In this document: piece by piece, positions 1-64,000 of the stretch
How the letters are laid out: every line of letters begins with the position of its first letter
How positions within the stretch are numbered: position 1 is the stretch's first letter
NCBI GenBank assembly: GCA_951799405.1
Contig: OX637342.1
Span: 17,965,298-18,029,297 of the forward strand
Length of the DNA stretch: 64,000 bases
Direction of reading: 5' to 3'
Source of the DNA: Agapetus fuscipes
Taxonomy: Eukaryota > Arthropoda > Insecta > Trichoptera > Glossosomatidae
The notes under the pieces: model-generated
Seen by the model: only the letters and a program-made list of their open reading frames with translations
Told to the model about the DNA's origin: nothing
Database searches by the model: none
Made by a program: the position numbers and the translations under genes

Positions 1-363
1 TTTGAACATCACTAGCTCTAGAAATGGCTGTCACTTTCGCGAACAAAATATTTCGACAAACGAAAAATAAATTTTATCAACCTAATCATATAGAATAGTG
101 ATTAAAGTGAAATATTATTCCATGTTCTATAACACATTTACTCTCATTTGTTGGCACGTTTAGAAAATACCCAGTGTGGGTATTTTCTAAACGTGCAAAA
201 CAAAAAAAATAGCATATGTATTTTTTTTCCAATTAGGTAACACACCTGTTCACAGTTGGAAGGTTACCGATAGACTGAATTTGGATTTTTGTGTGATGAG
301 TGGGGTAGCGTATTTCTAATTCTCAAAGGATTGATTTCTTAGCCCATCCAGTTCTATATATCC
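1..363 (-). repeat. REP-X interspersed repeat, copy 1 (cut by window edge)
   Basis: This stretch is the reverse complement of 53040-53381 with scattered substitutions, and is also related to 61036-61145 plus 61651-61850. Copies 2 and 3 continue for about 300 bases beyond the position that corresponds to base 1, so this copy runs out of the window. I see no reading frame or terminal repeats that would class it. It holds a perfect 20-bp hairpin (154-196) that the other copies lack. Confidence 0.75.
154..196. repeat. Perfect hairpin inside REP-X copy 1
   Basis: Arms 154-173 and 177-196 are exact reverse complements with a 3-base loop. The matching parts of the other REP-X copies have one arm only, so this looks like a local inverted duplication in this copy. 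Confidence 0.8.
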
Positions 364-479
364 ATGGTTCCAAATATAATTTTAAAAGTTGTCAAAGTTC
401 GAATATAAAGTTTTTATTTTTTCAAGTGTAAACCTGTTCACACCGTGAAAGTCCATTATATTTTAAAAATTAAATTGGA

Positions 480-575
480 TTTTTTTTGCTCAAACGATTT
501 CGCCTAATAAGGCATCTTCAGGAGCATAATTGTTACAAATATTTTATTAGGTGAAAACGTTTGAGCAAAAAATAA
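480..575 (-). mobile_element. Foldback element with hammerhead ribozyme motif
   Basis: The outer arms are inverted copies of each other around TTTGCTCAAACG / CGTTTGAGCAAA. The left arm carries a complete hammerhead motif on the minus strand (487-526). The right arm keeps only the GAAA side. Confidence 0.65.
487..526 (-). ncRNA. Type I-like hammerhead ribozyme motif
   Basis: Minus strand, in order: helix I strand TGCTC, core CTGAAGA, helix II GCCT/AGGC closed by TATT, core GAAA, a very short helix III (ATCGT), a GTT cleavage site, and helix I strand GAGCA. Helix I pairs over 5 bp. Minimal helix III is known for hammerheads in Penelope-like elements and retrozymes. Activity is not shown by sequence alone. 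Confidence 0.7.
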
Positions 576-670
576 AATAAAAAGTGAATTAAAACTTTGT
601 TTTTTCAATTGAATTGTTTTTTTTTTTAATACAGATTTTTGTTTTTGTATGAATGTTAACGAGTCAGTCT

Positions 671-705
671 CTGAAGATGGACGGATAAAGCTCGAAAGCG
701 CTATG
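671..705 (+). ncRNA. Degenerate hammerhead-like motif
   Basis: The core CTGAAGA (671-677) and GAAA (694-697) are present, followed by the palindrome AGCGCT as helix III. The helix II arms GGAC and GCTC no longer pair well, so this copy is probably inactive. Confidence 0.45.
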
Positions 706-800
706 TTTTAAGTTAAAACTATGTTAAATAGAAAAAAATGTATGAAAACTAAATCACTCACTTAAGGTGCTTTTGCATCTTCCATACATTTTTCTACAAA

Positions 801-1284
801 CGCAATCGATGTAAGTATACACAATGTTTTGTATTCGTTGTACTTATTTTCGAAATTTTGTTTTTTGGTAAAGTTTTTTTTAAATTTCAGATTTTGTAAT
901 CGTCTAGGCTACGTCAAATATTTTTTTCCATCCGATCAAGCATTCCAATTTGCGGTTTTTTTTTGTGTTCGCTATTTGATCATCTGTTCCAGACAGCCCA
1001 ATTATATTTTATTTAACTTAACAGTATTTTTTTAAATGTAAGTAATACCATCGCGAGTTCACAATTAATTACTAATGAATCTTTACTCAGCAAACAAGCG
1101 ATATATCATTGTTTGTTTCATTAGACAAATAACACGATGTACTTGTTAATGTATTAAACAAATAATAACAATAATATAATTAATCTGAGATTCATCTAGA
1201 ATACGATTTGAGCATTTTGCTGAGTCGTGTTCCTATTTCAAATCGGTACACCAAGTATAAAATATCACACATACTCTAAACCAA
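801..1284. other. No gene seen
   Basis: AT-rich sequence upstream of exon 1 of the large gene. I see only short chance frames and no recognised repeat. Confidence 0.6.
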
Positions 1285-1420
1285 AGCGTTCCATAAAAAA
1301 TATTCAGAAATTAAAACTTTAACCAGCGGTGCTGTTTCAGATTTAATATATTTTTTGTTAAACGCTATCGTTGAGTTGGAGACGCTTTTCATCCCTTTCG
1401 ATGTGAGGGCGCTTTTGTTC
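1285..1420. repeat. Short interspersed repeat fragment (TTAAACGC type)
   Basis: Sequence around TTTGTTAAACGC followed by GTTGAGTT recurs at about 20640-20760, 23455-23560, 43770-44250 and 56090-56220. The copies share wording such as 'acgctgtggttgagtt' and 'gttttatacttgg'. Ends and class are unclear. Confidence 0.5.
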
Positions 1421-1756
1421 AAAGACACCAAAACAATTTCTCTTCAGTTTCCCACAGCACGTGGTAGAGATTGGACGTGTCGGGACGGCTTGAAAAATCT
1501 TCAGCGAAAATTATTACGATCTCATTTTGAAAAGGTTTCAAATTAAAGTCTCTTTTTCGCGTGGGTGAAAAATTAACATTAAAACGTGCCAATCAAGTTA
1601 TTGAGTAAATAATTATAAATATAAATTTGGAAAGTCATTAATCAATGCTTTGAAAGTTTTATAAAAAATGAAATGAGGAATTTGTGCGTAAAATGTGACT
1701 TTAAGTAATAATTTTGAAAAAGTGATGAAAATGAATGAGAGATAATAAGAGCGAAC

Positions 1757-1802
1757 ATGAAAGTTATGGAAGAACAGCTTTGTATTCTGTTACTACTATT
1801 GG
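1757..1802 (+). CDS. Secreted 14-Cys, GPI-anchor-like protein, coding exon 1 (signal peptide)
   Basis: First of five coding exons of a 224-residue protein (46+130+143+133+223 = 675 nt including stop). It encodes Met, a short charged start and the hydrophobic run CILLLLLG, a signal-peptide core; cleavage probably follows residue 18-20. The donor is GTAAG at 1803, leaving one base of a Gly codon that joins the GT of exon 2. Each later junction also keeps the frame, which is strong support. The mature chain has 14 cysteines (residues 28, 35, 58, 67, 75, 99, 114, 125, 150, 151, 159, 168, 193, 201), enough for seven disulfides, one N-glycosylation sequon NHT at 110-112, and a C-terminal hydrophobic segment ending the protein. 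It would be extracellular, probably membrane-anchored. I do not recognise the family; the Cys spacing loosely recalls DUF19-type secreted proteins. Untranslated exons were not identified. Confidence 0.7.
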
Positions 1803-2362
1803 GTAAGACACCATTTTTTTATCTACGTAAATTGGATTTTAATTTTTTTTTTTTGTATACTTTTTAAAACCGCCAAAAATAATGTAATTCAAAAACATAT
1901 TTTTTCTATTCCTGAAACGTAAGAAAAATAACGCGATGTATAATTACCCAATGTAATCTGTTCTAGATTAAAACTACCGTCAAGAGCCTGATTTGACTCG
2001 AACCGGCATTGTTTTGATTTCAAACACATCAGGGAAAGCAACCGTCTTTACTTGTTTGTTAATTTAAAATTGAATTAAAGTGAAATAAAAAACAAAAATA
2101 CGTTCAATTTTTTTTAGGGTTTACCTTAAATTACCTGAAAAATAAACAGGTTTCACCAGCCACATAAAACCTCTGCGGGGTAAACCATAAACGAGTTAAA
2201 AAGTTACAGTGTATGCATAGCTTAGTAACGTTAGCTTTAGAAGCATTTGATTAAAAGTAATCTAAAAAACATTTTTATTTTGTACGGAAAGCAGTACAAG
2301 ATGATTCAAGTCGATTTGTATTTTTTTTTCATAACGCAAATGAACATAATTTTAGGCGATAA
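1803..2362 (+). other. Start of intron 1, no gene seen
   Basis: AT-rich intron sequence after the GTAAG donor. Intron 1 runs from 1803 to 33993 (32.2 kb) and holds the repeats and the DEK retroelement listed below. Confidence 0.6.
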
Positions 2363-2549
2363 AAAGAAAAAACACTTTGTATTCGATTACTATGAGTATT
2401 TAATTTAATTTAATACCACAACCGGTTTCGCAAACATCCGTTCGCATCATCAGGTGGATAATGCGAACGGATGTTTTGCGAAACCGGTTGTGGTATTAAA
2501 TAAAATAAAATACTCATAGTAATCGAATACAAAGTGGTTTTTCTTTTTG
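2363..2549. mobile_element. Foldback element with hammerhead motif
   Basis: A near-perfect inverted repeat of about 90 bp per arm, outer words TTTGTATTCGATTACTATGA and its complement. Each arm carries one hammerhead-type unit pointing outwards. The left unit is intact; the right one has lost the CTGATGA core. Confidence 0.8.
2416..2457 (-). ncRNA. Hammerhead ribozyme motif, best copy
   Basis: Minus strand: helix I strand CCAC, core CTGATGA, helix II GCGAAC-GGAT-GTTTGC (6 bp with one wobble), core GAAA, helix III palindrome ACCGGT, GTT site, and helix I strand GTGG pairing perfectly with CCAC. Every required core base is present. The self-complementary helix III suggests it could act as a dimer, as described for minimal type I hammerheads. 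Confidence 0.78.
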
Positions 2550-3019
2550 TCTCTTATTAAGATGAACGATTACAAAGTTAATGCCTCTACAATCAATAAT
2601 AAAAAATAAAAAAATTAGGCTGTTCTTAAATAATAAAAAAAACACTCTCCTTGATTACTTCGAACAGAAAAATAATAAAGTCCAAAAATAATCATAAAAC
2701 AAAAAGAGACTGAAGTCCTGAAGGATAAAAATGATCTCCTTCATGGAACCTTGTTAAAAAAAACATAATGTTGTTTTTGTATCCTTCTGAAGTGTCCTAA
2801 TAAAACTTCCCTTATGTTATCAAAAATTTACTCCATAACCGGATCATTCTTATAAAGTGGTAGGTTTGAGTGAGGGTAGTTTTCCCGTAGTTCGGCACAA
2901 CTGTCAATATATTTTTTACGACTCTCCTTGGGATCGAGTTAATGCCTTTTTGTTGCTTTCAAGCTTATCAAAAAACTTATATTTTCTGAAATCAAAAGAT
3001 GAAAATGTTATTATTTGTA
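2550..3019. other. Intron, no gene seen
   Basis: AT-rich sequence with poly-A runs. No frame, repeat or signal that I can support. Confidence 0.6.
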
Positions 3020-3122
3020 TTTGACCGGTCCGTAGTTCAGTGGTAACACTTCGGACTCTGAATGGAAGGTTGTGGGTTCGAATCCCCGCGGAGCACAAAA
3101 AAATACCATTTATACTTTCCAA
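3020..3122 (+). mobile_element. SINE-A, 5' part, plus strand
   Basis: tRNA-like module starting GACCGGTCCGTAGTTCAGTGG, with a B-box GGTTCGAATCC near 3076 and the typical CGGAGCACAAAA exit. It stops after about 100 bp and abuts an opposite-strand SINE-A copy. Confidence 0.85.
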
Positions 3123-3354
3123 TGAGCTTGGTCGTCACTACAAAGCGCCAGTACTCGAGCGAGAACCAGTTGCTGTAAGGCTGGATGGACCTTTGGTGAC
3201 CGGTCATTGGTAAAGGTTTATGAATTTTTCAACCCAGCGAAGAGCAAATTTGAAAATATAAATGGTAGGTTTATTTTTTGTGCTCCGCCGGGATTCGAAC
3301 CCACAACCTTGCCATTCAGAGTCCGCAGTATTACCACTGAGCTACAGACCGGCG
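3123..3354 (-). mobile_element. SINE-A, minus strand, 3'-truncated
   Basis: Reverse complement of the SINE-A body and tRNA-like head, ending in GACCGGT-type termini. With the preceding copy it forms a head-out inverted SINE pair. Confidence 0.85.
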
Positions 3355-3644
3355 CGGCGTTTGGTTTGCTAGACTATATATTTTCACATTTAAGAGAGTC
3401 AACCTAACGGCAACCGCTTAATTTAAAGTGGGGGTTTTCCTGTTCTCGAGGGGGTAGGATTTCAACAAGAAAACACCGAAGCGGGAAATTTTCCATAACA
3501 CCCTTGGATTAGTTCAAACCCTAGTCTTCTGCTGTGAATACAAGCGTTCTAAGATCTGAACTAACAATTGGAGATTCAACGATAACTTGTTTCAAAAGTT
3601 AAGTGTATGCATAAATCTATAAATATCGTAGATTGAGGCCATTC

Positions 3645-3897
3645 CTTGACTTATAGGTTGGTATGAGGCTGACCACCCATACTGTAAAAAATGGTTCACT
3701 TTGCCAATGTCACCCCTGTTTCAAGGAAGGTCGGCAAGAGTTGCAGGGCTTATGTTCATTTGAATATTGGGTTTTTTTATATTGTAGGTCCACATGCGGC
3801 ATGTGTGAGCGCGAAATTACGCGTGTCTGCTTGTGGGAATGCATTTAATATGAATCTCAAATGATACATATCTTTGCAACTTAGATTTAGAGGAAAA
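3645..3897 (+). mobile_element. GATTA repeat, plus strand
   Basis: Member of the most numerous repeat here. The family starts TTCCTTGACTTATAGGTTGG, continues with 'gaccacccatactgtaaaaaatgg', 'ccctgtttcagggaagg' and 'gcatttaatatgaat', and ends in ATCTTTGCAACTTAGATTA followed by GATTA units. It has no terminal inverted repeat and no recognisable protein. The structure fits a SINE without an obvious tRNA head. Confidence 0.85.
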
Positions 3898-4039
3898 TAG
3901 ATATAAGGGAATGTTCTTCAGTACTTTTTTAACTAAATTGATTTCTAGTACTAGAAATCCACGCAATCATACAAATATCAATAAAAAGCTATCACGCAAA
4001 TTAACGCTCACACGGGTTGTTTGAAATCCGAAACATTAA

Positions 4040-4110
4040 TGAGCATACACTCTTGCCGCCAGTCTCCGGAATAGGGGTGGCAATGGCAAAATAAATTACC
4101 CATATTAACA
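4040..4110 (-). mobile_element. Decayed GATTA repeat fragment
   Basis: Only the central 'cttgccg...ggggtggcaatggcaaa' block is recognisable, on the minus strand. Confidence 0.5.
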
Positions 4111-4354
4111 GCTGAGAGATAATCCAGCTATTGCAAGTGTTGTTTATTTGGATTGCTTTGATGCAGAATGCTTAGTTAGTTTTGATGTTCTGATGTGATT
4201 GATATGAAAGCTGTGAACGAAGGAGATTGATCAAGAGAAGTGATTGAAAGCGTGTGATGAAAGTCAAACAAGATTATGTCATGAATGGTAGGAATAATAA
4301 AACGTTTATATCAATTTATAAATTATAATTCTCTTACAAAATAATTGCACTGTC

Positions 4355-4693
4355 CGGATCGATAGCTCAGTTGGTAGAGTGCTTGCATTCCATGCCGTGA
4401 GCTCGGGCTGGAATCCCACCGAGGGTGTCTGAAATGAATTTGCGTTTCTGTGTTTATTTCAAACCCAAAAAAAAAATACCGGCATGGTTTACTCAGCCTT
4501 CACAATAAATGAGTACCAGCTCTCTCGGGAGCTGGGAGACCCCCACTTCAACTGAAGTGGTTGGCGTAAGGCCGGCCTCCTTAACTGTAAAAATATGTAA
4601 GTTCAACTTGCCACATGCGATACCTTCGGGGATAACGCGGCAAGAAGATACACTATATGTGTAGCTTAGTTGTGTCCTTTTTTGCTTGCGGAT
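4355..4693 (+). mobile_element. SINE-B, full-length
   Basis: tRNA-like head with A-box TAGCTCAGTTGGTAGAG and a B-box region GGGCTGGAATCCC, then a body with CACTTCAACTGAAGTGG and a tail ending ACACTATATGTGTAGCTTAG. It is interrupted at its 3' end by the TIR element that follows. Confidence 0.85.
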
Positions 4694-4958
4694 ATATCGC
4701 ACCCTGAGAATGAAAGTGACCTATTTTAAAAAAAATGTAAAATGACTTACATACATAGAATGACTCAAAAAGGTACAATCTATTGCACTTTTATTAAAAG
4801 ACAAAGAGACCGAAGTATGCCTCTATCACTCTTTGACCATAAATAATCTGTTTTTAAATATAGGTGTAATAGAGGGTACCTTTTTGAGTCATTCTATGTA
4901 TGTAACTCATTTTACCAAAATTTTGGAATAGGTCACTTTCATTCTCAAGGTGCGATAT
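4694..4958. mobile_element. Small TIR element (MITE-like), 265 bp
   Basis: Inverted terminal repeats of roughly 80 bp start ATATCGCACCCTGAGAATGA and end with the complement. The centre holds no frame. It lies directly after SINE-B. Confidence 0.75.
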
Positions 4959-4974
4959 GACGAACCGCTGTTGT

Positions 4975-5140
4975 TTGCCTGGTCGATAGCTCAGTTGTTA
5001 GAGTACGTCTTGCACTTCATGCCGAAAATTCGGGTTTGTTTCCCAAATGACCCAGGATGTAATAATTTCACAGTTCGGTGTTTATTTCTAACCCAAAATA
5101 AAATACCGCCAAGGTTTACTCAGCATTCCTAGTATTAGAG
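4975..5140 (+). mobile_element. SINE-B, 3'-truncated
   Basis: tRNA-like head (GGTCGATAGCTCAGTTG) and the start of the body, with an extra 'tcttg' insertion in the head. The second half is missing. Confidence 0.75.
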
Positions 5141-5189
5141 ACTATGGAAATCAACAAAAAAAAAAACAGTGTTCCACGACGCGCCAGTA

Positions 5190-5216
5190 TATCTAATCTA
5201 ATCTAATCTAATCTAA
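5190..5216. repeat. (AATCT)n microsatellite
   Basis: Short run of AATCT units, the reverse complement of the GATTA tail seen in the 240-bp repeat, ending in AAGCTGCAAAGATA, so it is also a remnant of that repeat's 3' end. Confidence 0.7.
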
Positions 5217-5224
5217 GCTGCAAA

Positions 5225-5475
5225 GATATATATATAAATAATTATAAAAAATTATAAAAAAAAAAACACAGAGTTTTATTTTCACAAATTGAGTATTTAT
5301 TTCAACCTCAAGTACTTTCGACTTATTCACGTCATTATCAAGAGGATACTGATATCTGATCGGATATGATAATGACGTGAATAAGTCGAAAGTACTTGAG
5401 GTTGAAATAAATACTCAATTTGTGAAAATAAAACTCTGTGGTTTTTTTTTTATAATTTTTTATAATTATTTATAA
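5225..5475. mobile_element. Long foldback element with paired hammerhead-like units
   Basis: Arms of about 110 bp are almost perfect complements around a short centre (5340-5365). Each arm carries the words AATAAGTCGAAAGTACTTGA, a hammerhead-like 3' half. The two units face away from each other. Confidence 0.8.
5306..5345 (-). ncRNA. Degenerate hammerhead-like motif
   Basis: Helix I CCTC/GAGG, helix II GAC/GTC and GAAA are kept, but the first core reads TTGATAA instead of CTGATGA. A mirror copy lies on the plus strand at about 5368-5402. Confidence 0.5.
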
Positions 5476-5524
5476 AAATGAATTTTCACTGTGTGAATAC
5501 ACAAACTTTAAAAAGTCTAAAGAT

Positions 5525-5760
5525 ATATATCATTTAAGATTTACACTAAATGCATTCCCACAAGCAGATATGTATAATTTCGCGCTAACACATGCCGCAT
5601 GTGGACCTACAATATAAAAACCCAATCTCAAATGAACATAAGCCTTGCAACTCTTGCCGTCCTTCCCTGAAACAGGGGTGACATTGGCAAAGTGAACCAA
5701 TTTTTATATCATGGGTGGTCAGCCGCATAACAACCTATAAGTCAAGGAACATACATGACA
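5525..5760 (-). mobile_element. GATTA repeat, minus strand
   Basis: Complete central part and 5' end ('cctataagtcaaggaac' at 5737-5753). Adjoins the foldback element through AAAGTCTAAAGATATAT. Confidence 0.85.
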
Positions 5761-5844
5761 AATTACATTTTTTAAATCAAAGAATAAAAATAACAATATA
5801 TACATGGACATAAAAAACTAAATCATAAAAACCAATTTCACTTT

Positions 5845-5895
5845 AACAAACCCTAGCCGCCAACATCACAGATCAACCGCCATTTCTTTCTTATG
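5845..5895 (-). mobile_element. LINE 3'-end scrap
   Basis: The words 'gccgccaacatcacagatc' and 'aaccgccatttctttc' recur at 19937-19995, 54490-54600 and 60120-60195 and match the last codons of the RTE-like LINE seen there. Confidence 0.5.
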
Positions 5896-6048
5896 CAGCA
5901 TATGGAATACTATAACTTATACGGCGAATACGGCGTTATCCTCAAAAGGGTTGTACATGGCGTTTGAACCTATTTATTATTACAGGTATGTATGATGTCC
6001 ATACATATTATTATTTGTTGATTTTAAAAATTGTAATTTGTTGTGTAT

Positions 6049-6300
6049 GTTCCTTGACTTATAGGTTGGCATGCGGCTGATCCCCCATGCTTTAGAAAAT
6101 GATTCACTTTGCCAATGTCACTCCTGTTTCAGGGAAGGTCGGCAGGAGTTGCAGGGTGTATAATCATTTGAGATCCGGGTTTTTATATTGTAGGTCCACA
6201 TGCGGCATGTTTACGTGTTTTCTTGTGAAAATGCATATAATACGAATCTATAATGTTACATATATTTGCAATTTAGATTATATGAAATTAGATTAGGTGA
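6049..6300 (+). mobile_element. GATTA repeat, plus strand
   Basis: Starts TTCCTTGACTTATAGGTTGG and runs to a short GATTA tail. Diverged from the other copies in its second half. Confidence 0.85.
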
Positions 6301-6531
6301 GAGGATCGGCCTCACGCCAACCACTTTAATTGAAGTGAAGGTTTCCCAGCTCTCGAGCGGGCTGGTACTGATTTCTTATGAAGTCTGAGTACACTTTGCT
6401 GGTATTTTTTAAATTTGATTTTGAAATAAACACCGAAGCGGGAAATTATTTCTGACACCAACTGTGGGACTCGAACCCGAGCTCTCGGCATGGAATGCAA
6501 GCACTGTAACAACTGAGCTATCGATCGCAAA
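6301..6531 (-). mobile_element. SINE-B, minus strand, 3'-truncated
   Basis: Body and tRNA-like head on the minus strand; the B-box complement GGACTCGAACCCGA is near 6470 and the head ends at ACTGAGCTATCGATCG. Confidence 0.8.
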
Positions 6532-7045
6532 GTAGGCTGATAAAATGGAATAATAAAGGCTTATGATAAGCGAGCTAAGTAAACATTTTTACTGACTAAT
6601 AATGAGATAATACCAAGGTTTTTTTTATCTCAGTTAAAACTGTGAAGTAATATTATTAATAAGGAATTAAAACAGATTTGAAAGAGATAAAAGAGAGCTA
6701 AAAGGTTTCCGGAAAACAGATTTTAATTCTAAATAGAGAACCTCAGTGTTTCTCTCATTTATAAATACTGAAATAAATTTTTATTTCATATTTTTGACGG
6801 TAAGGAGTGGTATTTTTCAGGCGTTAAAATACCTAATTATCGTCTCACTTTCAGAGTATTTTCAGGCTTTCTAATTAAGTTAAATACTAGGAATAAATTA
6901 ACAAAGTAAAATTCTAAAACTTCACATTTGATTTCACGGTTTGAATGTTGAAACTTTTTTTCGAATTTCGAACAAACGAAAAAAAACGGGTTTCTGTAGA
7001 CAGGATAGTATTAACTATTTATATTATCAATGAATAAATCGACAA
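6532..7045. other. Intron, no gene seen
   Basis: AT-rich, with poly-T and poly-A runs and no supported frame. Confidence 0.6.
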
Positions 7046-7047
7046 CT

Positions 7048-7270
7048 TAAAGGCAAAACTGAATAAGTGCTGATTTACTGATTTGAGAAATCTTGGATAA
7101 AACATTCTATTGGTTGTAACTTATTTTAGTAAATAAAGTAAATGTAAAGAAGGGCTTATGATAAACTTCTAAATCATAGGATTTGTACACTTTTTTTGTG
7201 TTTTCTCAAAAAAAAAAAACAAATGCATTTATCTGATAAACCCATGTTAGCTTCATATGCCACTCAATAC
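7048..7270 (+). mobile_element. MITE-1 (CCTTAAAGGTAAAACTGAAT), 3' end lost
   Basis: Family of about 240 bp with near-perfect 25-bp TIRs (CTTAAAGGTAAAACTGAATAAG). Other copies are at 14895-15090, 17185-17400, 30652-30905, 35240-36925 (split) and 51810-52035. This copy runs into a SINE-B fragment. Confidence 0.75.
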
Positions 7271-7420
7271 TTCATATGTTCACTTCAACTGAAAGTGGTT
7301 GGTGTGTGGCCGGCCCCCTTACCCGTTCAAATAAATAGGTCCCGATTCACCACATGCGACCCCGTGGGAGATAACGCAGGCAAGAGGTTACACTATAAGT
7401 GTGGCGTAGTTGCGTTATCC
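7271..7420 (+). mobile_element. SINE-B 3' half
   Basis: Begins at CACTTCAACTGAAAGTGG and ends at the TTACACTATAAGTGTGGCGTAG tail type. The head is absent. Confidence 0.8.
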
Positions 7421-7516
7421 ATTAAACACTTTAAAAAAAATATTTCCTGAAAATATTGTACGCAATTTAGTAAACGATTTTACCTGAAAACTGATTAATT
7501 ATTACGTGGTACATAC

Positions 7517-7945
7517 ATATCGACGGTTAAAAGGGAGTAGGGCATAAGCGACATAAACTTAATTCTTCAGGAGAGCAGTTTAATGTTTGAGATTGCAGAA
7601 AAATGTCATGACTTTTTTTATTTTTTGTTATCATATCGTTAAAATCAAAAGCGTTCTAAAATTAAAAAAAAAATACATTAATTGGCATTCCTTTTAATGT
7701 GTTTTTACGATTTTTTTTATGTCACAAGCGCCTTTAGGACAACAAAGGCCAAAATCTTGTCGGTTACACAACAACCATACTTCGTAAACGCGTTTGTTTG
7801 CTTGGGCATAAACAACACAAAATCACCGTACAGCTATGGGAGTTAGCGCATTAGAAAGAACGGAAATTTTTAAGTAGGATAGTATTCATAGCTCGTTTTT
7901 GACCAAAACGTCGCTCATGCCCTACTTCATTTTAACCGTCGATAT
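7517..7945. mobile_element. TIR element, about 430 bp
   Basis: Termini ATATCGACGGTTAAAA and TTTTAACCGTCGATAT continue inward as inverted repeats of about 34 bp (AGTAGGGCATAAGCGAC against GTCGCTCATGCCCTACT). The interior has no long frame, so it is a non-autonomous DNA element; superfamily not assigned. Confidence 0.75.
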
Positions 7946-8305
7946 TAATCTCTAGTCAACAGAAAGTTGTGGTTTGTTTGCAAATACATAGTTCAATCCC
8001 TTTAACACACATCACCACCCCTAACTTAAAACGTAACACTTACACTCTATCGTTCACAAAAAAGTATATCGAAACTAGAACAGCGTGCAGGTGGAACGTT
8101 TCAGTTACTATATATGTATTTTAAGTAAAACTCTGCGATTGAGTTTAAACAAACAGTTCATTAGCTTATGAAAGGGAGTAGGTAGAACTCTCATGTTACA
8201 TTTTCAATATTGATATTATGATTGGTAAACAATAATGCATTATGTACTTTATGTGACTGTTACTGTTTTCGTTGGCTTATCCACTACGGGTGGCATGAAT
8301 ATTCA
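7946..8305. other. Intron, no gene seen
   Basis: No frame or repeat that I recognise. Confidence 0.55.
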
Positions 8306-8372
8306 CATACAAGGATAATTTATTTTTAAGGTACACATAATTAAAGAGCGCCGTTTTTGTGTCTGTATCACA
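8306..8372 (-). mobile_element. SINE-A/LINE 3' terminal scrap
   Basis: AGGATAATTTATTTTTAAGG through AAAGAGCGCC matches 8640-8680, the last bases of the LINE below, about 330 bp further on. Its inner part (GTTTTTGTGT) is closer to the SINE-A tail. Confidence 0.6.
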
Positions 8373-8639
8373 AAAATTTTAATACATATGCTTGCAAATT
8401 TATTAAACAAATTTATGCAAAAAATTCAGCTTTAAAAGTGATTTCACAACACTAAATATTTTCTACAATCAATATCAGTATTAATGTTTATTTCTTGGTG
8501 ATATTTTATGAAAAATAATAAATTGGTAGTGTCATCTTTGACTCGCGAAATGCTGTAAGCTAGCAAAAATTCCATGATTATCGGGAATTATCTACGGCTA
8601 ACGTCACATAGCCAAGGAATATTTTGAAAAAATATATAC

Positions 8640-9105
8640 AAGGATAATTTATTTATAAGGTACACATAATTAAAGAGCGCTGTAGGTGTGACACACACAA
8701 AAGTGTGTGTCACACCTCAAGGGCCCTCTCAAATCACGGATAAGACTTTTTGTAAAGATGCGTATTTAGTGCTCCTTTAAAGACACCAACAGTTTCTGCC
8801 TTCCTCTCATGAGGTGGCAGTCTATTCCACTCCCTTGGGCCCGCAAACTGGAAAGCACGGTCCCCAAAATTAGTGCGTGTCTGACGTGACGGCTGGACTA
8901 AGTCAACCACCCCACACCCTGCCGATCTGAGAGTTTGGCGTCTCAAATCTATCACAACAGGTGAGAACATGTCAGACAAGTATGAAGGAGCCGTACCATT
9001 GACAGCTTTGTAAACCATCAGACAAACACGGTAGACCACCCTCTCCGGAAAACGAAGCCAATGCAGTTTTTTCAACAATGGAGTATAATGGCATGTAAGT
9101 ATATA
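8640..9105 (-). mobile_element. CR1/Rex1-like LINE, 5'-truncated 3' end
   Basis: The minus strand encodes the last ~115 residues of a reverse transcriptase, 9078 down to 8734. The hallmark LHWLRFPERVVYRVCL, then YKAVNGTAPSYLSD and LRSAGC, matches the C-terminus of CR1/L2/Rex1-group LINEs. The homology continues upstream of the Met (CHYTPLLKK) to about 9105 and then stops. The 3' UTR (8733-8640) has GAGGGCCCTTGAGGTGTGA and CAGCGCTC, the same words that end SINE-A. Confidence 0.8.
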
Positions 9106-9129
9106 ACTTTTTTTTTTAAATGTTAAATT

Positions 9130-9300
9130 GAATTAAATTAAAGCAAATTGAATGCGGGAGAGTTGTTTTCCGGGATCTGTTGCCGTGGTCTGTGGGAGCT
9201 GGAGCTTCCGGACGTTTCGCCCATGTCTACGATGAACTTCTTCAGTGTGAGAGTGAAATGATGAAAATGATCTTGATGAAACTGTGCTGAAAATGTGGAT
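9130..9300 (-). mobile_element. Hammerhead-bearing element
   Basis: Includes TTTCCGGGATCTGTTGCCG and CTTCCGGACGTTTCGCCC. A related copy, split by a LINE, lies at 25196-25265 plus 25736-25810. Confidence 0.6.
9211..9245 (-). ncRNA. Hammerhead ribozyme motif
   Basis: Minus strand: CTGAAGA, helix II GTTCAT/ATGGGC (6 bp with two G-T wobbles), GAAA, then CGTC. The core is intact. Helix I pairing is not evident, so activity is doubtful. Confidence 0.6.
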
Positions 9301-9304
9301 ACAC

Positions 9305-9560
9305 TATAATCTATAATCTACAATCTAAGTTGCAAGGATATATTCATTCAAAGCTCTCAGATGTATGCCCACAAACAAACACGTGTAGTTCGCGCTTACA
9401 AATGCTGATTGTGTACTTACAAATAAAATCCAAACCTCAAATGAACATAAGCCCTGCAACTCTTGCCGACATTCCCTGAAACAGGGGTGACATTGGCAAA
9501 GTGAACCATTTTTTACAGTATGGGTGGTCAGCCTCATACCAACCTATAAGTCAAGGAATT
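9305..9560 (-). mobile_element. GATTA repeat, minus strand
   Basis: Full-length, tail first. With the next copy it makes an inverted pair meeting at 5' ends. Confidence 0.85.
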
Positions 9561-9577
9561 TAAATATGAAAAATGAT

Positions 9578-9828
9578 GATTCCTTGACTTATAGTTTGGT
9601 ATGAGGCTGACCACCCATACTGCAAAAACTTCACTTTGCCAATGTCACCCCTGTTTCAGGGAAGGTCGGCACAAGTTGTGGGGCTTATGTTCATTTGAGG
9701 TTTGGATTTTATTTGTAAGTACGCATTCAGCAATTGTAAGCGCGAACTACACGTGTTGGTTTGTGGGCATACATCTGAGAGCTTTAAATGAATATATCCT
9801 TGCAACTTAGATTATAGATTATAGATTA
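9578..9828 (+). mobile_element. GATTA repeat, plus strand
   Basis: Full-length and about the same subfamily as the preceding copy (shared 'aagtacacattcagcatttgtaagcg'-type centre). The two form a palindrome of about 500 bp. Confidence 0.85.
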
Positions 9829-10036
9829 AAGATGACACTCACCAACTTATCTTGCAAATACCCCACAGTTTCACCTACATAGTAAACAGATATCGCTGCT
9901 CCACAACACAACATGTATTGTATGGAAAATTCCCGATAGGTGGCGGTTGAGCTATGGATTTGCTGTGTGCGGATAGAACCGTACAAGTCTTACAAAATAA
10001 AAATAATTTAACCTTGAGCATTGCAACTAAAAAGAA

Positions 10037-10172
10037 AACGCAATCTACCCAGCGAAGGGCATATTTGAAAAAATGAATGGTATATTTTTGTGCTCGGCCG
10101 GGAGTCGCACCAACAACCTTCCATTTACGAGCCCGAAGTATTACCTCTGGATTACGGATCGGTCAAAGTTGA
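10037..10172 (-). mobile_element. SINE-A head and body fragment, minus strand
   Basis: From ACCCAGCGAAG to GGATCGGTCAA; tRNA-like part diverged. Confidence 0.75.
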
Positions 10173-10785
10173 GCCACGTGAATAATGTTCATATTTTTCT
10201 CCCAAAAAAAGATTTAATGTTTCATTATAATGAGATGTTTTTAAAGTAACGAGTTCGTGGAATTTAAAGTTTTAAATTGCTTAAAAAAACTTTTTATTGT
10301 TCATTTCAGTTTAGTTTATTTAAGGTAAAAGAAAATTTCATTTTTCAATCTCGTCCCATCAAAAAACAAAGCTACTAAATTAGTACACCAGAATCGAGAT
10401 TAGTTTTCTGATTTTTCTTCTCTAATTCTCTTCAAGAGCCGAGTTTTCTCTTCATGTGTAGGTACACTCGTCATATTAAAAATTTATTTGATTCGTAGCG
10501 TGGGGTCTGAATGAAAAACAAACAGGAAAAGGAAAAAGAAAAAAAAAGATTGGTTCAGAAAAAATGGGAGAAAGATCCGCTAGTCTTGCTGTACGACTGG
10601 CGGGATTGTATAACTTAGAGAAGGAATTCATGAGGTTTTGTGTACGGAAATCTTGTATTTGTATACATGATAAAACAGAGTATTGTTTCAACGGATTTTT
10701 TACAACAAAATGATATGATATAGTAAGATACAAGAAGCGTTAGCATATGAACAACGCTTAAAAAACAATAATGATAATAATATTA
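10173..10785. other. Intron, no gene seen
   Basis: AT-rich; only a low-complexity minus-strand frame at 10476-10733 with no homology I recognise. Confidence 0.6.
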
Positions 10786-10787
10786 GG

Positions 10788-11080
10788 ATGATGCGCTGTT
10801 TTTGTATAAATCACACTTCAAGAGCCCTCTGCGAGCCTGGTTGTCGCTATAGAAAGCGCCTTCTCAAGCAAAATTCTCAAGCAAAGCCCAGTTGCTGTAA
10901 GGCTGGATGTACCTTTGGTGACCGGTGTTTGGTAAATATATATATTTTTTTTAAACTAGCGAAGAGGATATTTGAAAATATAAATGGTATATTTTTTGAG
11001 CTCCGCCGGGATTCCAATCCACAACCTTCCATTTACGAATCTGAAGCGTTACCACCAGACTAGGGACCGGTCAAATATAT
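10788..11080 (-). mobile_element. SINE-A, minus strand
   Basis: Tail first (GCGCTGTTTTTGTATAAATC), then the CAGTTGCTGTAAGGCTGGAT body and tRNA-like head ending GGACCGGTCAA. The 5S-like part is missing. Confidence 0.85.
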
Positions 11081-11164
11081 TAAACCCGTCACAGATATTT
11101 GTTTCATACAAATTTTATTCACTAAACAATGCTGTCAATGATTGAGCGTATGTGTAGATGTAAA

Positions 11165-11440
11165 CGCAACTAACCTGCGCATATAGTGAAACTTTTTACC
11201 GCGTGTTGCGAGTGGAACCTATTTATATTAACAGGTAAGAAGGCCAACCTTATGCCAACCACTTCAGTTGAATTAAAGGTGTCTCAAGTTCCGCGTATTG
11301 TGAAGGCTGAGTAAGCCTTGCGGGTGTTTTACTTTGTGTCCGAAATAAACACTGAAACGGAAAATTTCTTACACTCTCGGTGGGATTTGAACTCAAATTC
11401 TCAGCATGGAATGCAAGCACTCTATCAAGCGGACAACTTT
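11165..11440 (-). mobile_element. SINE-B, minus strand
   Basis: Tail, CCACTTCAGTTGAA body and diverged tRNA-like head, ending in ACTCTATCAAGCGG. It abuts a 5S-like remnant. Confidence 0.75.
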
Positions 11441-11449
11441 ATTACACAT

Positions 11450-11571
11450 CACCGCGTGTCGTTGGCATCTTGGACCGGTCCGTAGTCCAGTGGCAACACT
11501 TCGGACTCGTAAATGGAAGGTTGTGGATTCGGATCCCAGCGGAGCACAAAAATATCTCGTACCATTTATAT
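11450..11571 (+). mobile_element. SINE-A 5' part, interrupted by LTR element
   Basis: Starts with the last 18 bases of a 5S rRNA-like sequence (CACCGCGTGTCGTTGGCA), then TCTTGG and the tRNA-like module. It is cut after ACCATTTATAT by the LTR at 11572 and resumes at 14636. The same 5S/SINE-A junction appears at 32000-32040. Confidence 0.85.
11568..11571. repeat. Target-site duplication, left copy (ATAT)
   Basis: ATAT directly precedes the LTR terminus TGTTACG and is repeated at 14636-14639. Uninterrupted SINE-A copies read ACCATTTATATTTTC-like here, confirming insertion. Confidence 0.85.
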
Positions 11572-12024
11572 TGTTACGTTTTTCCTGGGTTCTTTTAATT
11601 AAAACACAAGTTTAACACAAGTTAGCCATACAGTTTATTTACACAGACTTTCTTACAATAGATTTATTTTAACAGACTTATTCTAACAGATTTATTTTAA
11701 CACACTTATTTATTTCGTACAGATTACATTTATTTTACACCATATTGGTCGCCCTGGCAACTAGATACTCCTCTGTGTGAGTGCTTCGAAGACTGACTCG
11801 CTTCAGCCCATTGTCGCCCTTCTTATAGCGGAACCTAGGGGCCATTCCAGCCTGCCCTAGAAACTTCCACTACCACAGTTGTATAGACGATTCTGGACAT
11901 ATTTATTTCATGAAGAGTCCATTTCCTACCTACATACACACCTTACAATTACAATCGTCTGGGCCAGAACATTCTCTCAAAACACACGTACACCAATAAA
12001 CATCTACCAGTGTATTTCGTTACA
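11572..12024 (-). repeat. LTR of the DEK element (3' LTR in element orientation)
   Basis: 453 bp with TG...CA ends. I find no difference from 14183-14635. It carries the minus-strand words CTGGCCCAGACGATTGTAAT and GCGACAATGGGCTGAAGCGA. Promoter and polyadenylation signals of the element would be here. Confidence 0.9.
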
Positions 12025-12037
12025 TTATCCCCCCCTT
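12025..12037 (-). promoter_or_regulatory. Polypurine tract candidate
   Basis: On the minus strand AAGGGGGGGATAA sits directly before the 3' LTR, where plus-strand DNA priming is expected in LTR elements. Confidence 0.75.
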
Positions 12038-12062
12038 AGACTGTTCCGCCCCGGAACAGTCT
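12038..12062. repeat. 10-bp hairpin next to the polypurine tract
   Basis: AGACTGTTCC and GGAACAGTCT are exact complements with loop GCCCC. It lies between the stop codon at 12068 and the purine tract. Confidence 0.8.
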
Positions 12063-12067
12063 TTTCT

Positions 12068-13732
12068 TTAAGAAGGTACGGGCAGTTTGACCCACAGTTG
12101 CATCCAGTGGTCAGGAAAAATGACGTTCCACGGTATTTTTCCCTTAGGGTTTTGCCCGTCATTGCTGGCTGGTGTGGGGGGGGGGTGCTTTCCTCTTGGC
12201 GGCCGGCATGGGCGCCTTTCCTTGGCTGGGGGCACCGCTTTGCGTCCCCGGGCGGCCACCGCTCCTAGGCCCCGCTTGCTCGCCGGCGTCAAAGGATCAG
12301 AATCCTTGGTCGTCGGAGCCGCTCTCCTGCTCGGAAGCGAAGTTCTCACTCTCGCTCTCGTCCTCTGACTCGCTGGGTTGCTTCCTGCCGCGCCATGCTT
12401 GGGTCGTCCCTTCTGCTTGCTCTGCTTGGCTGAGCCCCTGCGGGCGGGGGCGCGGCGCTTGCGGGAGGGAGCGCCCCCCTTCCTCACTGACGGGTCAAAG
12501 TCAGAGTCCGCCTCCTGTCCGGAGCCACTCGGGTTGTACGAGCCATCTAAATCCCCTATATCATCCCTGCTGACTTTGGGTCCCCGCACTTTGGTTTCCG
12601 GATCTGTTTCATACTCCTCGTTAGAGTAACCTCTCTTGACAATAGCAGCAGCGGACCTTCTGGGCCTGCCTCCCGTGGCCTCGCCGCGGTCAGTCACCGG
12701 CCTCTCCTTCATCAGCCCCCTGGCGTGCGAGGAGACCTGCTTTGGCAGCAGCAGGAAGCCCACCACCCTGCTGACCAGCTCCGTGGGCGCGCCCCTCTTG
12801 TCCAAGCCCAGCTTCTCGCACAGCGTCCGCAGCTGCTTGGGCTCCAGCTTCTGCACCTCCTCCAGCTTGGCCTTGTGCTCAGGCGTGTCCTTCTCAAACT
12901 CGTAGCCCTTGAACTTCTTTTTGTTGCGCTTGATGAGGTTCGTGCGGCACAATTGATTGTACAGGAACTTGAGGTCCTCCATCTTGAACCTGGAGATGGC
13001 CACCTCCACGTCGGGGATGTGGTCGATGGGGATGCCCCGGCCCGCGGGCACGGGCACCGGCGGCTCCACGGCCTTCTTCTTCTTGGCAGCCTCCTCCACG
13101 GCCTCCTCCGCCTTCTTCTTGGGCGCGGGCTTCTTCTTCACACTGTTGGCCTTCTTGGCCTTGCCCTTCTTGTCCTTGGCGTCCTCATCCTCCTCCTTGG
13201 CGTCCGTCTCCTCCTTCGCATCCTTGTCAGCCTTCACCTCGGCCGAGTCACTCTTGCCGTTTTCAGCCGACTTGACATCATCTTTGTCATCTTTGCTGTC
13301 AGCTGCGTCCTCAGCCTTGGGCTGGCCGTTGTTTTTGGCCTTCAGGTCTCCCTTCCCCAACTTCTGAGATGACTCATCCTCAGTTGACATATCGGCCTTT
13401 TTGTCATCCTGATTATCACTGAATTTTACACTATCAGTGTCCACCGACATTTTTAAGGCTAGGTTTTTAGCCATCTCCTCCTTCCAACCAGCTAGGTCTT
13501 CCCTCAAGCTCTTGAAGTTGGCAGCCATCTTTGTTTTAAACTCTTCCACGGCTCGCTCGCGGTCCCCTCCAGACGCCATGACAAAATATGCCGGGTCTTC
13601 GCCTGACTGTTCCAAGGCCTCCATGAGGCGTGCCTGTAAGGCCGCCTTCCCTCCTGAGGTCTCCAGGTCCCTCTCCAGAAGCTCATTCTTAAGCTCATAG
13701 ACTTTGAGGTCCTTGATGTTCACCTTAGCCAT
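12068..13732 (-). CDS. Gag-like SAP domain fused to DEK homologue
   Basis: 554 residues, ATG at 13732, TAA at 12068-12070. Residues 4-45 form a SAP-type helix-turn-helix (LKVYELKNELLERDLETSGG), followed by EDPAYF and a probable coiled coil (60-94); this arrangement resembles the N-terminus of some arthropod Gypsy Gag proteins. Met95 (context AAAAATGTCG) is probably the original DEK start. An acidic/lysine-rich linker (100-225) leads to the conserved DEK core (235-335): PDVEVAISRFKMEDLK, FKGYEFEKDTPEHKAKLEE, and a second SAP-like part with LGLDKRGAPTELVSRVVGF. DEK is a chromatin and DNA-structure binding nuclear protein. AT-hook-like GRPRR (355-359) and GRPK (442-445) follow. The human-type C-terminal DEK domain is absent. 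From about residue 447 the frame seems shifted: an acidic tail is open in another frame. No introns; GC-rich like host exons. A shorter product starting at Met95 is possible. Confidence 0.85.
   Translation of the reverse strand: MAKVNIKDLKVYELKNELLERDLETSGGKAALQARLMEALEQSGEDPAYFVMASGGDRERAVEEFKTKMAANFKSLREDLAGWKEEMAKNLALKMSVDTDSVKFSDNQDDKKADMSTEDESSQKLGKGDLKAKNNGQPKAEDAADSKDDKDDVKSAENGKSDSAEVKADKDAKEETDAKEEDEDAKDKKGKAKKANSVKKKPAPKKKAEEAVEEAAKKKKAVEPPVPVPAGRGIPIDHIPDVEVAISRFKMEDLKFLYNQLCRTNLIKRNKKKFKGYEFEKDTPEHKAKLEEVQKLEPKQLRTLCEKLGLDKRGAPTELVSRVVGFLLLPKQVSSHARGLMKERPVTDRGEATGGRPRRSAAAIVKRGYSNEEYETDPETKVRGPKVSRDDIGDLDGSYNPSGSGQEADSDFDPSVRKGGAPSRKRRAPARRGSAKQSKQKGRPKHGAAGSNPASQRTRARVRTSLPSRRAAPTTKDSDPLTPASKRGLGAVAARGRKAVPPAKERRPCRPPRGKHPPPTPASNDGQNPKGKIPWNVIFPDHWMQLWVKLPVPS
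12297..12393 (-). pseudogene. Out-of-frame acidic DEK tail
   Basis: In a different minus-strand frame from the long ORF this segment reads RGRKQPSESEDESESENFAS and on to GSDDQGF before a TGA at 12297-12299. Ser/Glu/Asp-rich tails of this kind are typical of DEK-like proteins, whereas the long ORF reads a basic Arg-rich shadow here. A single-base loss near 12393-12396 would explain the switch. Whether the change arose in the element or is an assembly error cannot be told. Confidence 0.65.
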
Positions 13733-14163
13733 TTTTTATTTTAAGAAACTTCAAAACAAAAATATTTGCAAATTTATTTAATACGGGTTATGAGTTTTAT
13801 ATATAAAGTTATTTTAAATACGTACTTTGGCAAAATAATAATTTATCTAATTATACTGACGGTAGGTAGGTACCGCCTTTTAATATTTATTTTTAAATTT
13901 CAAATAATGATATTAGATAATGATTATTTACTTTGCTTCGTCATCGGCTAATGAGTATTTACAAACACTAACGCAATATTATTAACACGTTATCTATCCA
14001 CACTTCAATCAAATTTTTAGCGGGTAACCACACGATCGTTTTTAATTCAAGTTTAATCAGTTTTATTTAAAACTTTTTTTTTTTATTCATCAGTTTTTAT
14101 TATGTTGTCCACATATATTTTTCAAAAGTCTCAAGCACAGTTTTTACTTGGTACTTGGTTTTA
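13733..14163 (-). other. Leader region of the DEK element
   Basis: AT-rich sequence between the start codon at 13732 and the PBS candidate. It contains no protein frame of note on the element strand. It could be the retroelement leader with packaging signals, or hold part of the captured 5' UTR. Confidence 0.5.
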
Positions 14164-14181
14164 AACTTCACACCGACACCA
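14164..14181 (-). promoter_or_regulatory. Primer-binding-site candidate
   Basis: One base inside the 5' LTR the minus strand reads TGGTGTCGGTGTGAAG, beginning with the TGG that complements a tRNA CCA end. The first bases resemble a Leu-type tRNA complement, but I cannot fix the tRNA. Confidence 0.55.
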
Positions 14182-14182
14182 T

Positions 14183-14635
14183 TGTTACGTTTTTCCTGGG
14201 TTCTTTTAATTAAAACACAAGTTTAACACAAGTTAGCCATACAGTTTATTTACACAGACTTTCTTACAATAGATTTATTTTAACAGACTTATTCTAACAG
14301 ATTTATTTTAACACACTTATTTATTTCGTACAGATTACATTTATTTTACACCATATTGGTCGCCCTGGCAACTAGATACTCCTCTGTGTGAGTGCTTCGA
14401 AGACTGACTCGCTTCAGCCCATTGTCGCCCTTCTTATAGCGGAACCTAGGGGCCATTCCAGCCTGCCCTAGAAACTTCCACTACCACAGTTGTATAGACG
14501 ATTCTGGACATATTTATTTCATGAAGAGTCCATTTCCTACCTACATACACACCTTACAATTACAATCGTCTGGGCCAGAACATTCTCTCAAAACACACGT
14601 ACACCAATAAACATCTACCAGTGTATTTCGTTACA
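14183..14635 (-). repeat. LTR of the DEK element (5' LTR in element orientation)
   Basis: 453 bp, same sequence as 11572-12024 as far as I can read. Transcription of the fusion gene would start here on the minus strand. Confidence 0.9.
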
Positions 14636-14855
14636 ATATTTTGAAATTGCTCTTCGCTGAGTTGAAAAAATCATAAAACCTTTACCAAAGACCGGTCACT
14701 GAAAGGTCCATCCAACCTTAAAACAACTGGATCTTGCTTGAGAATTGGCGCTTTCTACAGCGATGACCAAGCTCGCAGAGGGTTCTTGAGGTGCGATACA
14801 CACAAAAACAGCGCTTACCAAATAAATCATCCTAATATTATTTATTTTTATCAGT
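14636..14855 (+). mobile_element. SINE-A 3' part (continuation after the LTR element)
   Basis: Begins with the second ATAT target-site copy and continues the SINE-A body (GAAATTGCTCTTCGCTGAGT) to the tail GCGCTTACCAAATAAATCAT. Together with 11450-11571 it makes one SINE copy. Confidence 0.9.
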
Positions 14856-14894
14856 AAGAGGCTGGAAAATAGTCGTACTTTGTAAAGTATTTCG

Positions 14895-15090
14895 ATGTTT
14901 TAAAAGTAAAACTGAATAAATAACATATGAAGCTAACATTCTCAGATAAATGGTATTTTTTTCTTATTTTATACGAAAGAAAACAATAAAAATATGGAAA
15001 AATCCTGCAGTTTAGAAGTTTTCCATGAGCACTGCCTTATAATTATCACACTTGTTATGAAAAGTTACACCCAATATTAACAAAATATAC
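14895..15090 (-). mobile_element. MITE-1, minus strand
   Basis: From TTTTAAAAGTAAAACTGAAT through 'catgagcactgccttat' to ACACCCAATATTAAC. The far TIR is decayed. Confidence 0.65.
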
Positions 15091-15410
15091 CTGGAACATC
15101 AGAATTGACTAAGGAAAAGTTTTGTCGCCGGATACGTGAATATGCTGAAATTAATACTGATTTATTTCATTCACTGGATTTCAGGACGCAGGGGAAAGCT
15201 TTGACAAATATTTTCCCCATTGCCAAAACAAAAGCAAGCTCTCAAGAAATTCGGCAGTTTGTTTTAATTAAGGTAAAAGCCGCCATCTTTACCGGCACTA
15301 TTATTTTACAGTTTACGACATAAGTTGGCAACCATGCATAGCCATTTTCACATTGAGCAGTGCTTCTGAACCAGTGTAAAATAGGATAATTAACGATTAT
15401 CTTAATATTG
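15091..15410. other. No gene seen
   Basis: A 72-codon frame at 15105-15323 exists on the plus strand but I recognise nothing in it and have no splice or composition support. Confidence 0.5.
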
Positions 15411-15620
15411 GGGTACTGTACTGTTTCCTGCTGCCATTCCACGAGGGATGGCAGGAACCTCCACAGATGCGTCTCCGCTTTATTCTGTACAGCTTGAATA
15501 TTCATTACTTCTTTATAAATACTCTTCTCTAATTCTCACTCTGTAGTCTCCATTCTTTCCTCAGACTTCCTTTTCCACGATTTCTTCTGTATATTTTCTT
15601 CGTTAGTCGTTCGTCAGGTC
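15411..15620 (-). mobile_element. RTE-like LINE 3' end, decayed
   Basis: 'ccattccacgagggatggc' and 'ctccacagatgcgtctccgc' match the LINE 3' ends at 39345-39500 and 63055-63650 (minus strand). Confidence 0.6.
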
Positions 15621-15639
15621 TTTGATTATGATTGGTTAA

Positions 15640-16435
15640 AATTTTGATGGATTCTTTGTGGACTGTATTTGTTTACAGGTTACAAGCAATGCCATTACAA
15701 GTAATATTTTTATCGTACAGACAGAAAACCTATTCTAAAAGCTATTATCCGCCGATTAACAGAAGTAACAAAAAATAAAAAATGATATCAACAATTAATA
15801 TGTTCTTTTTCTTCTTTACAAGGCCACTGACAGAAATCTATTCTTGAAAAGAGCACTGTGGTCCTTGTGGTTGGTGTCTCAGCTATCTTATAAAAAGTTT
15901 ACTACTGTGGTCACTAGATGTCAGCGTTCACGTCGGATCATAAACAAAACCATGAAAGTGGTCTATTCTTAAAGTAAGACCTTAAAAGTGGGGCCTGAAG
16001 TACTATGCTGCTAAATTCCTTACGAACTTAAGGCGACGAGCTGGCGATTCATGTCCAAAAGTAAGGTGTTCTTCGATTTTTTAGGTATGGAGTTCTTTTA
16101 CAAGCGCCAGGGCTACCGACTCGTAAGGATATCCAAAGAAATTTAGCAAAATAGCGCTTCTGGTCGAAAATGTTAAGAACCGCTTACATAAAGTTTCAAA
16201 GTTGAAAATAATCTGTGAAATTCTGTGAAAATTTTGCACAAAACTTTTGCATTTTAATAGAATATTACAATAAACCAAATCTTGGCTGATACAAATTTAT
16301 TGAAAAGTAAATTAAGCTTCAAAGTTGAAGCATACATTGGTTACTGTTTTTAACTTTATTGGCCTTTTTCATTAGATTGGTTGAACCTAAAACCAAAGAT
16401 AAACCGGCTTGTTAATATGGAAAACCGACTTTAAG
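15640..16435. other. Intron, no gene seen
   Basis: No supported frame or recognised repeat. Confidence 0.5.
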
Positions 16436-16439
16436 CTTG

Positions 16440-16655
16440 TTTAAAAAAAGAGGTAAACAAGGACCGAGATATGTATGGAGTGATCAGATTGAGGAGATTG
16501 TGAAAGAATGGAATTTACAAAGCGAGCGTAATAGAGAAAGAAAATGCACGAAAAAGGTGATGGATATGAATGAATTGAAAGAGGTATGTAAAGATAGGAA
16601 GAAGTGGAGGCAGCTCTGCAGAGGCTTTGGAAAGCCCCTAGCGGAATGGCGACAG
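16440..16655 (+). mobile_element. LINE reverse-transcriptase C-terminal fragment
   Basis: Encodes RYVWSDQIEEIVKEWNLQSE and KVMDMNELKEVCKDRKKWRQ, the end of the RTE-like LINE that is longer at 63055-63650. It ends at LAEWRQR and joins a GATTA-repeat scrap. Confidence 0.75.
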
Positions 16656-16665
16656 AGGTACAGTT

Positions 16666-16710
16666 ACAGTATGGATGGTCAGCCTCATACCAACCTATAA
16701 GTCAAGGAAT
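16666..16710 (-). mobile_element. GATTA repeat 5' end, minus strand
   Basis: ATGGTCAGCCTCATACC to AAGTCAAGGAA; the rest is missing. Confidence 0.7.
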
Positions 16711-17184
16711 AAAAATAATAAATAACATTTAGGTATATAAAGACAACAGAACCTTAAAAAAAATATACAAAAAAAGTCAGAAGGCTTATTAATAACTGCT
16801 TCCGAAATGAAAAGCATTTATGAATAAGGTTGCTTATGATTTTCAAATAAATTGCTATTCCACACATCCTTTATTCTAACAGAAGTAATTGTATTTAATT
16901 CAAAACAAAAGCCTACTCAGTTCAAACCCACTTACCTAAAATAGCTTAAAATTTACTTAGTAAACAAGTGTTATCTCGCTTACCTTACACAACACGTCTG
17001 CTTAAGTAAGTCTCTCAGATTACTTAAATCAAGCAATGCTTAGCAGTGAAGAAATATGAAAACTCTCGATAAAAACTAAGTTTTGAGTTAATGTTTTGTT
17101 AGTCAGAGATACTTAATATATTTTACATTAACAGGGTACTGAATTCTTAATTGAAGGGCTATTATTGTTTAATTTAAATTTTGC
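16711..17184. other. Intron, no gene seen
   Basis: AT-rich, nothing recognised. Confidence 0.55.
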
Positions 17185-17402
17185 ATATCGCCACCTTAAA
17201 AGTAAAACTGAATAAGTACAGATTCACTTACTTGTAATATGTGTAACTTTTCATAGTAAGTGAACAAATTATAAGGTTTCTTAAATACAGGATTTGTACA
17301 CGTTTTTTAATGTTATCTCTCGTAGAAAATAGGAAAAAGGTGCATTTATCTGCGGATTCCCTGCTAGCTATATATGCCACTTACTTAGTTTTATCTTCCA
17401 GG
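17185..17402 (+). mobile_element. MITE-1, plus strand
   Basis: ACCTTAAAAGTAAAACTGAA to ACTTAGTTTTATCTTCCAGGTAT. Both TIRs are recognisable though diverged. Confidence 0.7.
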
Positions 17403-17404
17403 TA

Positions 17405-17578
17405 TCGTTTCTTTGACTTATATGTTAGTACAAGCTGACCCCCCATACTGTAAACAACTTGGCTTATTTTCGCCAATGCCACCGCGGTTTCATGTGCCTG
17501 CTTGTTAGCATGCATTAAATATGAGCCGTAAATGCCGATATATCTTTGCAACTTTTATTTTAGATTATCTTACTTGCG
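17405..17578 (+). mobile_element. GATTA repeat with internal deletion
   Basis: Starts TTTCTTTGACTTATATGTTAG, lacks the centre, ends in ATCTTTGCAACTTTTATTTTAG. Confidence 0.7.
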
Positions 17579-17599
17579 ATCGGTCGTAGTTTTGAGGTG

Positions 17600-18075
17600 A
17601 ATGCTTTAGATTTGAAATCAAAAGGTGCTGTGTTCAATTTCCAGAAGAGTACAAAAATTAAAACGTTTCTCCAGATGGAATGCGCGTGCGGCGGGGTCAC
17701 GCAGGATGTGCGTCACATACTGTGGGATTGCCAGCTGCGACATTCCGATCGGAATGCGCTCTTTGCCGCGGTAAACCCGGGCATAGGCCCGATAGGCTCC
17801 GCCGATTTCGTGTCCACAAGGAATAACTATCGAGCCTTCAGGCGCTTTTGCGCATCTTACGTGCGCCCTGGACTGAATCTCCATCCGGTCGATTAAGGAC
17901 GCCAACCACAAATTCCTTGTGTTTAGCACGAAATATCAAGGAGCGCATTCCGATGCAGTTGCATCGAGTCATTAACTTCGGATTTTGCCTTTTTTCTTTA
18001 GTGGACGAACAGGTAGATCTAGAATCACTGCTGGGTCGGGTCACGACCATCGGGAAGGCTTTCCGCCGTTGAAAA
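17600..18075 (+). mobile_element. Jockey/R1-type LINE 3' end
   Basis: The plus strand encodes ECACGGVTQDVRHILWDCQ and RNALFAAV, the Cys/His-rich C-terminus (C-x-C...H...C) found after the reverse transcriptase of jockey/R1-group LINEs, ending at a stop near 17896. The GC-rich run to about 18075 is probably its 3' UTR. Confidence 0.65.
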
Positions 18076-18144
18076 AATTATAGCATTGCATGAGCGCTCT
18101 GTGATACGCTTCCCCGGATGGAAGTGTACAAACGGAACGGGTAT

Positions 18145-18300
18145 GAGGATGGGTTTGCGCAACTGCCAGTATTTTATTTTGTGTTTAAAATAAACACCGA
18201 AACGGCTAATCATTTTTGACATTCTCGATGGGATTCGAACCCAAGCACGCGGCATGGAAAGCAAATTGCAAACACTCTTCCTACTGAGCTATTGACCGGA
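18145..18300 (-). mobile_element. SINE-B head, minus strand
   Basis: CAGTATTTTATTTTGTGTTT to ACTGAGCTATTGACCGGAG, including a B-box complement GGATTCGAACCC. Body and tail are absent. Confidence 0.8.
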
Positions 18301-18725
18301 GTGAACGGTGATGGTATTGCGATTTTCACTTTACGTGGGTACTTGTTTTTTTTTTTTTTTTAACTTTTAATAAGGCTGATTAAGTATAGACATGAATCTT
18401 GCATGAATATTGCCTAAATTTGCCACTGATGTGATTTTTAGTTAGCTTTTTTATGTTTTGACTAGCACTCTGCATGCGGGGGTGTTTTATTTGGTCACTG
18501 CTCATCCCTGATAGGATTTGGTTGAGTAAGATTGGGTTTCAGACAGAGCAGCCCCGAGCAACTCTCACAAGTATATTGTGGCGCGGAGCACAATGGTAAT
18601 GTAATTGGAAACGGGTGGGGAACAGATTAATGGAGCGGAGAGTACTTATTTATGTTTTATTGTCGATCTATCAGAATCAGTACGACATCCCAAGTGTAAA
18701 TCTTGCTGCTTAAACTGAACTATAG
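18301..18725. other. Intron, no gene seen
   Basis: Nothing recognised. Confidence 0.5.
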
Positions 18726-18729
18726 CTTT

Positions 18730-19572
18730 ACTTACTTTACTTATTCAGCCACTTCTTATCCACTGCTGGACATAGGCCTCCCCCATATCTCTCCAGGCGT
18801 CTCTGTCCTGGGCTCTCTGCATCCAGTCACCAGCATCTCTTTTGATATCATCTGACCATCGTGTAAGAGGTCTTCCTCTTGTTCTTTTGTCTTCACGAGG
18901 TCTCCATTCTACCACTCTTTTCGTCCATCTTTGCTCGCTCAATCTGGCTACATGCCCTGCCCACGACCACTTCTGCTTTGCCACTCTTTTGACTATGTCA
19001 GTAACTCCCGATCTTCTACGTATTTCGGTATTTCGTATCCGATCTGACAGTCTTATGTGTAGCATAGCTCTTTCGTGCTTTCGTTGTGCTACACGGAGTT
19101 TCCTGATAGTCATTTTGGTGAGAGTTAGTGTCTCTGCTCCGTAAGTCATAACTGGCAGGACACACTGGTCGTACATTTTCCGTTTCAGGCATTGGGGGAT
19201 GTTGCTGGTGAAGAACTTCTTAAGACTGCCATAGGCCGCCCATCCTAGAGAGATCCTCCTTTGCAGTTCAATCGTTTGGTTGTCTCTAGAAACTGCAATA
19301 TTATGACCAAGGTATTTATAATCATGGACCTCTTCTATTGGTCGGCTGTCGATGACTATCTTACCACCCAGGACGAGATTTGTCATGATTTTTGTTTTTT
19401 CGCCGTTGATAAGGAGCCCCACTTTTTTTGTCTCCGTAACGAGCTCTTCTAGCATTTCACGGGCGTCTTCCAGATCTTCGGATATTAGAACAATATCATC
19501 CGCAAATCTCAGATTGTTCAAGTAAACTCCATCTACTTTGATACCTTTTTCTTCCCTATATTTTCTTAACTA
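18730..19572 (-). mobile_element. RTE-clade LINE, 5'-truncated
   Basis: A 258-codon minus-strand frame holds the end of an RTE-type reverse transcriptase: GVYLNNLRFADDIVLISEDL with the catalytic ADD, then DYKYLGHNIA, YGAETLTLTKMT, WAGHVARLSEQRWTKRVVEW and the terminal EAYVQQWIRSG. Homology extends upstream to KYREEKGIKVDG (about 19570) and then stops. The frame is open throughout, so the copy is fairly young. The rest of ORF2, including the endonuclease, is missing. Confidence 0.85.
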
Positions 19573-19739
19573 TAGCACACACCAATTAATGTATCAAATT
19601 GAAAGCAGCGCCTATTATGAGCGTTCAAAGTTCAAAGCAATACTCGAGTTTAAACGAAAAGTAAACGGTACAGAGATGAAAATGAAGCAACTCAGAGATG
19701 TAGTTGTTTTAACAGTTTGTAAGGAAAATGAAATTATTT

Positions 19740-19936
19740 TAATTTCGTTGACTTATAAGTTGGCATGAAGCTGACCACACATGCTGTAGAAAATGGATCA
19801 CTTTGCCAATGTCACCCCCGTTTCAAGGACGGTCGGCAGGAGTTTCAGGGTGTATGTCCATTTGAGATTTGGTTTTTATGTTGTAGGTTCACATGCGGCA
19901 TGTCTAAGCACGAATTTACGTGCTTGCTTGGATGAA
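19740..19936 (+). mobile_element. GATTA repeat, 3'-truncated
   Basis: TTTCGTTGACTTATAAGTTGG to TTACGTGCTTGCTTGGATG; continues directly into a LINE scrap. Confidence 0.75.
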
Positions 19937-20000
19937 ATGAAAGAAGTATATAATGAAATAAATAAATGGCGGTTGATCTGTAATGCTGGCGGCTAGGGCT
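19937..20000 (+). mobile_element. LINE 3'-end scrap
   Basis: Encodes EMKEVYNEINKWRLICNAGG, the last residues of the RTE-like LINE family. Confidence 0.6.
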
Positions 20001-20206
20001 AGGGTTTCTCAATTTTTTCAAATTTTAAATTAGAATTTTGTAGACACACAATTTGATAGGTGGGTGGCCACTGGCTTGTATAATTTTTCGTAGACCCCCT
20101 CTTACAACTTGTGGACCCCCTTTATTATGTCACATCAATGTAGACCCCCATCGAGTATCCCGTAGACCCCCAGGGGTCTATATAGACCACTTTGGGAATC
20201 ACTGAA
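20001..20206. mobile_element. hAT-like non-autonomous element, decayed
   Basis: Ends GGGTTTCTCAATTTTTTC and TTTGGGAATCACTG resemble hAT-type termini (CAGTG-RTTCYCAA). The centre repeats 'gtagaccccc'. No clear 8-bp duplication remains. Confidence 0.45.
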
Positions 20207-20420
20207 ATACACAAAGACCCAGATGTGCACATCAATGGCGGTTTGATTTCTTACTGTACGCACGACAATACTAATTCAAAGGCTAGCGTTGTTTCTAGAA
20301 CACCAGATCCTGTAAGAAGATCACAGCGACTAGCCAACCGCTGATAATGCCCATCGGAGCAATGGGCAAAACTGTCCGGAAAGTATCAACCAGACCACGG
20401 CAACATAGCCTGAAAAAAGT

Positions 20421-20491
20421 GATTGTTATGCCAACAAAAACCGGCCGTGAAAGCTTCAATGTACAATTAATACAATATTATGCACCATAGT
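20421..20491 (+). repeat. 70-bp dispersed block
   Basis: GTGATTGTTATGCCAACAAA through ATTATGCACCATAGTTA recurs at 35361-35437 with two or three changes. Class unknown. Confidence 0.7.
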
Positions 20492-20639
20492 TAAGCAGTG
20501 TATGCAGATCTGTTTGTTGTTAAATCTGTCGCAACCAGACATGTCCGACTGTCTACATTCTACAGAAATGCTAACACAGTGTTACCATAACTGACATTCT
20601 CATGCCACTGTTGAAATCTACTGTACACCAAAGTTGCAA

Positions 20640-20760
20640 CTTGGCGTTTCAACTAAAAAAAAATACGGAAAATTAAACAGCGCCTCCAGTGAGCGTTTAA
20701 GTGTGAGCGCATTTGGTTGAGTTAGAACGTGACGTTTTATACTAGGTGTACCGGAAATGC
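20640..20760. repeat. TTAAACGC-type repeat fragment
   Basis: 'aaacagcgcctccagtgagcg' and 'gttttatactaggtgta' match 23455-23560, 43960-44240 and 56090-56220. Confidence 0.5.
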
Positions 20761-21004
20761 ATTTGACGTGCATTGTAAGAAATGTATCGATTCAGTTGCA
20801 AAAATGATGACGTTTACATGAAAACCCACAGAGAGAAAATACGGAGAAATGCAAGGAAAACATTTTCTCTCTTCTAACAAAGATGCCAGGAGAGTTTACC
20901 AAGCTTTTACTTGGAATTGAGAATCTGAGTATAAGTTTCCGACGTTTTAACTCATTTTCTTGTACGCCTGGTTTGAAATGCACAAAAAATGACGCATTTA
21001 TTGT

Positions 21005-21056
21005 ATTATTTTTCCACCTTAGACGTAAAACTAAGTAAATAATGTTAGGATGATAT
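21005..21056 (-). mobile_element. SINE-A tail (left of solo LTR)
   Basis: AATAATGTTAGGATGATAT is the end of a minus-strand SINE-A whose remainder begins at 21482. Confidence 0.65.
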
Positions 21057-21481
21057 TGTAGTGTTTTTGGTTCGAAAAGTCTTTAAATTAAAACATACAG
21101 GTCTTCTTTCAGGATCTTTATTTTTACAAATTAATATTTATTTTTAACTCTTTTGGTAACACAAATTTATTTTTCACAGTTTGGTATCGCTTGCACTCTT
21201 CAAATCAAAGCCAACTATCGCACTGGCTTAACGCACTCAATTTTATTGCCTTATACATATACTTCACAGACAGTACATTCTAGTGACTAATTTTGCCAGC
21301 ACTTTCGCGAATATTCTATCAAGTTCAAGAGTACAAAAGGATCATTTAATTTCTAGATTTCTTAGGTCTATAATATTGCTACCTACGGTGTACACCTATA
21401 TTAATCTACTTTTGACATAATGCTATAATAACTATTACTACCTACGATGTACACCTATATTAATCTACTATTTACATTACA
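21057..21481 (-). mobile_element. Solo LTR, 425 bp, ATAT duplication
   Basis: Termini TGTAGTG and CATTACA, flanked by ATAT at 21053-21056 and 21482-21485. Near the left end TCGAAAAGTCTTTAAATTAA and AGGTCTTCTT match the complement of the LTR 3' ends at 42960-42984 and 51610-51660, so it is on the minus strand. It contains a two-copy tandem repeat (about 21370-21475; shared core GTACACCTATATTAATCTAC). It lies in a SINE-A tail. Confidence 0.75.
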
Positions 21482-21735
21482 ATATATTTGGTGAGCGCTG
21501 TTTTTGTGTGAATCACACCTCAAAAACCCCGTGCGGGTTTAGTCGTCGCTATAGAAAGCGCTAATTCTCACGCAAGAACCAATTGCTGTAAGGCTGGATG
21601 GAGCTTTAGTCACCGGTCTTTAGTTTTTTTTCTGGCAAAGAGCATACTCGTATAAGCATTTTTGTGCTCCGCCGGGAATCAAACCTACTTAATTTACGAG
21701 ACCGAAGCGCTAGCCACTAGACTACAGACTGATTG
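21482..21735 (-). mobile_element. SINE-A, minus strand (right of solo LTR)
   Basis: GTGAGCGCTGTTTTTGTGTG through the body to a worn tRNA-like head. Confidence 0.8.
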
Positions 21736-21824
21736 AGTATAAGGATGAGAGAAAAGATAAAAGGGAGAAGGAATAAGGAATAAGGAATGACGATTAAAGA
21801 ATGGAAAAACTAGCAAATAAAGGA

Positions 21825-22105
21825 TCTAAATCTAAATCTAAGTTGCAAATATATATATCATTTGAGATTCATATTAAATGCATTCCCACAAGCAGACACG
21901 CATAATTTCGCGCTCACACATGCCGCATGTGGACCTACAATATAAAAAACCCCAATCTCAAGCTGCATGTGTATTTACGAATTAAAATCCCAACCTCAAA
22001 TGAACCTTTGCCGACTTTCCCTGGCACAGGGGTGGCATTGGCCAAGAGAAGCATTTTTTTACATTGTAGATGGTCAGCCTCATAATCTTGTAAGTCAAGG
22101 AAATG
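21825..22105 (-). mobile_element. GATTA repeat, two copies fused, minus strand
   Basis: Opens with AATCTAAATCTAAGTTGCA, repeats a 'gcatgtg' block twice around 21930-21970, and ends ATCTTGTAAGTCAAGGAA. It is a partial tandem of two subfamilies. Confidence 0.75.
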
Positions 22106-22179
22106 TATAATCTAATGAACTGTGAAATATTCTCCCCACAATTCTCTCCCCACACAATTCTCAAAAATGTAGCCTATAA

Positions 22180-22262
22180 TAATCTATATTCTAAGTTGAG
22201 ATGATATATTAACATTTAAGGCTCACATTTAATGCACGCCCACAGGCAGGCATGTGGAAGTT
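22180..22262 (-). mobile_element. GATTA repeat, 3' fragment, minus strand
   Basis: TAAGTTGAGATGATATATT to GGCATGTGG. Confidence 0.65.
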
Positions 22263-22369
22263 ATTGTTGTGGAATTCTAAGTATCTGAATTGGATTTGTT
22301 TACAAATTATTTGAGAGTCTTTATGTAGATGCGAGCCACGTGTTACGAGTAGGTATATCAACAATCTAT

Positions 22370-22612
22370 CTATAAACTAAGTAGCAAAGATATATTACAT
22401 TTAGAATTCATATTAAATGCATGCCCACAAACAGACATGCTCAAGTTCGCGCTTACAAATACTGCATGTGTATTTACAATGAAAATCCAAACCTCAAATG
22501 AACTTTCACCGACTTTCCCTGGAACTGGGGTGACATTGTCCAAGAGAAGTATTTTTTTACATTATAGATGGTCAGCCTCATAATATCATCTTGTAAGTCA
22601 AGGAAATATATA
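22370..22612 (-). mobile_element. GATTA repeat, minus strand, tandem copy 1
   Basis: Nearly identical to the next copy, including a CATCTTGTAAGTCAAGGAAA 5' end. Confidence 0.85.
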
Positions 22613-22853
22613 ATCTAAGTTGCAAAGATATATTCACATTTAGAATTCATATTAAATGCATGCCCACAAACAGACATGCTCAAGTTCGCGCTTACAAATA
22701 CTGCATGTGTACTTACAAATTAAAATCCAAACCTCAAATGAACTTTTGCCGACTTTCCCTGGAACAGGGGTGACATTGTCCAAGAGAAGCATTTTTTTAC
22801 ATTATAGATGGTCAGCCTCATAATATCATCTTGTAAGTCAAGGAAATATATAA
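22613..22853 (-). mobile_element. GATTA repeat, minus strand, tandem copy 2
   Basis: Head-to-tail with copy 1. The high identity suggests a local segmental duplication and not separate insertions. Confidence 0.85.
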
Positions 22854-22932
22854 TCTAAGTTGCAAAGATATATTGGCATTTATGGCTCATATTTGATGCA
22901 TATATAAGTTCACGCTTTCACATGTTGCATGT
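22854..22932 (-). mobile_element. GATTA repeat, 3' fragment, minus strand
   Basis: Third member of the tandem series, cut by the SINE-C that follows. Confidence 0.75.
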
Positions 22933-22944
22933 GTATGTACAAAA

Positions 22945-23240
22945 TTTTGCTCGGGGTTATAGCCGCGGGGGCCAAGAGGGCTGATCTTTCTAGCGTGTTT
23001 CGAATGGAACAACGTTGGTTCGATCCCCGCTTGGGTCACTTGACTTTAACTTTGACCCTGGTTCAACAGATGTTATTGGGTAATTATTATTTAATAATTC
23101 ATTAAAAATAAACAATAATGAATTATTAAATGATGATATTAATACCTGTTTCTGGCCAGGCAGAATAGGTTGGTGAATTGCATTCCTCTTCACAAATCTA
23201 TTTTTTTTAAAAAAAAATAAAAAAATAAAATAAAAAATAA
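22945..23240 (+). mobile_element. SINE-C, plus strand
   Basis: tRNA-Ser/Leu-like head with long variable arm (GGTTATAGCCGCGGGGGCCA ... GGTTCGATCCCCGC), then TGACCCTGGTTCAACAGATG, an ATTAAT-rich hairpin and CTGGCCAGGCAGAATAGGTTGG. A minus copy lies at 59390-59650. Confidence 0.7.
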
Positions 23241-23249
23241 ACCAAAGTT

Positions 23250-23372
23250 ACGTCAACATAAACTTGGCAACTCTTGCTGCTTTTCCCTGGAATCAGATAA
23301 CATAGGCAAAGTGAACCATTGCTTTTACAGTATGAGTGCTCAGCCTCATACCAATCATTAATTCAAGGAAAT
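23250..23372 (-). mobile_element. GATTA repeat, 5' half, minus strand
   Basis: Diverged copy ending CAATCATTAATTCAAGGAAA. Confidence 0.7.
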
Positions 23373-23454
23373 ATTTTTTTTAATATTCAGAAGCCTAAAT
23401 ATGTAAATATACGTTTAAGCTCTACAATAGGCTTTCCAAAAAAAAAATAAACTA

Positions 23455-23565
23455 CAGAAACCAAAACTCTCACCAGACTCGCTGTTTATGAATTGATACA
23501 TTTACTGATAAACGCCGCGATTGAGTTTAAAGTAGCGTTTTATACTTAGGATAAGGTTATCGGTA
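23455..23565. repeat. TTAAACGC-type repeat fragment
   Basis: 'aaacgccgcgattgagttta' and 'gttttatacttaggataag' match the family described at 1285-1420. Confidence 0.5.
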
Positions 23566-23769
23566 GATCCTTCCGTGAAAATTACATTTGTACTCAATAA
23601 TTTATATTAAATTTTGGTTCAGGGAAGGCAGTTAGGATACGCCTAGTATTGGCAACCCTTTCTCAAATGGATAACCTCGGTCTCAATTAGACAATATCAA
23701 ATCATTGTTTCATCTTTCAGTATGATATGGAAACGGTTTGTTATTCAAATAAACAACACATTTACTTTT

Positions 23770-23880
23770 AAACACTGTTTAATTTCACAAATATAATATA
23801 ATTAAAAAATTAAATTTTAAACTATACTACTAACGTTTTCGACTATTCAGTCATCATCAGGTAGGAAAATATACAATGGG
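23770..23880 (-). mobile_element. Hammerhead-bearing element, single arm
   Basis: The AT-rich lead-in and hammerhead match one arm of the foldback type; no opposite arm is present. A related plus-strand arm lies at 33370-33450. Confidence 0.6.
23827..23864 (-). ncRNA. Hammerhead ribozyme motif
   Basis: Minus strand: CTAC, core CTGATGA, helix II GACT-GAAT-AGTC, GAAA, helix III/cleavage region ACGTTA, then GTAG pairing with CTAC. Core bases intact. Confidence 0.7.
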
Positions 23881-23884
23881 CATG

Positions 23885-24012
23885 GGCACCCAGCAATGGG
23901 CATATTTGAAAATCTATTTATGGTATATTTTTTGTGCTTCGCCGGGATTCGAACCCACAATCTTCTATTTACGAGTCCGAAGTGTAACCGTTGTACTACA
24001 GACCGGTCCAAT
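23885..24012 (-). mobile_element. SINE-A head, minus strand
   Basis: CCCAGCAATGGGCATATTTG to TACAGACCGGTCC. Tail absent. Confidence 0.8.
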
Positions 24013-25195
24013 AGGTCCATAGTTCTAAAACAAGTAAAATTCTAAAAAAAACTTCAAGTGAGCTTGAAGTAAACGACCCTTACAGAGTGGATTGATCTCA
24101 AAAGTCACGTTTTATGTTCAGAAAATTGTATAATACATTCGATAACCATTGACTAATGGTATCTGTGGATTAGAAATTATTTGAACGAAAATAAACATTG
24201 TATATCTGTTTCAACTTACTTACGAAAATGGTCCTTGTTAAGAAAGAGAACAAGTACTTTCACTGTGTCATTTAGTTGAATCAGATTTTATTCAAAACCA
24301 ATATCAATCATCACTTCCTTGCGGCGCCCCACGATATAAGCAACGATTCAAGCAACACCTTTGCGGCACCCTTCCAGGGTGACATAGACTCCCAAGACTT
24401 TCAAGAATTGGGGAAACTTCCGCACAGGATTCCTTAAAAAAGAAAGTTGTATGAAACTAAAAAATAATTCCAAAATGTTGGCAGCGTTGATATTCATTCC
24501 CGCGCAAAAATTGTGCGCACACGTTATAAATCTTTTGATCGGTAATTTTGACAATTTTTACACGCAAAAGGTATTATTTTAAGACATTATGGTTTATGTA
24601 ATTATTGGGTGTCAACAAACATAAAGGAAAATGCAAAGAAGAAACAGGATTTCACATGTAAGAACACGATTTTTAAATTTTTGTTTTTGACAGGACTGGG
24701 GGCAACTGTGCTCCAAAATATATGTCAATGCCGTAAGCTAGATTCTACTCCTTTATATTATAACTATTCTTATGCGCACGGCAGCCGCTGGTAAGTTTGT
24801 TAATGTGATTTATTGTTATTATTTATGTTGCTTTACTTTCTGTTATAAACTTATTCATATTTAGGTTAGGTTAGGTTCATCAATTTGCACGGTGCCGTGT
24901 CTATAAGTTTGCAACTTTGCGAATAAAGTAAGTCAACTTCGCCGTGCACATAATAACAACCGACATATTTATGGAAATACTCGGGCTCACGAGAATAATA
25001 CTTATACTAATACTTATACTTAGGTTTGCGAAGCGCAATAGTGATTGAACGTTCACCCACTCAAGTATCGACCACATCCAATATTGCTCAGACCTAAATG
25101 GTATAAAGCGAAGCAACGTTCATCTCCAGTTGAGACCATGGACTTTAATTATTATTGAACATTATTTTGTGAATACACCTTAGCTTAGTGAACAT
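24013..25195. other. Intron, no gene seen
   Basis: Short frames at 24348-24554 and 24609-24794 have no recognisable content and no splice support. No repeat recognised. Confidence 0.5.
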
Positions 25196-25265
25196 TCTTG
25201 AGATCGGCACAAGAAATAGGAGAGTTGCTTTCTGAGATTTGTTGCCGTGTTCTATTTGAGCTTTA
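25196..25265 (-). mobile_element. Hammerhead-bearing element, part 1
   Basis: GAGAGTTGCTTTCTGAGATT and TTGTTGCCGTGTTCT match 9160-9195. The element is cut by a LINE and continues at 25736. Confidence 0.55.
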
Positions 25266-25735
25266 TTATTATTATTTTTTATTATTAAGAAAGCCTGTGC
25301 GGGAGACTCCCTAGATTCAAGAGACTCTAAGGTTTTATGACACTTGTTATAGTGCCGCAGAGGTGTTGTTGATATGGCAGTTGTCCTTGTCCGGTTGCAG
25401 GGCCGTTAGCTGCGCAGTGATGTCATGTGTGTTGCGTTGCGTTGTGTTTTGAGACACTGAGAGGAAATGGCTTGATATTGAGTTTGAAAACGGTAAGGTT
25501 AAATTGGGATGGAAGCACAGATACTGGTAACTCGTTCCATAAGCGGGCAGTTTGGCAAAGGAATGAGTCGTGAAAACACCAAGTTCTCATAGTTTTGATA
25601 TCGACTGCAAATGGTTGAATGTAAGCAGTTCTGCGATTTGCTCTTGTTGTGACGAGAGGAGGGGGTATAAGTGAGGATATTTCATCAGAGCATATGTCAT
25701 TATAGTACCTATAGAAAAGACTGATCATTCCAACT
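25266..25735 (-). mobile_element. Jockey/CR1-type LINE 3' end
   Basis: A 101-codon minus-strand frame has RRTAYIQPFAVDIKTMRTW, SFLCQTARLWNELPVSVLP and FNLTVFKLNIK, the standard C-terminus of such LINEs ('SFLPRTARLWNSLP'-like). A TTATTATTATT tail lies at 25265-25288. Confidence 0.75.
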
Positions 25736-25810
25736 CCTGCTGGTGTTTCCGGACGTTTTTTCCACGTCTGCGATAGGCTTCTTCATGGGATTCGACATGA
25801 GTGCAACGTT
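25736..25810 (-). ncRNA. Decayed hammerhead-like motif
   Basis: 25752-25786 matches the motif at 9211-9245, but the cores read ATGAAGA and AAAA, so it is very likely inactive. Confidence 0.5.
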
Positions 25811-25839
25811 TACAAGCTCCAGTTCAGATAAACCACGGT

Positions 25840-25935
25840 AACTGTAACTGTAACTCTGTCACCATTCCGCTAGGGGTGGCCAGAGCCTCTGCAGAGTTGC
25901 CTCCATTTTTTCCTATCCTGACATACCTCTTTCAA
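25840..25935 (-). mobile_element. RTE-like LINE 3' end
   Basis: GTAACTGTAACTCTGTCACC and 'ccattttttcctatcctgac' match 63058-63140. Confidence 0.65.
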
Positions 25936-26243
25936 TTCCTTCATATCCATCCCCTTTTTTAGCAACTGATCTCGCAAAACAATTCTCCAGGGTCAACAGC
26001 CGGCCGTATAAGCCTAAAACTCTTGTTCTTCTGGGTGTTAAACGTATCTCACAATTTTTTTTTCTCAGATACATTTCTTTGCTTTTGTATGAGTATTGGT
26101 ACTTTTTGATCGAATCTGAAAAGCAATAAAAAGACGTCAATATAATCAAAAGGTTGCAGATCTCCGAAGAAGCAGCTCACAGAACATTATCAAAACCTAT
26201 TAAAGGAACGAGAAGAAAATAAAGAAGAGAAAAATCAATGGAC

Positions 26244-26555
26244 CACGGTTCTTGGACCGGTCCGTAGTCCAATGGCAGTTCTTCGGACTCGTAAATGGAA
26301 GGTTGTGGATTCGAATCCCGGCGGAGCACAAAAAATATACCATTTATATTTCCAAATGTGCTCTTCGCTGGGTTGAAAAATTCATAAACCTTTACCAAAG
26401 ACCGTTCACTGAAAGGTCCATCCAACCTTACAACAACTGGGTCTTGCTTGAGAATTGGCGCTTTCTACAGCGACGACCGAGCTCGCAGAGGACTCTTGAG
26501 GTGTGATACACACAAAAACAGCGCTCACCAAATAAATCATCCTAATATTATTATT
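26244..26555 (+). mobile_element. SINE-A, near full-length
   Basis: tRNA-like module (GGACCGGTCCGTAGTCCAAT, B-box GATTCGAATCC), body, LINE-like tail ACACACAAAAACAGCGCTC and (TAATAT)(TAT)n end. The preceding TTCTTGG is the junction seen after 5S in other copies. Confidence 0.88.
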
Positions 26556-27405
26556 ATTCTTAAGACCCGAAATTTCATCCATCTGAAGCCAGTCGGGAGA
26601 TCTTAAAAAATAACGAATGGATTCACCAAAGAGTTTTTTTCTTCTCTGCGAGAAATGATCCACGTTTATTATGAATACAAGTTGGAGGTGAAAGCCACTG
26701 GACTACGGTTGGTTTATTAGAAATAAGATTAAGTGCTTTGCATAAAAATCGTGAAACATTTCCTTCGCTCTTTGTACGTGGACCCATTGAGGGGAGAATT
26801 CAATGAAAACTTTACTGCTACACAAAAGGCTTTCGAAGCTTTTTGGAGTTTGATTATTGAGAGTCATCCCCCGTATCGGGAACTGAAGACTCTTGCTGGA
26901 TACTCTAAATTGAATTACAGAATCCTGAAGATCAGTAGAACACTGCGATCTGTACAAGAGATATTCTAGAGTTAGATCGACACTGGTATCAGTATTCGTA
27001 AATAAATCTACGACTGTTTTTACTGGGAACTGAGAAGAGGTAATTATACGAGTAATGAGTAAATAAATATAATCATTCTAGTTTAAGGCGCCTTATAAAC
27101 CTAAATCTGCCGTTTTTGTTTCTTACCCTTTTTGGTCTTAGCAAAATAGTTACAGTAATGAAAACAATCAAGCGTGTTTATTAATTTTTCATCTTAATTA
27201 TAAAGTTAAAACAAAATATACAACTTAAGAATTGCCACTACAAAAAAATACTTAAAAAAAACACGTTTTTTTCATATTTATAGCGTTTTTTTCGCGTGTG
27301 CTGTATTTTGTAAATATTTTTTTATACATTGCTTAGCGCCGCTTTTCCATATTTACTCAAAAACTATTGACATTATAAAAAAAAAAATGAAAGTAATAAT
27401 AATAA
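26556..27405. other. Intron, no gene seen
   Basis: Overlapping frames on both strands at 26703-26969 are not convincing as genes; no splice sites or homology. Confidence 0.5.
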
Positions 27406-27665
27406 TAATCTAAGTTGCAAGGATATATTCATTCAAAGCTCTCAGATGTATGCCCACAAACAAACACGTGTAGTTCGCGCTTACAAATGCTGATTGTGTA
27501 CTTACAAATAAAATCCAAACCTCAAATGAACATAAGCCCTCATAAACCTCAAATGAACTAAGTGCAACTCTTGCCGACATTCCCTGAAACAGGGGTGACA
27601 TTGGCAAAGTGAACCATTTTTTACAGTATGGGTGGTCAGCCTCATACCAACCTATAAGTCAAGGA
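27406..27665 (-). mobile_element. GATTA repeat with internal duplication, minus strand
   Basis: 'cctcaaatgaac' occurs twice (27520 and 27547), a 27-bp internal duplication. Confidence 0.85.
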
Positions 27666-27895
27666 ATGGCGCTAAACAATGTATAGTTCTGTAATTAAAA
27701 ATAAAAAATATATTTACGGGATATACGACGGCACTTCTAGAGAGCGATTTAGTTTTCATACACTTCTTCGATTTACGCATTCGAGGAGAGTTTACGCAGT
27801 GTGTCATACTAGGGGCACAGTCCATCTGGATTATATTATGTCCCCTCGATTCGATGAGCACGGCATCATGGGGAATTCGGTTCCATGCTAGAGCG

Positions 27896-28110
27896 GCACA
27901 GTGACAAAACAACACATGACGCAACGTCACTTGACTTAACATCACATGACATTATATCCCAATAAATCAATAACAATACATCACAGTAACATAGCATCAC
28001 ATTGCAAAACATATCAGGAAAGTACTGTGTACTGAAAGTACTGTAAATGACAAATATCCCAAGAAAAAACGTCACATGACAAAACATCACATACCTTAAA
28101 ATACCCCATA
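27896..28110. repeat. Short-motif array (CATCACATGACA type)
   Basis: Irregular repeats of ACATCACATGACA, AACGTCACTTGAC and AACATCACA. Interrupted by a GATTA repeat, it resumes at 28320. Confidence 0.7.
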
Positions 28111-28325
28111 CTGTAAAAAATAGTTCACTTTGCCAATGTCACCCCTGTGTCAGGGAAAGTCGGCAAAAGTTGTAGGGCTTATGTTCATTTGAGGTTTGGA
28201 TTTTATTTGTAAGTACACATTCAGCATTTGTAAGCGTGAACTACAGGTGTTTGTTTGTGGAAATGCATTTGAGAACTCTTAAATGAATATATCCTTGCAA
28301 CTTAGATTATAGATTACAGATTATA
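28105..28325 (+). mobile_element. GATTA repeat, plus strand, inside the short-motif array
   Basis: CCCCATACTGTAAAAAATAG to GATTATAGATTACAGATTATAG; lacks the first 30 bases. Confidence 0.8.
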
Positions 28326-28560
28326 GACATCGCAATGACAATCATCACAAGACAAAACGTCACTTGACTTAACATCACGTCATGACATTACATCCCAATA
28401 AGGCAATAAAACATCACCATAACATTACATCGCATGGAAAAAACATAACAGGAAAGTACATCGCAATGACAAACATCACAAAACAAAACGTGACAAAACA
28501 TCACATACCTAAAAAATAACATACCGAAAATAGCACATGGCAAAACAGAAAATAACATAG
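28320..28560. repeat. Short-motif array, continued
   Basis: AAAACGTCACTTGACTTAAC recurs from 27905; further AACATCACA units follow. Confidence 0.7.
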
Positions 28561-28674
28561 ACGACATGACTAAAAAGAACATGGGAAAATAGAACTCGTG
28601 CGTATACTCATATAATTTGGTAAAGGCTATACAATAATTTAGCGCCACTAATTATAATTATTAGAAAAAAAGAA

Positions 28675-28780
28675 GTCAATAACAACTTTTTACCGCGCTA
28701 TCTCCAAAACATCACATGTGGATTGTGGAACCTTAGAATTTTTACAGGTAAGGGAGCCGGCCTTGCGGAGATTTTTTTTT
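28675..28780 (-). mobile_element. SINE-B 3' end, minus strand
   Basis: CAACTTTTTACCGCGC to ACAGGTAAGGGAGCCGGCCTTG. Confidence 0.65.
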
Positions 28781-28799
28781 TTGTGTTGTTTGTGATGTT

Positions 28800-28995
28800 T
28801 TTTCATTTGCCGTTTATGGTATGCGCTGTTTTAGGTATGTGTTCTCCATGTGTTGTGTTGTCATTGTGATGTATTTTCTAGGTTGTTTTATCATTGTTAT
28901 GTTTTGTCATATGATTTACTATGATCGTGATGTTCTGTCATGTGATGTTCTGTCATGTGATGTAATGTCATGCAATGTTCTATCATGTTTTGTTT
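28800..28995. repeat. Short-motif array, inverted orientation
   Basis: TGTCATGTGATGTTCTGTCA and similar units are the reverse complement of the array at 27896-28560. Confidence 0.7.
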
Positions 28996-29287
28996 TGTCA
29001 CTGTGCTGTTCTACCCTATCACAGGGAAAATCAAACGTTGCAGGAATAAGTAATTTATGTTGGGGTGGCTGAATTCTGATTTGAATAAAATATGGAAGCA
29101 CCCCCTTAAAGAGCCGTTGAATGCTCCAGATTGGAAATTTATTCACGTACAATATGTATATTTAAACAGAGTGAAGGAAAAATAGTGTGGCTCTATAAAG
29201 GTTGCCTATACGTGGGTTATACAATAATGAGGTTTTTTATTGAGAATTTATAGTTTCGAGAAATCGCTATTTAAAAGTTAAAACTAA

Positions 29288-29352
29288 ACGATGATTATGA
29301 TGATGATGATAATGATTGTGATGATGATGATGATGATAATGATGATGATGAT
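29288..29352 (+). repeat. (GAT)n microsatellite
   Basis: Interrupted GAT/GATGAT run directly before a GATTA repeat; resumes at 29613-29668 behind it, so the repeat inserted into a microsatellite or the tail expanded. Confidence 0.85.
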
Positions 29353-29612
29353 GTTCCTTGACTTATAGGTAGGTATGCGGCTGACCACCCATACTGTAAA
29401 AATCGTTCCCTTTGCCAATGTCACCCCTGTCTCAGGGAAGGACGGCAAGAGTTGCAGGGTGTATGTCCATTTGAGATTTGGTTTTTATGTTGTAGGTTCA
29501 CATGAGGCATGTGCAAGCGCAAACTTGTACGTGTCTGGTTGTGAGAATGCATGTAATGTGAATCTCCAATGTAACATATCTTTGCAACTTAGATTAGATT
29601 AGATTGGATTAG
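29353..29612 (+). mobile_element. GATTA repeat, plus strand
   Basis: Complete copy, TTCCTTGACTTATAGGTAGG to GATTAGATTGGATTAGATG. Confidence 0.88.
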
Positions 29613-29669
29613 ATGATGATGATGATTATGATCATGATGATTATGATGATGATGATGGTGATGATGAGT

Positions 29670-30012
29670 TGGTGATTTCTTTAGAGCGCCGTTTCGTTAC
29701 GTAGTCACTCCAAGGGCGCGTGTGCAAATGATTCCAGAAATTTACTCGTTTTCAGTGCATTTTAGAACTTTATATGGTCCTTTAGCTCTCTCACATGATA
29801 AGGCAAGCTGTTCCAGGACAGAAGACCAGCAACTGCAAATGCACGCTCTCCAAACACTGTGTTAACTCTTCGTATCGGCTCTTGGCTCCAGTTTCTGCCG
29901 AGCGTAGTGTGAGGCTTTTATTGATGAGGGCGACGGGCTTGATTAAATCAGTGAGATATTTGGGTGTCTTGTCAGTGCTGATTCACTTATTGAGAAAACG
30001 AGGATTAAACAT
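29670..30012 (-). mobile_element. CR1/Rex1-like LINE 3' end
   Basis: Minus-strand homologue of 37217-37400 and 40370-40690; begins with the conserved 3' hairpin (AGAGCGCCG ... AAGGGCGCG). The coding part is eroded by frameshifts. Confidence 0.65.
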
Positions 30013-30016
30013 TTCT

Positions 30017-30367
30017 GTACCTTAGAGCATAAACAACGGAAGTCCACTTTTTTGCGTTTTTGAGTTAATTGAGCTGTTCTATAAGTGGTAAAAATATTGG
30101 AGTCCTCGGACTCATAGTTACTGAGATATCAAGTGTAATAAAATATTTGGGATGTACATAAAAGTGCGAGCATAAACCACGGAAGTTCCACATAAGTTGT
30201 TCATGCTCCAAGCGTGAACACATTATTTCACATAAATAAATATTGATAAAAGAAGAGAAACAGTTTTTACAGATCAAAAATATCTCGTCTAGTTTAGAAG
30301 TTATGATGGTTTAAAGTGCACATTTTACTAAATGTGACTACCGTTGTTTATGCTCTAAGGTACAGAT
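30017..30367. mobile_element. TIR element, about 350 bp
   Basis: CTGTACCTTAGAGCATAAAC at the left and its complement GTTTATGCTCTAAGGTACAG at the right, with an internal diverged copy of the terminus (30160-30220). No frame. Confidence 0.75.
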
Positions 30368-30409
30368 TTGTTTGGATGTAAGTTTTCATAGTAAGGGAAT
30401 GAATTAGAA

Positions 30410-30645
30410 GGAATTTTGACTTTTAAGTTGGTATGAGACTGATCGCACATACTGTTAAAAATCGTTCACTTTGCTAATGTCACCCCTGTTTCAGGGAAGG
30501 CCGGCATAAGTTGTAGGGTTATGTTCATTTGAGAGTGTGATTATAATTCGTAAGTACACATGCAGCATTTTAAGAGAACATACATGTGTCTGCTTGTAGG
30601 CATGCATTTAATGTGAATTTTAAATGATGGGTACTATAGATTATA
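30410..30645 (+). mobile_element. GATTA repeat, plus strand
   Basis: TTTTGACTTTTAAGTTGGTATG to a short ATAGATTATAG tail. Confidence 0.8.
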
Positions 30646-30651
30646 GATACT

Positions 30652-30905
30652 TTAAAGGTAAAAGTGACTAAGTGACGTATCAAGCTAACATGAGTTTCTC
30701 AGGTGAATGCACCTGTTTTCTATTTTCTACAAGAGAAGACACGAAAAAAGTGTGGAAATCCTGTAGTTGAAATTTTTTTTATGAGCACTTCCTTGTTTTA
30801 ATTAATTCGCTTACTATTAGCAATTACCCCCAATAAAATGTTTAATCTACGATTTCTCAAATCAGTGAATCAGCACTTATTCAATCTTACCTTTAAAGCG
30901 ACTAT
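30652..30905 (-). mobile_element. MITE-1, minus strand, both TIRs
   Basis: CTTTAAAGGTAAAAGTGACT at the left and TTCAATCTTACCTTTAAAG at the right. Confidence 0.8.
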
Positions 30906-31364
30906 ATATCTTTGCAACTTAGATGACATACTATATATAAATCTGTATTTTCATAAAGCAAATAAACAATTCTTCAGAAATTGATTGAATAATGCAAAAC
31001 TATTTTCGTACGAATAATTTGATTGTGATTTCGCGAAATTTTCCTTCCTTTGTTTATTGACAAACGCTGAAAGGTTCATTTCGCAACAGCCTTCGATAAT
31101 GGCTCAGCAGAACTGCCTTGCGGTACGAGGTGTTGACATTTGACACAACTCCCTTTGAAACAACACAAGTAAGGTGTCAATTAATTTTACGCTTATTATC
31201 CCTGGAATGGTCTAATTAAGAAAACTCCCTCTATTTTTGTTTGACGTCAGTTATAATAAATGTTAATGGTTTGCTACCGGAAAATGCTTGTTATTTTCGA
31301 TTTTCATTTATAATTAACAATTTTTAAATTCCCATGTTTTTATTTTTATTTTTAACGGTTTGTT
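30906..31364. other. Intron, no gene seen
   Basis: Nothing recognised apart from a short GATTA-repeat-like tail scrap at 30901-30925. Confidence 0.5.
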
Positions 31365-31620
31365 TCTTGACTTATAGGTTGGTATGCGGCTGACCACCCA
31401 TGCAGTAAAAATGGTTCATTTTGTCAATATCACCCCTGTTTCAGGGAAGGACGGCAAAAGTTAGCAGGGTGTATGCCCATTTGAGATTTGGTTTTTAATG
31501 TTGTAGGTTCACATGTGGCTTGTGCAAGCGCGAACTTGTACGTGTCTGCTTGTGAAAATGCATGTACTGTGAATCTCCGATGTAACATATCTTTGCAACT
31601 GAGATTAGATTAGATGTGTA
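31365..31620 (+). mobile_element. GATTA repeat, plus strand
   Basis: Complete copy ending GATTAGATTAGATG. Confidence 0.88.
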
Positions 31621-31915
31621 TTAACAATGTGGAAAATCATATGTAATGAAATAGATTTTACTGCACTTGAAGATGAGAAATAGTAGCTCAGGAAGTTGGA
31701 GTAACATCCTTCAGGGTGAGATGCCAAAAAAAAAAAGAAGAAGATGATCAAGAGATCGAAAACGTTCGTTTATATTAATTATAATAAAATAAATTAACTG
31801 CGTGAAAATAAAACAGTTTTTTTTTAGAATTGTTTTGTTTGTATGAAATTTAATAGAGATCAAATGAATCTTCTGAATAACTTCGTACTTATTAATAAAA
31901 TCGATATCTATTACT

Positions 31916-32023
31916 GTCAACGACGTTACCATGTTGAAAGCACCGGTTCCCATAGATCACCGAACATAGCAACATTAAGTACTTGGATGGGCTACCGCTC
32001 AGGTACACCGCGTGTCGTTGGCA
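31916..32023 (+). mobile_element. 5S rRNA-like head of SINE-A
   Basis: GTCAACGACGTTACCATGTT, GAAAGCACCGGTTCCCATAG, ATCACCGAA, AGTACTTGGATGGGCTACCG and CACCGCGTGTCGTTGGC follow the insect 5S rRNA order, with a short internal deletion and substitutions in the internal promoter. It runs straight into SINE-A, so I treat it as the SINE's head and not as a working 5S gene. Confidence 0.75.
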
Positions 32024-32345
32024 TCTTGGACCGGTCCGTAGTCCGTAGTGGCAACACTTCGGACTCGTAAATGAAAGGTTGTGGATTCGGATCCCGGCGG
32101 AGCACAAAAATTTACCATTTATATTTCGAATGTGCTCTCCGCTGAGTTGAAAAATTCATAAACCTTTACCAAAGACCGGTCACTGAAAGGTCCATCCAAC
32201 CTTACAACAACTGGGTCTTGCTTGAGAATTGGCGCTTTCTTCAGCGACGACCAAGCTCGCAGAGGGCTTTTGAGGTGTGATACACACAAAAACAGCGCTC
32301 ACCAAATAAATCATCCTAATATTATTATTATTATTAAAAAAAAAA
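32024..32345 (+). mobile_element. SINE-A, full-length after 5S head
   Basis: TCTTGGACCGGTCCGTAGTC, tRNA-like module with a 5-base duplication (GTAGTCCGTAGT), body, LINE-like tail and ATT repeats. Confidence 0.88.
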
Positions 32346-33370
32346 TTTCAATTGTTCGTGCTATTGTAACGAATGTGTGTTTGTATGTTTTGACTTGTGT
32401 TAGTGTGTCTGTGTCTCTAGATGTGGATAATATGTGGGTGATAGTACATATTTGTATTTGTTGGATGGTGTGAGCGTTCGCTAGAATCTTCAATAGAGTA
32501 AAATGTTCTGACGAAGTTGCGAATCTTCCAGTACGCGATGTTTCGAGAACCGCCCTCGCCCTTATGTCATACTTTATAAAGAGCTAAAGCTGTCGCAACT
32601 TGTAGCGCAAGCTTGTATCAGAGCCATCGAGTCGAACAGTTAAAATGCCACTCTGTTATCGAAACAAATGTAAACGGAATCTTAAAATAAATTGTGTGAA
32701 TTAAATTCATCGAAGTTTTTTTTAAATTGACCCCGTAAATCGTAACATTATTACAAATTGGTGAGAAGAATAGAACGAATAAAAATAGACACATACATAC
32801 AAAATATACATAGGTAGGTATATACATTGGTATAAATAAATATATATTTTTAAAATGATTGGAAACCCGTAAAACTTTTAGATTCTTTAAAATAATACAT
32901 GTAAATTCAAAAGAAACTTAAACTTAGGTCAATAGACGTAAGATAACAAAGTACGGTAATTTGTAGTAATTTTACTTTGAAATACCACAACAATTACATT
33001 GAAAATTAAAATAAATGAATTAAATTAAGATATTCTCAGCAACCTACACGCGCCAGGGTAACTTTAAGTAAGTTAATTAATTTCGGAAAATACGATCCCG
33101 AACTAAGTATTTAAACAAAAACAAATTCATAATTAATCAATGAAAAAATCTGAAAAAAGAATATCAGAAATTTTTTATATAACACCAGCAATATAAGAAA
33201 GCGAAACCTCAATAAAGACAAATCGTTGTTGCCGTAAATAATGAAATTAAAAAATGATCTGATTTCAACTGGTCTGAAATAATATTTTTTATGGTTTGTT
33301 TATCAACACTGAGAACATTCATATTGGTTGATTAATTATTGAAAATTCATATTGACAAGTAGGATTACAA
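32346..33370. other. Intron, no gene seen
   Basis: A TG-rich stretch (32360-32480) and AT-rich sequence. No supported frame. The part from 32480 to 32715 ends GTAAATCGTAACATTAT and could be an old LTR, but I cannot place its other end. Confidence 0.45.
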
Positions 33371-33374
33371 TCGA

Positions 33375-33408
33375 CTGATGATGACATATAGGGTCGAAAA
33401 TGTTAGTA
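33375..33408 (+). ncRNA. Hammerhead-like motif
   Basis: CTGATGA, helix II GAC/GTC, GAAA and ATGTTAGTA, as in 23827-23864 but with a weaker helix II and no clear helix I. Confidence 0.55.
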
Positions 33409-33479
33409 ATTTATAATTTAAATAAATTGATACATTGTGGGAAAATGAGTGTTTAATTAGTACCTAATTTATTTTAAAA

Positions 33480-33802
33480 AAAAAAGCAACTAAGCTACAC
33501 ATATAGTGTAACTTCTTGCCGCGTTATCCCCGAAGGGGTCGCATGTGGCGAGTTGAACCTAATTTTTTTTACAGGTAAGGGGGCCGGCCTTACGCCAACC
33601 ACTTCAGTTGAAGTGGAGGTTTCCCAGCTCCCGAGAGTGCTGGTACTCATTTCTTGTGAAGTCTGAGACCTTGCCGGTATTTTATTTTGGGGTTTGAAAT
33701 AAACACCGAAACGGGGAATCATTTCTGACACACTCGGTGAGATTCGAACCCGAGCTTTCGGCATGGAATGCAAGCACTCTACCACCTGAGCTATCGACCG
33801 GA
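33480..33802 (-). mobile_element. SINE-B, full-length, minus strand
   Basis: Tail ACTAAGCTACACATATAGTG first, then body and tRNA-like head ending GAGCTATCGACCGGAC. Confidence 0.88.
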
Positions 33803-33993
33803 CTTGGAAAAACATTAATAATCAATTATCTGAAATGATTTTTAACTTCGGAATACTTTGAATTACTAGTTAGGTTGCCCTTGTTATAAGTCAAGGAATA
33901 AAATTTATAAAAATGAAAGAACTAACAGAAAACCAGCTCAGTTTATCTTTAAAACATTGTTAACTAAATTGGTTGATTTTGTTTGTTTTTCAG

Positions 33994-34123
33994 GTGTTTC
34001 CCAGAGCCAGAAGTCGGAGGGCAGTTGGTGTAAGGTTGCCCTCACTCGCTGCCTATCCACGCTGCCATTGCAGAACCCAGGAGGACTGCCCGTGTCTCCA
34101 GAACAGATACACAGCCTTTGCAA
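33994..34123 (+). CDS. Secreted 14-Cys protein, coding exon 2
   Basis: Acceptor TTTTTCAG at 33986-33993, donor GTAAAA at 34124. Encodes about residues 16-59, including the likely signal cleavage region (GVSQSQ), WCKVALTRCLSTLP and EQIHSLC. It enters in phase 1 and leaves with two bases (AA) completed by the first A of exon 3. Three mature cysteines lie here. Confidence 0.7.
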
Positions 34124-34289
34124 GTAAAAAAAATCACTAGCATCAAGTAAAAGCTTAAGGATCTTTGAATTTGTCAGCCCAGTGCTTGTTTAGAATTGTA
34201 ATGAAATTATATCATGAATAACATTCTACACAATTTGAACTAAGATAATAACATTAGACATTATTTAAAAAAAAAAAATGTCTGATTTA

Positions 34290-34560
34290 TTTGGTGAGCG
34301 CTGTTTTTGTGTGTATCACAACTCAAGAGCCCTCTGCGAGCTTGTTTGTCACTGTAAAAAGCACCAATTGTCAATCAAGATCCAGTTGCTGTAAGGCTGG
34401 ATGGACATTTTGATGACCGGTCTTTGGTAAAGGTTAATGAATTTTCCAACCCAGCAAATTTGAACATATAAATGGTATATTCTTTGTGCTCCGCCGAGAT
34501 TGGAACCCACAACCTTCCATTTACGAGTCAAAAGTGCTATCGCTGGACTACGGACCGGTC
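34290..34560 (-). mobile_element. SINE-A, minus strand
   Basis: GGTGAGCGCTGTTTTTGTGT to TACGGACCGGTCAAA; lies 170 bases after exon 2 in intron 2. Confidence 0.88.
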
Positions 34561-34646
34561 AAATTGTGTGAGAGTAATCTCTATCTATTTTCGAATGTAA
34601 GAAATTCAAGAAATATTTTTCTACCACTTTCTGTGACCCTCTATAT

Positions 34647-34873
34647 CAGAGGTGCCCAAACGGTCGATCGCGAAAGGTTTTAAAGTCGATCGCCGAGGAT
34701 ATCGAAAATTTTCAGTCATCCATCTTAAACCTGTAGTGTTTTGCAAAAGAAATTTATTTTTGTAATGTTAGAGATCAACAATTTTATACTGATTTGACAT
34801 TTAACCCCCCCCCCCCAATCTCCTATTCAAAAAAATTTGTCGATCTCCTCAAGAAAAAGTATGGGCACCCCTG
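34647..34873. mobile_element. hAT-type MITE with 8-bp duplication
   Basis: Termini CAGAGGTGCCCAAAC and TATGGGCACCCCTG, flanked by CTCTATAT at 34639-34646 and 34874-34881. An 8-bp duplication with CAGNGGTG ends is diagnostic of hAT. Confidence 0.88.
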
Positions 34874-34979
34874 CTCTATATATTGTTTAATAACGGATTT
34901 GTGACTGATTTACCGACCAAACTATTTAGTCTGGCCAGAAACAGGTCTTAACATTTATAATTATTAATGCATTATTTCA

Positions 34980-35050
34980 TCTAGGTTCAACTCGCCACAT
35001 GCTACCGCTTCGAGGAAGTTACACTATCCGTGTAGCTTAGTTGCGTCACA
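34980..35050 (+). mobile_element. SINE-B 3' end
   Basis: CTAGGTTCAACTCGCCACATG to GTGTAGCTTAGTTGCGTC. Confidence 0.75.
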
Positions 35051-35239
35051 TCTATCATTTGACAACTACAAAAAAAATGTAGCATCAACGGCTGGGTTGC
35101 CAGAAAAATGTTGACTAGTATTTTGTTACGGACATATTTCAATTTTGTTACCTAGACGCGTGACGTTTGTCTCCCAAGAAAATCGAATTTGAGACATCCG
35201 TGCCAAAAAAATTCTAGTCCATAAATGTACATACCCACA

Positions 35240-35310
35240 CCTTAAAGGTAAAACTGAATAAGTGCTTTTTCACTGATTTAAGAAATCGTAGATACAACAT
35301 TCTATAGGGT
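35240..35310 (+). mobile_element. MITE-1, left part (split)
   Basis: CCTTAAAGGTAAAACTGAAT to CTATAGGGTGTA; the right part starts at 36745. About 1.43 kb of other repeats lie between. Confidence 0.75.
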
Positions 35311-35360
35311 GTATTCCTTGACCTACAGGTTGGTATGAGGCTTACCACCAATACTGCTAA
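35311..35360 (+). mobile_element. GATTA repeat, 5' scrap
   Basis: TTCCTTGACCTACAGGTTGG followed by 30 bases. Confidence 0.7.
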
Positions 35361-35437
35361 AAGTGATTGTTATGTCAACAAAAACCGGCCGTGAAAGCTT
35401 CAATGTACAATTAATACAATATTATGCACGATAGTTA
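35361..35437 (+). repeat. 70-bp dispersed block, second copy
   Basis: Matches 20421-20491; here it interrupts two GATTA-repeat starts. Confidence 0.7.
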
Positions 35438-35635
35438 TGTTCCTTGACTTATAGGTTGGTATGATGCTTACCACCAATACTGTTAAAAATAGTTCACTGT
35501 GCCAATGTCACCCATGTTTCAGGGAAGGTCGACAAAAATTGCAGGGCTTATGTTCAAAGCTTGGGTTATATTTTTTTAAGTTAACATGGAGCATTTGTAA
35601 GCGCAAACATACACTTCTACTTGTTTAACTACATT
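35438..35635 (+). mobile_element. GATTA repeat, plus strand, tail lost
   Basis: TTCCTTGACTTATAGGTTGG to ACTTCTACTTGTTTAACTAC. Confidence 0.8.
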
Positions 35636-35832
35636 AAAAACCAAAGAAACAATATGTACGTATTTTTCTACTCCCATGTGGTAATTTACTAATTACAAAA
35701 CGGCTAACGCAATCACAATGCCATACATTTCTACACCCGTTGCGTAATGTAACATTACGCAACTGGTAACCGTGTTGAAATGAAAATGTGCGCATGCGCA
35801 TTGTCAGAATTGGAACCATTTTTTAATTTCAA

Positions 35833-35970
35833 ATGCCAACCTTGTATGGGGGTATGAAGACCTGTCAATCCAAGATGGCCGCAAGCGATCAGCTGATTAG
35901 GCTGCATACAATATTACTGATATTCGGTATGTAGGAATTACCGTGGTGATGAGACTTCCAGCCCTGTTCA
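35833..35970. mobile_element. MITE-2 internal fragment
   Basis: GACCTGTCAATCCAAGATGG and GATCAGCTGATT are shared with 45287-45525 and 45612-45828; termini absent. Confidence 0.65.
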
Positions 35971-36149
35971 GATGAAAATAAATATATTTTATGTGTAGAG
36001 TCAAATAAAAATTATTAATAGTGCTAAAATACATCAAATTTATTTATCGGAATGCTCCAAATAAAGCCTTCCTTTTTTCAAAGGAAAATAAAAGGCTTGA
36101 AAGGAAAACAACACAAAAATTTTCACCGCAAAAAATAAACAAACTCAAA

Positions 36150-36392
36150 AAGTTACTTGGTTAATAGGTGGGTATGAGGTTGATCACCTATGCTGTACAA
36201 ACTTGGTTCACGTGCCAATAAAACTGCAGGGTATATGTTTATTTGAGTTTTGGGTTTGAATGTTTAAGCTTATATGCAGGATGTAAAAGGGCGACCTTAT
36301 ATGTGTCGGCTTGTGAGCATGAATTCAATATGAAACCTAAATATAATTTATAATGTACAACTTAGGTTAGATTCGATAATCGAAGGGAATGA
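36150..36392 (+). mobile_element. GATTA repeat, old copy
   Basis: GTTACTTGGTTAATAGGTGG to AACTTAGGTTAGATTCGAT; strongly diverged. Confidence 0.65.
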
Positions 36393-36518
36393 TAAATCAC
36401 ACGTTTTGACAAAGGTAAGGTTTTAATTACTTCAAATGGACTAGTACATTATAATGACTATTATTCACTATTTTGTTAATTCTTTCATGGTCGTAGAAAA
36501 AGTATTGTATGCCACTGC

Positions 36519-36650
36519 ACGTAATTAGTCTTTGTAACACTCGTGCTTTCTATTGTGCCATTCGGCTGCGCCTCATGGCACAAACTAGCACTCGTGTTAC
36601 AAAGACTATCATTACCAGGCAGTGGCATAAATAACTATTTTCCCCCATTG
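36519..36650. repeat. Large hairpin (foldback)
   Basis: GTCTTTGTAACACTCGTGC and GCACTCGTGTTACAAAGAC are complements; the outer words TGCCACTGCA and GCAGTGGCA also pair. Probably part of a TIR element. Confidence 0.7.
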
Positions 36651-36744
36651 AAACCATGCAGTCTACTTTATTATCATTTTTGCCTCATTTTAAACAGGAA
36701 ACCGATGGAAATCGGCTTTTATGGCACCCTTCGCCACTGATAGT

Positions 36745-36925
36745 TACTTCTCATAGTAAAGGAACTAAATATAAGGAAGTGCTCATGAAAAACTTCTAAG
36801 CTACAGGGTTTTCACACTGTCTTTAGTGGGTTCTCTCGTAAAAAATATAACAAAAGGTACATTTATCTAAGAAACTCATGTTAGCCTAAAACGTCACTTA
36901 TTCAGTTTTACCTTTAAGGTATCGG
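36745..36925 (+). mobile_element. MITE-1, right part (split)
   Basis: TACTTCTCATAGTAAAGGAA to CACTTATTCAGTTTTACCTT; continues 35240-35310. Confidence 0.75.
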
Positions 36926-37054
36926 CATATGATCCTAAAGAATTTACCTCTTTTTTCACCTAAATTCACACATTTCGAAAATTGAATTTCCCCGACATGC
37001 AAAAGCTTTTAATGCAAAAATCGCATTTTTACCGGGTTTCCCGATACTTATGAG

Positions 37055-37216
37055 ATAACGTCCGGTCCGTAGTCTTGTGGTAACTCTTTAGACTCGTAAA
37101 ATGAAGATTATGGGTTCAAATGCCGGCAGAAAATACAAAATAAATCATTTCTATTTTCAAACATGCTCTTCGCCAGGTTTAAACATTCATATTACCAAAG
37201 ACCGGTTACCAAAGGC
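37055..37216 (+). mobile_element. SINE-A, 5' part, interrupted by LINE
   Basis: GTCCGGTCCGTAGTCTTGTG to GGCCCAACCTA; continues at 37401. Confidence 0.8.
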
Positions 37217-37400
37217 CCAACCTAGAGCGTGCATTTGAAATTGCTGTTCCTCTGGCCTGGAACCACCTGCCACATCATGTGAGAGAGCTAGATGACCATG
37301 GAAAGTTTCGGAATGCACTGAAGACAAGCAAATTTCTGGCGTAATTTGCACAAGCGCCCTTGGAGTGACTACATCACGAAACGGCGCTATAAAGAAATCA
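37217..37400 (+). mobile_element. CR1/Rex1-like LINE 3' end inside SINE-A
   Basis: Encodes RAFEIAVPLAWNHLPHHVRE and KFRNALKTSKFLA then stop, followed by the conserved 3' hairpin and an (ATC)n tail. CAACCTA before and after fits a target duplication. Confidence 0.8.
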
Positions 37401-37556
37401 TCAACTCATCATCATCAACCTACCTTACAATAACTGGGTCTTGCTTGAGAATTGTTGCTTTGTATAGCGACGACCAAGCTCGCATAGGGCTTTTGAGGTG
37501 TGATTCACGCAAAAATCGAGCTCACCAAGTAAATCATCCTTATATGATTATTATTA
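37401..37556 (+). mobile_element. SINE-A, 3' part
   Basis: CAACCTACCTTACAATAACT to the GAGCTCACCAAGTAAATCAT tail; it ends only about 25 bases before exon 3. Confidence 0.8.
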
Positions 37557-37580
37557 TGAAAAATGTACTTTTCCCGGCAG

Positions 37581-37723
37581 AGCCTTCAAGAAAGGCAACG
37601 AGTGCGTGGACTCTTGGAGCAAAGAGTGTCTTCCCAAGGAGACCCAGCTGAACCTGCAGCACCAGAGGGAAGGAGTCATGCTGCTGATGGCGTTGTTGTG
37701 CGAAGACAGGAACTTCAAAGGAG
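37581..37723 (+). CDS. Secreted 14-Cys protein, coding exon 3
   Basis: Acceptor TTTTCCCGGCAG ends at 37580; donor GTCAGA at 37724. Encodes about residues 59-106: KAFKKGNECVDSWSKECLP and QREGVMLLMALLCEDRNFKG, with three cysteines. It leaves in phase 1 (G), joined to AA of exon 4 to make Glu. The donor GTCAG is less usual than GTAAG, but the frame across the junction is kept. A SINE-A ends just upstream of the acceptor. Confidence 0.7.
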
Positions 37724-38326
37724 GTCAGAAACCAAATTGCTTTATTTCTTATTCAAACGATTTTTAAAATGGTCTTTTTAGTCCACAAATTGAGAATAAC
37801 TGAGACTTTGTAATAATCGCGTGCATAGAGTGTAATCAAATACATTTTTCCCACATCCTTTAAAAATAACTCATTTGAAATTGACTGAAGTGCTAACGAT
37901 GAATTTTGAATTTCAAATCCCAATATCAAGCTTAATGCGTCTTTTATCATATATTGCGTACCTATTAGGCGCATGTGCTTGTTTGGGATGCACGCCTCTG
38001 CTCTGTAGAGAATTCCAAAAAATTGAAGAAATTTCATCTCTTTTGTAGTGGTTCTCTTTGCCACAAAGTTTTCTTTTATTGAAGAACATAAACGAAACTT
38101 TGCTGTACGTAAGAGAAACTTCTACACCTGAAAGAGTTACGTGTAGTGAGTGAAAGCTGTTTTCACATTTTCACAGGAGGGATTCAACCCTAGCCCTTTA
38201 CGTACATAGCAAAGGCAAACGTTCTACCAACTGAGTTATCGAGTAGCACATATTTAATAAAAATAAATCACTTCAGAGGGAATATTAATATTCCTTTGTT
38301 CCTTGCAATTAAGATTAAATTTTATT
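37724..38326 (+). other. Intron 3, no gene seen
   Basis: No repeat recognised; a 103-codon minus frame at 37753-38064 lacks support. Confidence 0.5.
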
Positions 38327-38938
38327 CACCCATCGCCCCCTTATCGCCTCCAACGTTATTATCACCTCATACGTTATTATCGCCTCATATGAATTATCGC
38401 CTCTCACGTAATTATCGCCTCACACGTTATTATCACCTCATACGTTATTATCGCCTCATATGAATTATCGCCTCACACGTAATTATCGCTTCATACGTAA
38501 TTATCGCCTCACACGTAATTGCCCCCTCACACGTTATTATCACCTCATACGTTATTATCGCCTCATACGTTATTATCGCCTCACACGTAATTATCGCCTC
38601 ATACGTAATTATCGCCTCACACGTTATTATCACCTCATACGTTATTATCGCCTCATATGAATTATCGCCTCACACGTAATTATCGCATCATACGTAATTA
38701 TCGCCTCATACGCAATTATCGCCTCATACATAATTATCGCCTCACACGTAATTATCGCCTCACACGTTATTATCGCCTCATACGTAATTATCGCCTCATA
38801 CGTTATTATCGCCTCATATGAATTATCGCCTCACACGTTATTATCGCCTTATACGTTATTATCGCCTCATATGAATTATCGCCTCACACGTAATTATCGC
38901 CTCATACGTAATTATCGCCTCATACGTAATTATCGCCC
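38327..38938. repeat. 18-bp minisatellite, about 33 units
   Basis: Unit approximately ATTATCGCCTCACACGTA, varying at CACACG/CATACG and GTAATT/GTTATT; some units are shortened to ATGAATTATCGCCTC. Because 18 is a multiple of three, several frames stay open on both strands; these are not genes. Confidence 0.93.
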
Positions 38939-39340
38939 CTACATAGGGAACCACTGCTTTCAGTGCTCATTGAAAAAAATGGTCAGAATTGAAGAACAAA
39001 AAAGTTTAACCTTCTCTTGCATTTTTCACCAATAATGTGTACACCATCCTAATGATGTTGTGTTTATTTTATACTGGAGTAATATATTTTTGCACCAGGC
39101 TTTTGCAACTTTATTAGCTGTGCCTAAACGTAAAATACCGTATGTTGTGTATACATTGTAAATTACGTTCACTGGTTAGCTTGGTTAGCTTAAACTGGAT
39201 ACAACTTTGAGAATATTAAATTTTCCATGGTATAAAAGTTATGTATCGCTCAAACAAAGCTCATGATTAACTTTATATTGTTTCGTTGCTGGTAAATTTT
39301 TTACCTAGGTTAAAATATGGTCCATCGTGGTATATGTAAG
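38939..39340. other. Intron 3, no gene seen
   Basis: Nothing recognised. Confidence 0.5.
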
Positions 39341-39344
39341 AGCA

Positions 39345-39500
39345 ACTGTATCCTGCCGCCTTTCCACTAGGGGTGACCGGTACCTCCACAGATGCGTCTA
39401 CACTTTTTTCTGTTCTTGCATATCTCTTTCACTTCACCTCTTCGACATTCATCACTTTCTTCATACATACTATAGCGAAAAGATTTCATAGGTTTGTAGG
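39345..39500 (-). mobile_element. RTE-like LINE 3' end
   Basis: TATCCTGCCGCCTTTCCACT and 'cctccacagatgcgtctaca'; minus strand encodes CKNRKKCRRICGGTGHP. Confidence 0.7.
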
Positions 39501-39778
39501 GAAAATTCAGAGCATAATTCAACAGGTTAATTTTGTACATGGAATAAAAAAACAATAGACGATCGACAGGGGAAAAAAAGAGATTGACATGACGCAGGCG
39601 GAGCTCGAACCGGCGTTAGTGTCAATTGCGTAAATTCGAGATCCTAGCGTTAAGGTTGGTAATTAATAGGTTTAGGTTGGAATTACGGTCGTTTGACATA
39701 TTCCCAATAATTATAACTACACAGTTAAAAAGTTTTGATCGGATATTACACGAACCGTTATAAGAGAACTTACATTAT

Positions 39779-39820
39779 TCTCGACGTTTCGTTAGCGACG
39801 TAGTTAATGTCTTCAGGAGA
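39779..39820 (-). ncRNA. Hammerhead ribozyme motif (left arm)
   Basis: Minus strand: TCTC, CTGAAGA, long helix II (CATT ... AACG region, one mismatch), GAAA, ACGT with cleavage triplet GTC, then GAGA pairing with TCTC. Core intact. Confidence 0.7.
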
Positions 39821-39865
39821 CACCCTCTCATTCAATTAATCGTCAGTCGTCGTATAGAGAGGGTG

Positions 39866-39907
39866 TCTCCTAAAGACGTTAGCTACGTCATGAACGAAAC
39901 GTTGAGA
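39866..39907 (+). ncRNA. Hammerhead-like motif (right arm)
   Basis: TCTC, CTAAAGA (one change at an invariant G), helix II CGTT/AACG, GAAA, GTT, GAGA. Helix II is better than in the left arm but the core change should abolish activity. Confidence 0.6.
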
Positions 39908-40129
39908 TTAATGTAAGTTCTCTTATAACGGTTCGTGTAATATCCGATAAATTTTTTTTAACTGTGTAGTTTTAATTATCGTTAATATCGAGCTCCCACG
40001 CCTTATTCCCTTGACCATCCCTGCGACAATATTTTCAAGACATGTTGTTACAAAGCATATCGTGCTTTCCGCATCTGGATTTTGCTTCTTCTTGTGACTA
40101 AGTATCTATATGGTTTGTGTTGTTCACAG

Positions 40130-40262
40130 AATACCTGAACCACACGAGTTGCTACAAGAGCGTCTCATCAGACTGGGACAGGTGCATGCAGGTGTTCCAG
40201 TTCACGGTGATGGAAGCGGCTGCCTCCAAACTCCTGGACCAGAAGCAGGTGGACATGTGCTG
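40130..40262 (+). CDS. Secreted 14-Cys protein, coding exon 4
   Basis: Acceptor TGTTGTTCACAG ends at 40129; donor GTGAGG at 40263. Encodes about residues 107-150: EYLNHTSCYKSVSSDWDRC, MQVFQFTVMEAAASKLLDQ and KQVDMC, with the single N-glycosylation sequon NHT. It leaves with TG, completed by the first T of exon 5 to a second consecutive Cys (C150-C151). The last intron (40263-55090, 14.8 kb) contains the nested three-exon gene. Confidence 0.7.
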
Positions 40263-40369
40263 GTGAGGAAACATGGAGCTATTTACAAAACTTGTGGAAA
40301 AACTGATGAAGATTAGGGTTGATGAGAAATGGGCACAGGCAGATTAAATACTTAATAACAATAATAATT

Positions 40370-40690
40370 AATTGGACAATTTACAGCGCCGCTAAGTGAC
40401 ACTAGCCACCCCAAGGGCGCTTTAATGTGTTGAAGCTTCTGTTAAACAAATGTGTTTTAAGCAACTTCCTGAAACTGCCAACACTGGTCTCTGTTCTCAA
40501 CTCCAGAGGTAGACTATTCAAGCAGGATGGACCAGCCGAACTAAAAGCCCTGTCTCCGAAAGCGGTTCTGTTCCGTCGAAGAGGCAGTTGAAGCCTGTTA
40601 CGGCGTCACTCTGTGCAGAACGAAGAGTGCGTCGTTTTTTTACCTATCTGGTCGACTCTGCACAATTCACACAAGTACGATGGAAAAAAA
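40370..40690 (-). mobile_element. CR1/Rex1-like LINE 3' end
   Basis: Conserved 3' hairpin (CAGCGCCGC ... AAGGGCGCT) at 40386-40424 and minus-strand scraps of 'AFGDRAF.SAGPS'-like C-terminus with frameshifts. Confidence 0.7.
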
Positions 40691-40987
40691 ATGCTTACCT
40701 ACTTACTTTACGAGTCCAGAACCACCTATGATCAGTATCTCCAGTGACTAGCGGCAGCCACTGCATTGTCGTTTCCTTGAAGCAGGTCCTTCAGTGTGCA
40801 TTTTTCACCAATTAAGGGTTACACTGACATATGCGCCGAGTCCTGGATATCTCCGCAGTCGCACAGGGGGTCCTGTCCACGGTCCAGCAGGCCCCACCTC
40901 TGAAGGTTTAGCAGATTAAATTAAAATTCAGAATTTGTAAAGTGTCTTTTTATGATACTAGATTATCCCAATGGCGCTTGTACATAC

Positions 40988-41359
40988 TGTTACGATTTTA
41001 CTGGGGTTATCTTTTAATTAAACTATTATTTAAATTGTAAACTTTTAAGTAAGCAATTATTAATTTTTTTTTCTTTTAAGTAAACAATTATTTATCTTAA
41101 TCGATTTATTTACACGGTTTGGTTCACAATTTACAACAGTTGATAATCTCTGCTCATTGGTTATCGCGATAAAATGCTTGGAGCGACTTATCGCTCTCCG
41201 CACCATTGCAGTCGCTATATGTAGATACAAAAGAGATCTTTCTTGCATATTCCAGATCATATTTAGATTTCTCACTCACACCAGAACGCCTTTCTATGCA
41301 CTGCCACCATCATGGTCTACTCCCAGATTGTTCTACCCGCATTATAGTCACTAGAGACA
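40988..41359 (-). mobile_element. Solo LTR, about 372 bp, ATAC site
   Basis: Starts TGTTACGATTTTACTGGGG, the complement of the 3' end at 42290-42310. ATAC precedes it; after ...CTAGAGACA the next bases are TAC, so the duplication overlaps or lost one base. Confidence 0.6.
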
Positions 41360-41934
41360 TACATTTTTAAAATTATCAACAAAAATCAATAAACATGCTT
41401 AATTTTTTTCATTGCCGTCACTTTTTTACCAAGACCATAAAGCTTAAGAAACAAAAATGACAGGTTTTGAGAACAATGGGCTCTTAATGAAACTATACAA
41501 CCAGGGAATCATTTTTATTCTTAAGGGATTCATAAAATATCCGAATAGAAACGCAATGTAATAAGACAAGAGTGGAAGTTTTTAATAATAATTTAAACAG
41601 GAAGACAGTAAGACGAGCAGAGTCCAGGGAATTGCGATTTTAATGCCTTCGTTTCGTTATTTTCTTGTTTTTTTTGCGGTTTATTTTTCGCGAAAGAAAT
41701 TCTTTCTTCCCGTACATTTCCTGGTCTCATTATGTGTGTGCTTTATTTTGTTTAATTTTTTCTTCCTCATTTTATTCTCAAAACGCTTTAAAAACATACT
41801 CGGAATTTTATAATACCTTTTGAATGCAATGGTACAAGCTGCTTTTATTTCTTTAAGAATTGAATATCATTTATAGCCGCTCTTGAGTTTTTTCATTTTC
41901 TTTTTTTAAGGTTTATTTTTGCATTTTTTAAAAC
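41360..41934. other. Intron 4, no gene seen
   Basis: AT-rich, T-run-rich; nothing recognised. Confidence 0.5.
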
Positions 41935-42310
41935 TGTAATGAACGTATGAGTTCGTGGGGACATGAACACAAGCACGTAGCTTGCTGGTGTGTGTGTCTG
42001 ACTCTAGCATAATCAACTATGAGTTTTTGTGTACGTATTCCTAGGCACGTAGATTGCTGGTGTGCGTAACGTATATGGAATAGTGTCGAACAATCCTAGT
42101 AGAAGTATCTCGAACACGCATGAATCGACTCTGCCGCTCATCACAGATTCTGCGGAGAGACAGGTCGCTTGAAACATTGTAACGCAAAGACTTAAGCAGA
42201 GCGGAAAGACTGCTCAGTACAATGTAATCTATTTTTGTGAAAAATAAATCTTTTGAAATAAATAATTTAAATCGTTATTTAATTAAAAGAACCCCAGTAA
42301 AATCATGACA
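41935..42310 (+). mobile_element. Solo LTR, 376 bp
   Basis: TGTAATGAACGTATGAGTTC at the left and CCCCAGTAAAATCATGACA at the right, followed by ATAC; the left flank reads AAAC. The left end matches the LTR beginning at 52931. Confidence 0.7.
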
Positions 42311-42571
42311 ATACTTTTTTCAGAATGTTGTCTTAAAAATGTATTGCAACTTCTTGACGGTTTTTTGGTTTTGAGATTTTTCAAAAATATATAGACAAGA
42401 AAACACTCACAAGAGCTAGTTTCCACAAAAATAAAAAAGCCTATTGTTTAATTTTAGATGGAGAGATTTCTACTTGGGTTAAAGATGACTGCTATAGAGT
42501 CATGTACTTTCTTTCTTTCAAAAAAATAACTTTGTGAAGACGGGTTACCTAAAAGCAATGACTGGAGATAC

Positions 42572-42984
42572 TGTAATGTAAATGGTAGATTAGGTAGTTA
42601 TTACATACATAGTTATTATAGCAGGTAGGTAGGATATAGTTATATTAGCATTATGTCATAAGTAGGATTATATATGTGTATTGCTAGAAACGAACGCTTC
42701 TCGAAATTGGTTTACTGTTCGGGAATGGGCTGGAGAATTTACTCACTGGAATATTCCGTAGTGTAAAGGATATAAAGCTGAGAGTCGCGTACAGCCGGAC
42801 AGTTACATTACTGGCTTTGATCGACGAGTATCAGCGATACATAACCTGTGAAATATAAATTTGTATAGTAGAAGAGTTGAAGATAAATATTAATTTGTAA
42901 GAAATAAATCACGTGTAAATAAATAATTTGAAAGAAGACCTGTTTATTTAAATTGTAGACTTTTTGAACCCTAAAAACGTAACA
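42572..42984 (+). mobile_element. Solo LTR, 413 bp, ATAC duplication
   Basis: TGTAATGTAAATGG at the left and CCCTAAAAACGTAACA at the right, with ATAC at 42568-42571 and 42985-42988. The last 60 bases resemble those of 51268-51660. Confidence 0.82.
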
Positions 42985-43069
42985 ATACATTGAATGATAG
43001 AGTTTGCAATGATTGGGTGATGAACGAGTGTGGTATAAAAGATAACATAAGAATTAAAATATAAAAGCA

Positions 43070-43345
43070 CGATAAGATGGTTTGGACATCTTGAAAGAAT
43101 GGATGATGAACGACTTACGAAGAAAATGTACAGAGAAAATGTCAGAGGAAAACGGGGAAAAGTAAGACCGAGGAAGGAATGGATAGATCAAATAGGTGAG
43201 ATTGCGAAAGAATGAAACCTGCAGAGTGAGAAAAAGAGAAGAGTACGTACGATGAAAGTGATGCATGTTGAAGAGATTAAAAGATATGCAAAGACAGAAA
43301 AAAGTGGAGACGCATCTGCGAAGGTACCGGCCACTCAAATATACG
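43070..43345 (+). mobile_element. RTE-like LINE 3' end
   Basis: Encodes RWFGHLERMDDERLTKKMYR and RPRKEWIDQIGEIAKE then a stop codon; the rest to 43340 continues in shifted frames. Confidence 0.75.
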
Positions 43346-43369
43346 GCCACTTAAATATACTAATTTATT

Positions 43370-43512
43370 ATAAATCCAAATTTTTCAAATTTGCTTTCGC
43401 TGGGTTGAAAAAATCATAAACCTTTACCAATGACCGGTCCCCAAAGGTCCATCCAGCCTTACAGCAACACTGGGTCTTGCTTGAGAATTGGCGCTTTGAC
43501 GACCAAGCTCGT
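43370..43512 (+). mobile_element. SINE-A part of A-B dimer, copy 1
   Basis: Body only, from TCAAATTTGCTTTCGCTGGG to GACGACCAAGCTCGTAAAA, then fused to SINE-B. Confidence 0.85.
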
Positions 43513-43770
43513 AAAATGGTCGATAGCTCAATTGGTAGAATGCTTGCATTCCATGCCGAGAGCAAGGGTTCGATCTCAAGGTTTACTCAGCCTTTACAAG
43601 AAATGAGAACCAGCCCCCCCGGGAGCTGGGAAACCCCCACTTCAACTGAAAGTGGTTGGTGTGAGGCCGGCCCCCTTACCCGTAAAAATAAATAGGCCCC
43701 GATCGTCACATGCGATCCCTACGGGGATAACGCAGGCAAAAAGTTACACTATTTGTGTAGCTTAGTTGCA
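43513..43770 (+). mobile_element. SINE-B part of A-B dimer, copy 1
   Basis: TGGTCGATAGCTCAATTGGT; after the B-box (GGTTCGATCTC) it jumps to AAGGTTTACTCAGCC, lacking about 75 bp found in free SINE-B. The same deletion occurs in the two other dimers. Confidence 0.85.
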
Positions 43771-44250
43771 TTTAAGGTAAACGCCGAGGTGGAGTTTAAA
43801 CGTTAGTTGTATACTTGGGGTAATTGTCATTTGAAATAGTTATACAGTCTTGAGGATTAATTAGAAATTGTCTGCGTTCAGACGGATTATGTGCATCGAA
43901 GCGTTATAATATCTGTCTCAATGTCACAAAATACCTCAAGTACCTACTTGGTAACTTCCCGTTTTTACGTATAGAAACTCAAACGCTCTCTAGACGACGC
44001 CGTAACAGTTTCCATAATACTTTTTAGTACACGCTGTGGTTGAGTTGAGAAGTAAAGTTTATACTTCGGGTAAAGATGATTGCTTCTGAATTATTAACAA
44101 GCTACTTCATTCAACGAAACTTTAATAATCTGCACTCAAAGTTGAAACTTAAACATGACGTTTAAACTAAAATGTTTGAAAGGTCAAACGCTCATTAGAG
44201 GCGCTTGTTTAATTTCCATACACTTTTTTATAAACTCTATATAGAACTGT
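43771..44250. repeat. TTAAACGC-type repeat, several units
   Basis: Three diverged units, each with 'tggagtttaaacg'/'ttgagttgagaag' and 'tatacttggggtaa'/'tatacttcgggtaa'. Possibly an old tandem insertion. Confidence 0.5.
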
Positions 44251-44489
44251 TACTGGTTGCTTATTCATAATGAAGGTTTATAATGTTAACGAGATTCAAT
44301 ATCGTTTCGACATTCTAAAATATTTTGATAGTTTCAGGTTCAGTGCGTTTTATGAATAGAGCTTGTATGGCATTATTAAGAGACATTTGATACTCCATAG
44401 ATGATCGACGAATCTAAATTTTATTTACAAAAAATGGATTTAGATTTTAGAACATGAGAATGAAAGTACAAAAAAACACGATGAGTTGC

Positions 44490-44534
44490 TTCGGAGTGTT
44501 CGGACATCTTTAAAGAATGGATGATGAACGAATA
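44490..44534 (+). mobile_element. RTE-like LINE 3' end, left part
   Basis: TCGGACATCTTTAAAGAATG; resumes at 44862 after the SINE-B. Confidence 0.65.
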
Positions 44535-44860
44535 GTCCGGTCGATAGCTCAGTTGGTAGAGTAATTGCATTCCATGCCGTGAGCTCGGGTTCTAATCCCA
44601 CCGAGGGTGTCAGAAATGATTTCTCGTTTCGGTATTTATTTCAAACCCCATAATAAAATACCGGCAAGGTTTACTCAGCCTCCACAAGAAATGAGTATCA
44701 GCCCTCTCGGGAGCTGGGAAACCCTCACTTCAACTGAAGTGGTTGGTGTAAGGCCGGCCCCCTTACCTGTATAAATAAAAAGGTTCAACTCGCCACATGC
44801 GACTCCTTCGGGGATAACGCGGCAAGAAGTTGCACTATATGTGTAGCTTAGTTGTGAGTT
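44535..44860 (+). mobile_element. SINE-B, full-length, inside LINE
   Basis: CCGGTCGATAGCTCAGTTGG to TATGTGTAGCTTAGTTG. The interrupted LINE continues on both sides; ACGAATA/ACGAATA at 44527 and 44865 is a likely target duplication. Confidence 0.85.
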
Positions 44861-45125
44861 GCGAACGAATAACGAAGACAGTGTACAGAGGAAATGTCAG
44901 AGGAAAGCGTGGAAGGGGAAGACCGAGAAAGGAATGAATAGACCGAATAGGTGAGATTGTGAAAGAATGGAAAAAATGCAGAGTGAGAATAAGAGAAGAG
45001 TATGTACAGATGAATAAAGTGATGAATGTTGGAGAGATGAAAAAGTTATGCAAGGACAGAAAAAAATGGAGACGCATCTACAGAGGTACCAGCCATCCCC
45101 AGTGAAAAGGCGGCAGGATACAGTA
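44861..45125 (+). mobile_element. RTE-like LINE 3' end, right part
   Basis: 'acgaagacagtgtacagagg' to CGGCAGGATACAGTACAATA. Confidence 0.7.
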
Positions 45126-45286
45126 CAATACAGAACTGATTTGATTAAGTTTCGAGTTTATCGCATTTTGTGAATAGAGCCTGTATTCAGAGTCACTTAA
45201 CCCATAGATGATCCACAGATCCATTTTTTTTCATTCAAAATCAGATATCCACCGATTTATTGTCTCTGAATAAAACTCAACCGGTG

Positions 45287-45525
45287 CTATTCTTAGACAT
45301 TTTAGTCCTCCGTTGAGCCCACGCTTTAACAAACTAATGACGCATTTGTATGAAAACCTGTCAATCCAAGATGGCCGCAAGTGAACAGCTGATTTGTCTT
45401 TATACAAATATTACAAAATTCTGTAGGTAAGAATGACCGTGCTGATGAAACTTCTAGCTCAGGCACCATTAGTTTGTCAAAGCGTGAGCTCAACCGATGA
45501 CTTAAATGTCTAAGAATAGCCCCGA
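45287..45525. mobile_element. MITE-2, copy 1
   Basis: TIRs of about 50 bp: GCTATTCTTAGACATTTTAG ... CTAAGAATAGCCCCG, with TTGAGCCCACGCTTTAACAA against TTTGTCAAAGCGTGAGCTCA inside. Confidence 0.82.
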
Positions 45526-45611
45526 ATGGCTTTATTAATGTCTTAGGATTATCTCTGGATTATCAACGATCCAAATAATGGTGCCAAGTGTAGTTTATTG
45601 TGTTGATGAAA

Positions 45612-45828
45612 GACTTAAACATTTTAGTCGCCGGTTGAGCCCACGCTTTGACAAAATAACTATTCATCACCACGACCATTCTTACTTACCGAATTTTGGT
45701 AATATTTGTATGAAGACTAATCAGCTGTTCATTTGCAGCCATCTTGGATTGACAGGTGATCATACAAATGCATCATTAGTTTGTCAAAGCGTGGGCTCAA
45801 CGGGTGACTATAATGTCTAAGAATAGCC
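45612..45828. mobile_element. MITE-2, copy 2
   Basis: ACATTTTAGTCGCCGGTTGA to GTCTAAGAATAGCCCCG, 86 bp after copy 1; relative to copy 1 the interior is inverted (CAGCCATCTTGGATTGACAG). Confidence 0.8.
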
Positions 45829-45944
45829 CCGAGACAATTTTGTTTGAAGTAATACGACTTGATGTTTATAGTGAAACAGGGTCCTTTCGATCGTTAAAAG
45901 CCGTTTTGAATCTAAAACAATTTTATTATTCTAGACTGACATTC

Positions 45945-46190
45945 TATAATCTATAATCTAAGCTGCAAAGATATGTTAACATTTAAGACTCATATTAAAT
46001 GCATGCCTACAGACAGGCACTTGTAGGTTCGCGCCTACACATTCTGCAAGTGTGCATACAAATAAAGAAAACCTCACATGGACATAAACCTTGCAACTCC
46101 TGCCGCCGTTTCCTGAACCGGGGTGGCATTGGCAAAAGTGAACCGATTCTTACAGCAGGGGGGTCAGCCTCAAACCAACCTCTAATTTAA
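45945..46190 (-). mobile_element. GATTA repeat, minus strand
   Basis: ATAATCTAAGCTGCAAAGAT to CAACCTCTAATTTAAAA. Confidence 0.82.
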
Positions 46191-46411
46191 AATATATTTT
46201 TTGATTTTATTATTTATTTTAAGTATAATATTATGAAATAATATTACAATTATTATATTAGGTAATTATTACAAACGTGTATTTTTAATAATTAATTAAT
46301 TATTATTTCTGTGAATCTAAGCTACGATACGACCAAAAAATATTTATTTATTGATTATATTTAGTAGAACATAGTTCTGTGTTCAACACAAGATAAAAAA
46401 TAAAATAAAAT

Positions 46412-46461
46412 ATGACTGAAGATAATTTAATTACAAATAAAAAACTCACTCTTTCTGAAAG
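46412..46461 (+). CDS. Nested small gene, coding exon 1
   Basis: First of three coding exons (50+44+332 = 426 nt, 141 residues) lying in the last intron of the large gene, same strand. ATG at 46412 in context AAATATGACT; encodes MTEDNLITNKKLTLSE and ends AG before donor GTAAGC at 46462. Phases 2 and 1 of the two introns fit exactly. The product has no signal peptide or membrane segment. Residues 32-52 are Ser/Pro-rich, 66-95 acidic and Met-rich and probably helical, and four cysteines (98, 104, 116, 119; C-x5-C-x11-C-x2-C) could bind a metal. I do not recognise the family. No upstream exon or promoter was identified. Confidence 0.6.
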
Positions 46462-46592
46462 GTAAGCAAATATTTATATTTTTATAAATTAAATATACGT
46501 GGTAACTTTTTTCACACACATGACTGTTTGCACAAAACTATTTTTTGTCTAATATAAGTATATTTTTAATCAAATTTAATATTTAATTCCAG

Positions 46593-46636
46593 ATTTGACC
46601 TTCTCCTGCAGAGCGAAACTTTTGCAGACGATAATG
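46593..46636 (+). CDS. Nested small gene, coding exon 2
   Basis: Acceptor TATTTAATTCCAG ends at 46592; donor GTAAAT at 46637. Encodes RFDLLLQSETFADDN, joining AG|A (Arg) upstream and G|TT (Val) downstream. Confidence 0.6.
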
Positions 46637-46869
46637 GTAAATATTGTGAATCTAAATAAAATTGTTATTTTTAATGAGAAATCATGCACTATAATAATTT
46701 CTATAAATTAATAGCATTTTGTTCAAATCTATACTTAAAAATTGTATAAAAATCTAAAATTATCACCAATATGCTTAAAGTTAGTTCTTAAACCTTCCTG
46801 CAACTGAAAGATGAATCCACGGCTGCAACATCCTTCAGCGTGAGATGCCAAAAAAAAAAAAAACTATAC

Positions 46870-47125
46870 CTAATCTACATATGATCAAAGTGGCAAAGAT
46901 ATATTAACATTCAACATTCATATTGAATGCGTGTCCACAAACAGACACGTGTAAGTTTGCGCTTACAAATGCTGCATGTGTACTTACAAATTTAAATCCA
47001 AACCTCAAATGAACATAAACCCTGCAACTTTTGCCGACCTTCCCTGAAACAGGGGTACATTAGCAAAGTGTACATTTTTTACAGCATGGAGGGTCAGTCT
47101 CATATCAACGTATTAGCCAAGGTAT
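46870..47125 (-). mobile_element. GATTA repeat in intron 2 of the nested gene
   Basis: 'atatgatcaaagtggcaaag' to CGTATTAGCCAAGGTAT; minus strand. Confidence 0.82.
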
Positions 47126-47154
47126 ACTACTCTATTTAGTTAAAAAAAAAATCT

Positions 47155-47245
47155 CGTCCCCCACTTCAACTGAAGTGGTTGATGCAAGGCCGGCCCCCTT
47201 ACCTGTAAAAATAAATTGGTTTCACTCGCCACATGCAACCCTTTG
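47155..47245 (+). mobile_element. SINE-B 3' fragment
   Basis: CCCCCACTTCAACTGAAGTG to AACCCTTTGGGGAGAAATA. Confidence 0.75.
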
Positions 47246-47407
47246 GGGAGAAATACAAATATTATACATCCCACTAGGAGTGCCACTCGAGGTATGCTAT
47301 TAGCTTCAGTAACATCGAACCACTTACTTTTAAGAGTCATGGGCAACTCTTGCCGACCTTTCTTGAAACAGGATTATACAAAATTAATTTATTTAATTTG
47401 TAAGCAT

Positions 47408-47528
47408 TCTACACTTCAACTGAAGTGCTCGGTGTAAGGCTGGCCTTCTTACCTGTACAAATAAATAGGTTCACTTGCCACACCGGGAATAATGCGGTAA
47501 GACGTTACTCTACATGTGCAGCGTATTC
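47408..47528 (+). mobile_element. SINE-B 3' fragment next to an acceptor site
   Basis: TCTACACTTCAACTGAAGTG to CTACATGTGCAGCGTA; ends about 18 bases before the exon 3 acceptor of the nested gene. Confidence 0.75.
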
Positions 47529-47546
47529 TGATAAATAAATTGCAAG

Positions 47547-47878
47547 TTTCAGCACCGAGGAGTCCCCTTCTGTCTCCATCCATTGCTCCGACTTCACCTC
47601 TTCCAGAACTGATCATTGAAGATGTTTCCAAGCGTCACAATCGAAGCAGCATGGACGAAGAAATGGATGAAGTCATGATGAAGAAGATGGTGATGGATTT
47701 GAAGAAAGGGCATCTCCAGGAGCTGAATGATGAGCTGGTCGCTTGTAATGTGGTAGCGTTCTGCGCATATGGAGAAGACAAGAACAAGTTTTCGTTTTGC
47801 AAAGATTGTACTGAAAAGACTAACAAGGAGATGAGAAAGGAGATACGGATTAGCGTCAGGAATTATGACACTGTTTGA
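47547..47878 (+). CDS. Nested small gene, coding exon 3
   Basis: Most of the protein: VSAPRSPLLSPSIAPTSPLP, an acidic Met-rich stretch, LKKGHLQELNDELVACNVVA, FCAYGEDKNKFSFCKDC and the C-terminus SVRNYDTV, stop TGA at 47876. The acceptor used here ends TTGCAAG at 47546; TTTCAG six bases later keeps the same frame and may be used instead. The pyrimidine tract is poor and the region just upstream is a SINE-B end. AATAAA at 47947-47952, 69 bases after the stop, is a good polyadenylation signal. Confidence 0.62.
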
Positions 47879-47946
47879 GATATAAAACTTTTTGTAATAT
47901 TTTTTGTACTAATTACTAAATGTACTTGGTTAGACTTTAATTAAAA

Positions 47947-47952
47947 AATAAA
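47947..47952 (+). terminator. Polyadenylation signal of the nested gene
   Basis: AATAAA in a suitable distance behind the stop codon at 47876-47878. Confidence 0.65.
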
Positions 47953-48149
47953 TTACGGTTCTATGGCACTGTGTTTTATTTGAATTTATTTATTTATTTA
48001 CGGCATATGCCTTTTACAAAATTTAAACACAATATTACATACATGAGAAACAAAACTAATTAGATAAAAAAAACATACAGATAAATGAAATAGCCAAATA
48101 GGTAGATAAAGTGTTGACATCTAATAATAATACAGTAAGTAGTAGGATG

Positions 48150-48228
48150 GTTGAACACAGTAGTCGATAGACTAAAATGGAGACGATTGGAGGAGGCCTA
48201 CGTCTAGAAATGGACTGAGGAAGGCTGA
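48150..48228 (+). mobile_element. RTE LINE 3' terminus
   Basis: 'aaatggagacgattggagg' then AGGCCTACGTCTAGAAATGG matches the final codons of the RTE frame at 18745-19521 (EAYVQQW). Confidence 0.6.
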
Positions 48229-48590
48229 GGAAGAAGACGAAGAATTAAGTAGTTACTGCATCAAGGTCTTTGCTGGTTTTTTAATTATTTCAATTATGAT
48301 TTTTGTACCAAGATGTATCATGTTAAAACTGTTTGTTTGCTATTTAAATAATAAAAAAAAAAATAATAATAAAGCCTTGAAAGTAGAAGTATTTCAGAGT
48401 AAATAATAAATATTAACATTAAATTGAATCCTTAAAAAAAACATTTTTATTTCACTTTTAGATTCGTGAAGCTAAAATTAAAATTTCAAACGTATTTGTG
48501 CAGCATAACATGAATAAATAGCTTTGAAGGTAAATATTTTTATTTGCAGAGATATGTATTTTCAACATAAAGTCCTGCTATTTTCATAAA
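48229..48590. other. Intron 4, no gene seen
   Basis: AT-rich; nothing recognised. Confidence 0.5.
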
Positions 48591-48593
48591 ATC

Positions 48594-48640
48594 TCGCCGA
48601 TATGGTCGAGCGGATAAGGCGTCGGAATTCGAATTTGGGG
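48594..48640 (+). mobile_element. SINE-C head, left part
   Basis: GCCGATATGGTCGAGCGGAT AAGGCGTCGG: Ser/Leu-tRNA-like A-box. Continues at 48886 after a GATTA repeat. Confidence 0.75.
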
Positions 48641-48885
48641 GGGGGCTGACCACCCATACTGTAAAAAATTGGTTCACTTTGCCAATGTCACCCCTGTTTC
48701 AGGGAAGGACGGCAAGAGTTGCAGGGCTTATGTTCATTTGAGATTGGATTTTTATATTGTAGGTCCACATGCGGCATGTGTTAGCGCATAATTATACATG
48801 TCTGCTTGTGGGAATGCATTTAATATGAATTTTAAATGATATATATCTTTGCAGCTTAGATTAGATTAGATTAGATTAGAAACAA
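48641..48885 (+). mobile_element. GATTA repeat inserted in SINE-C
   Basis: GGGGGGCTGACCACCCATAC to GATTAGATTAGATTAGA; first 25 bases missing. Confidence 0.85.
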
Positions 48886-48985
48886 TCGCAAGTTCGAACC
48901 CCGCCTGCGCTGTGTTGTATCCACAATAACTTTAACCATGGTTCAACGGATATCATTGCGTAATTATTGATTAATTATAATAATA
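48886..48985 (+). mobile_element. SINE-C, right part
   Basis: AACAATCGCAAGTTCGAACC then ACTTTAACCATGGTTCAACG and ATTAATTATAATAAT, as at 58725-58800 and 23020-23100. Confidence 0.72.
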
Positions 48986-48987
48986 AT

Positions 48988-49168
48988 ATGAATGTAAGTT
49001 GCAAAGATATGTTAAAATTTAAAATTCATATTAAGTTCATACCCACAAACAAACATGGTTAAGTTCTCGCTTACAAATGCTGCAAGTGGACAAATTAAAA
49101 CCCAAACCTCAAATGAATACAAGCCCTGCAACTTTTTCCGACCATCCCTGAAACAGGGGTGACAATTA
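48988..49168 (-). mobile_element. GATTA repeat, minus strand, 5' end lost
   Basis: ATGTAAGTTGCAAAGATATG to CCTGAAACAGGGGTGACA. Confidence 0.8.
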
Positions 49169-49585
49169 TAATTCATAAAAATATTAAATAATATTATCAT
49201 CATTTTTTTTATTCATAATCGTGGGCGCATTGAATTCTATATACAAATATATTGAAAAAAAAACTACTGATAAAATGTGGTAAAGTCTTTTCATGTATTC
49301 CTCGTTTGTAAACATTTTCAGAAGAATTATTAAGCAATTTTTTCAGGTGATTTATGTAACAAAGAACATGTTCTTGAACAAAAAGAACAATTAAAAATAA
49401 TAAACATTTCTAGTCCGCCTCCCACAAGCATCTTCTAATATAATTTTTCATTGTTCAGAAAATACAAACATTATATTTTTTTCTTAAATATGCGCATACA
49501 AATAACAATAACTCCAGCATACCTAAAAATATAATATTATACTTCCTTATTGGTTGTATGAAAAAGGTTATTATTATTAATAAAG
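49169..49585. other. Intron 4, no gene seen
   Basis: AT-rich; nothing recognised. Confidence 0.5.
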
Positions 49586-49795
49586 TGAAAAAATGGTTCA
49601 CTTTGCCAATGTCACCCCTGTCTCAGGGAAGGACAGCAAGAGTTGCAGGGCTTATGTTCATTTGAGATGGGTTCTTATAATGTAGGTCCACATACGGCAT
49701 GTGTTAGCGCGAAATTATACATGTCTGCTTGTGGGAATGCACTTAATATAAATCTTAAATGATATATATATCCTTGCAGCTTAGATTAGATTAGA
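49586..49795 (+). mobile_element. GATTA repeat, plus strand, 5' end lost
   Basis: GTGAAAAAATGGTTCACTTT to CTTAGATTAGATTAGATA. Confidence 0.85.
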
Positions 49796-49797
49796 TA

Positions 49798-50640
49798 CAA
49801 AATTTATATAGCGCCTTTTATGACAGTGCGTCACTGCAAAGGCGCTTGTCCATATGATTGGACGAAGAGGTGAGTCTTGAGACGTCTTTTAAATCAGTCT
49901 CTCCAAATCCAGTTCCCTCAGTGAGGCGGGAATAGCGTTCCAAGTCATTGGAGCGGCCGCCTTGAATGCCCTGTCTCCAAAAACAGTGCGGGGCCTTCTT
50001 GCAGGGTTGTCCAGGCAGCTGCTTCTTGATGCAGCTGACCTCAGTGTTTGTCCGCGCGAGGTTGTAGTTGCTGGAGACACCAGCTCTATCAGGTACCCTG
50101 GAGCATTCCCACATAGTGCTTTAAAGGTGAGCAAGCCGAGTTTGAGGGTGATCCTCTCAGGGATTTTCAGCCAATGCAGAGATTGAAGGTGAGGAGGGAT
50201 GTAGCAGGGCTTTGCAGCCCCATATAGCTGTAGCGTTCTGTAGCGATTGAAGCCTATTGAGTTGATTTTTGGGCTGGCCAGCATATATCGCATTGCAGTA
50301 GTCGAGTCTGGCCACTACACAAGAATTCACAATCGCCTTTGTAGCACTTCTAGGCAGACTTTTAACCACAGTCTTAATTTGACGGAAAGCAAAGAAACCG
50401 GATCTGACAGTATTTGATCCTTGATTATCCAGTGTCAGGTGTTGGTCAATGCAAACTCCAAGAAGTTTAATGCTGATGGACGGGTTGACGTTTACTTCAC
50501 AGATTCTGATGGGCGACAAGTCAAGAAGTTCCTGGCGCTTCTTAGTCATTGCACGCAAGATTTCTGTTTTATCTGGGTTCAAGACTAACTTGTTTGCAGT
50601 CATCCAGCGCCCCACGTCCTAAATACATTCCCCGATTGTC
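49798..50640 (-). mobile_element. CR1/Rex1-like LINE, longest copy
   Basis: Two overlapping minus-strand frames give one reverse-transcriptase end with a frameshift near 50160-50290. Upstream: MTANKLVLNPDKTEILRAM, SIKLLGVCIDQHLTLDNQ, ARLDYCNAIYAGQPKNQLN. Downstream: LQSLHWLKIPERITLKLGLL, TFKALCGNAPGYL, VFGDRAFKAAAPMTWNAIPA. The 3' end has the hairpin AGCGCCTTT ... AAAGGCGCT (49811-49847). Confidence 0.85.
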
Positions 50641-51263
50641 CTCTTTAAGGCCATTTGGTTACCGGGTTCACAGTCACCATAGCATTGCACTACATGTTCA
50701 AGTTATGACTCTTTATTGAATTTTTAGTATATATTTTTTAAACCTCTTTGGGGGCCACAGGTATGGTCGCATCACTCGACCCCCCCTTAATTCGGGCCTG
50801 TTTTTCATACCAGAAAAATCTCTTTTCTTTACAAAAAAATCTAAGTCCATTCTAAATTAAAAAAAATCATTTTCAGTGGTACACTGTTTCCTTTCAAAAA
50901 AAAAACTCACGAATTTCTTTTAAAATCTTTTGTTACTTTTTTGCTCTATTTACCCAACTTAAAAGTACTCGAAATGACTAGTAAGATTTTAATGGGTTTA
51001 CCTTTACGTTGCTAAAAGAACTAAGGAGAGTCTGAGCACGAAAAAGGAGGATCAGAAGTAAAGCCGTGCTCTGTATTTTTTTCTTCTTATCCTTTCACAT
51101 AACTAGTGGGCGAATTGTACAATACGCACAATTAATGCTCGGTATGCGCTATAAAAAGCGTTCGGAAACCAAAACATTATTTTGTAGATTAACTTTATTG
51201 CTAACACTTAAGTACCTTAGGTTTGACTTGTACATAGATATGTTTTACTTATGCTTATGGTGT
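50641..51263. other. Intron 4, no gene seen
   Basis: Contains CTCTTTGGGGGCCACAGGTA and CACTCGACCCCCCCTTAATT, the latter resembling a purine tract on the minus strand; it might be a remnant of an LTR element interior, but I found no LTR pair. Confidence 0.4.
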
Positions 51264-51267
51264 ATAC

Positions 51268-51660
51268 TGTTATGTTAATATTAGAATAAGTATTAGCTAT
51301 AACTATGCAATAAGAATCCTCATAAATATGTGTGGGTAGGAATCATTGAATAAAATACTTGAAGCATCTAAAAATAATGATTCCTACGTACCTACTTGAA
51401 TCTGGAACTGTCTAGCAAATATAATTATAGATAGTACTGTTTTGAAGAGTATAAGAAGGGTGCAAGTTGCTTGCAGAGCGAGTATCCTACGAGCTTTACA
51501 ACTACATTGAACTAACTTAACCAGTGAACAGAAACCAAGTGTAATGGAATAGTCGAGACTATCTTTGTGAAAATAAATTATTAAAAGTGTAAAATAAACA
51601 ACTGTATAAGAAGACCAGTATTTTTAATTGAAAGACTTTTGGAACCCTAAAATCGTAACA
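51268..51660 (+). mobile_element. Solo LTR, 393 bp, ATAC duplication
   Basis: TGTTATGTTAATATTAG and ACCCTAAAATCGTAACA termini, ATAC at 51264-51267 and 51661-51664. Carries an AATAAATT-type poly(A) region near 51575. Confidence 0.85.
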
Positions 51661-51809
51661 ATACATACCGTTCTAAGTGGTACTGAGGACTTAGGGTAGT
51701 TTAAGTAGGATTAATGAATACTGGGTCTAGTTAATGTCTTCAACAGATTGTCTCAGGACCAGTTTGAAAATAATCTGATGTGTCACATTGTTTTCATCGG
51801 AAAACTCGT

Positions 51810-52035
51810 TGGTAAAACCGAATAAGTGCTGATTCACTGATTTGACATTTGATTGTGTGCAACTTCTCATAGTAAGTGGACTAATTATGAGAAAATACTC
51901 AAAATAAAGTTTTAAGCAACAGGATTTTCACACTTTTGTAGTGTTTTTCTCGTAGAAAATAGGTAAAAGGTGCATTTATCTGAGAAACCCATGTTAGCTT
52001 AATATGTTACTTATTCAATTTTATTTTTCAGGTAT
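51810..52035 (+). mobile_element. MITE-1, plus strand
   Basis: GGTAAAACCGAATAAGTGCT to ACTTATTCAATTTTATTTTTCAGG; left TIR slightly short. Confidence 0.75.
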
Positions 52036-52460
52036 TTTTATTTGAAAACTGAGATGACTGTTTCGACCAAAGCATAGTGCGATGACTGAAGCATACGAAA
52101 TCCGAGGTTCTACGTGCTGTACTGAGTTTAGATTTAAGTAGAGTCATCAAAACGTTACATCAAAGGGTTTTTCATACACGCTCGGTCTACACATTGCACG
52201 TCACATTCAGTACGTGAGAGATAAACTGGCGTATTATTTTTTTGAATAATGGCTGAACGTGTTTTTGGGGATTTGGGAACTTTTAAAGCAGATTTAACAA
52301 TAATAATGTCTAATCTTGTTTTGCAAACATCTGCACGATTCGTGCTAAATTCTCTTTATTTCGAAAAATATATTTTACTTATGTATCGTTACATTGTTTT
52401 GATGATAAATATAAGTTTTGATAATAGATAGAAGAAGAATCGATAGTCATAATGTAATTC
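52036..52460. other. Intron 4, no gene seen
   Basis: A 60-codon frame at 52249 has no support. Confidence 0.5.
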
Positions 52461-52468
52461 CTACTAGT

Positions 52469-52511
52469 CTTGATAATGACCTGAATGTTGAAGGTCGACA
52501 GTGCTTGAGGT
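52469..52511 (+). ncRNA. Decayed hammerhead-like motif
   Basis: TTGATAATGACCTGAATG ... GGTCGACAGTGCTTGAGG matches the unit at 5306-5345; both cores are altered (TTGATAA, GACA). Confidence 0.45.
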
Positions 52512-52671
52512 AGATAAAATTATTGTGAAAATAAAAGTACGTTTTGAAAAAAAAAAAAAAAAATTAAAATGAATTTTCACTGTGTGAATGCACAAACCCT
52601 ACAAAATCTAATTCCTTCTAGTTTGATGAATTAACAAAAACTAGCGAAAAAATGATTTGTCAGTCATTTTG

Positions 52672-52916
52672 ATAATAAATCTAAATCTAAATCTAAATCT
52701 AAGCTGCAAAGATATGTATCATTTGAGATTCATATTAAATGCATTCCCACAAGCAGACATGCATAATTTCGCGCTTACACATGCTGCATGTGGACCTACA
52801 ATATAAAAACCCCAATCTCAAATGAACATAAGCCCTGCAACTCTTGCCGACCTTCCCTGAAGCAGGGGTGACATTGGCAAAGTGAACCATTTTTTACAGT
52901 ATGGGTGGTCAGCCGA
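52672..52916 (-). mobile_element. GATTA repeat, minus strand
   Basis: AATCTAAATCTAAATCTAAG to GTATGGGTGGTCAGCCG; the last 30 bases are missing. Confidence 0.85.
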
Positions 52917-52930
52917 TGATGATAAAATAT

Positions 52931-53039
52931 TGTTACGAACGTATGAGTTCGTGTAGACGTGAGCCTAGGCACGCTGATGTGTGTGTGTGTGTGAGGAAGT
53001 ATCTACCATGTTCTCGAACATGCAAAAATCGTCTCTGCG
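52931..53039 (+). mobile_element. LTR fragment, left part
   Basis: TGTTACGAACGTATGAGTTC preceded by ATAT; matches 41935 onward. Ends at CGTCTCTGCGG, where REP-X copy 2 begins. Confidence 0.65.
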
Positions 53040-53690
53040 GTCATGGATATATATAGAACTGGATAGACTAAGAAATCAATCCTTTGAGAATTAGCAATGC
53101 GCTACCCCACTCATCATACAAAAATCCAAATTCAGTCTATCGGTAACCTTCCAACTGTGAACAGGTGTGTTACCTAATTGGAAAAAAAATACAAATAAAT
53201 GCCAAACTGGGTATTTTCTAAACGTGCCAACAAATGAGAGTAAATGTGTTATAGAACATGAAATAATATTTCACTTTTATCACTATTCTATATGATTACG
53301 TTGATAAAATTTATTTTTTGTTTGTCAAAATATTTTGTTCGCGAAAGTGACAGCCATTTCTAGAACTAGTGATGTTCAAATATATAGGTACTTGCTTCTT
53401 CAAGTATGTAACTTCCATGCTCGAGGTAATAGATACTTGTGAAAATCATCCCGTACACAATGAGGTGGGAACATTTTTGAATTCGGAATTTATCAGATAT
53501 CTTCATACTTGCAACAACACTACTAACAAATCCGTTACCATAGTGATTTAATGTGTTTCTTTGGTGATTTGTAAATAGATTGAAGACGAAGTAGAGACAC
53601 GTTGCTTACATAGAAAATGAGAAAAGCATTTCATATGTCGTGAGCGAGACAGCATTATAAACAGTGTATGGTGTCAAAGACGGTGAATCA
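53040..53690 (+). repeat. REP-X, copy 2, inside an LTR
   Basis: Reverse complement of copy 1 for its first 340 bases and parallel to 61651-62165 for the rest. The LTR resumes beyond it. Confidence 0.75.
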
Positions 53691-53739
53691 TGTTGATTGG
53701 TACTAAATCACATGTACGACCCCTCCATTTAATACTTCC

Positions 53740-54119
53740 TCCATGTCTGCGGTACATATAAATACGAGCGAAAATTCTGCGGGGAGATATAATCGCTTTG
53801 ATCATAGTAACACGAACACCTAACTATGGATTCGATGGACGTGAGCCTAGGCACGCTGACAGATGTGTGTGGGATGTCTTTGGTTTAAAGTGGAACAATG
53901 CTCTGGTACCATCCATTATGAAAGTATCTACTATGTTCTCGAACATGCAAAAATCGTCTCTTCGGTACATATAAATACAAGCAAAAATTCGGCGGGGAGA
54001 GACCATGAGCTGCTTTGACCACTGTAACGCGAAAACCTGAAAGCAGAGAGTGAAGAGTGAACAGTAGGTACATTGTAACCTACAGTGTGGAACATAAATC
54101 TTGTGAAATAATTTTCTAA
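53740..54119 (+). mobile_element. LTR fragments, two partial copies
   Basis: GTCTGCGGTACATATAAATA and, again at 53955, CTCTTCGGTACATATAAATA; between them ATGGACGTGAGCCTAGGCAC repeats the LTR start. So a 3' part is followed by another near-complete LTR with its first bases changed. Confidence 0.6.
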
Positions 54120-54385
54120 ATTTAATCTAAATCTAAATCTAAGCTGCAAAGATATGTATCATTTAAGATTCATATTAAAAATGCATTCCCACAAGCAGAC
54201 ATGCATAATTTCGCGCTTACACATGCTGCATGTGGACCTACAATATAAAAACCCCAATCTCAAATGAACATAAGCCCTGCAACTCTTGCCGACCTTCCCT
54301 GAAGCAGGGGTGACATTGGCAAAGTGAACCATTTTTTTACAGTATGGGTGGTCAGCCGCATACCAACCTATCAGTCAAGGAGTAC
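54120..54385 (-). mobile_element. GATTA repeat, minus strand
   Basis: Very similar to 52672-52916 and complete to CCTATCAGTCAAGGAG. Confidence 0.88.
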
Positions 54386-54487
54386 AAGCAATTAATACAA
54401 TCAAATATATAAAACAAATAAATTCTAAGCAATTTAACAGTAAAAAATTAAAAAACTTCAACACATATTTTTTAAATTTAAAAGCCT

Positions 54488-54600
54488 CAGCTTTAACCGC
54501 CAGCATTACAGATCAACCGCCATTTCTTTCGATCCTTGTATACTTCTTTCATTTCATCCAGAGCCAAAACCTTTTTCATACAAGCTCTCCTTTTATTATG
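54488..54600 (-). mobile_element. LINE 3'-end scrap
   Basis: ACCGCCAGCATTACAGATCA, minus-strand end of the RTE-like LINE as at 19937-20000. Confidence 0.6.
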
Positions 54601-54669
54601 ACTCTGGATATCCCATTCATTCGCTATTTCGAAAATTTGGTAAAAAATCGAAATTTAATTAATATATCC

Positions 54670-55038
54670 TGTTACGGTTCGAACACCCTGTCATATGCGG
54701 TGTGACCTGACATTTACCATCTGCAAGGTTGAGAATCGTACGCTCCTATTGTTTACATAATATATCTGGCTTACCAAGCCACCCTCACGCAGGATCCAAC
54801 CAATGAGGATCTTGTATTCAAATCGATATTGGCGTCACCCAAAAGTGGATAAATAGACCCCACGAGGGAAGGAAGGCCACAGTTGAACCTTTACCATCTT
54901 GCCTTCATCATTTTCTGTCTTCAGATTCAGGGTCAAAACTCAATAAATTCAATTATTTCAAATTAATCATTGTTTTTCATTAAATTAAAACCACTCGACC
55001 AATCCAGTTATAACAGAACCCCAAGTCAAATCATAACA
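54670..55038 (+). mobile_element. Solo LTR, 369 bp
   Basis: TGTTACGGTTCGAACACC to AGTCAAATCATAACA, followed by ATAC; left flank ATCC is one change from ATAC. It ends 52 bases before exon 5 of the large gene. Confidence 0.75.
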
Positions 55039-55090
55039 ATACTGATTATATCCACGTATGTTTAATCTGAAACCTATTTATTTGTTGCAG

Positions 55091-55313
55091 TGCCCGCTAC
55101 GGCTTCAACCGCTGCATATCCATGGCGTCACGTGCAAAATGCGACCGCTCTGCCGCCGTCATGCTCAGGAGGATCTCGGAGACTCTGTCCACCGACAGCG
55201 TGCGGCCCTACAACTGCAGGACCATGGACACTGCGGTCTGCAGAGGGAGCGACCAAAGAGCCGAGCTGATCACTGTACTGATCGTGATCATGACTCTCAT
55301 GGTGGTCATTTGA
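55091..55313 (+). CDS. Secreted 14-Cys protein, last coding exon
   Basis: Acceptor TTTATTTGTTGCAG ends at 55090. The first T completes Cys151; then ARYGFNRCISMASRAKCDRS, AAVMLRRISETLSTDSVRPY, NCRTMDTAVCRGSDQRAE and the hydrophobic end LITVLIVIMTLMVVI, stop TGA at 55311. A short polar stretch (RGSDQRAE) followed by about 15 hydrophobic residues and immediate stop is the pattern of a GPI-anchor signal. A one-pass membrane anchor is the alternative. No AATAAA was seen close behind the stop, so the transcript end is not fixed. Confidence 0.72.
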
Positions 55314-55359
55314 TTCAATAATAGAGTCTCTCGCACATGATTTCTAAAAAAAAACGTTA

Positions 55360-55690
55360 GATTGTTCGGATATTAGACGTATCGTTGTGGGAAAACTTAT
55401 ATTGTTCTTGAAGTGCAGCTAGCGCCTTAGCTGATGTCTTCAGGAGCGCGATGGTTAAAAATGAACTGGTGAACAAATGAACCATGGGTAAAAAATCCGT
55501 TACAAGTAACATATACCCGCTGTAGTAGCTGAATCCCGAGTACGAATAAAAGTTATAAAAAAGACGCCCGTCTATAGTACTGCTGAACAGCATCCTTCTT
55601 CACAAAATACCACAGTGGCGAGACATAAGCTATAACGCCAGCGAAACGTCAATAACAATGTAAGTTCGCCCATGACGATTCGTCTCAATA
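55360..55690. mobile_element. Decayed hammerhead foldback
   Basis: Left CTGAAGA core on the minus strand at 55437-55443 and right CCAGCGAAACGTC at 55638-55650 on the plus strand match the units at 39779 and 39866. Partner core parts are eroded. Confidence 0.55.
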
Positions 55691-56085
55691 TTTTGGAAAA
55701 GTCGAATTAATTTTTATACATTCAAGTTAGCACTAATTTGAAAAAAAGTAAGAAATAATATATTTAAAATGAGCCATATCAACACAAAAAAAAAAATAAA
55801 AAAAATATCATATTGTACCAACTGTTTTTAGCACTTTTGGTTTAAAAAATAAAGTTAATTTTAATCCTACCCCAATTAAAAATATTATGTATTTTAAATA
55901 GTGCAGAAACGATGATGAGCTAAACGACCATTTGTCACTCATGCATGTTTATGAACATGCAAAATCATCTGATCATCACTCAAGTTTGCCAATCAGTGAC
56001 AGGATCAGATAGCTGTTACTTTTTTTTCTCAAGTATCTGATATTCACTCCCATAATTGTGTATGCAGCACACCAAGTACAAAAAT
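55691..56085. other. No gene seen
   Basis: AT-rich sequence downstream of the large gene; it may contain its 3' UTR. Confidence 0.45.
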
Positions 56086-56089
56086 TTAT

Positions 56090-56222
56090 ATTTGCGTTTT
56101 GCCAAAAATATTTGAAAATCAAAACAGCACCTCTATAAAAGGTTTTAGCTTCCATATATTTTTTGTTAAACACTAGGGTTGAGCTGAAACGTAAAGTTTT
56201 ATACTTGGGATGCAAGTTGATC
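56090..56222. repeat. TTAAACGC-type repeat fragment
   Basis: 'aaaacagcacctctataaaa' to AGTTTTATACTTGGGATG. Confidence 0.5.
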
Positions 56223-56289
56223 ATATTACAGGGCCTCTTAGTGCTTGTTTGTCTTATGTCCAACAGAGGGAATTTTACATGAACATGAA

Positions 56290-56509
56290 GAGCGGTCCGT
56301 AGTTCAGTGGTAACACTTCGGACTCCCGGAATCCCGGCGGAGCACAAAAAATATACCATTTATATTTTCAAATTTGCTCTTTGCTGGGTTGAGAAATTCA
56401 TAAACCATTACCAATGACCGGTCACCAAAGGTCCATCCAGCCTTACAGCAACTGGGTCTTGCTTGAGAATTGGCGCTTTGTAGCGACGACGACTAAGCTC
56501 GTAAAAAGA
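56290..56509 (+). mobile_element. SINE-A part of A-B dimer, copy 2
   Basis: CGGTCCGTAGTTCAGTGGTA; the tRNA-like module has lost its middle (GGACTCCCGGAATCCC). Ends CTAAGCTCGTAAAAAG at the shared junction. Confidence 0.85.
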
Positions 56510-56765
56510 TCGATAGCTCAATTGGTAGAATTATTGCATTCCATGCCGAGAGCAAGGGTTCGATCTCAAGGCTTACTCAACCTTCACAAGAAATGAGAAC
56601 CAGCCCCTTCGGGAGCTGGGAAACCCCCACTTCAACTGAAAGTGGTAGGTGTTAGGCGGGCCCCCTTACCCGTAAAAATAAATAGGTCCCGAATCGCCAC
56701 ATGCGACCCCTTCGGGGATAACGCAGGCAAGAAGTTACACTATATGTGTAGCTTAGTTGCGAGTT
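56510..56765 (+). mobile_element. SINE-B part of A-B dimer, copy 2
   Basis: ATCGATAGCTCAATTGGTAG with the same internal deletion (GGTTCGATCTCAAGGCTTAC) as copies 1 and 3. Confidence 0.87.
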
Positions 56766-57235
56766 GCGTTGGTGTTTGTTTGTGTACTGGATCAATGTAT
56801 TTTAGAAAATTGATTTTAAAAGTATCTAAAACAACTCTCACATCGTGTTTTACGTTGTTTTCTTAGCTCAGATTGTGTAGAAAGTGGTTTTTAAGGTAAT
56901 TTCATTGAAAGGTCATTTTTCAATGAAATGGTAGATGAGCCAAACAAGCATTAGGGGAACAAGGTGATCATAAAGTAAAGTAATCTCGTATAACAACGAC
57001 CATTAGTTTTGTATACAAAAATTAAGTATCTTCGTGTAAAAAAAAAACATATTTTTACTTTTGAAAATTGTAATAAGTAAATAATAAATTTTTGTTTAAT
57101 ATTAATATTTATTTCAAAGACAAAAAAGTGGAAATACCATAGCTGTACAGTAGTTAGTAAAATTATACCTAGAAAATTAAATTAGTGAGAAACTTTAAGT
57201 TTTCTAGAATATTTTTTCTAAAATGTTTTGAAAAA
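56766..57235. other. No gene seen
   Basis: Nothing recognised. Confidence 0.5.
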
Positions 57236-57244
57236 GCAGTTGCC

Positions 57245-57312
57245 TTGAATCACAGAGGGTAAGAGAGCGCGGCAAGGAGTTACACTATATGTGTAGCTTA
57301 GTTGCATAGTTG
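57245..57312 (+). mobile_element. SINE-B 3' end
   Basis: GCGGCAAGGAGTTACACTATATG; only the last 60 bases. Confidence 0.65.
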
Positions 57313-57349
57313 CGTTGCATAATCGTTAATATGTAAAAAAGACAGACCC

Positions 57350-57658
57350 TACGCAACTAAGCTACACTTATATTGTAACTTCTTGGACTTCTTGGAAGTC
57401 ACATGTGGCGAGTGAACATATTTAGTTGTACAGGTAAGAGGACTGACTTTACACAAACCACTTCAGTTAAAATGAGGATTTCCAAGCTCCCGAAGGGGCT
57501 GGAACTCATTTCTAGTGAAGGCTGAGTATACCTTGCGGGTATTTTATTTTGGGTTTGAAACAAGCACCAAAACGGGAAATCATTTCTGACACCCTCGGTG
57601 GGAGTCGAACCCCAGATCTCGGCACGGAATGCAAGCACTCTACCTACTGAGCTATCGG
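57350..57658 (-). mobile_element. SINE-B, full-length, minus strand
   Basis: ACGCAACTAAGCTACACTTA to CTACTGAGCTATCGG. Confidence 0.85.
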
Positions 57659-57894
57659 AATCTTGCTGAATAAAGGAAATGCTATTTTCATGACTCCTAA
57701 CACGTTACTTTCAAGGTCAAAGGTAATATAATTTAGATAGAATTTATTTATTTAGAATTATAAAAAATAGTAAGGATTCATATTTATGTATGTAAAAATA
57801 AATTGTAACAGTAATATTATGTTTTCTTATAAGAATATATCTTATTTTATAGAGAAAATTTTTATAGAATAATAATATTATAAGCATGATTTAT

Positions 57895-58172
57895 AAGGTA
57901 AGCGCTTTTTTTGTGAATCACACTACAAGAGTCCTCTGCGAGCTTAGTTGCCGCTATAGAATGCACCAATTCTCAAAAAAGAAAGACCCAAGTGCTGTAA
58001 GGCTGGTTGGAACTTTGGTGATCGTTCTTTGTTAAAAGTATATGAAAGAGGATCATATTTGAATATATATATGGTACTTATATTTTTTGAGCTCCACCTG
58101 GATTCGCACTCACAATTTTCCATTTACAAGTCCGAAGCGCTTTACCATTAAACTATGGACAGGTCAAATACA
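57895..58172 (-). mobile_element. SINE-A, minus strand, old
   Basis: GGTAAGCGCTTTTTTTGTG to AACTATGGACAGGTCAAAT; many changes. Confidence 0.75.
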
Positions 58173-58244
58173 TATATTATGTAGTTCCAAAATATTTTAT
58201 GATCAAGAAATCTTGTATATACGATAATCTAAATTACTATCAAT

Positions 58245-58352
58245 CCAATGTGTTAAGAAAGTTATGGAGATGAAAGAAGTGTGCAAGGCTAGAACTAAGT
58301 GGAAACGCATCTACGAAGGTACTGGCCATCCCTAACGGAATGGCGGCTGGAT
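58245..58352 (+). mobile_element. LINE 3'-end scrap
   Basis: Encodes EMKEVCKARTKWKRIYEGTG, then CCTAACGGAATGGCGGCTGG. Confidence 0.65.
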
Positions 58353-58559
58353 GAAGCAAATATATTTAAAATATTAAAAAAATATATTGGATTTGTTTTT
58401 ATTCACACTGTAAAAAAACGTACTATATAAAATGTAAGCCAAAATAAAAATAAAAATTATTTATTAAAAAAATCTTTTCTTTGTGAATCATTTCCTGTCT
58501 GAGGAACATCTAGGACTGCATGAGTCTGAAGACTTTGGAGGAGTTAATGTAAGTAAATA

Positions 58560-58715
58560 CAATACTCGTACCCCCAGTACGAGTTTTTTTTAACCATACT
58601 CGAAGTATCGAGTATTCGAGAAAAATGTACGTGAACTTGAAAAGCACCTCTGGCAAAAAAAAGGTTCGAAACTTTTTTTTTCTTACATTTTTTTCGAATA
58701 CTCGATACTTAGGCG
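58560..58715. repeat. Inverted repeat
   Basis: AAGTATCGAGTATTCGAGAAA (58599-58619) and CGAATACTCGATACTT (58691-58706) pair; GTACCCCCAGTAC forms a small inner hairpin at the left. Confidence 0.6.
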
Positions 58716-58802
58716 ATAGGCGGGGTTCGAACTTGCGATTGTTTCAATAACGCGAGTGCCGACGCTTTATCCGCTCGGCCATTACAGCGACATACTAACT
58801 AC
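58716..58802 (-). mobile_element. SINE-C head, minus strand
   Basis: GGCGGGGTTCGAACTTGCGA to CGCTCGGCCATTACAGCGAC: complement of a Ser/Leu-tRNA-like head. Confidence 0.72.
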
Positions 58803-58854
58803 TGGACTCTTTCAGTAGTACCTACAAGTGCTCACTTTTTACTTCTTTTTCAGA

Positions 58855-59045
58855 CATTCAATGGCACCCCGGTTCAGGGAACGGCGGCAGGAGTTGCAAG
58901 GTTTATGTTCATGTGAGGTTTTGTTGATTTGTATGCACACATGCAGAATGTGTAGGCGCGAACCTACATGTGCCTGTCTGTAGGCATGCATTTCATATGA
59001 GCCTTATATGTTAACATATCTTTGCAGCTTAGATTATAGATACAT
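58855..59045 (+). mobile_element. GATTA repeat, plus strand, 5' end lost
   Basis: CATTCAATGGCACCCCGGTT to GCAGCTTAGATTATAGAT. Confidence 0.82.
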
Positions 59046-59069
59046 AGATATAATTTATATGTTCGAAGT

Positions 59070-59312
59070 TTTCCTTGCCCTATGGGATGGTATGATGCTG
59101 ACCACCCATACCGTAAACAATGGTGCAATTTGCCAATGTCACCCCTGTTTTTAGCGAAGGTCGACAAAAGTTGCAGGTTGTGTGCTAATTTGAGGTTTGG
59201 ATTTTAATTTTTAATTACACATGCAGCATTTGTAAAAACGTGTCTGTTTGTGGGCGTGCATTTTACATAAATCTTAAATGTTAACACATCTGTGCAACTT
59301 GATTATAGATTA
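59070..59312 (+). mobile_element. GATTA repeat, plus strand
   Basis: TTCCTTGCCCTATGGGATGG to GTGCAACTTGATTATAGATT. Confidence 0.82.
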
Positions 59313-59389
59313 TTATAAATGTAGTCATTGTTGCCAGTTGCACAATTTCGGCGCTGTTTTTTTTAAAACATTGTTTTTTTTTTTTTTCA

Positions 59390-59650
59390 ATAAATTTTTG
59401 AATAGGAATGCAATTCACCAACCTTTTCTGGCTGGTCAGAAATAGGTATCAATATCATCAATTAATAATTCATTATTGATGACATTTTAATGAATTATTA
59501 ATTAATAATTACCTAATAACATTTGTTGAACCAGGGTTAAAGTTATGGTCAAATGACCCAGGCAGGGATCGAACCAACGTAGTTCTATTCCAAATATGCT
59601 AAAAAGATCAGCCCACTTGGACCCCTCGGCCATAACACCGACAATCTTAA
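59390..59650 (-). mobile_element. SINE-C, minus strand
   Basis: AATGCAATTCACCAACCTTT, CTGGCTGGTCAGAAATAGGT, the ATTAAT hairpin, then head complement GGCAGGGATCGAACC to CTCGGCCATAACACCGACAA. Confidence 0.78.
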
Positions 59651-60115
59651 ATAATTTTGCATAAAATAAGCGCCTGTTATGTACCATAGACTGAAGGCTT
59701 TTGAGGTTTTGACTTTTATTTAAAACACAGGTATATTAAGCACTCAACCTTTTCCAACACGTGTATGCTTAAAAGCCTCTTTAGACCTTTTTTGGCACAT
59801 GGACACTTCAACGTGGGAACCTTTATGATCATATTTTTCGAAAACAAAAACAAAATACTTTCCATTCAGAGGTGTTATGTGGGATTCAAAGAGAAAATGA
59901 AAAAAAATGTTTTAGAACCTTTTATCAATTAAGTCAATAGTCCTTTAATTTTAATACTCTTTTTGAGGTCTAAACAGTAGGAAAGAGAAAAAACTTAGTC
60001 CCTATTCGGCGATTTGGATACCTGACCTCTTGTGGTTTTAAAAAATCAAGCTGAAAGGGACTACAAAAATCTAAATGAGAGAAATTCAATTAATTATAAT
60101 TAAAAAAAAAACATT
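59651..60115. other. No gene seen
   Basis: Nothing recognised. Confidence 0.5.
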
Positions 60116-60117
60116 AA

Positions 60118-60198
60118 TCTGGATGAAATAAACGAAGTACGCAAGGACCGAAAAAAATGGCGATTGATCTGTAATGCTGGCGTTTAAGCTTGAGGCTT
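60118..60198 (+). mobile_element. LINE 3'-end scrap
   Basis: Encodes DEINEVRKDRKKWRLICNAG. Confidence 0.6.
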
Positions 60199-60292
60199 TA
60201 AAAAAAATATTTTTCACTTTTTCATAGAATAAGTTTGTAAGTTTTAATTTTTACTGTTTAATTGTTTAGTGTTTGTTTGTTTTAGATAATGA

Positions 60293-60516
60293 GTCTGACC
60301 ATCCATACTGTAAAAAATGGTTCACTTTGCCAATGTCACCCCTGTTTCAGGGAAGGTCGGCAAGAGTTGCAGGGCTTATGTTCAATTGAGATTGGGTTTT
60401 TATATTGTATGTCCACATGCGGCATGTGGTAGCGCGAAGTTATACATGTCTGCTCGTGGGAATGCGTTTAATATGAATCCTAAATGATACATATCTTTGC
60501 AGCTTAGATTTAGATG
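60293..60516 (+). mobile_element. GATTA repeat, plus strand
   Basis: GTCTGACCATCCATACTGTA to GCAGCTTAGATTTAGATG; first 25 bases missing. Confidence 0.85.
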
Positions 60517-60539
60517 TACATGTAAACATGCTCAAAGAA

Positions 60540-60680
60540 GGAAATGTTTGAAAAATATTATGGATATGAATGAATTGAAAGAGGTATGTAAGGATGGGAA
60601 AAAATAGAAGAAATTTTGCAGTTGGCAAAGTGAACCATTTTTTACAGTACGGGTGGTCAGCTTTATACCAACCGAGACGA
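60540..60680. mobile_element. LINE scrap joined to GATTA-repeat 5' end
   Basis: MDMNELKEVCKDGKK (plus, 60560-60605), then minus-strand GCAAAGTGAACCATTTTTTA to TTTATACCAACC. Confidence 0.6.
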
Positions 60681-61035
60681 GAGAAAAGACGAGAAATATA
60701 TAATTTAGACAAATCTGAAATAACTCATCTTAAGTGTGTTTTTTTCTTGTATTCAATATGTAGTTTCTCTTATTTTCTTTCCTTTGATTAAATGAGAAAA
60801 TATTCTATTTATCCTGAAGGAAAACTTTGTGCAAATAACTCAACGAGTTTATTATTGCTGATATTTATATCGTCCTGGGAAAATCAATGGATTGTAAAGA
60901 AAACAATATTTATTAAGCTACCCAGACTCACGATGCTCCCACATGTCCCACACGGGACAATATTATCCTTTCATTCTATTTATTTTCCAGATCTATTTTG
61001 TTCAATTTTAGAAAACAAAATATTAGTATCGTGAG

Positions 61036-61145
61036 AATCGATATCTAAGTACAGATGGGCTATGAAAGCAATTCTTTGAGAATAAGGAATGCGATAACGC
61101 GCGCATTATAATAAAATCCAGATTCAGTCTATCGGTAACCTTCCG
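61036..61145 (+). repeat. REP-X, copy 3, left part
   Basis: TTTGAGAATAAGGAATGCGA and TCAGTCTATCGGTAACCTTC match copy 2. It breaks at GCCAACAGG and resumes at 61651. Confidence 0.75.
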
Positions 61146-61400
61146 ACTGCCAACAGGTAACGCAAACGCAATTAAGCTACACATATAGAGTAACTTCTTG
61201 ACTGCGTTATCCCTGAAGGAGTCGCATGTGGCAATTCGGGACCTATTTATTTTTACGGGTAAGGGGGCCGGCCTCACACCAACCACTTTCAGTTGAAGTG
61301 GAGGTTTCCCAGCTCCCGGGGGAGCTGGTTTTCATTTCTTGTGAATTCTGAGTAAGCCTTGAGATCGAACCCTTGGTCTCGGCGTGCATTCTACCAATTG
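61146..61400 (-). mobile_element. SINE-B part of A-B dimer, copy 3
   Basis: ATTAAGCTACACATATAGAG to GAGATCGAACCCTTGGTCTC and CAATTGAGCTATTGACC; same internal deletion as copies 1 and 2. Confidence 0.87.
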
Positions 61401-61650
61401 AGCTATTGACCTTTTTACGAGCTTGGTCGTGGTCGTTACAAAGTGCCAATTCTCAAGCAAGACCCAGTTGCTGTAAGGCTGAATGGACCTTTTGATGACC
61501 GGTCTTTCGGAAAGGTTTATGAATTTTCAACCCAGCGAAGAGAAAATTTGAAAATATAAATGGTATATCTTTTGTGCTCCGTCGGGATTCGAACCCACAA
61601 CCTTCCATGCAGAGTCCGAAGTGTTGCCACTGAACTACGAACCGGCTTGT
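61401..61650 (-). mobile_element. SINE-A part of A-B dimer, copy 3
   Basis: Junction CTTTTTACGAGCTTGGTCGT, body, then tRNA-like head ending TACGAACCGGCTTGT. The dimer is inserted in REP-X; ACAGG on both sides is part of a short duplication. Confidence 0.87.
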
Positions 61651-62180
61651 CACAGGTGTGTTTCCTAATCTGTAAAAAAAACATTTAAATGCCAAACTGT
61701 ATATTTTCTATACGTGCCATCAAAAGATTTTTTTTATGAAATGTGGAATAATATTTCACTTAGAAACTATTTTATTTTAATCATTTTCCATCTGTCAAAA
61801 TATTTTACTTTCGAAGGTGACAGCCATTTTCTACTAGTACTAGTGATGTTCAAGTATGCAGGTACTTGCTTCTTCAAGTATGTAGCTACCATGCTCGCGG
61901 TAATAGATACTTGTGAAAATTATCCCGCACACAATGAGGTCGGAACATTTTGGAATTCGGAATTCATCAGATATTTTCATCCTCTCAACAACACTAGAGG
62001 GGTATTCAAAACACATACTGCTATAGTGTTTTTAAAGGTTTCTATGGTGATATGCACATAGATTGACGCGTTGCTTACATAGAAAATGACAAAAACATTT
62101 CATATTATGTCGTGAGCAAGACAGCGCTATCTACAATGTATGGCTTCAAAGAATGGTGCACCACCTCCATGATTATGAGA
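61651..62180 (+). repeat. REP-X, copy 3, right part
   Basis: CACAGGTGTGTTTCCTAATC onward parallels 53163-53690. The 115-codon frame at 61714 overlaps it and a related frame at 53369 is short, so I do not call a gene. Confidence 0.72.
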
Positions 62181-62283
62181 ACTATTTTATATCATTACAC
62201 ATGCTGTAATTTTTGTACTGAAAATTGCTGCTCTCTTCATGTTTAATGCTGTTCTTGAATTGAATCCAAATATCTCAGTTATC

Positions 62284-62872
62284 ATCTATGGGGCCGTCCA
62301 TAAATTACGTCATCGATTTTGGCCGATTTTCGACCCCCCAATCTCTCGACCCTACAATCATCCTATAGTCATTATCTAATGACCCCCCCTCCCCCTCTTG
62401 CTGTAATAATGGATGAGCTTAACAATTAATAATGTTATATTACTTACATAATATTTTGTATATTTTGTAGAAATTGGTATTTGTTGTGGTAAGAATTCCT
62501 TGACTTATAGGTTGGTATGCGGCTGACCACCCATGCTGTAAAAAATGGTTCACTTTGCCAATGTCACCCCTGTTACAGGGAAGGACGGCAAGAGTTGCAG
62601 GGTGTATGTCCGTTTGAGATTGGTTTTTATGTTGTAGGCTCACTTGAGGCACGTGCAAGCGCGAACTTGTACGTGTCTTGGTTGTGGGAATGCATGTAAT
62701 GTGAATCTCCAATGTAACATATCTTTGCGACTTAGATTAGATTAGATTAGATTAGATTAGGTATTTACAAGAACGACGTCACTTTTGGTACTTGTACATC
62801 ATTTGCCATCATCCGCAGACCAGACTCCCCCCCCTTAATGCGAATGACGTAATATATGGACAGCCCCCTATG
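62284..62872. mobile_element. TIR element with inserted GATTA repeat
   Basis: GGGGCCGTCCATAAATTACG at the left, complement of GTAATATATGGACAGCCCC at the right, with C-runs inside. A GATTA repeat (62494-62760) splits it. CTAT lies on both sides. Confidence 0.75.
62494..62762 (+). mobile_element. GATTA repeat inside the TIR element
   Basis: TTCCTTGACTTATAGGTTGG to five GATTA units; complete and young-looking. Confidence 0.9.
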
Positions 62873-63054
62873 TATGTATATAAGTTTTTTCGTATACTAT
62901 TCAATGACACCGTGAAGCTCTTTGTTTTCTTTCTTACTAAGGATCACTTTCGTAAATAAGTTGAAACAGATATGTAGTGTATATTTTTGTGAAAATAATT
63001 ATATTCCACAGATATCATAAGCCAATGGATCCAATAAAGTAAATTTAACAATTT

Positions 63055-63655
63055 CCACTGTAACTGTAACTCTGCCGCCATTCCGCTAGTGGTGGCCAGA
63101 GCCTCTGCAAAGCTGCCTCCATTTTTTCCTATCCTGACACGCCTCCTTCAATTCATTCATATCCATCACCTTTTTCGTGCATTTTATTCTTTTACGCTCA
63201 CTTTGTATATCCCATTCTTTCACAATCTCCTCAATCTGATCACTCCATACTCTTCTCGGTCGTCCCTTCCCTCTTTTTCCTTTCAACCTTCCTTTGTATA
63301 CATAATTTTGCCAGTCCATCATCATTCATTCTTTCTACATGCCCAAACCATCTCATCACATTCTTTTGTACCTTTACTTTCACATCCTCTTTCAGATTAC
63401 ATTCTTTCTTTACCCATTCATTCCTAACTCTATCCTTCAGAGTTTTTCCTATCATGCATCTCAAATGCTTCATTTCCACCGTACACACTTTACTCATTTC
63501 GCTATCATTCACTGCCCATGCTTCACTTCCATACATCAAAGTCGGTAACAGTATGCCATTACGTACCGCCATTCTCCGATCCATCGTCAATCGCCATGCG
63601 CGAAGTGTTGTATCACTTAGCCGGGTACATAATACGTTTGATCGACACATTGATA
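63055..63655 (-). mobile_element. RTE-like LINE 3' end, longest of its family
   Basis: Two minus-strand frames: TLMYGSEAWAVNDSEMSKVC, KHLRCMIGKTLKDRVRNEW, VMRWFGHVERMNDDGLAKLC, then, after a frameshift near 63240-63320, KGRPRRVWSDQIEEIVKEW and MNELKEACQDRKKWRQLCRG. 3' UTR GAGTTACAGTTACAGTGG. Confidence 0.82.
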
Positions 63656-63889
63656 ATTACAACATTAGTATGATCCTGATTGGATTGAGTAGATGGGATA
63701 CACAGCTAGGCTTTAGCATGTCAGACTGATTGGTTAGGGTACAACAACATCAGAGTTGTACCACACTGTGCCTAGCCACAATAATAATACTAAAAATATT
63801 TTTTATTGTAAATATGTCAAACGACCGTGATTCCAACCTAAAGCTAACATCCACTATTTTTTAAAAATTGAACAAGAGAAAGTGTAAAA

Positions 63890-64000
63890 GTAAAGATTAA
63901 AAGAAGTTTGTTAAGATGGTTTGGGCATATGGAGAGAATAAATGATGAAAGACTGACGAAGAAAGTATTTGTTGCAAGACTAGCTGATGGATGTCGTGGT
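63890..64000 (+). mobile_element. LINE fragment running out of the window
   Basis: Encodes RWFGHMERINDERLTKKVFV; same family as 63055-63655, opposite strand, cut by the window end. Confidence 0.7.

Follow-up and report, generated by a model that had tools for sequence, protein, structure and literature searches.

A high-copy LTR retrotransposon family of Agapetus fuscipes with a Gag–DEK fusion frame attributed to capture of a host mRNA

In retroviral gag-onc transduction, a Gag start is fused to a host cDNA, pol is lost and a helper is required. Elements of the TRIM, LARD and BARE-2 type retain LTR, primer-binding site (PBS) and polypurine tract (PPT) but lack the enzymes, and they encode nothing or keep only remnants of Gag or pol. 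Retrotransposons with captured DNA methyltransferases retain pol and have the gene added. The capture of host genes by LTR elements is already known from maize Bs1, which reportedly lacks pol and has host-gene pieces that are spliced. Bs1 is described as an LTR element with host-gene pieces in a hybrid frame (PMC13317346, PMC5408686), and the pieces come from three genes with no full-length ORF among them (PMC13317346). For animals, a review (PMC5408686, on Tan and coworkers) describes LTR-mediated retroposition, in which the template switches between the RNA of an element and a host mRNA inside virus-like particles; the retrocopies acquire LTRs, so they can be transcribed and move again.

The family described here is found in the genome of Agapetus fuscipes and was recognised from one copy in the window, the whole stretch of 64,000 nucleotides that was analysed. 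Like a gag-onc virus, it joins a Gag start to a host cDNA and has no pol, its helpers being candidates only (L077 and L078); it differs in being a germline retrotransposon family in which no env or retrovirus was seen. Unlike the TRIM, LARD and BARE-2 types, it encodes a Gag–host fusion. As in the methyltransferase carriers, a chromatin-acting host gene is kept by a retroelement, but DEK here stands in place of most of Gag and the whole of pol. Compared with Bs1, it carries a single chromatin gene, in frame with a Gag start, at about 270–290 sites and in an animal. The review describes the products of animal LTR-mediated retroposition as retrocopies (PMC5408686), whereas a high-copy family with a Gag-fusion protein is found here. 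No LTR element carrying DEK or a macro domain was among the matches listed from the open-licence PMC literature, and the Gag–chromatin-protein fusion at hundreds of sites in an animal is, as far as we found, a new variant.

A minus-strand LTR element occupies positions 11572–14635 of the window, with one 554-codon frame between identical LTRs. Its features are as follows.

11568–11571, no strand: target-site duplication ATAT, left (4-bp flanks compared at 21 family places)
11572–12024, minus strand: 3' LTR, 453 bp, TGTAAC...GTAACA (identical to the right LTR)
12025–12037, minus strand: polypurine tract AAGGGGGGGATAA beside the 3' LTR (290 genomic occurrences of the LTR/PPT edge pattern, none of its reversed control)
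12038–12165, minus strand: 3' tail, a homologue of the CCCH-finger end in gag-macro element L076 (68.7% identity over 131 aligned columns, E 7e-16)
12068–13732, minus strand: Gag–DEK fusion frame, 554 codons (from the ORF list; genome matches scored)
12166–13457, minus strand: captured DEK cDNA, host exons 1–10 joined (1213 of 1280 aligned bases identical)
12734–13048, minus strand: DEK core (SAF/SAP-box region), amino acids 229–333 (PDB 2jx3, E 2.2e-12)
13458–13732, minus strand: Gag N-terminus, first ~92 codons, SAP domain at amino acids 6–41 (PF02037, 39 bits, cut-off 23.9; 59–75% identity to SAP-gag Gag starts)
13733–14182, minus strand: 5' leader (~175 nt adjoining the start codon common to SAP-gag elements)
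14166–14181, minus strand: PBS-like TGGTGTCGGTGTGAAG (by position inside the 5' LTR)
14183–14635, minus strand: 5' LTR, 453 bp (identical to the left LTR)
14636–14639, no strand: target-site duplication ATAT, right (matches the left flank)

Much of this structure had been claimed in an earlier note made from the sequence alone, and it held on inspection. The left and right LTRs (11572–12024 and 14183–14635) showed 0 differences over 453 bp each, and ATAT was read immediately outside both outer ends. On the minus strand, a single base separates the PBS-like sequence from the inner edge of the 5' LTR, and the PPT-like sequence abuts that of the 3' LTR; with small variants, both are in position and retained in complete family copies. 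With its direct LTRs, TG...CA ends and target-site duplication, the element is an LTR retrotransposon, and a chance LTR pair was rejected. The single 554-codon frame with a DEK core was also as claimed (12068–13732, with the PDB match), but amino acids 1 to ~92 are a Gag start. Similarly, the element has no pol, as the note had stated in denying it gag-pol enzymes, but its frame begins with part of Gag.

The captured gene was expected to have an unlinked, intron-containing source, and this was located at C11:946574–960416, on another contig than the element, with 12 coding exons found and GT/AG borders. The element carries DEK exons 1–10 with the 9 introns missing, at 94.8% identity where aligned; the introns between host exons 1 and 10 total 8773 bp. 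Seven of the nine exon joins are directly readable, and all seven are exact by eye, while joins 4/5 and 8/9 fall within deletions of the element. The element lacks the acidic tract of exons 4–5, 40 nt where exons 8 and 9 join, and also 4 amino acids of the core. The fusion includes the DEK start codon with ~7 nt of 5'UTR, and the captured DEK reaches no more than 3 nt into exon 11, at a point where CACACCAGCCA is common to the mRNA and the element. The insert thus derives from the spliced mRNA of an identified host gene, as the earlier note had suggested for its intronless frame, and host gene and element sequence are fused within the LTRs. Judged from these comparisons, the capture of host DEK by the element is close to certain.

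The frame core matches solved DEK structures (2jx3 as above; longer DEK chains, E 1.4e-13) and is 92% identical in amino acids to host DEK. This identity rules out an ordinary Gypsy gene, the alternative against which the capture had to be checked, and the LTRs are identical as well. The C-terminal domain DEK_C was absent from the element frame by domain search and host exon comparison. The element protein is therefore not a complete DEK, having the SAF/SAP-box core but no DEK_C.

The Gag start was 59–75% identical to that at all 20 fetched SAP-gag places, and its first ~58 amino acids were nearly identical to them. A relative with the same Gag start, L078, also gave Retrotrans_gag (25.0 bits, cut-off 24.1) and a CCHC knuckle (25.0, cut-off 20.8), and its second frame gave a protease (PF13975, 44.8 bits, cut-off 28.2). 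Through L078, the element has Gag homology to Ty3/Gypsy-type elements, and its Gag start is that of gag-protease elements in the same genome. The DEK element itself retains only the SAP start of Gag, its Ty3_capsid score being under the cut-off. Neither reverse transcriptase nor integrase was observed in the relatives, which were fetched up to about the reverse transcriptase start and gave only Gag and protease. An element sharing the 453-bp LTR was not found among them either (best 64% over 129 columns, L076), 20 of the 23 fetched pieces extending only about 0.9 kb upstream of gag. The earlier note proposed to look for the parent Gypsy element: related gag-protease elements that could help in trans are present in the genome, but none of the fetched relatives showed a good LTR match.

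The L076 family is a second gag fusion, carrying a TARG1-like macro domain together with a CCCH finger, and has at least 150 near-identical places in the genome. Because the 3' tail of the DEK element matches L076, the recipient of DEK may well have been an already non-autonomous gag-fusion element.

Two exact patterns were counted in the 618-Mb genome, with 269 occurrences of the spliced DEK junction and 290 of the LTR/PPT edge, both reversed controls giving 0. The DEK-carrying element is thus a high-copy family of about 270–290 exact-pattern sites, and not the one captured copy of the earlier note. Identical 4-bp flanks were present at 20 of the 21 family places examined (ATAT 10, GTAT 3, ATAC 3, and ATAA, ATAG, TTAT and GTAA 1 each), the sole exception being the truncated copy L047. 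Between paired LTRs there were 0 differences in 16 of 17 units and 1 in the remaining unit, in a sample picked by LTR similarity and biased toward young copies. Two rearranged copies with internal deletions, L032 and L034, were excluded from the LTR-pair, exon 9, ORF-indel and substitution counts, as were L049 and one of the two L039 units. The insertions are very young, as had been supposed of the element as a whole; the capture itself appears older, because host and element DEK differ at a dS of about 0.157.

We consider it highly probable that a non-autonomous LTR retrotransposon family was created by capturing host DEK mRNA. Element RNA and spliced DEK mRNA would have been packaged together, and reverse transcriptase would have started on the element 3' tail. 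A first switch onto DEK mRNA may have used the short common stretch at the exon 10/11 border, and a second would have led back onto the Gag region just upstream of the DEK start codon. In the present cycle, the LTR transcript would be the source of both the Gag–DEK protein and the genome copy, while particles, reverse transcriptase and integrase would come from gag-pol elements. Copying in trans is itself quite probable, with the gag-protease relatives L077 and L078 as candidate helpers; that it is done specifically by a related Ty3/Gypsy element we only infer.

LTRs, leader, PBS, PPT and a packaging signal might suffice for this cycle, in which case DEK would be passive filler and the frame open only through the youth of the copies. 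The nearly identical LTR pairs leave little time for decay, and the DEK part tolerates tandem duplications and internal deletions (L032, L033, L034 and L042). Meanwhile, the synonymous share in the young sample is not above neutral: 16 ORFs gave 21 synonymous (expected 24.7), 60 non-synonymous (54.8) and 1 stop-type change (2.5), the last scored against the column-majority codon while the copies' own frames are open. Amino-acid sites in this sample thus look unconstrained. Against passive filler, indel patterns were multiples of three in 6 of 7 cases within the frame, and in all 6 that precede the last ~35 codons (L032 and L034 not counted), but in 4 of 25 in the leader (Fisher P 0.0014 and 0.0003 for the two frame counts); some of the leader patterns overlap and could be artefacts of the alignment. 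Such frame-preserving indels suggest that the protein matters. Despite the old capture, frames were also open: 77 of 78 genome matches scored for the fusion frame, the best-scoring sample of 2126 candidates, were without a stop at 94–100% identity, and all 19 intact-start units of the LTR-chosen sample, the window copy included, had frames of 550–668 codons. Passive filler is possible but rather unlikely.

A capture in a related species, followed by horizontal transfer or hybridisation, is somewhat less likely still. The host–element dS of about 0.157 alongside very young insertions would agree with it, and so would exon 9, which is mostly out of frame in the element and, when read in the host frame, has 3 synonymous fixed differences against 1 non-synonymous, as if from a working gene; however, this signal comprises four changes only. 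Polarised against an outgroup, fixed amino-acid changes numbered 7 on the element side versus 1 (from 15 fixed differences, omitting 6 ambiguous ones and 1 element-labelled site without an outgroup residue), as expected from long evolution within the element. The host-versus-element dN/dS of 0.19–0.24 (289 codons, five copies, two residue ranges omitting the acidic tract and last codons) cannot be divided between gene and element and is no proof of selection in the element. That LTRs later entered a LINE-made processed DEK pseudogene is ruled out for practical purposes by the missing poly(A) tail at the DEK insert and the shared LTR structure: the insert does lack introns, but its DEK part ends within the mRNA and is joined to Gag on one side and to the tail on the other, 269 places have the spliced junction, and matching 4-bp duplications lie outside the LTRs of examined copies.

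Under the preferred reading of DEK capture and copying in trans, the product would combine the SAP/coiled-coil Gag start with the DEK DNA-binding core, without DEK_C. Tentatively, it may bind chromatin to the element's benefit, either as a competitor of host DEK in heterochromatin silencing or as a tether for cDNA. Equally speculative is that non-autonomous elements have repeatedly used the SAP-domain Gag start as a socket for host nuclear proteins (DEK; TARG1-like macro and CCCH), each product helping the element that encodes it to get past the host's chromatin silencing or repair; if true, these would be retro-transducing parasites evolving host-gene weapons. Heterochromatin is a main barrier to transposons, and DEK acts in heterochromatin silencing in Drosophila, so a test of transposon versus host chromatin is now possible. 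In Drosophila, DEK binds HP1alpha, and heterochromatin silencing is disturbed when DEK is knocked down (PMC12712427). One genome shows the chain from the source gene with its introns, through the Gag family that served as donor and a sister family of fusions, to both junctions and hundreds of sites; nearly all copies scored or read have open frames. A successful element can thus have a host gene as its only remaining protein.

In the window copy, an extra C in a C-run shifts the frame of the last ~35 codons. Among 39 copies read, the run has 10 C in 4 and 9 C in 31, and the 9-C copies mostly continue to ...NSLRGG, inside the PPT. Differences per kb were 233 in the leader, 53 across the entire ORF as counted (82 differences over 1557 bases) and 27 within the core; the high leader divergence may be caused by indel-rich alignment or recombination. 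The RNA fold of the 3' tail exceeded shuffled sequences in stability by a small margin (z -2.15; 7 of 200 shuffles equalled or surpassed it). The predicted structure of the fusion had a mean pLDDT of 50, with helices chiefly in the Gag-start and core regions.

The DEK element lies on the minus strand of window 11572-14635, where the two identical 453-bp LTRs, the ATAT directly outside both of them and the intervening 554-codon frame described in the earlier note were all seen again.

Features of the DEK element in the window
14183-14635, minus strand, 5' LTR, 453 bp, identical to the 3' LTR
Between 5' LTR and leader, minus strand, sequence resembling a primer-binding site, TGGTGTCGGTGTGAAG
450 nt, 5' of the frame, minus strand, leader
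13732-12068, minus strand, open frame of 554 codons
Between frame and 3' LTR, minus strand, tail, then purine tract (PPT) AAGGGGGGGATAA
11572-12024, minus strand, 3' LTR, 453 bp, identical to the 5' LTR

A perfect hairpin, GACTGTTCC-GGGGC-GGAACAGTC, stands right before the PPT at window 12039-12061(-), and the tail folds mildly better than shuffled sequences (z -2.15).

The intron-containing DEK gene sought in the same genome was found on contig C11. A profile search of the genome with DEK_C (PF08766) gave three matches, of which the C11 one marks the C-terminal exon of host DEK and agrees with Eumeta DEK at all 51 residues. The annotation runs from C11:960416 to C11:946574 and comprises 12 coding exons, bordered by GT donors and AG acceptors and totalling 656 codons. 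It may lack a terminal exon, since its last exon is followed by a donor site. The closest named DEKs are lepidopteran (Scirpophaga, Eumeta, Pieris, Phthorimaea and Danaus); host DEK shares 64-65% core identity with them, while they share 80-89% among themselves. By this measure the host would be an insect not among these, possibly a lepidopteran that branched off early or a close relative.

The element aligns with host exons 1-10 in the same order and lacks the 8773 bp of intron between them, and the window copy is identical to host DEK at 1213 of 1280 aligned bases (94.8%). Seven of the nine exon joins are directly readable and exact, and the other two fall within deletions; compared with host DEK, the element has lost four residues of the core and a portion of the acidic tract. 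At its 5' end the DEK part includes about 7 bases of 5'UTR and the start codon, and its 3' break lies no more than 3 nt into exon 11, where CACACCAGCCA is common to mRNA and element. This is the pattern left when spliced mRNA is reverse-transcribed and the template is switched twice. Element RNA and spliced DEK mRNA would have been packaged together before such switching; reverse transcription of spliced mRNA with template switches is described for LTR-mediated retroposition in PMC5408686.

The earlier note was right about a DEK-carrying LTR element, but this is no one-off: the family occupies hundreds of sites. Exact patterns of the spliced exon 6/7 junction and of the LTR/PPT edge occur 269 and 290 times in the genome, with 0 for the reversed controls. 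DEK sequence adjoins all 20 tested LTR/PPT edges (at one, L063, in part only), which were chosen by eye on contigs C1-C3 as having no scored DEK match close by. In the LTR search of the 618-Mb assembly, where the best 40 of 1088 candidates were scored, 40 of the 41 matches listed are near-identical over the full LTR length; the matches are spread across many contigs and often lie 2.5-2.9 kb apart. Among 20 fetched places, 15 have two complete LTRs, 2 are solo LTRs and 3 are truncated or rearranged copies; L049 is a short deletion derivative. One of these 15, L039 (G000:C26:9182435-9189954), is a tandem of three LTRs and two inner DEK parts within one common outer duplication, ATAG. Identical 4-bp flanks, most commonly ATAT, were found at 20 of 21 places including the window. 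The frame is open over 550-668 codons in all 19 units whose start is intact, a count that includes the window and both units of L039. The best-scoring 78 of 2126 candidate places in a protein search are 94-100% identical, 77 of them without stops.

The element had also been called very recent. This holds for the insertions, as the LTRs show no difference in 16 of 17 units and one in the remaining unit (the sample was picked by LTR similarity and is thus biased to young copies), but not for the capture. Host DEK and element differ by a dS of 0.157 and a dN of 0.031-0.038 (289 codons, five copies), so on these estimates the capture long predates the insertions. With exon 4 left out, 16 copies show 30 synonymous and 18 non-synonymous fixed differences from the host, read in the host frame; among the fixed amino-acid differences that lepidopteran DEKs allow to be polarised, 7 changes are assigned to the element and 1 to the host. 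In the element a 40-nt deletion, compensated by a later 1-nt insertion, puts most of exon 9 out of frame; the fixed differences of this exon in the host frame, 3 synonymous to 1 non-synonymous, are too few to show whether the divergence built up in a donor gene. Among 16 young ORFs, 21 synonymous changes against 24.7 expected are neutral-like. By contrast, 6 of 7 indel patterns in the ORF have a length divisible by three, against 4 of 25 leader patterns (P 0.0014); upstream of the last ~35 codons this is true of 6 of 6 (P 0.0003 versus leader). The sole frame-shifting ORF indel, in a C-run near the end, is the source of the window copy's odd tail. In our reading, the frame appears to be, or until lately to have been, under selection to stay open, with single residues little constrained.

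Residues 1 to ~92 of the fusion frame do not belong to DEK. Searched against a database, residues 1-95 retrieved a single relative, a 349-aa SAP-domain protein, which in turn has at least 146 matches in the genome (best 116 of 1738 candidates scored). From the genome, 20 gag starts were retrieved along with three longer loci, with which 3 of the 20 coincide. All 20 have the Gag start, with 59-75% identity to the query over as many as 95 aa and near-identity over about the first 58 aa, and the DNA surrounding the start codon is 84-93% shared. In the relative L078 the SAP, Retrotrans_gag and CCHC matches exceed Pfam cut-offs, and a second frame, also present in L077, encodes an aspartyl protease (44.8 bits in L078, cut-off 28.2). 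The DEK element would be mobilised in trans, with L077 and L078 as candidate helpers. Since the fetched DNA stops about where reverse transcriptase would begin, and the fetched relatives gave no good match to the DEK element LTR (20 of 23 pieces extend only about 0.9 kb upstream of gag), we can only infer the helper element supplying the enzymes.

A second SAP-Gag fusion, L076 (G000:C20:12838744-12842715), belongs to a high-copy non-autonomous family. Its single frame of at least 827 codons encodes SAP, a Gag-like middle, a coiled coil, a TARG1/OARD1-like macro domain and a CCCH finger, in that order. In the Gag-like middle CCHC scored 18.8 bits, under the cut-off of 20.8, and no Retrotrans_gag match was reported. 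The macro domain matches OARD1/TARG1 structures 2l8r and 4j5q (E 3.6e-10), with no Pfam macro match in L076; the CCCH finger (PF00642) reached 21.4 bits (cut-off 20.5) when the end was searched alone and 19.1 in the whole protein, and resembles CPSF30 (E 0.004). The macro-CCCH end has at least 150 places in the genome (best 150 of 1408 candidates scored), all 99-100% identical and without stops, 130 of the 150 in open frames of 760-834 aa by our count. The L076 LTRs are 99.8% identical to each other over 482 columns and weakly like that of the DEK element (64% over 129 columns). Because the last residues of L076 match the tail of the DEK element, and given its fusion structure, the DEK element probably originated on such an element or recombined with one.

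Maize Bs1 (PMC13317346) and animal retrocopies (PMC5408686) are known cases of host mRNA capture by LTR elements. Among the matches listed in open-licence literature, no in-frame fusion of Gag with a chromatin gene at hundreds of animal sites beside a second fusion family was found. The fusion frame joins a DEK core lacking DEK_C to the SAP-bearing Gag start, together with a helix predicted by a structure model of low overall confidence. Tentatively, such a protein might act as a competitor of host DEK or anchor cDNA on chromatin, a role in which we place low confidence. In Drosophila, DEK binds HP1alpha, and knocking DEK down disrupts silencing in heterochromatin (PMC12712427).

Some copies are further rearranged. 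In L032, L033, L034 and L042 a basic unit of ~100 codons at the DEK C-terminal end is duplicated in tandem and in frame, and L032 and L034 additionally lack part of the DEK core and the sequence after it. The leader of L038 holds a nested ~1.4-kb insertion (about 3394-4826) that has a 233-aa frame and ends in terminal inverted repeats; by eye it resembles a Harbinger-type DNA transposon. In the window, imperfect inverted arms, 70-85% complementary, pair 10793-10977 with 14639-14814 and 10993-11078 with 11467-11552; with arms on both sides, the DEK element thus sits in or beside other repeats. Open stretches resembling LINE reverse-transcriptase fragments were seen by eye at window 18745-19569(-) and 50157-50618(-).
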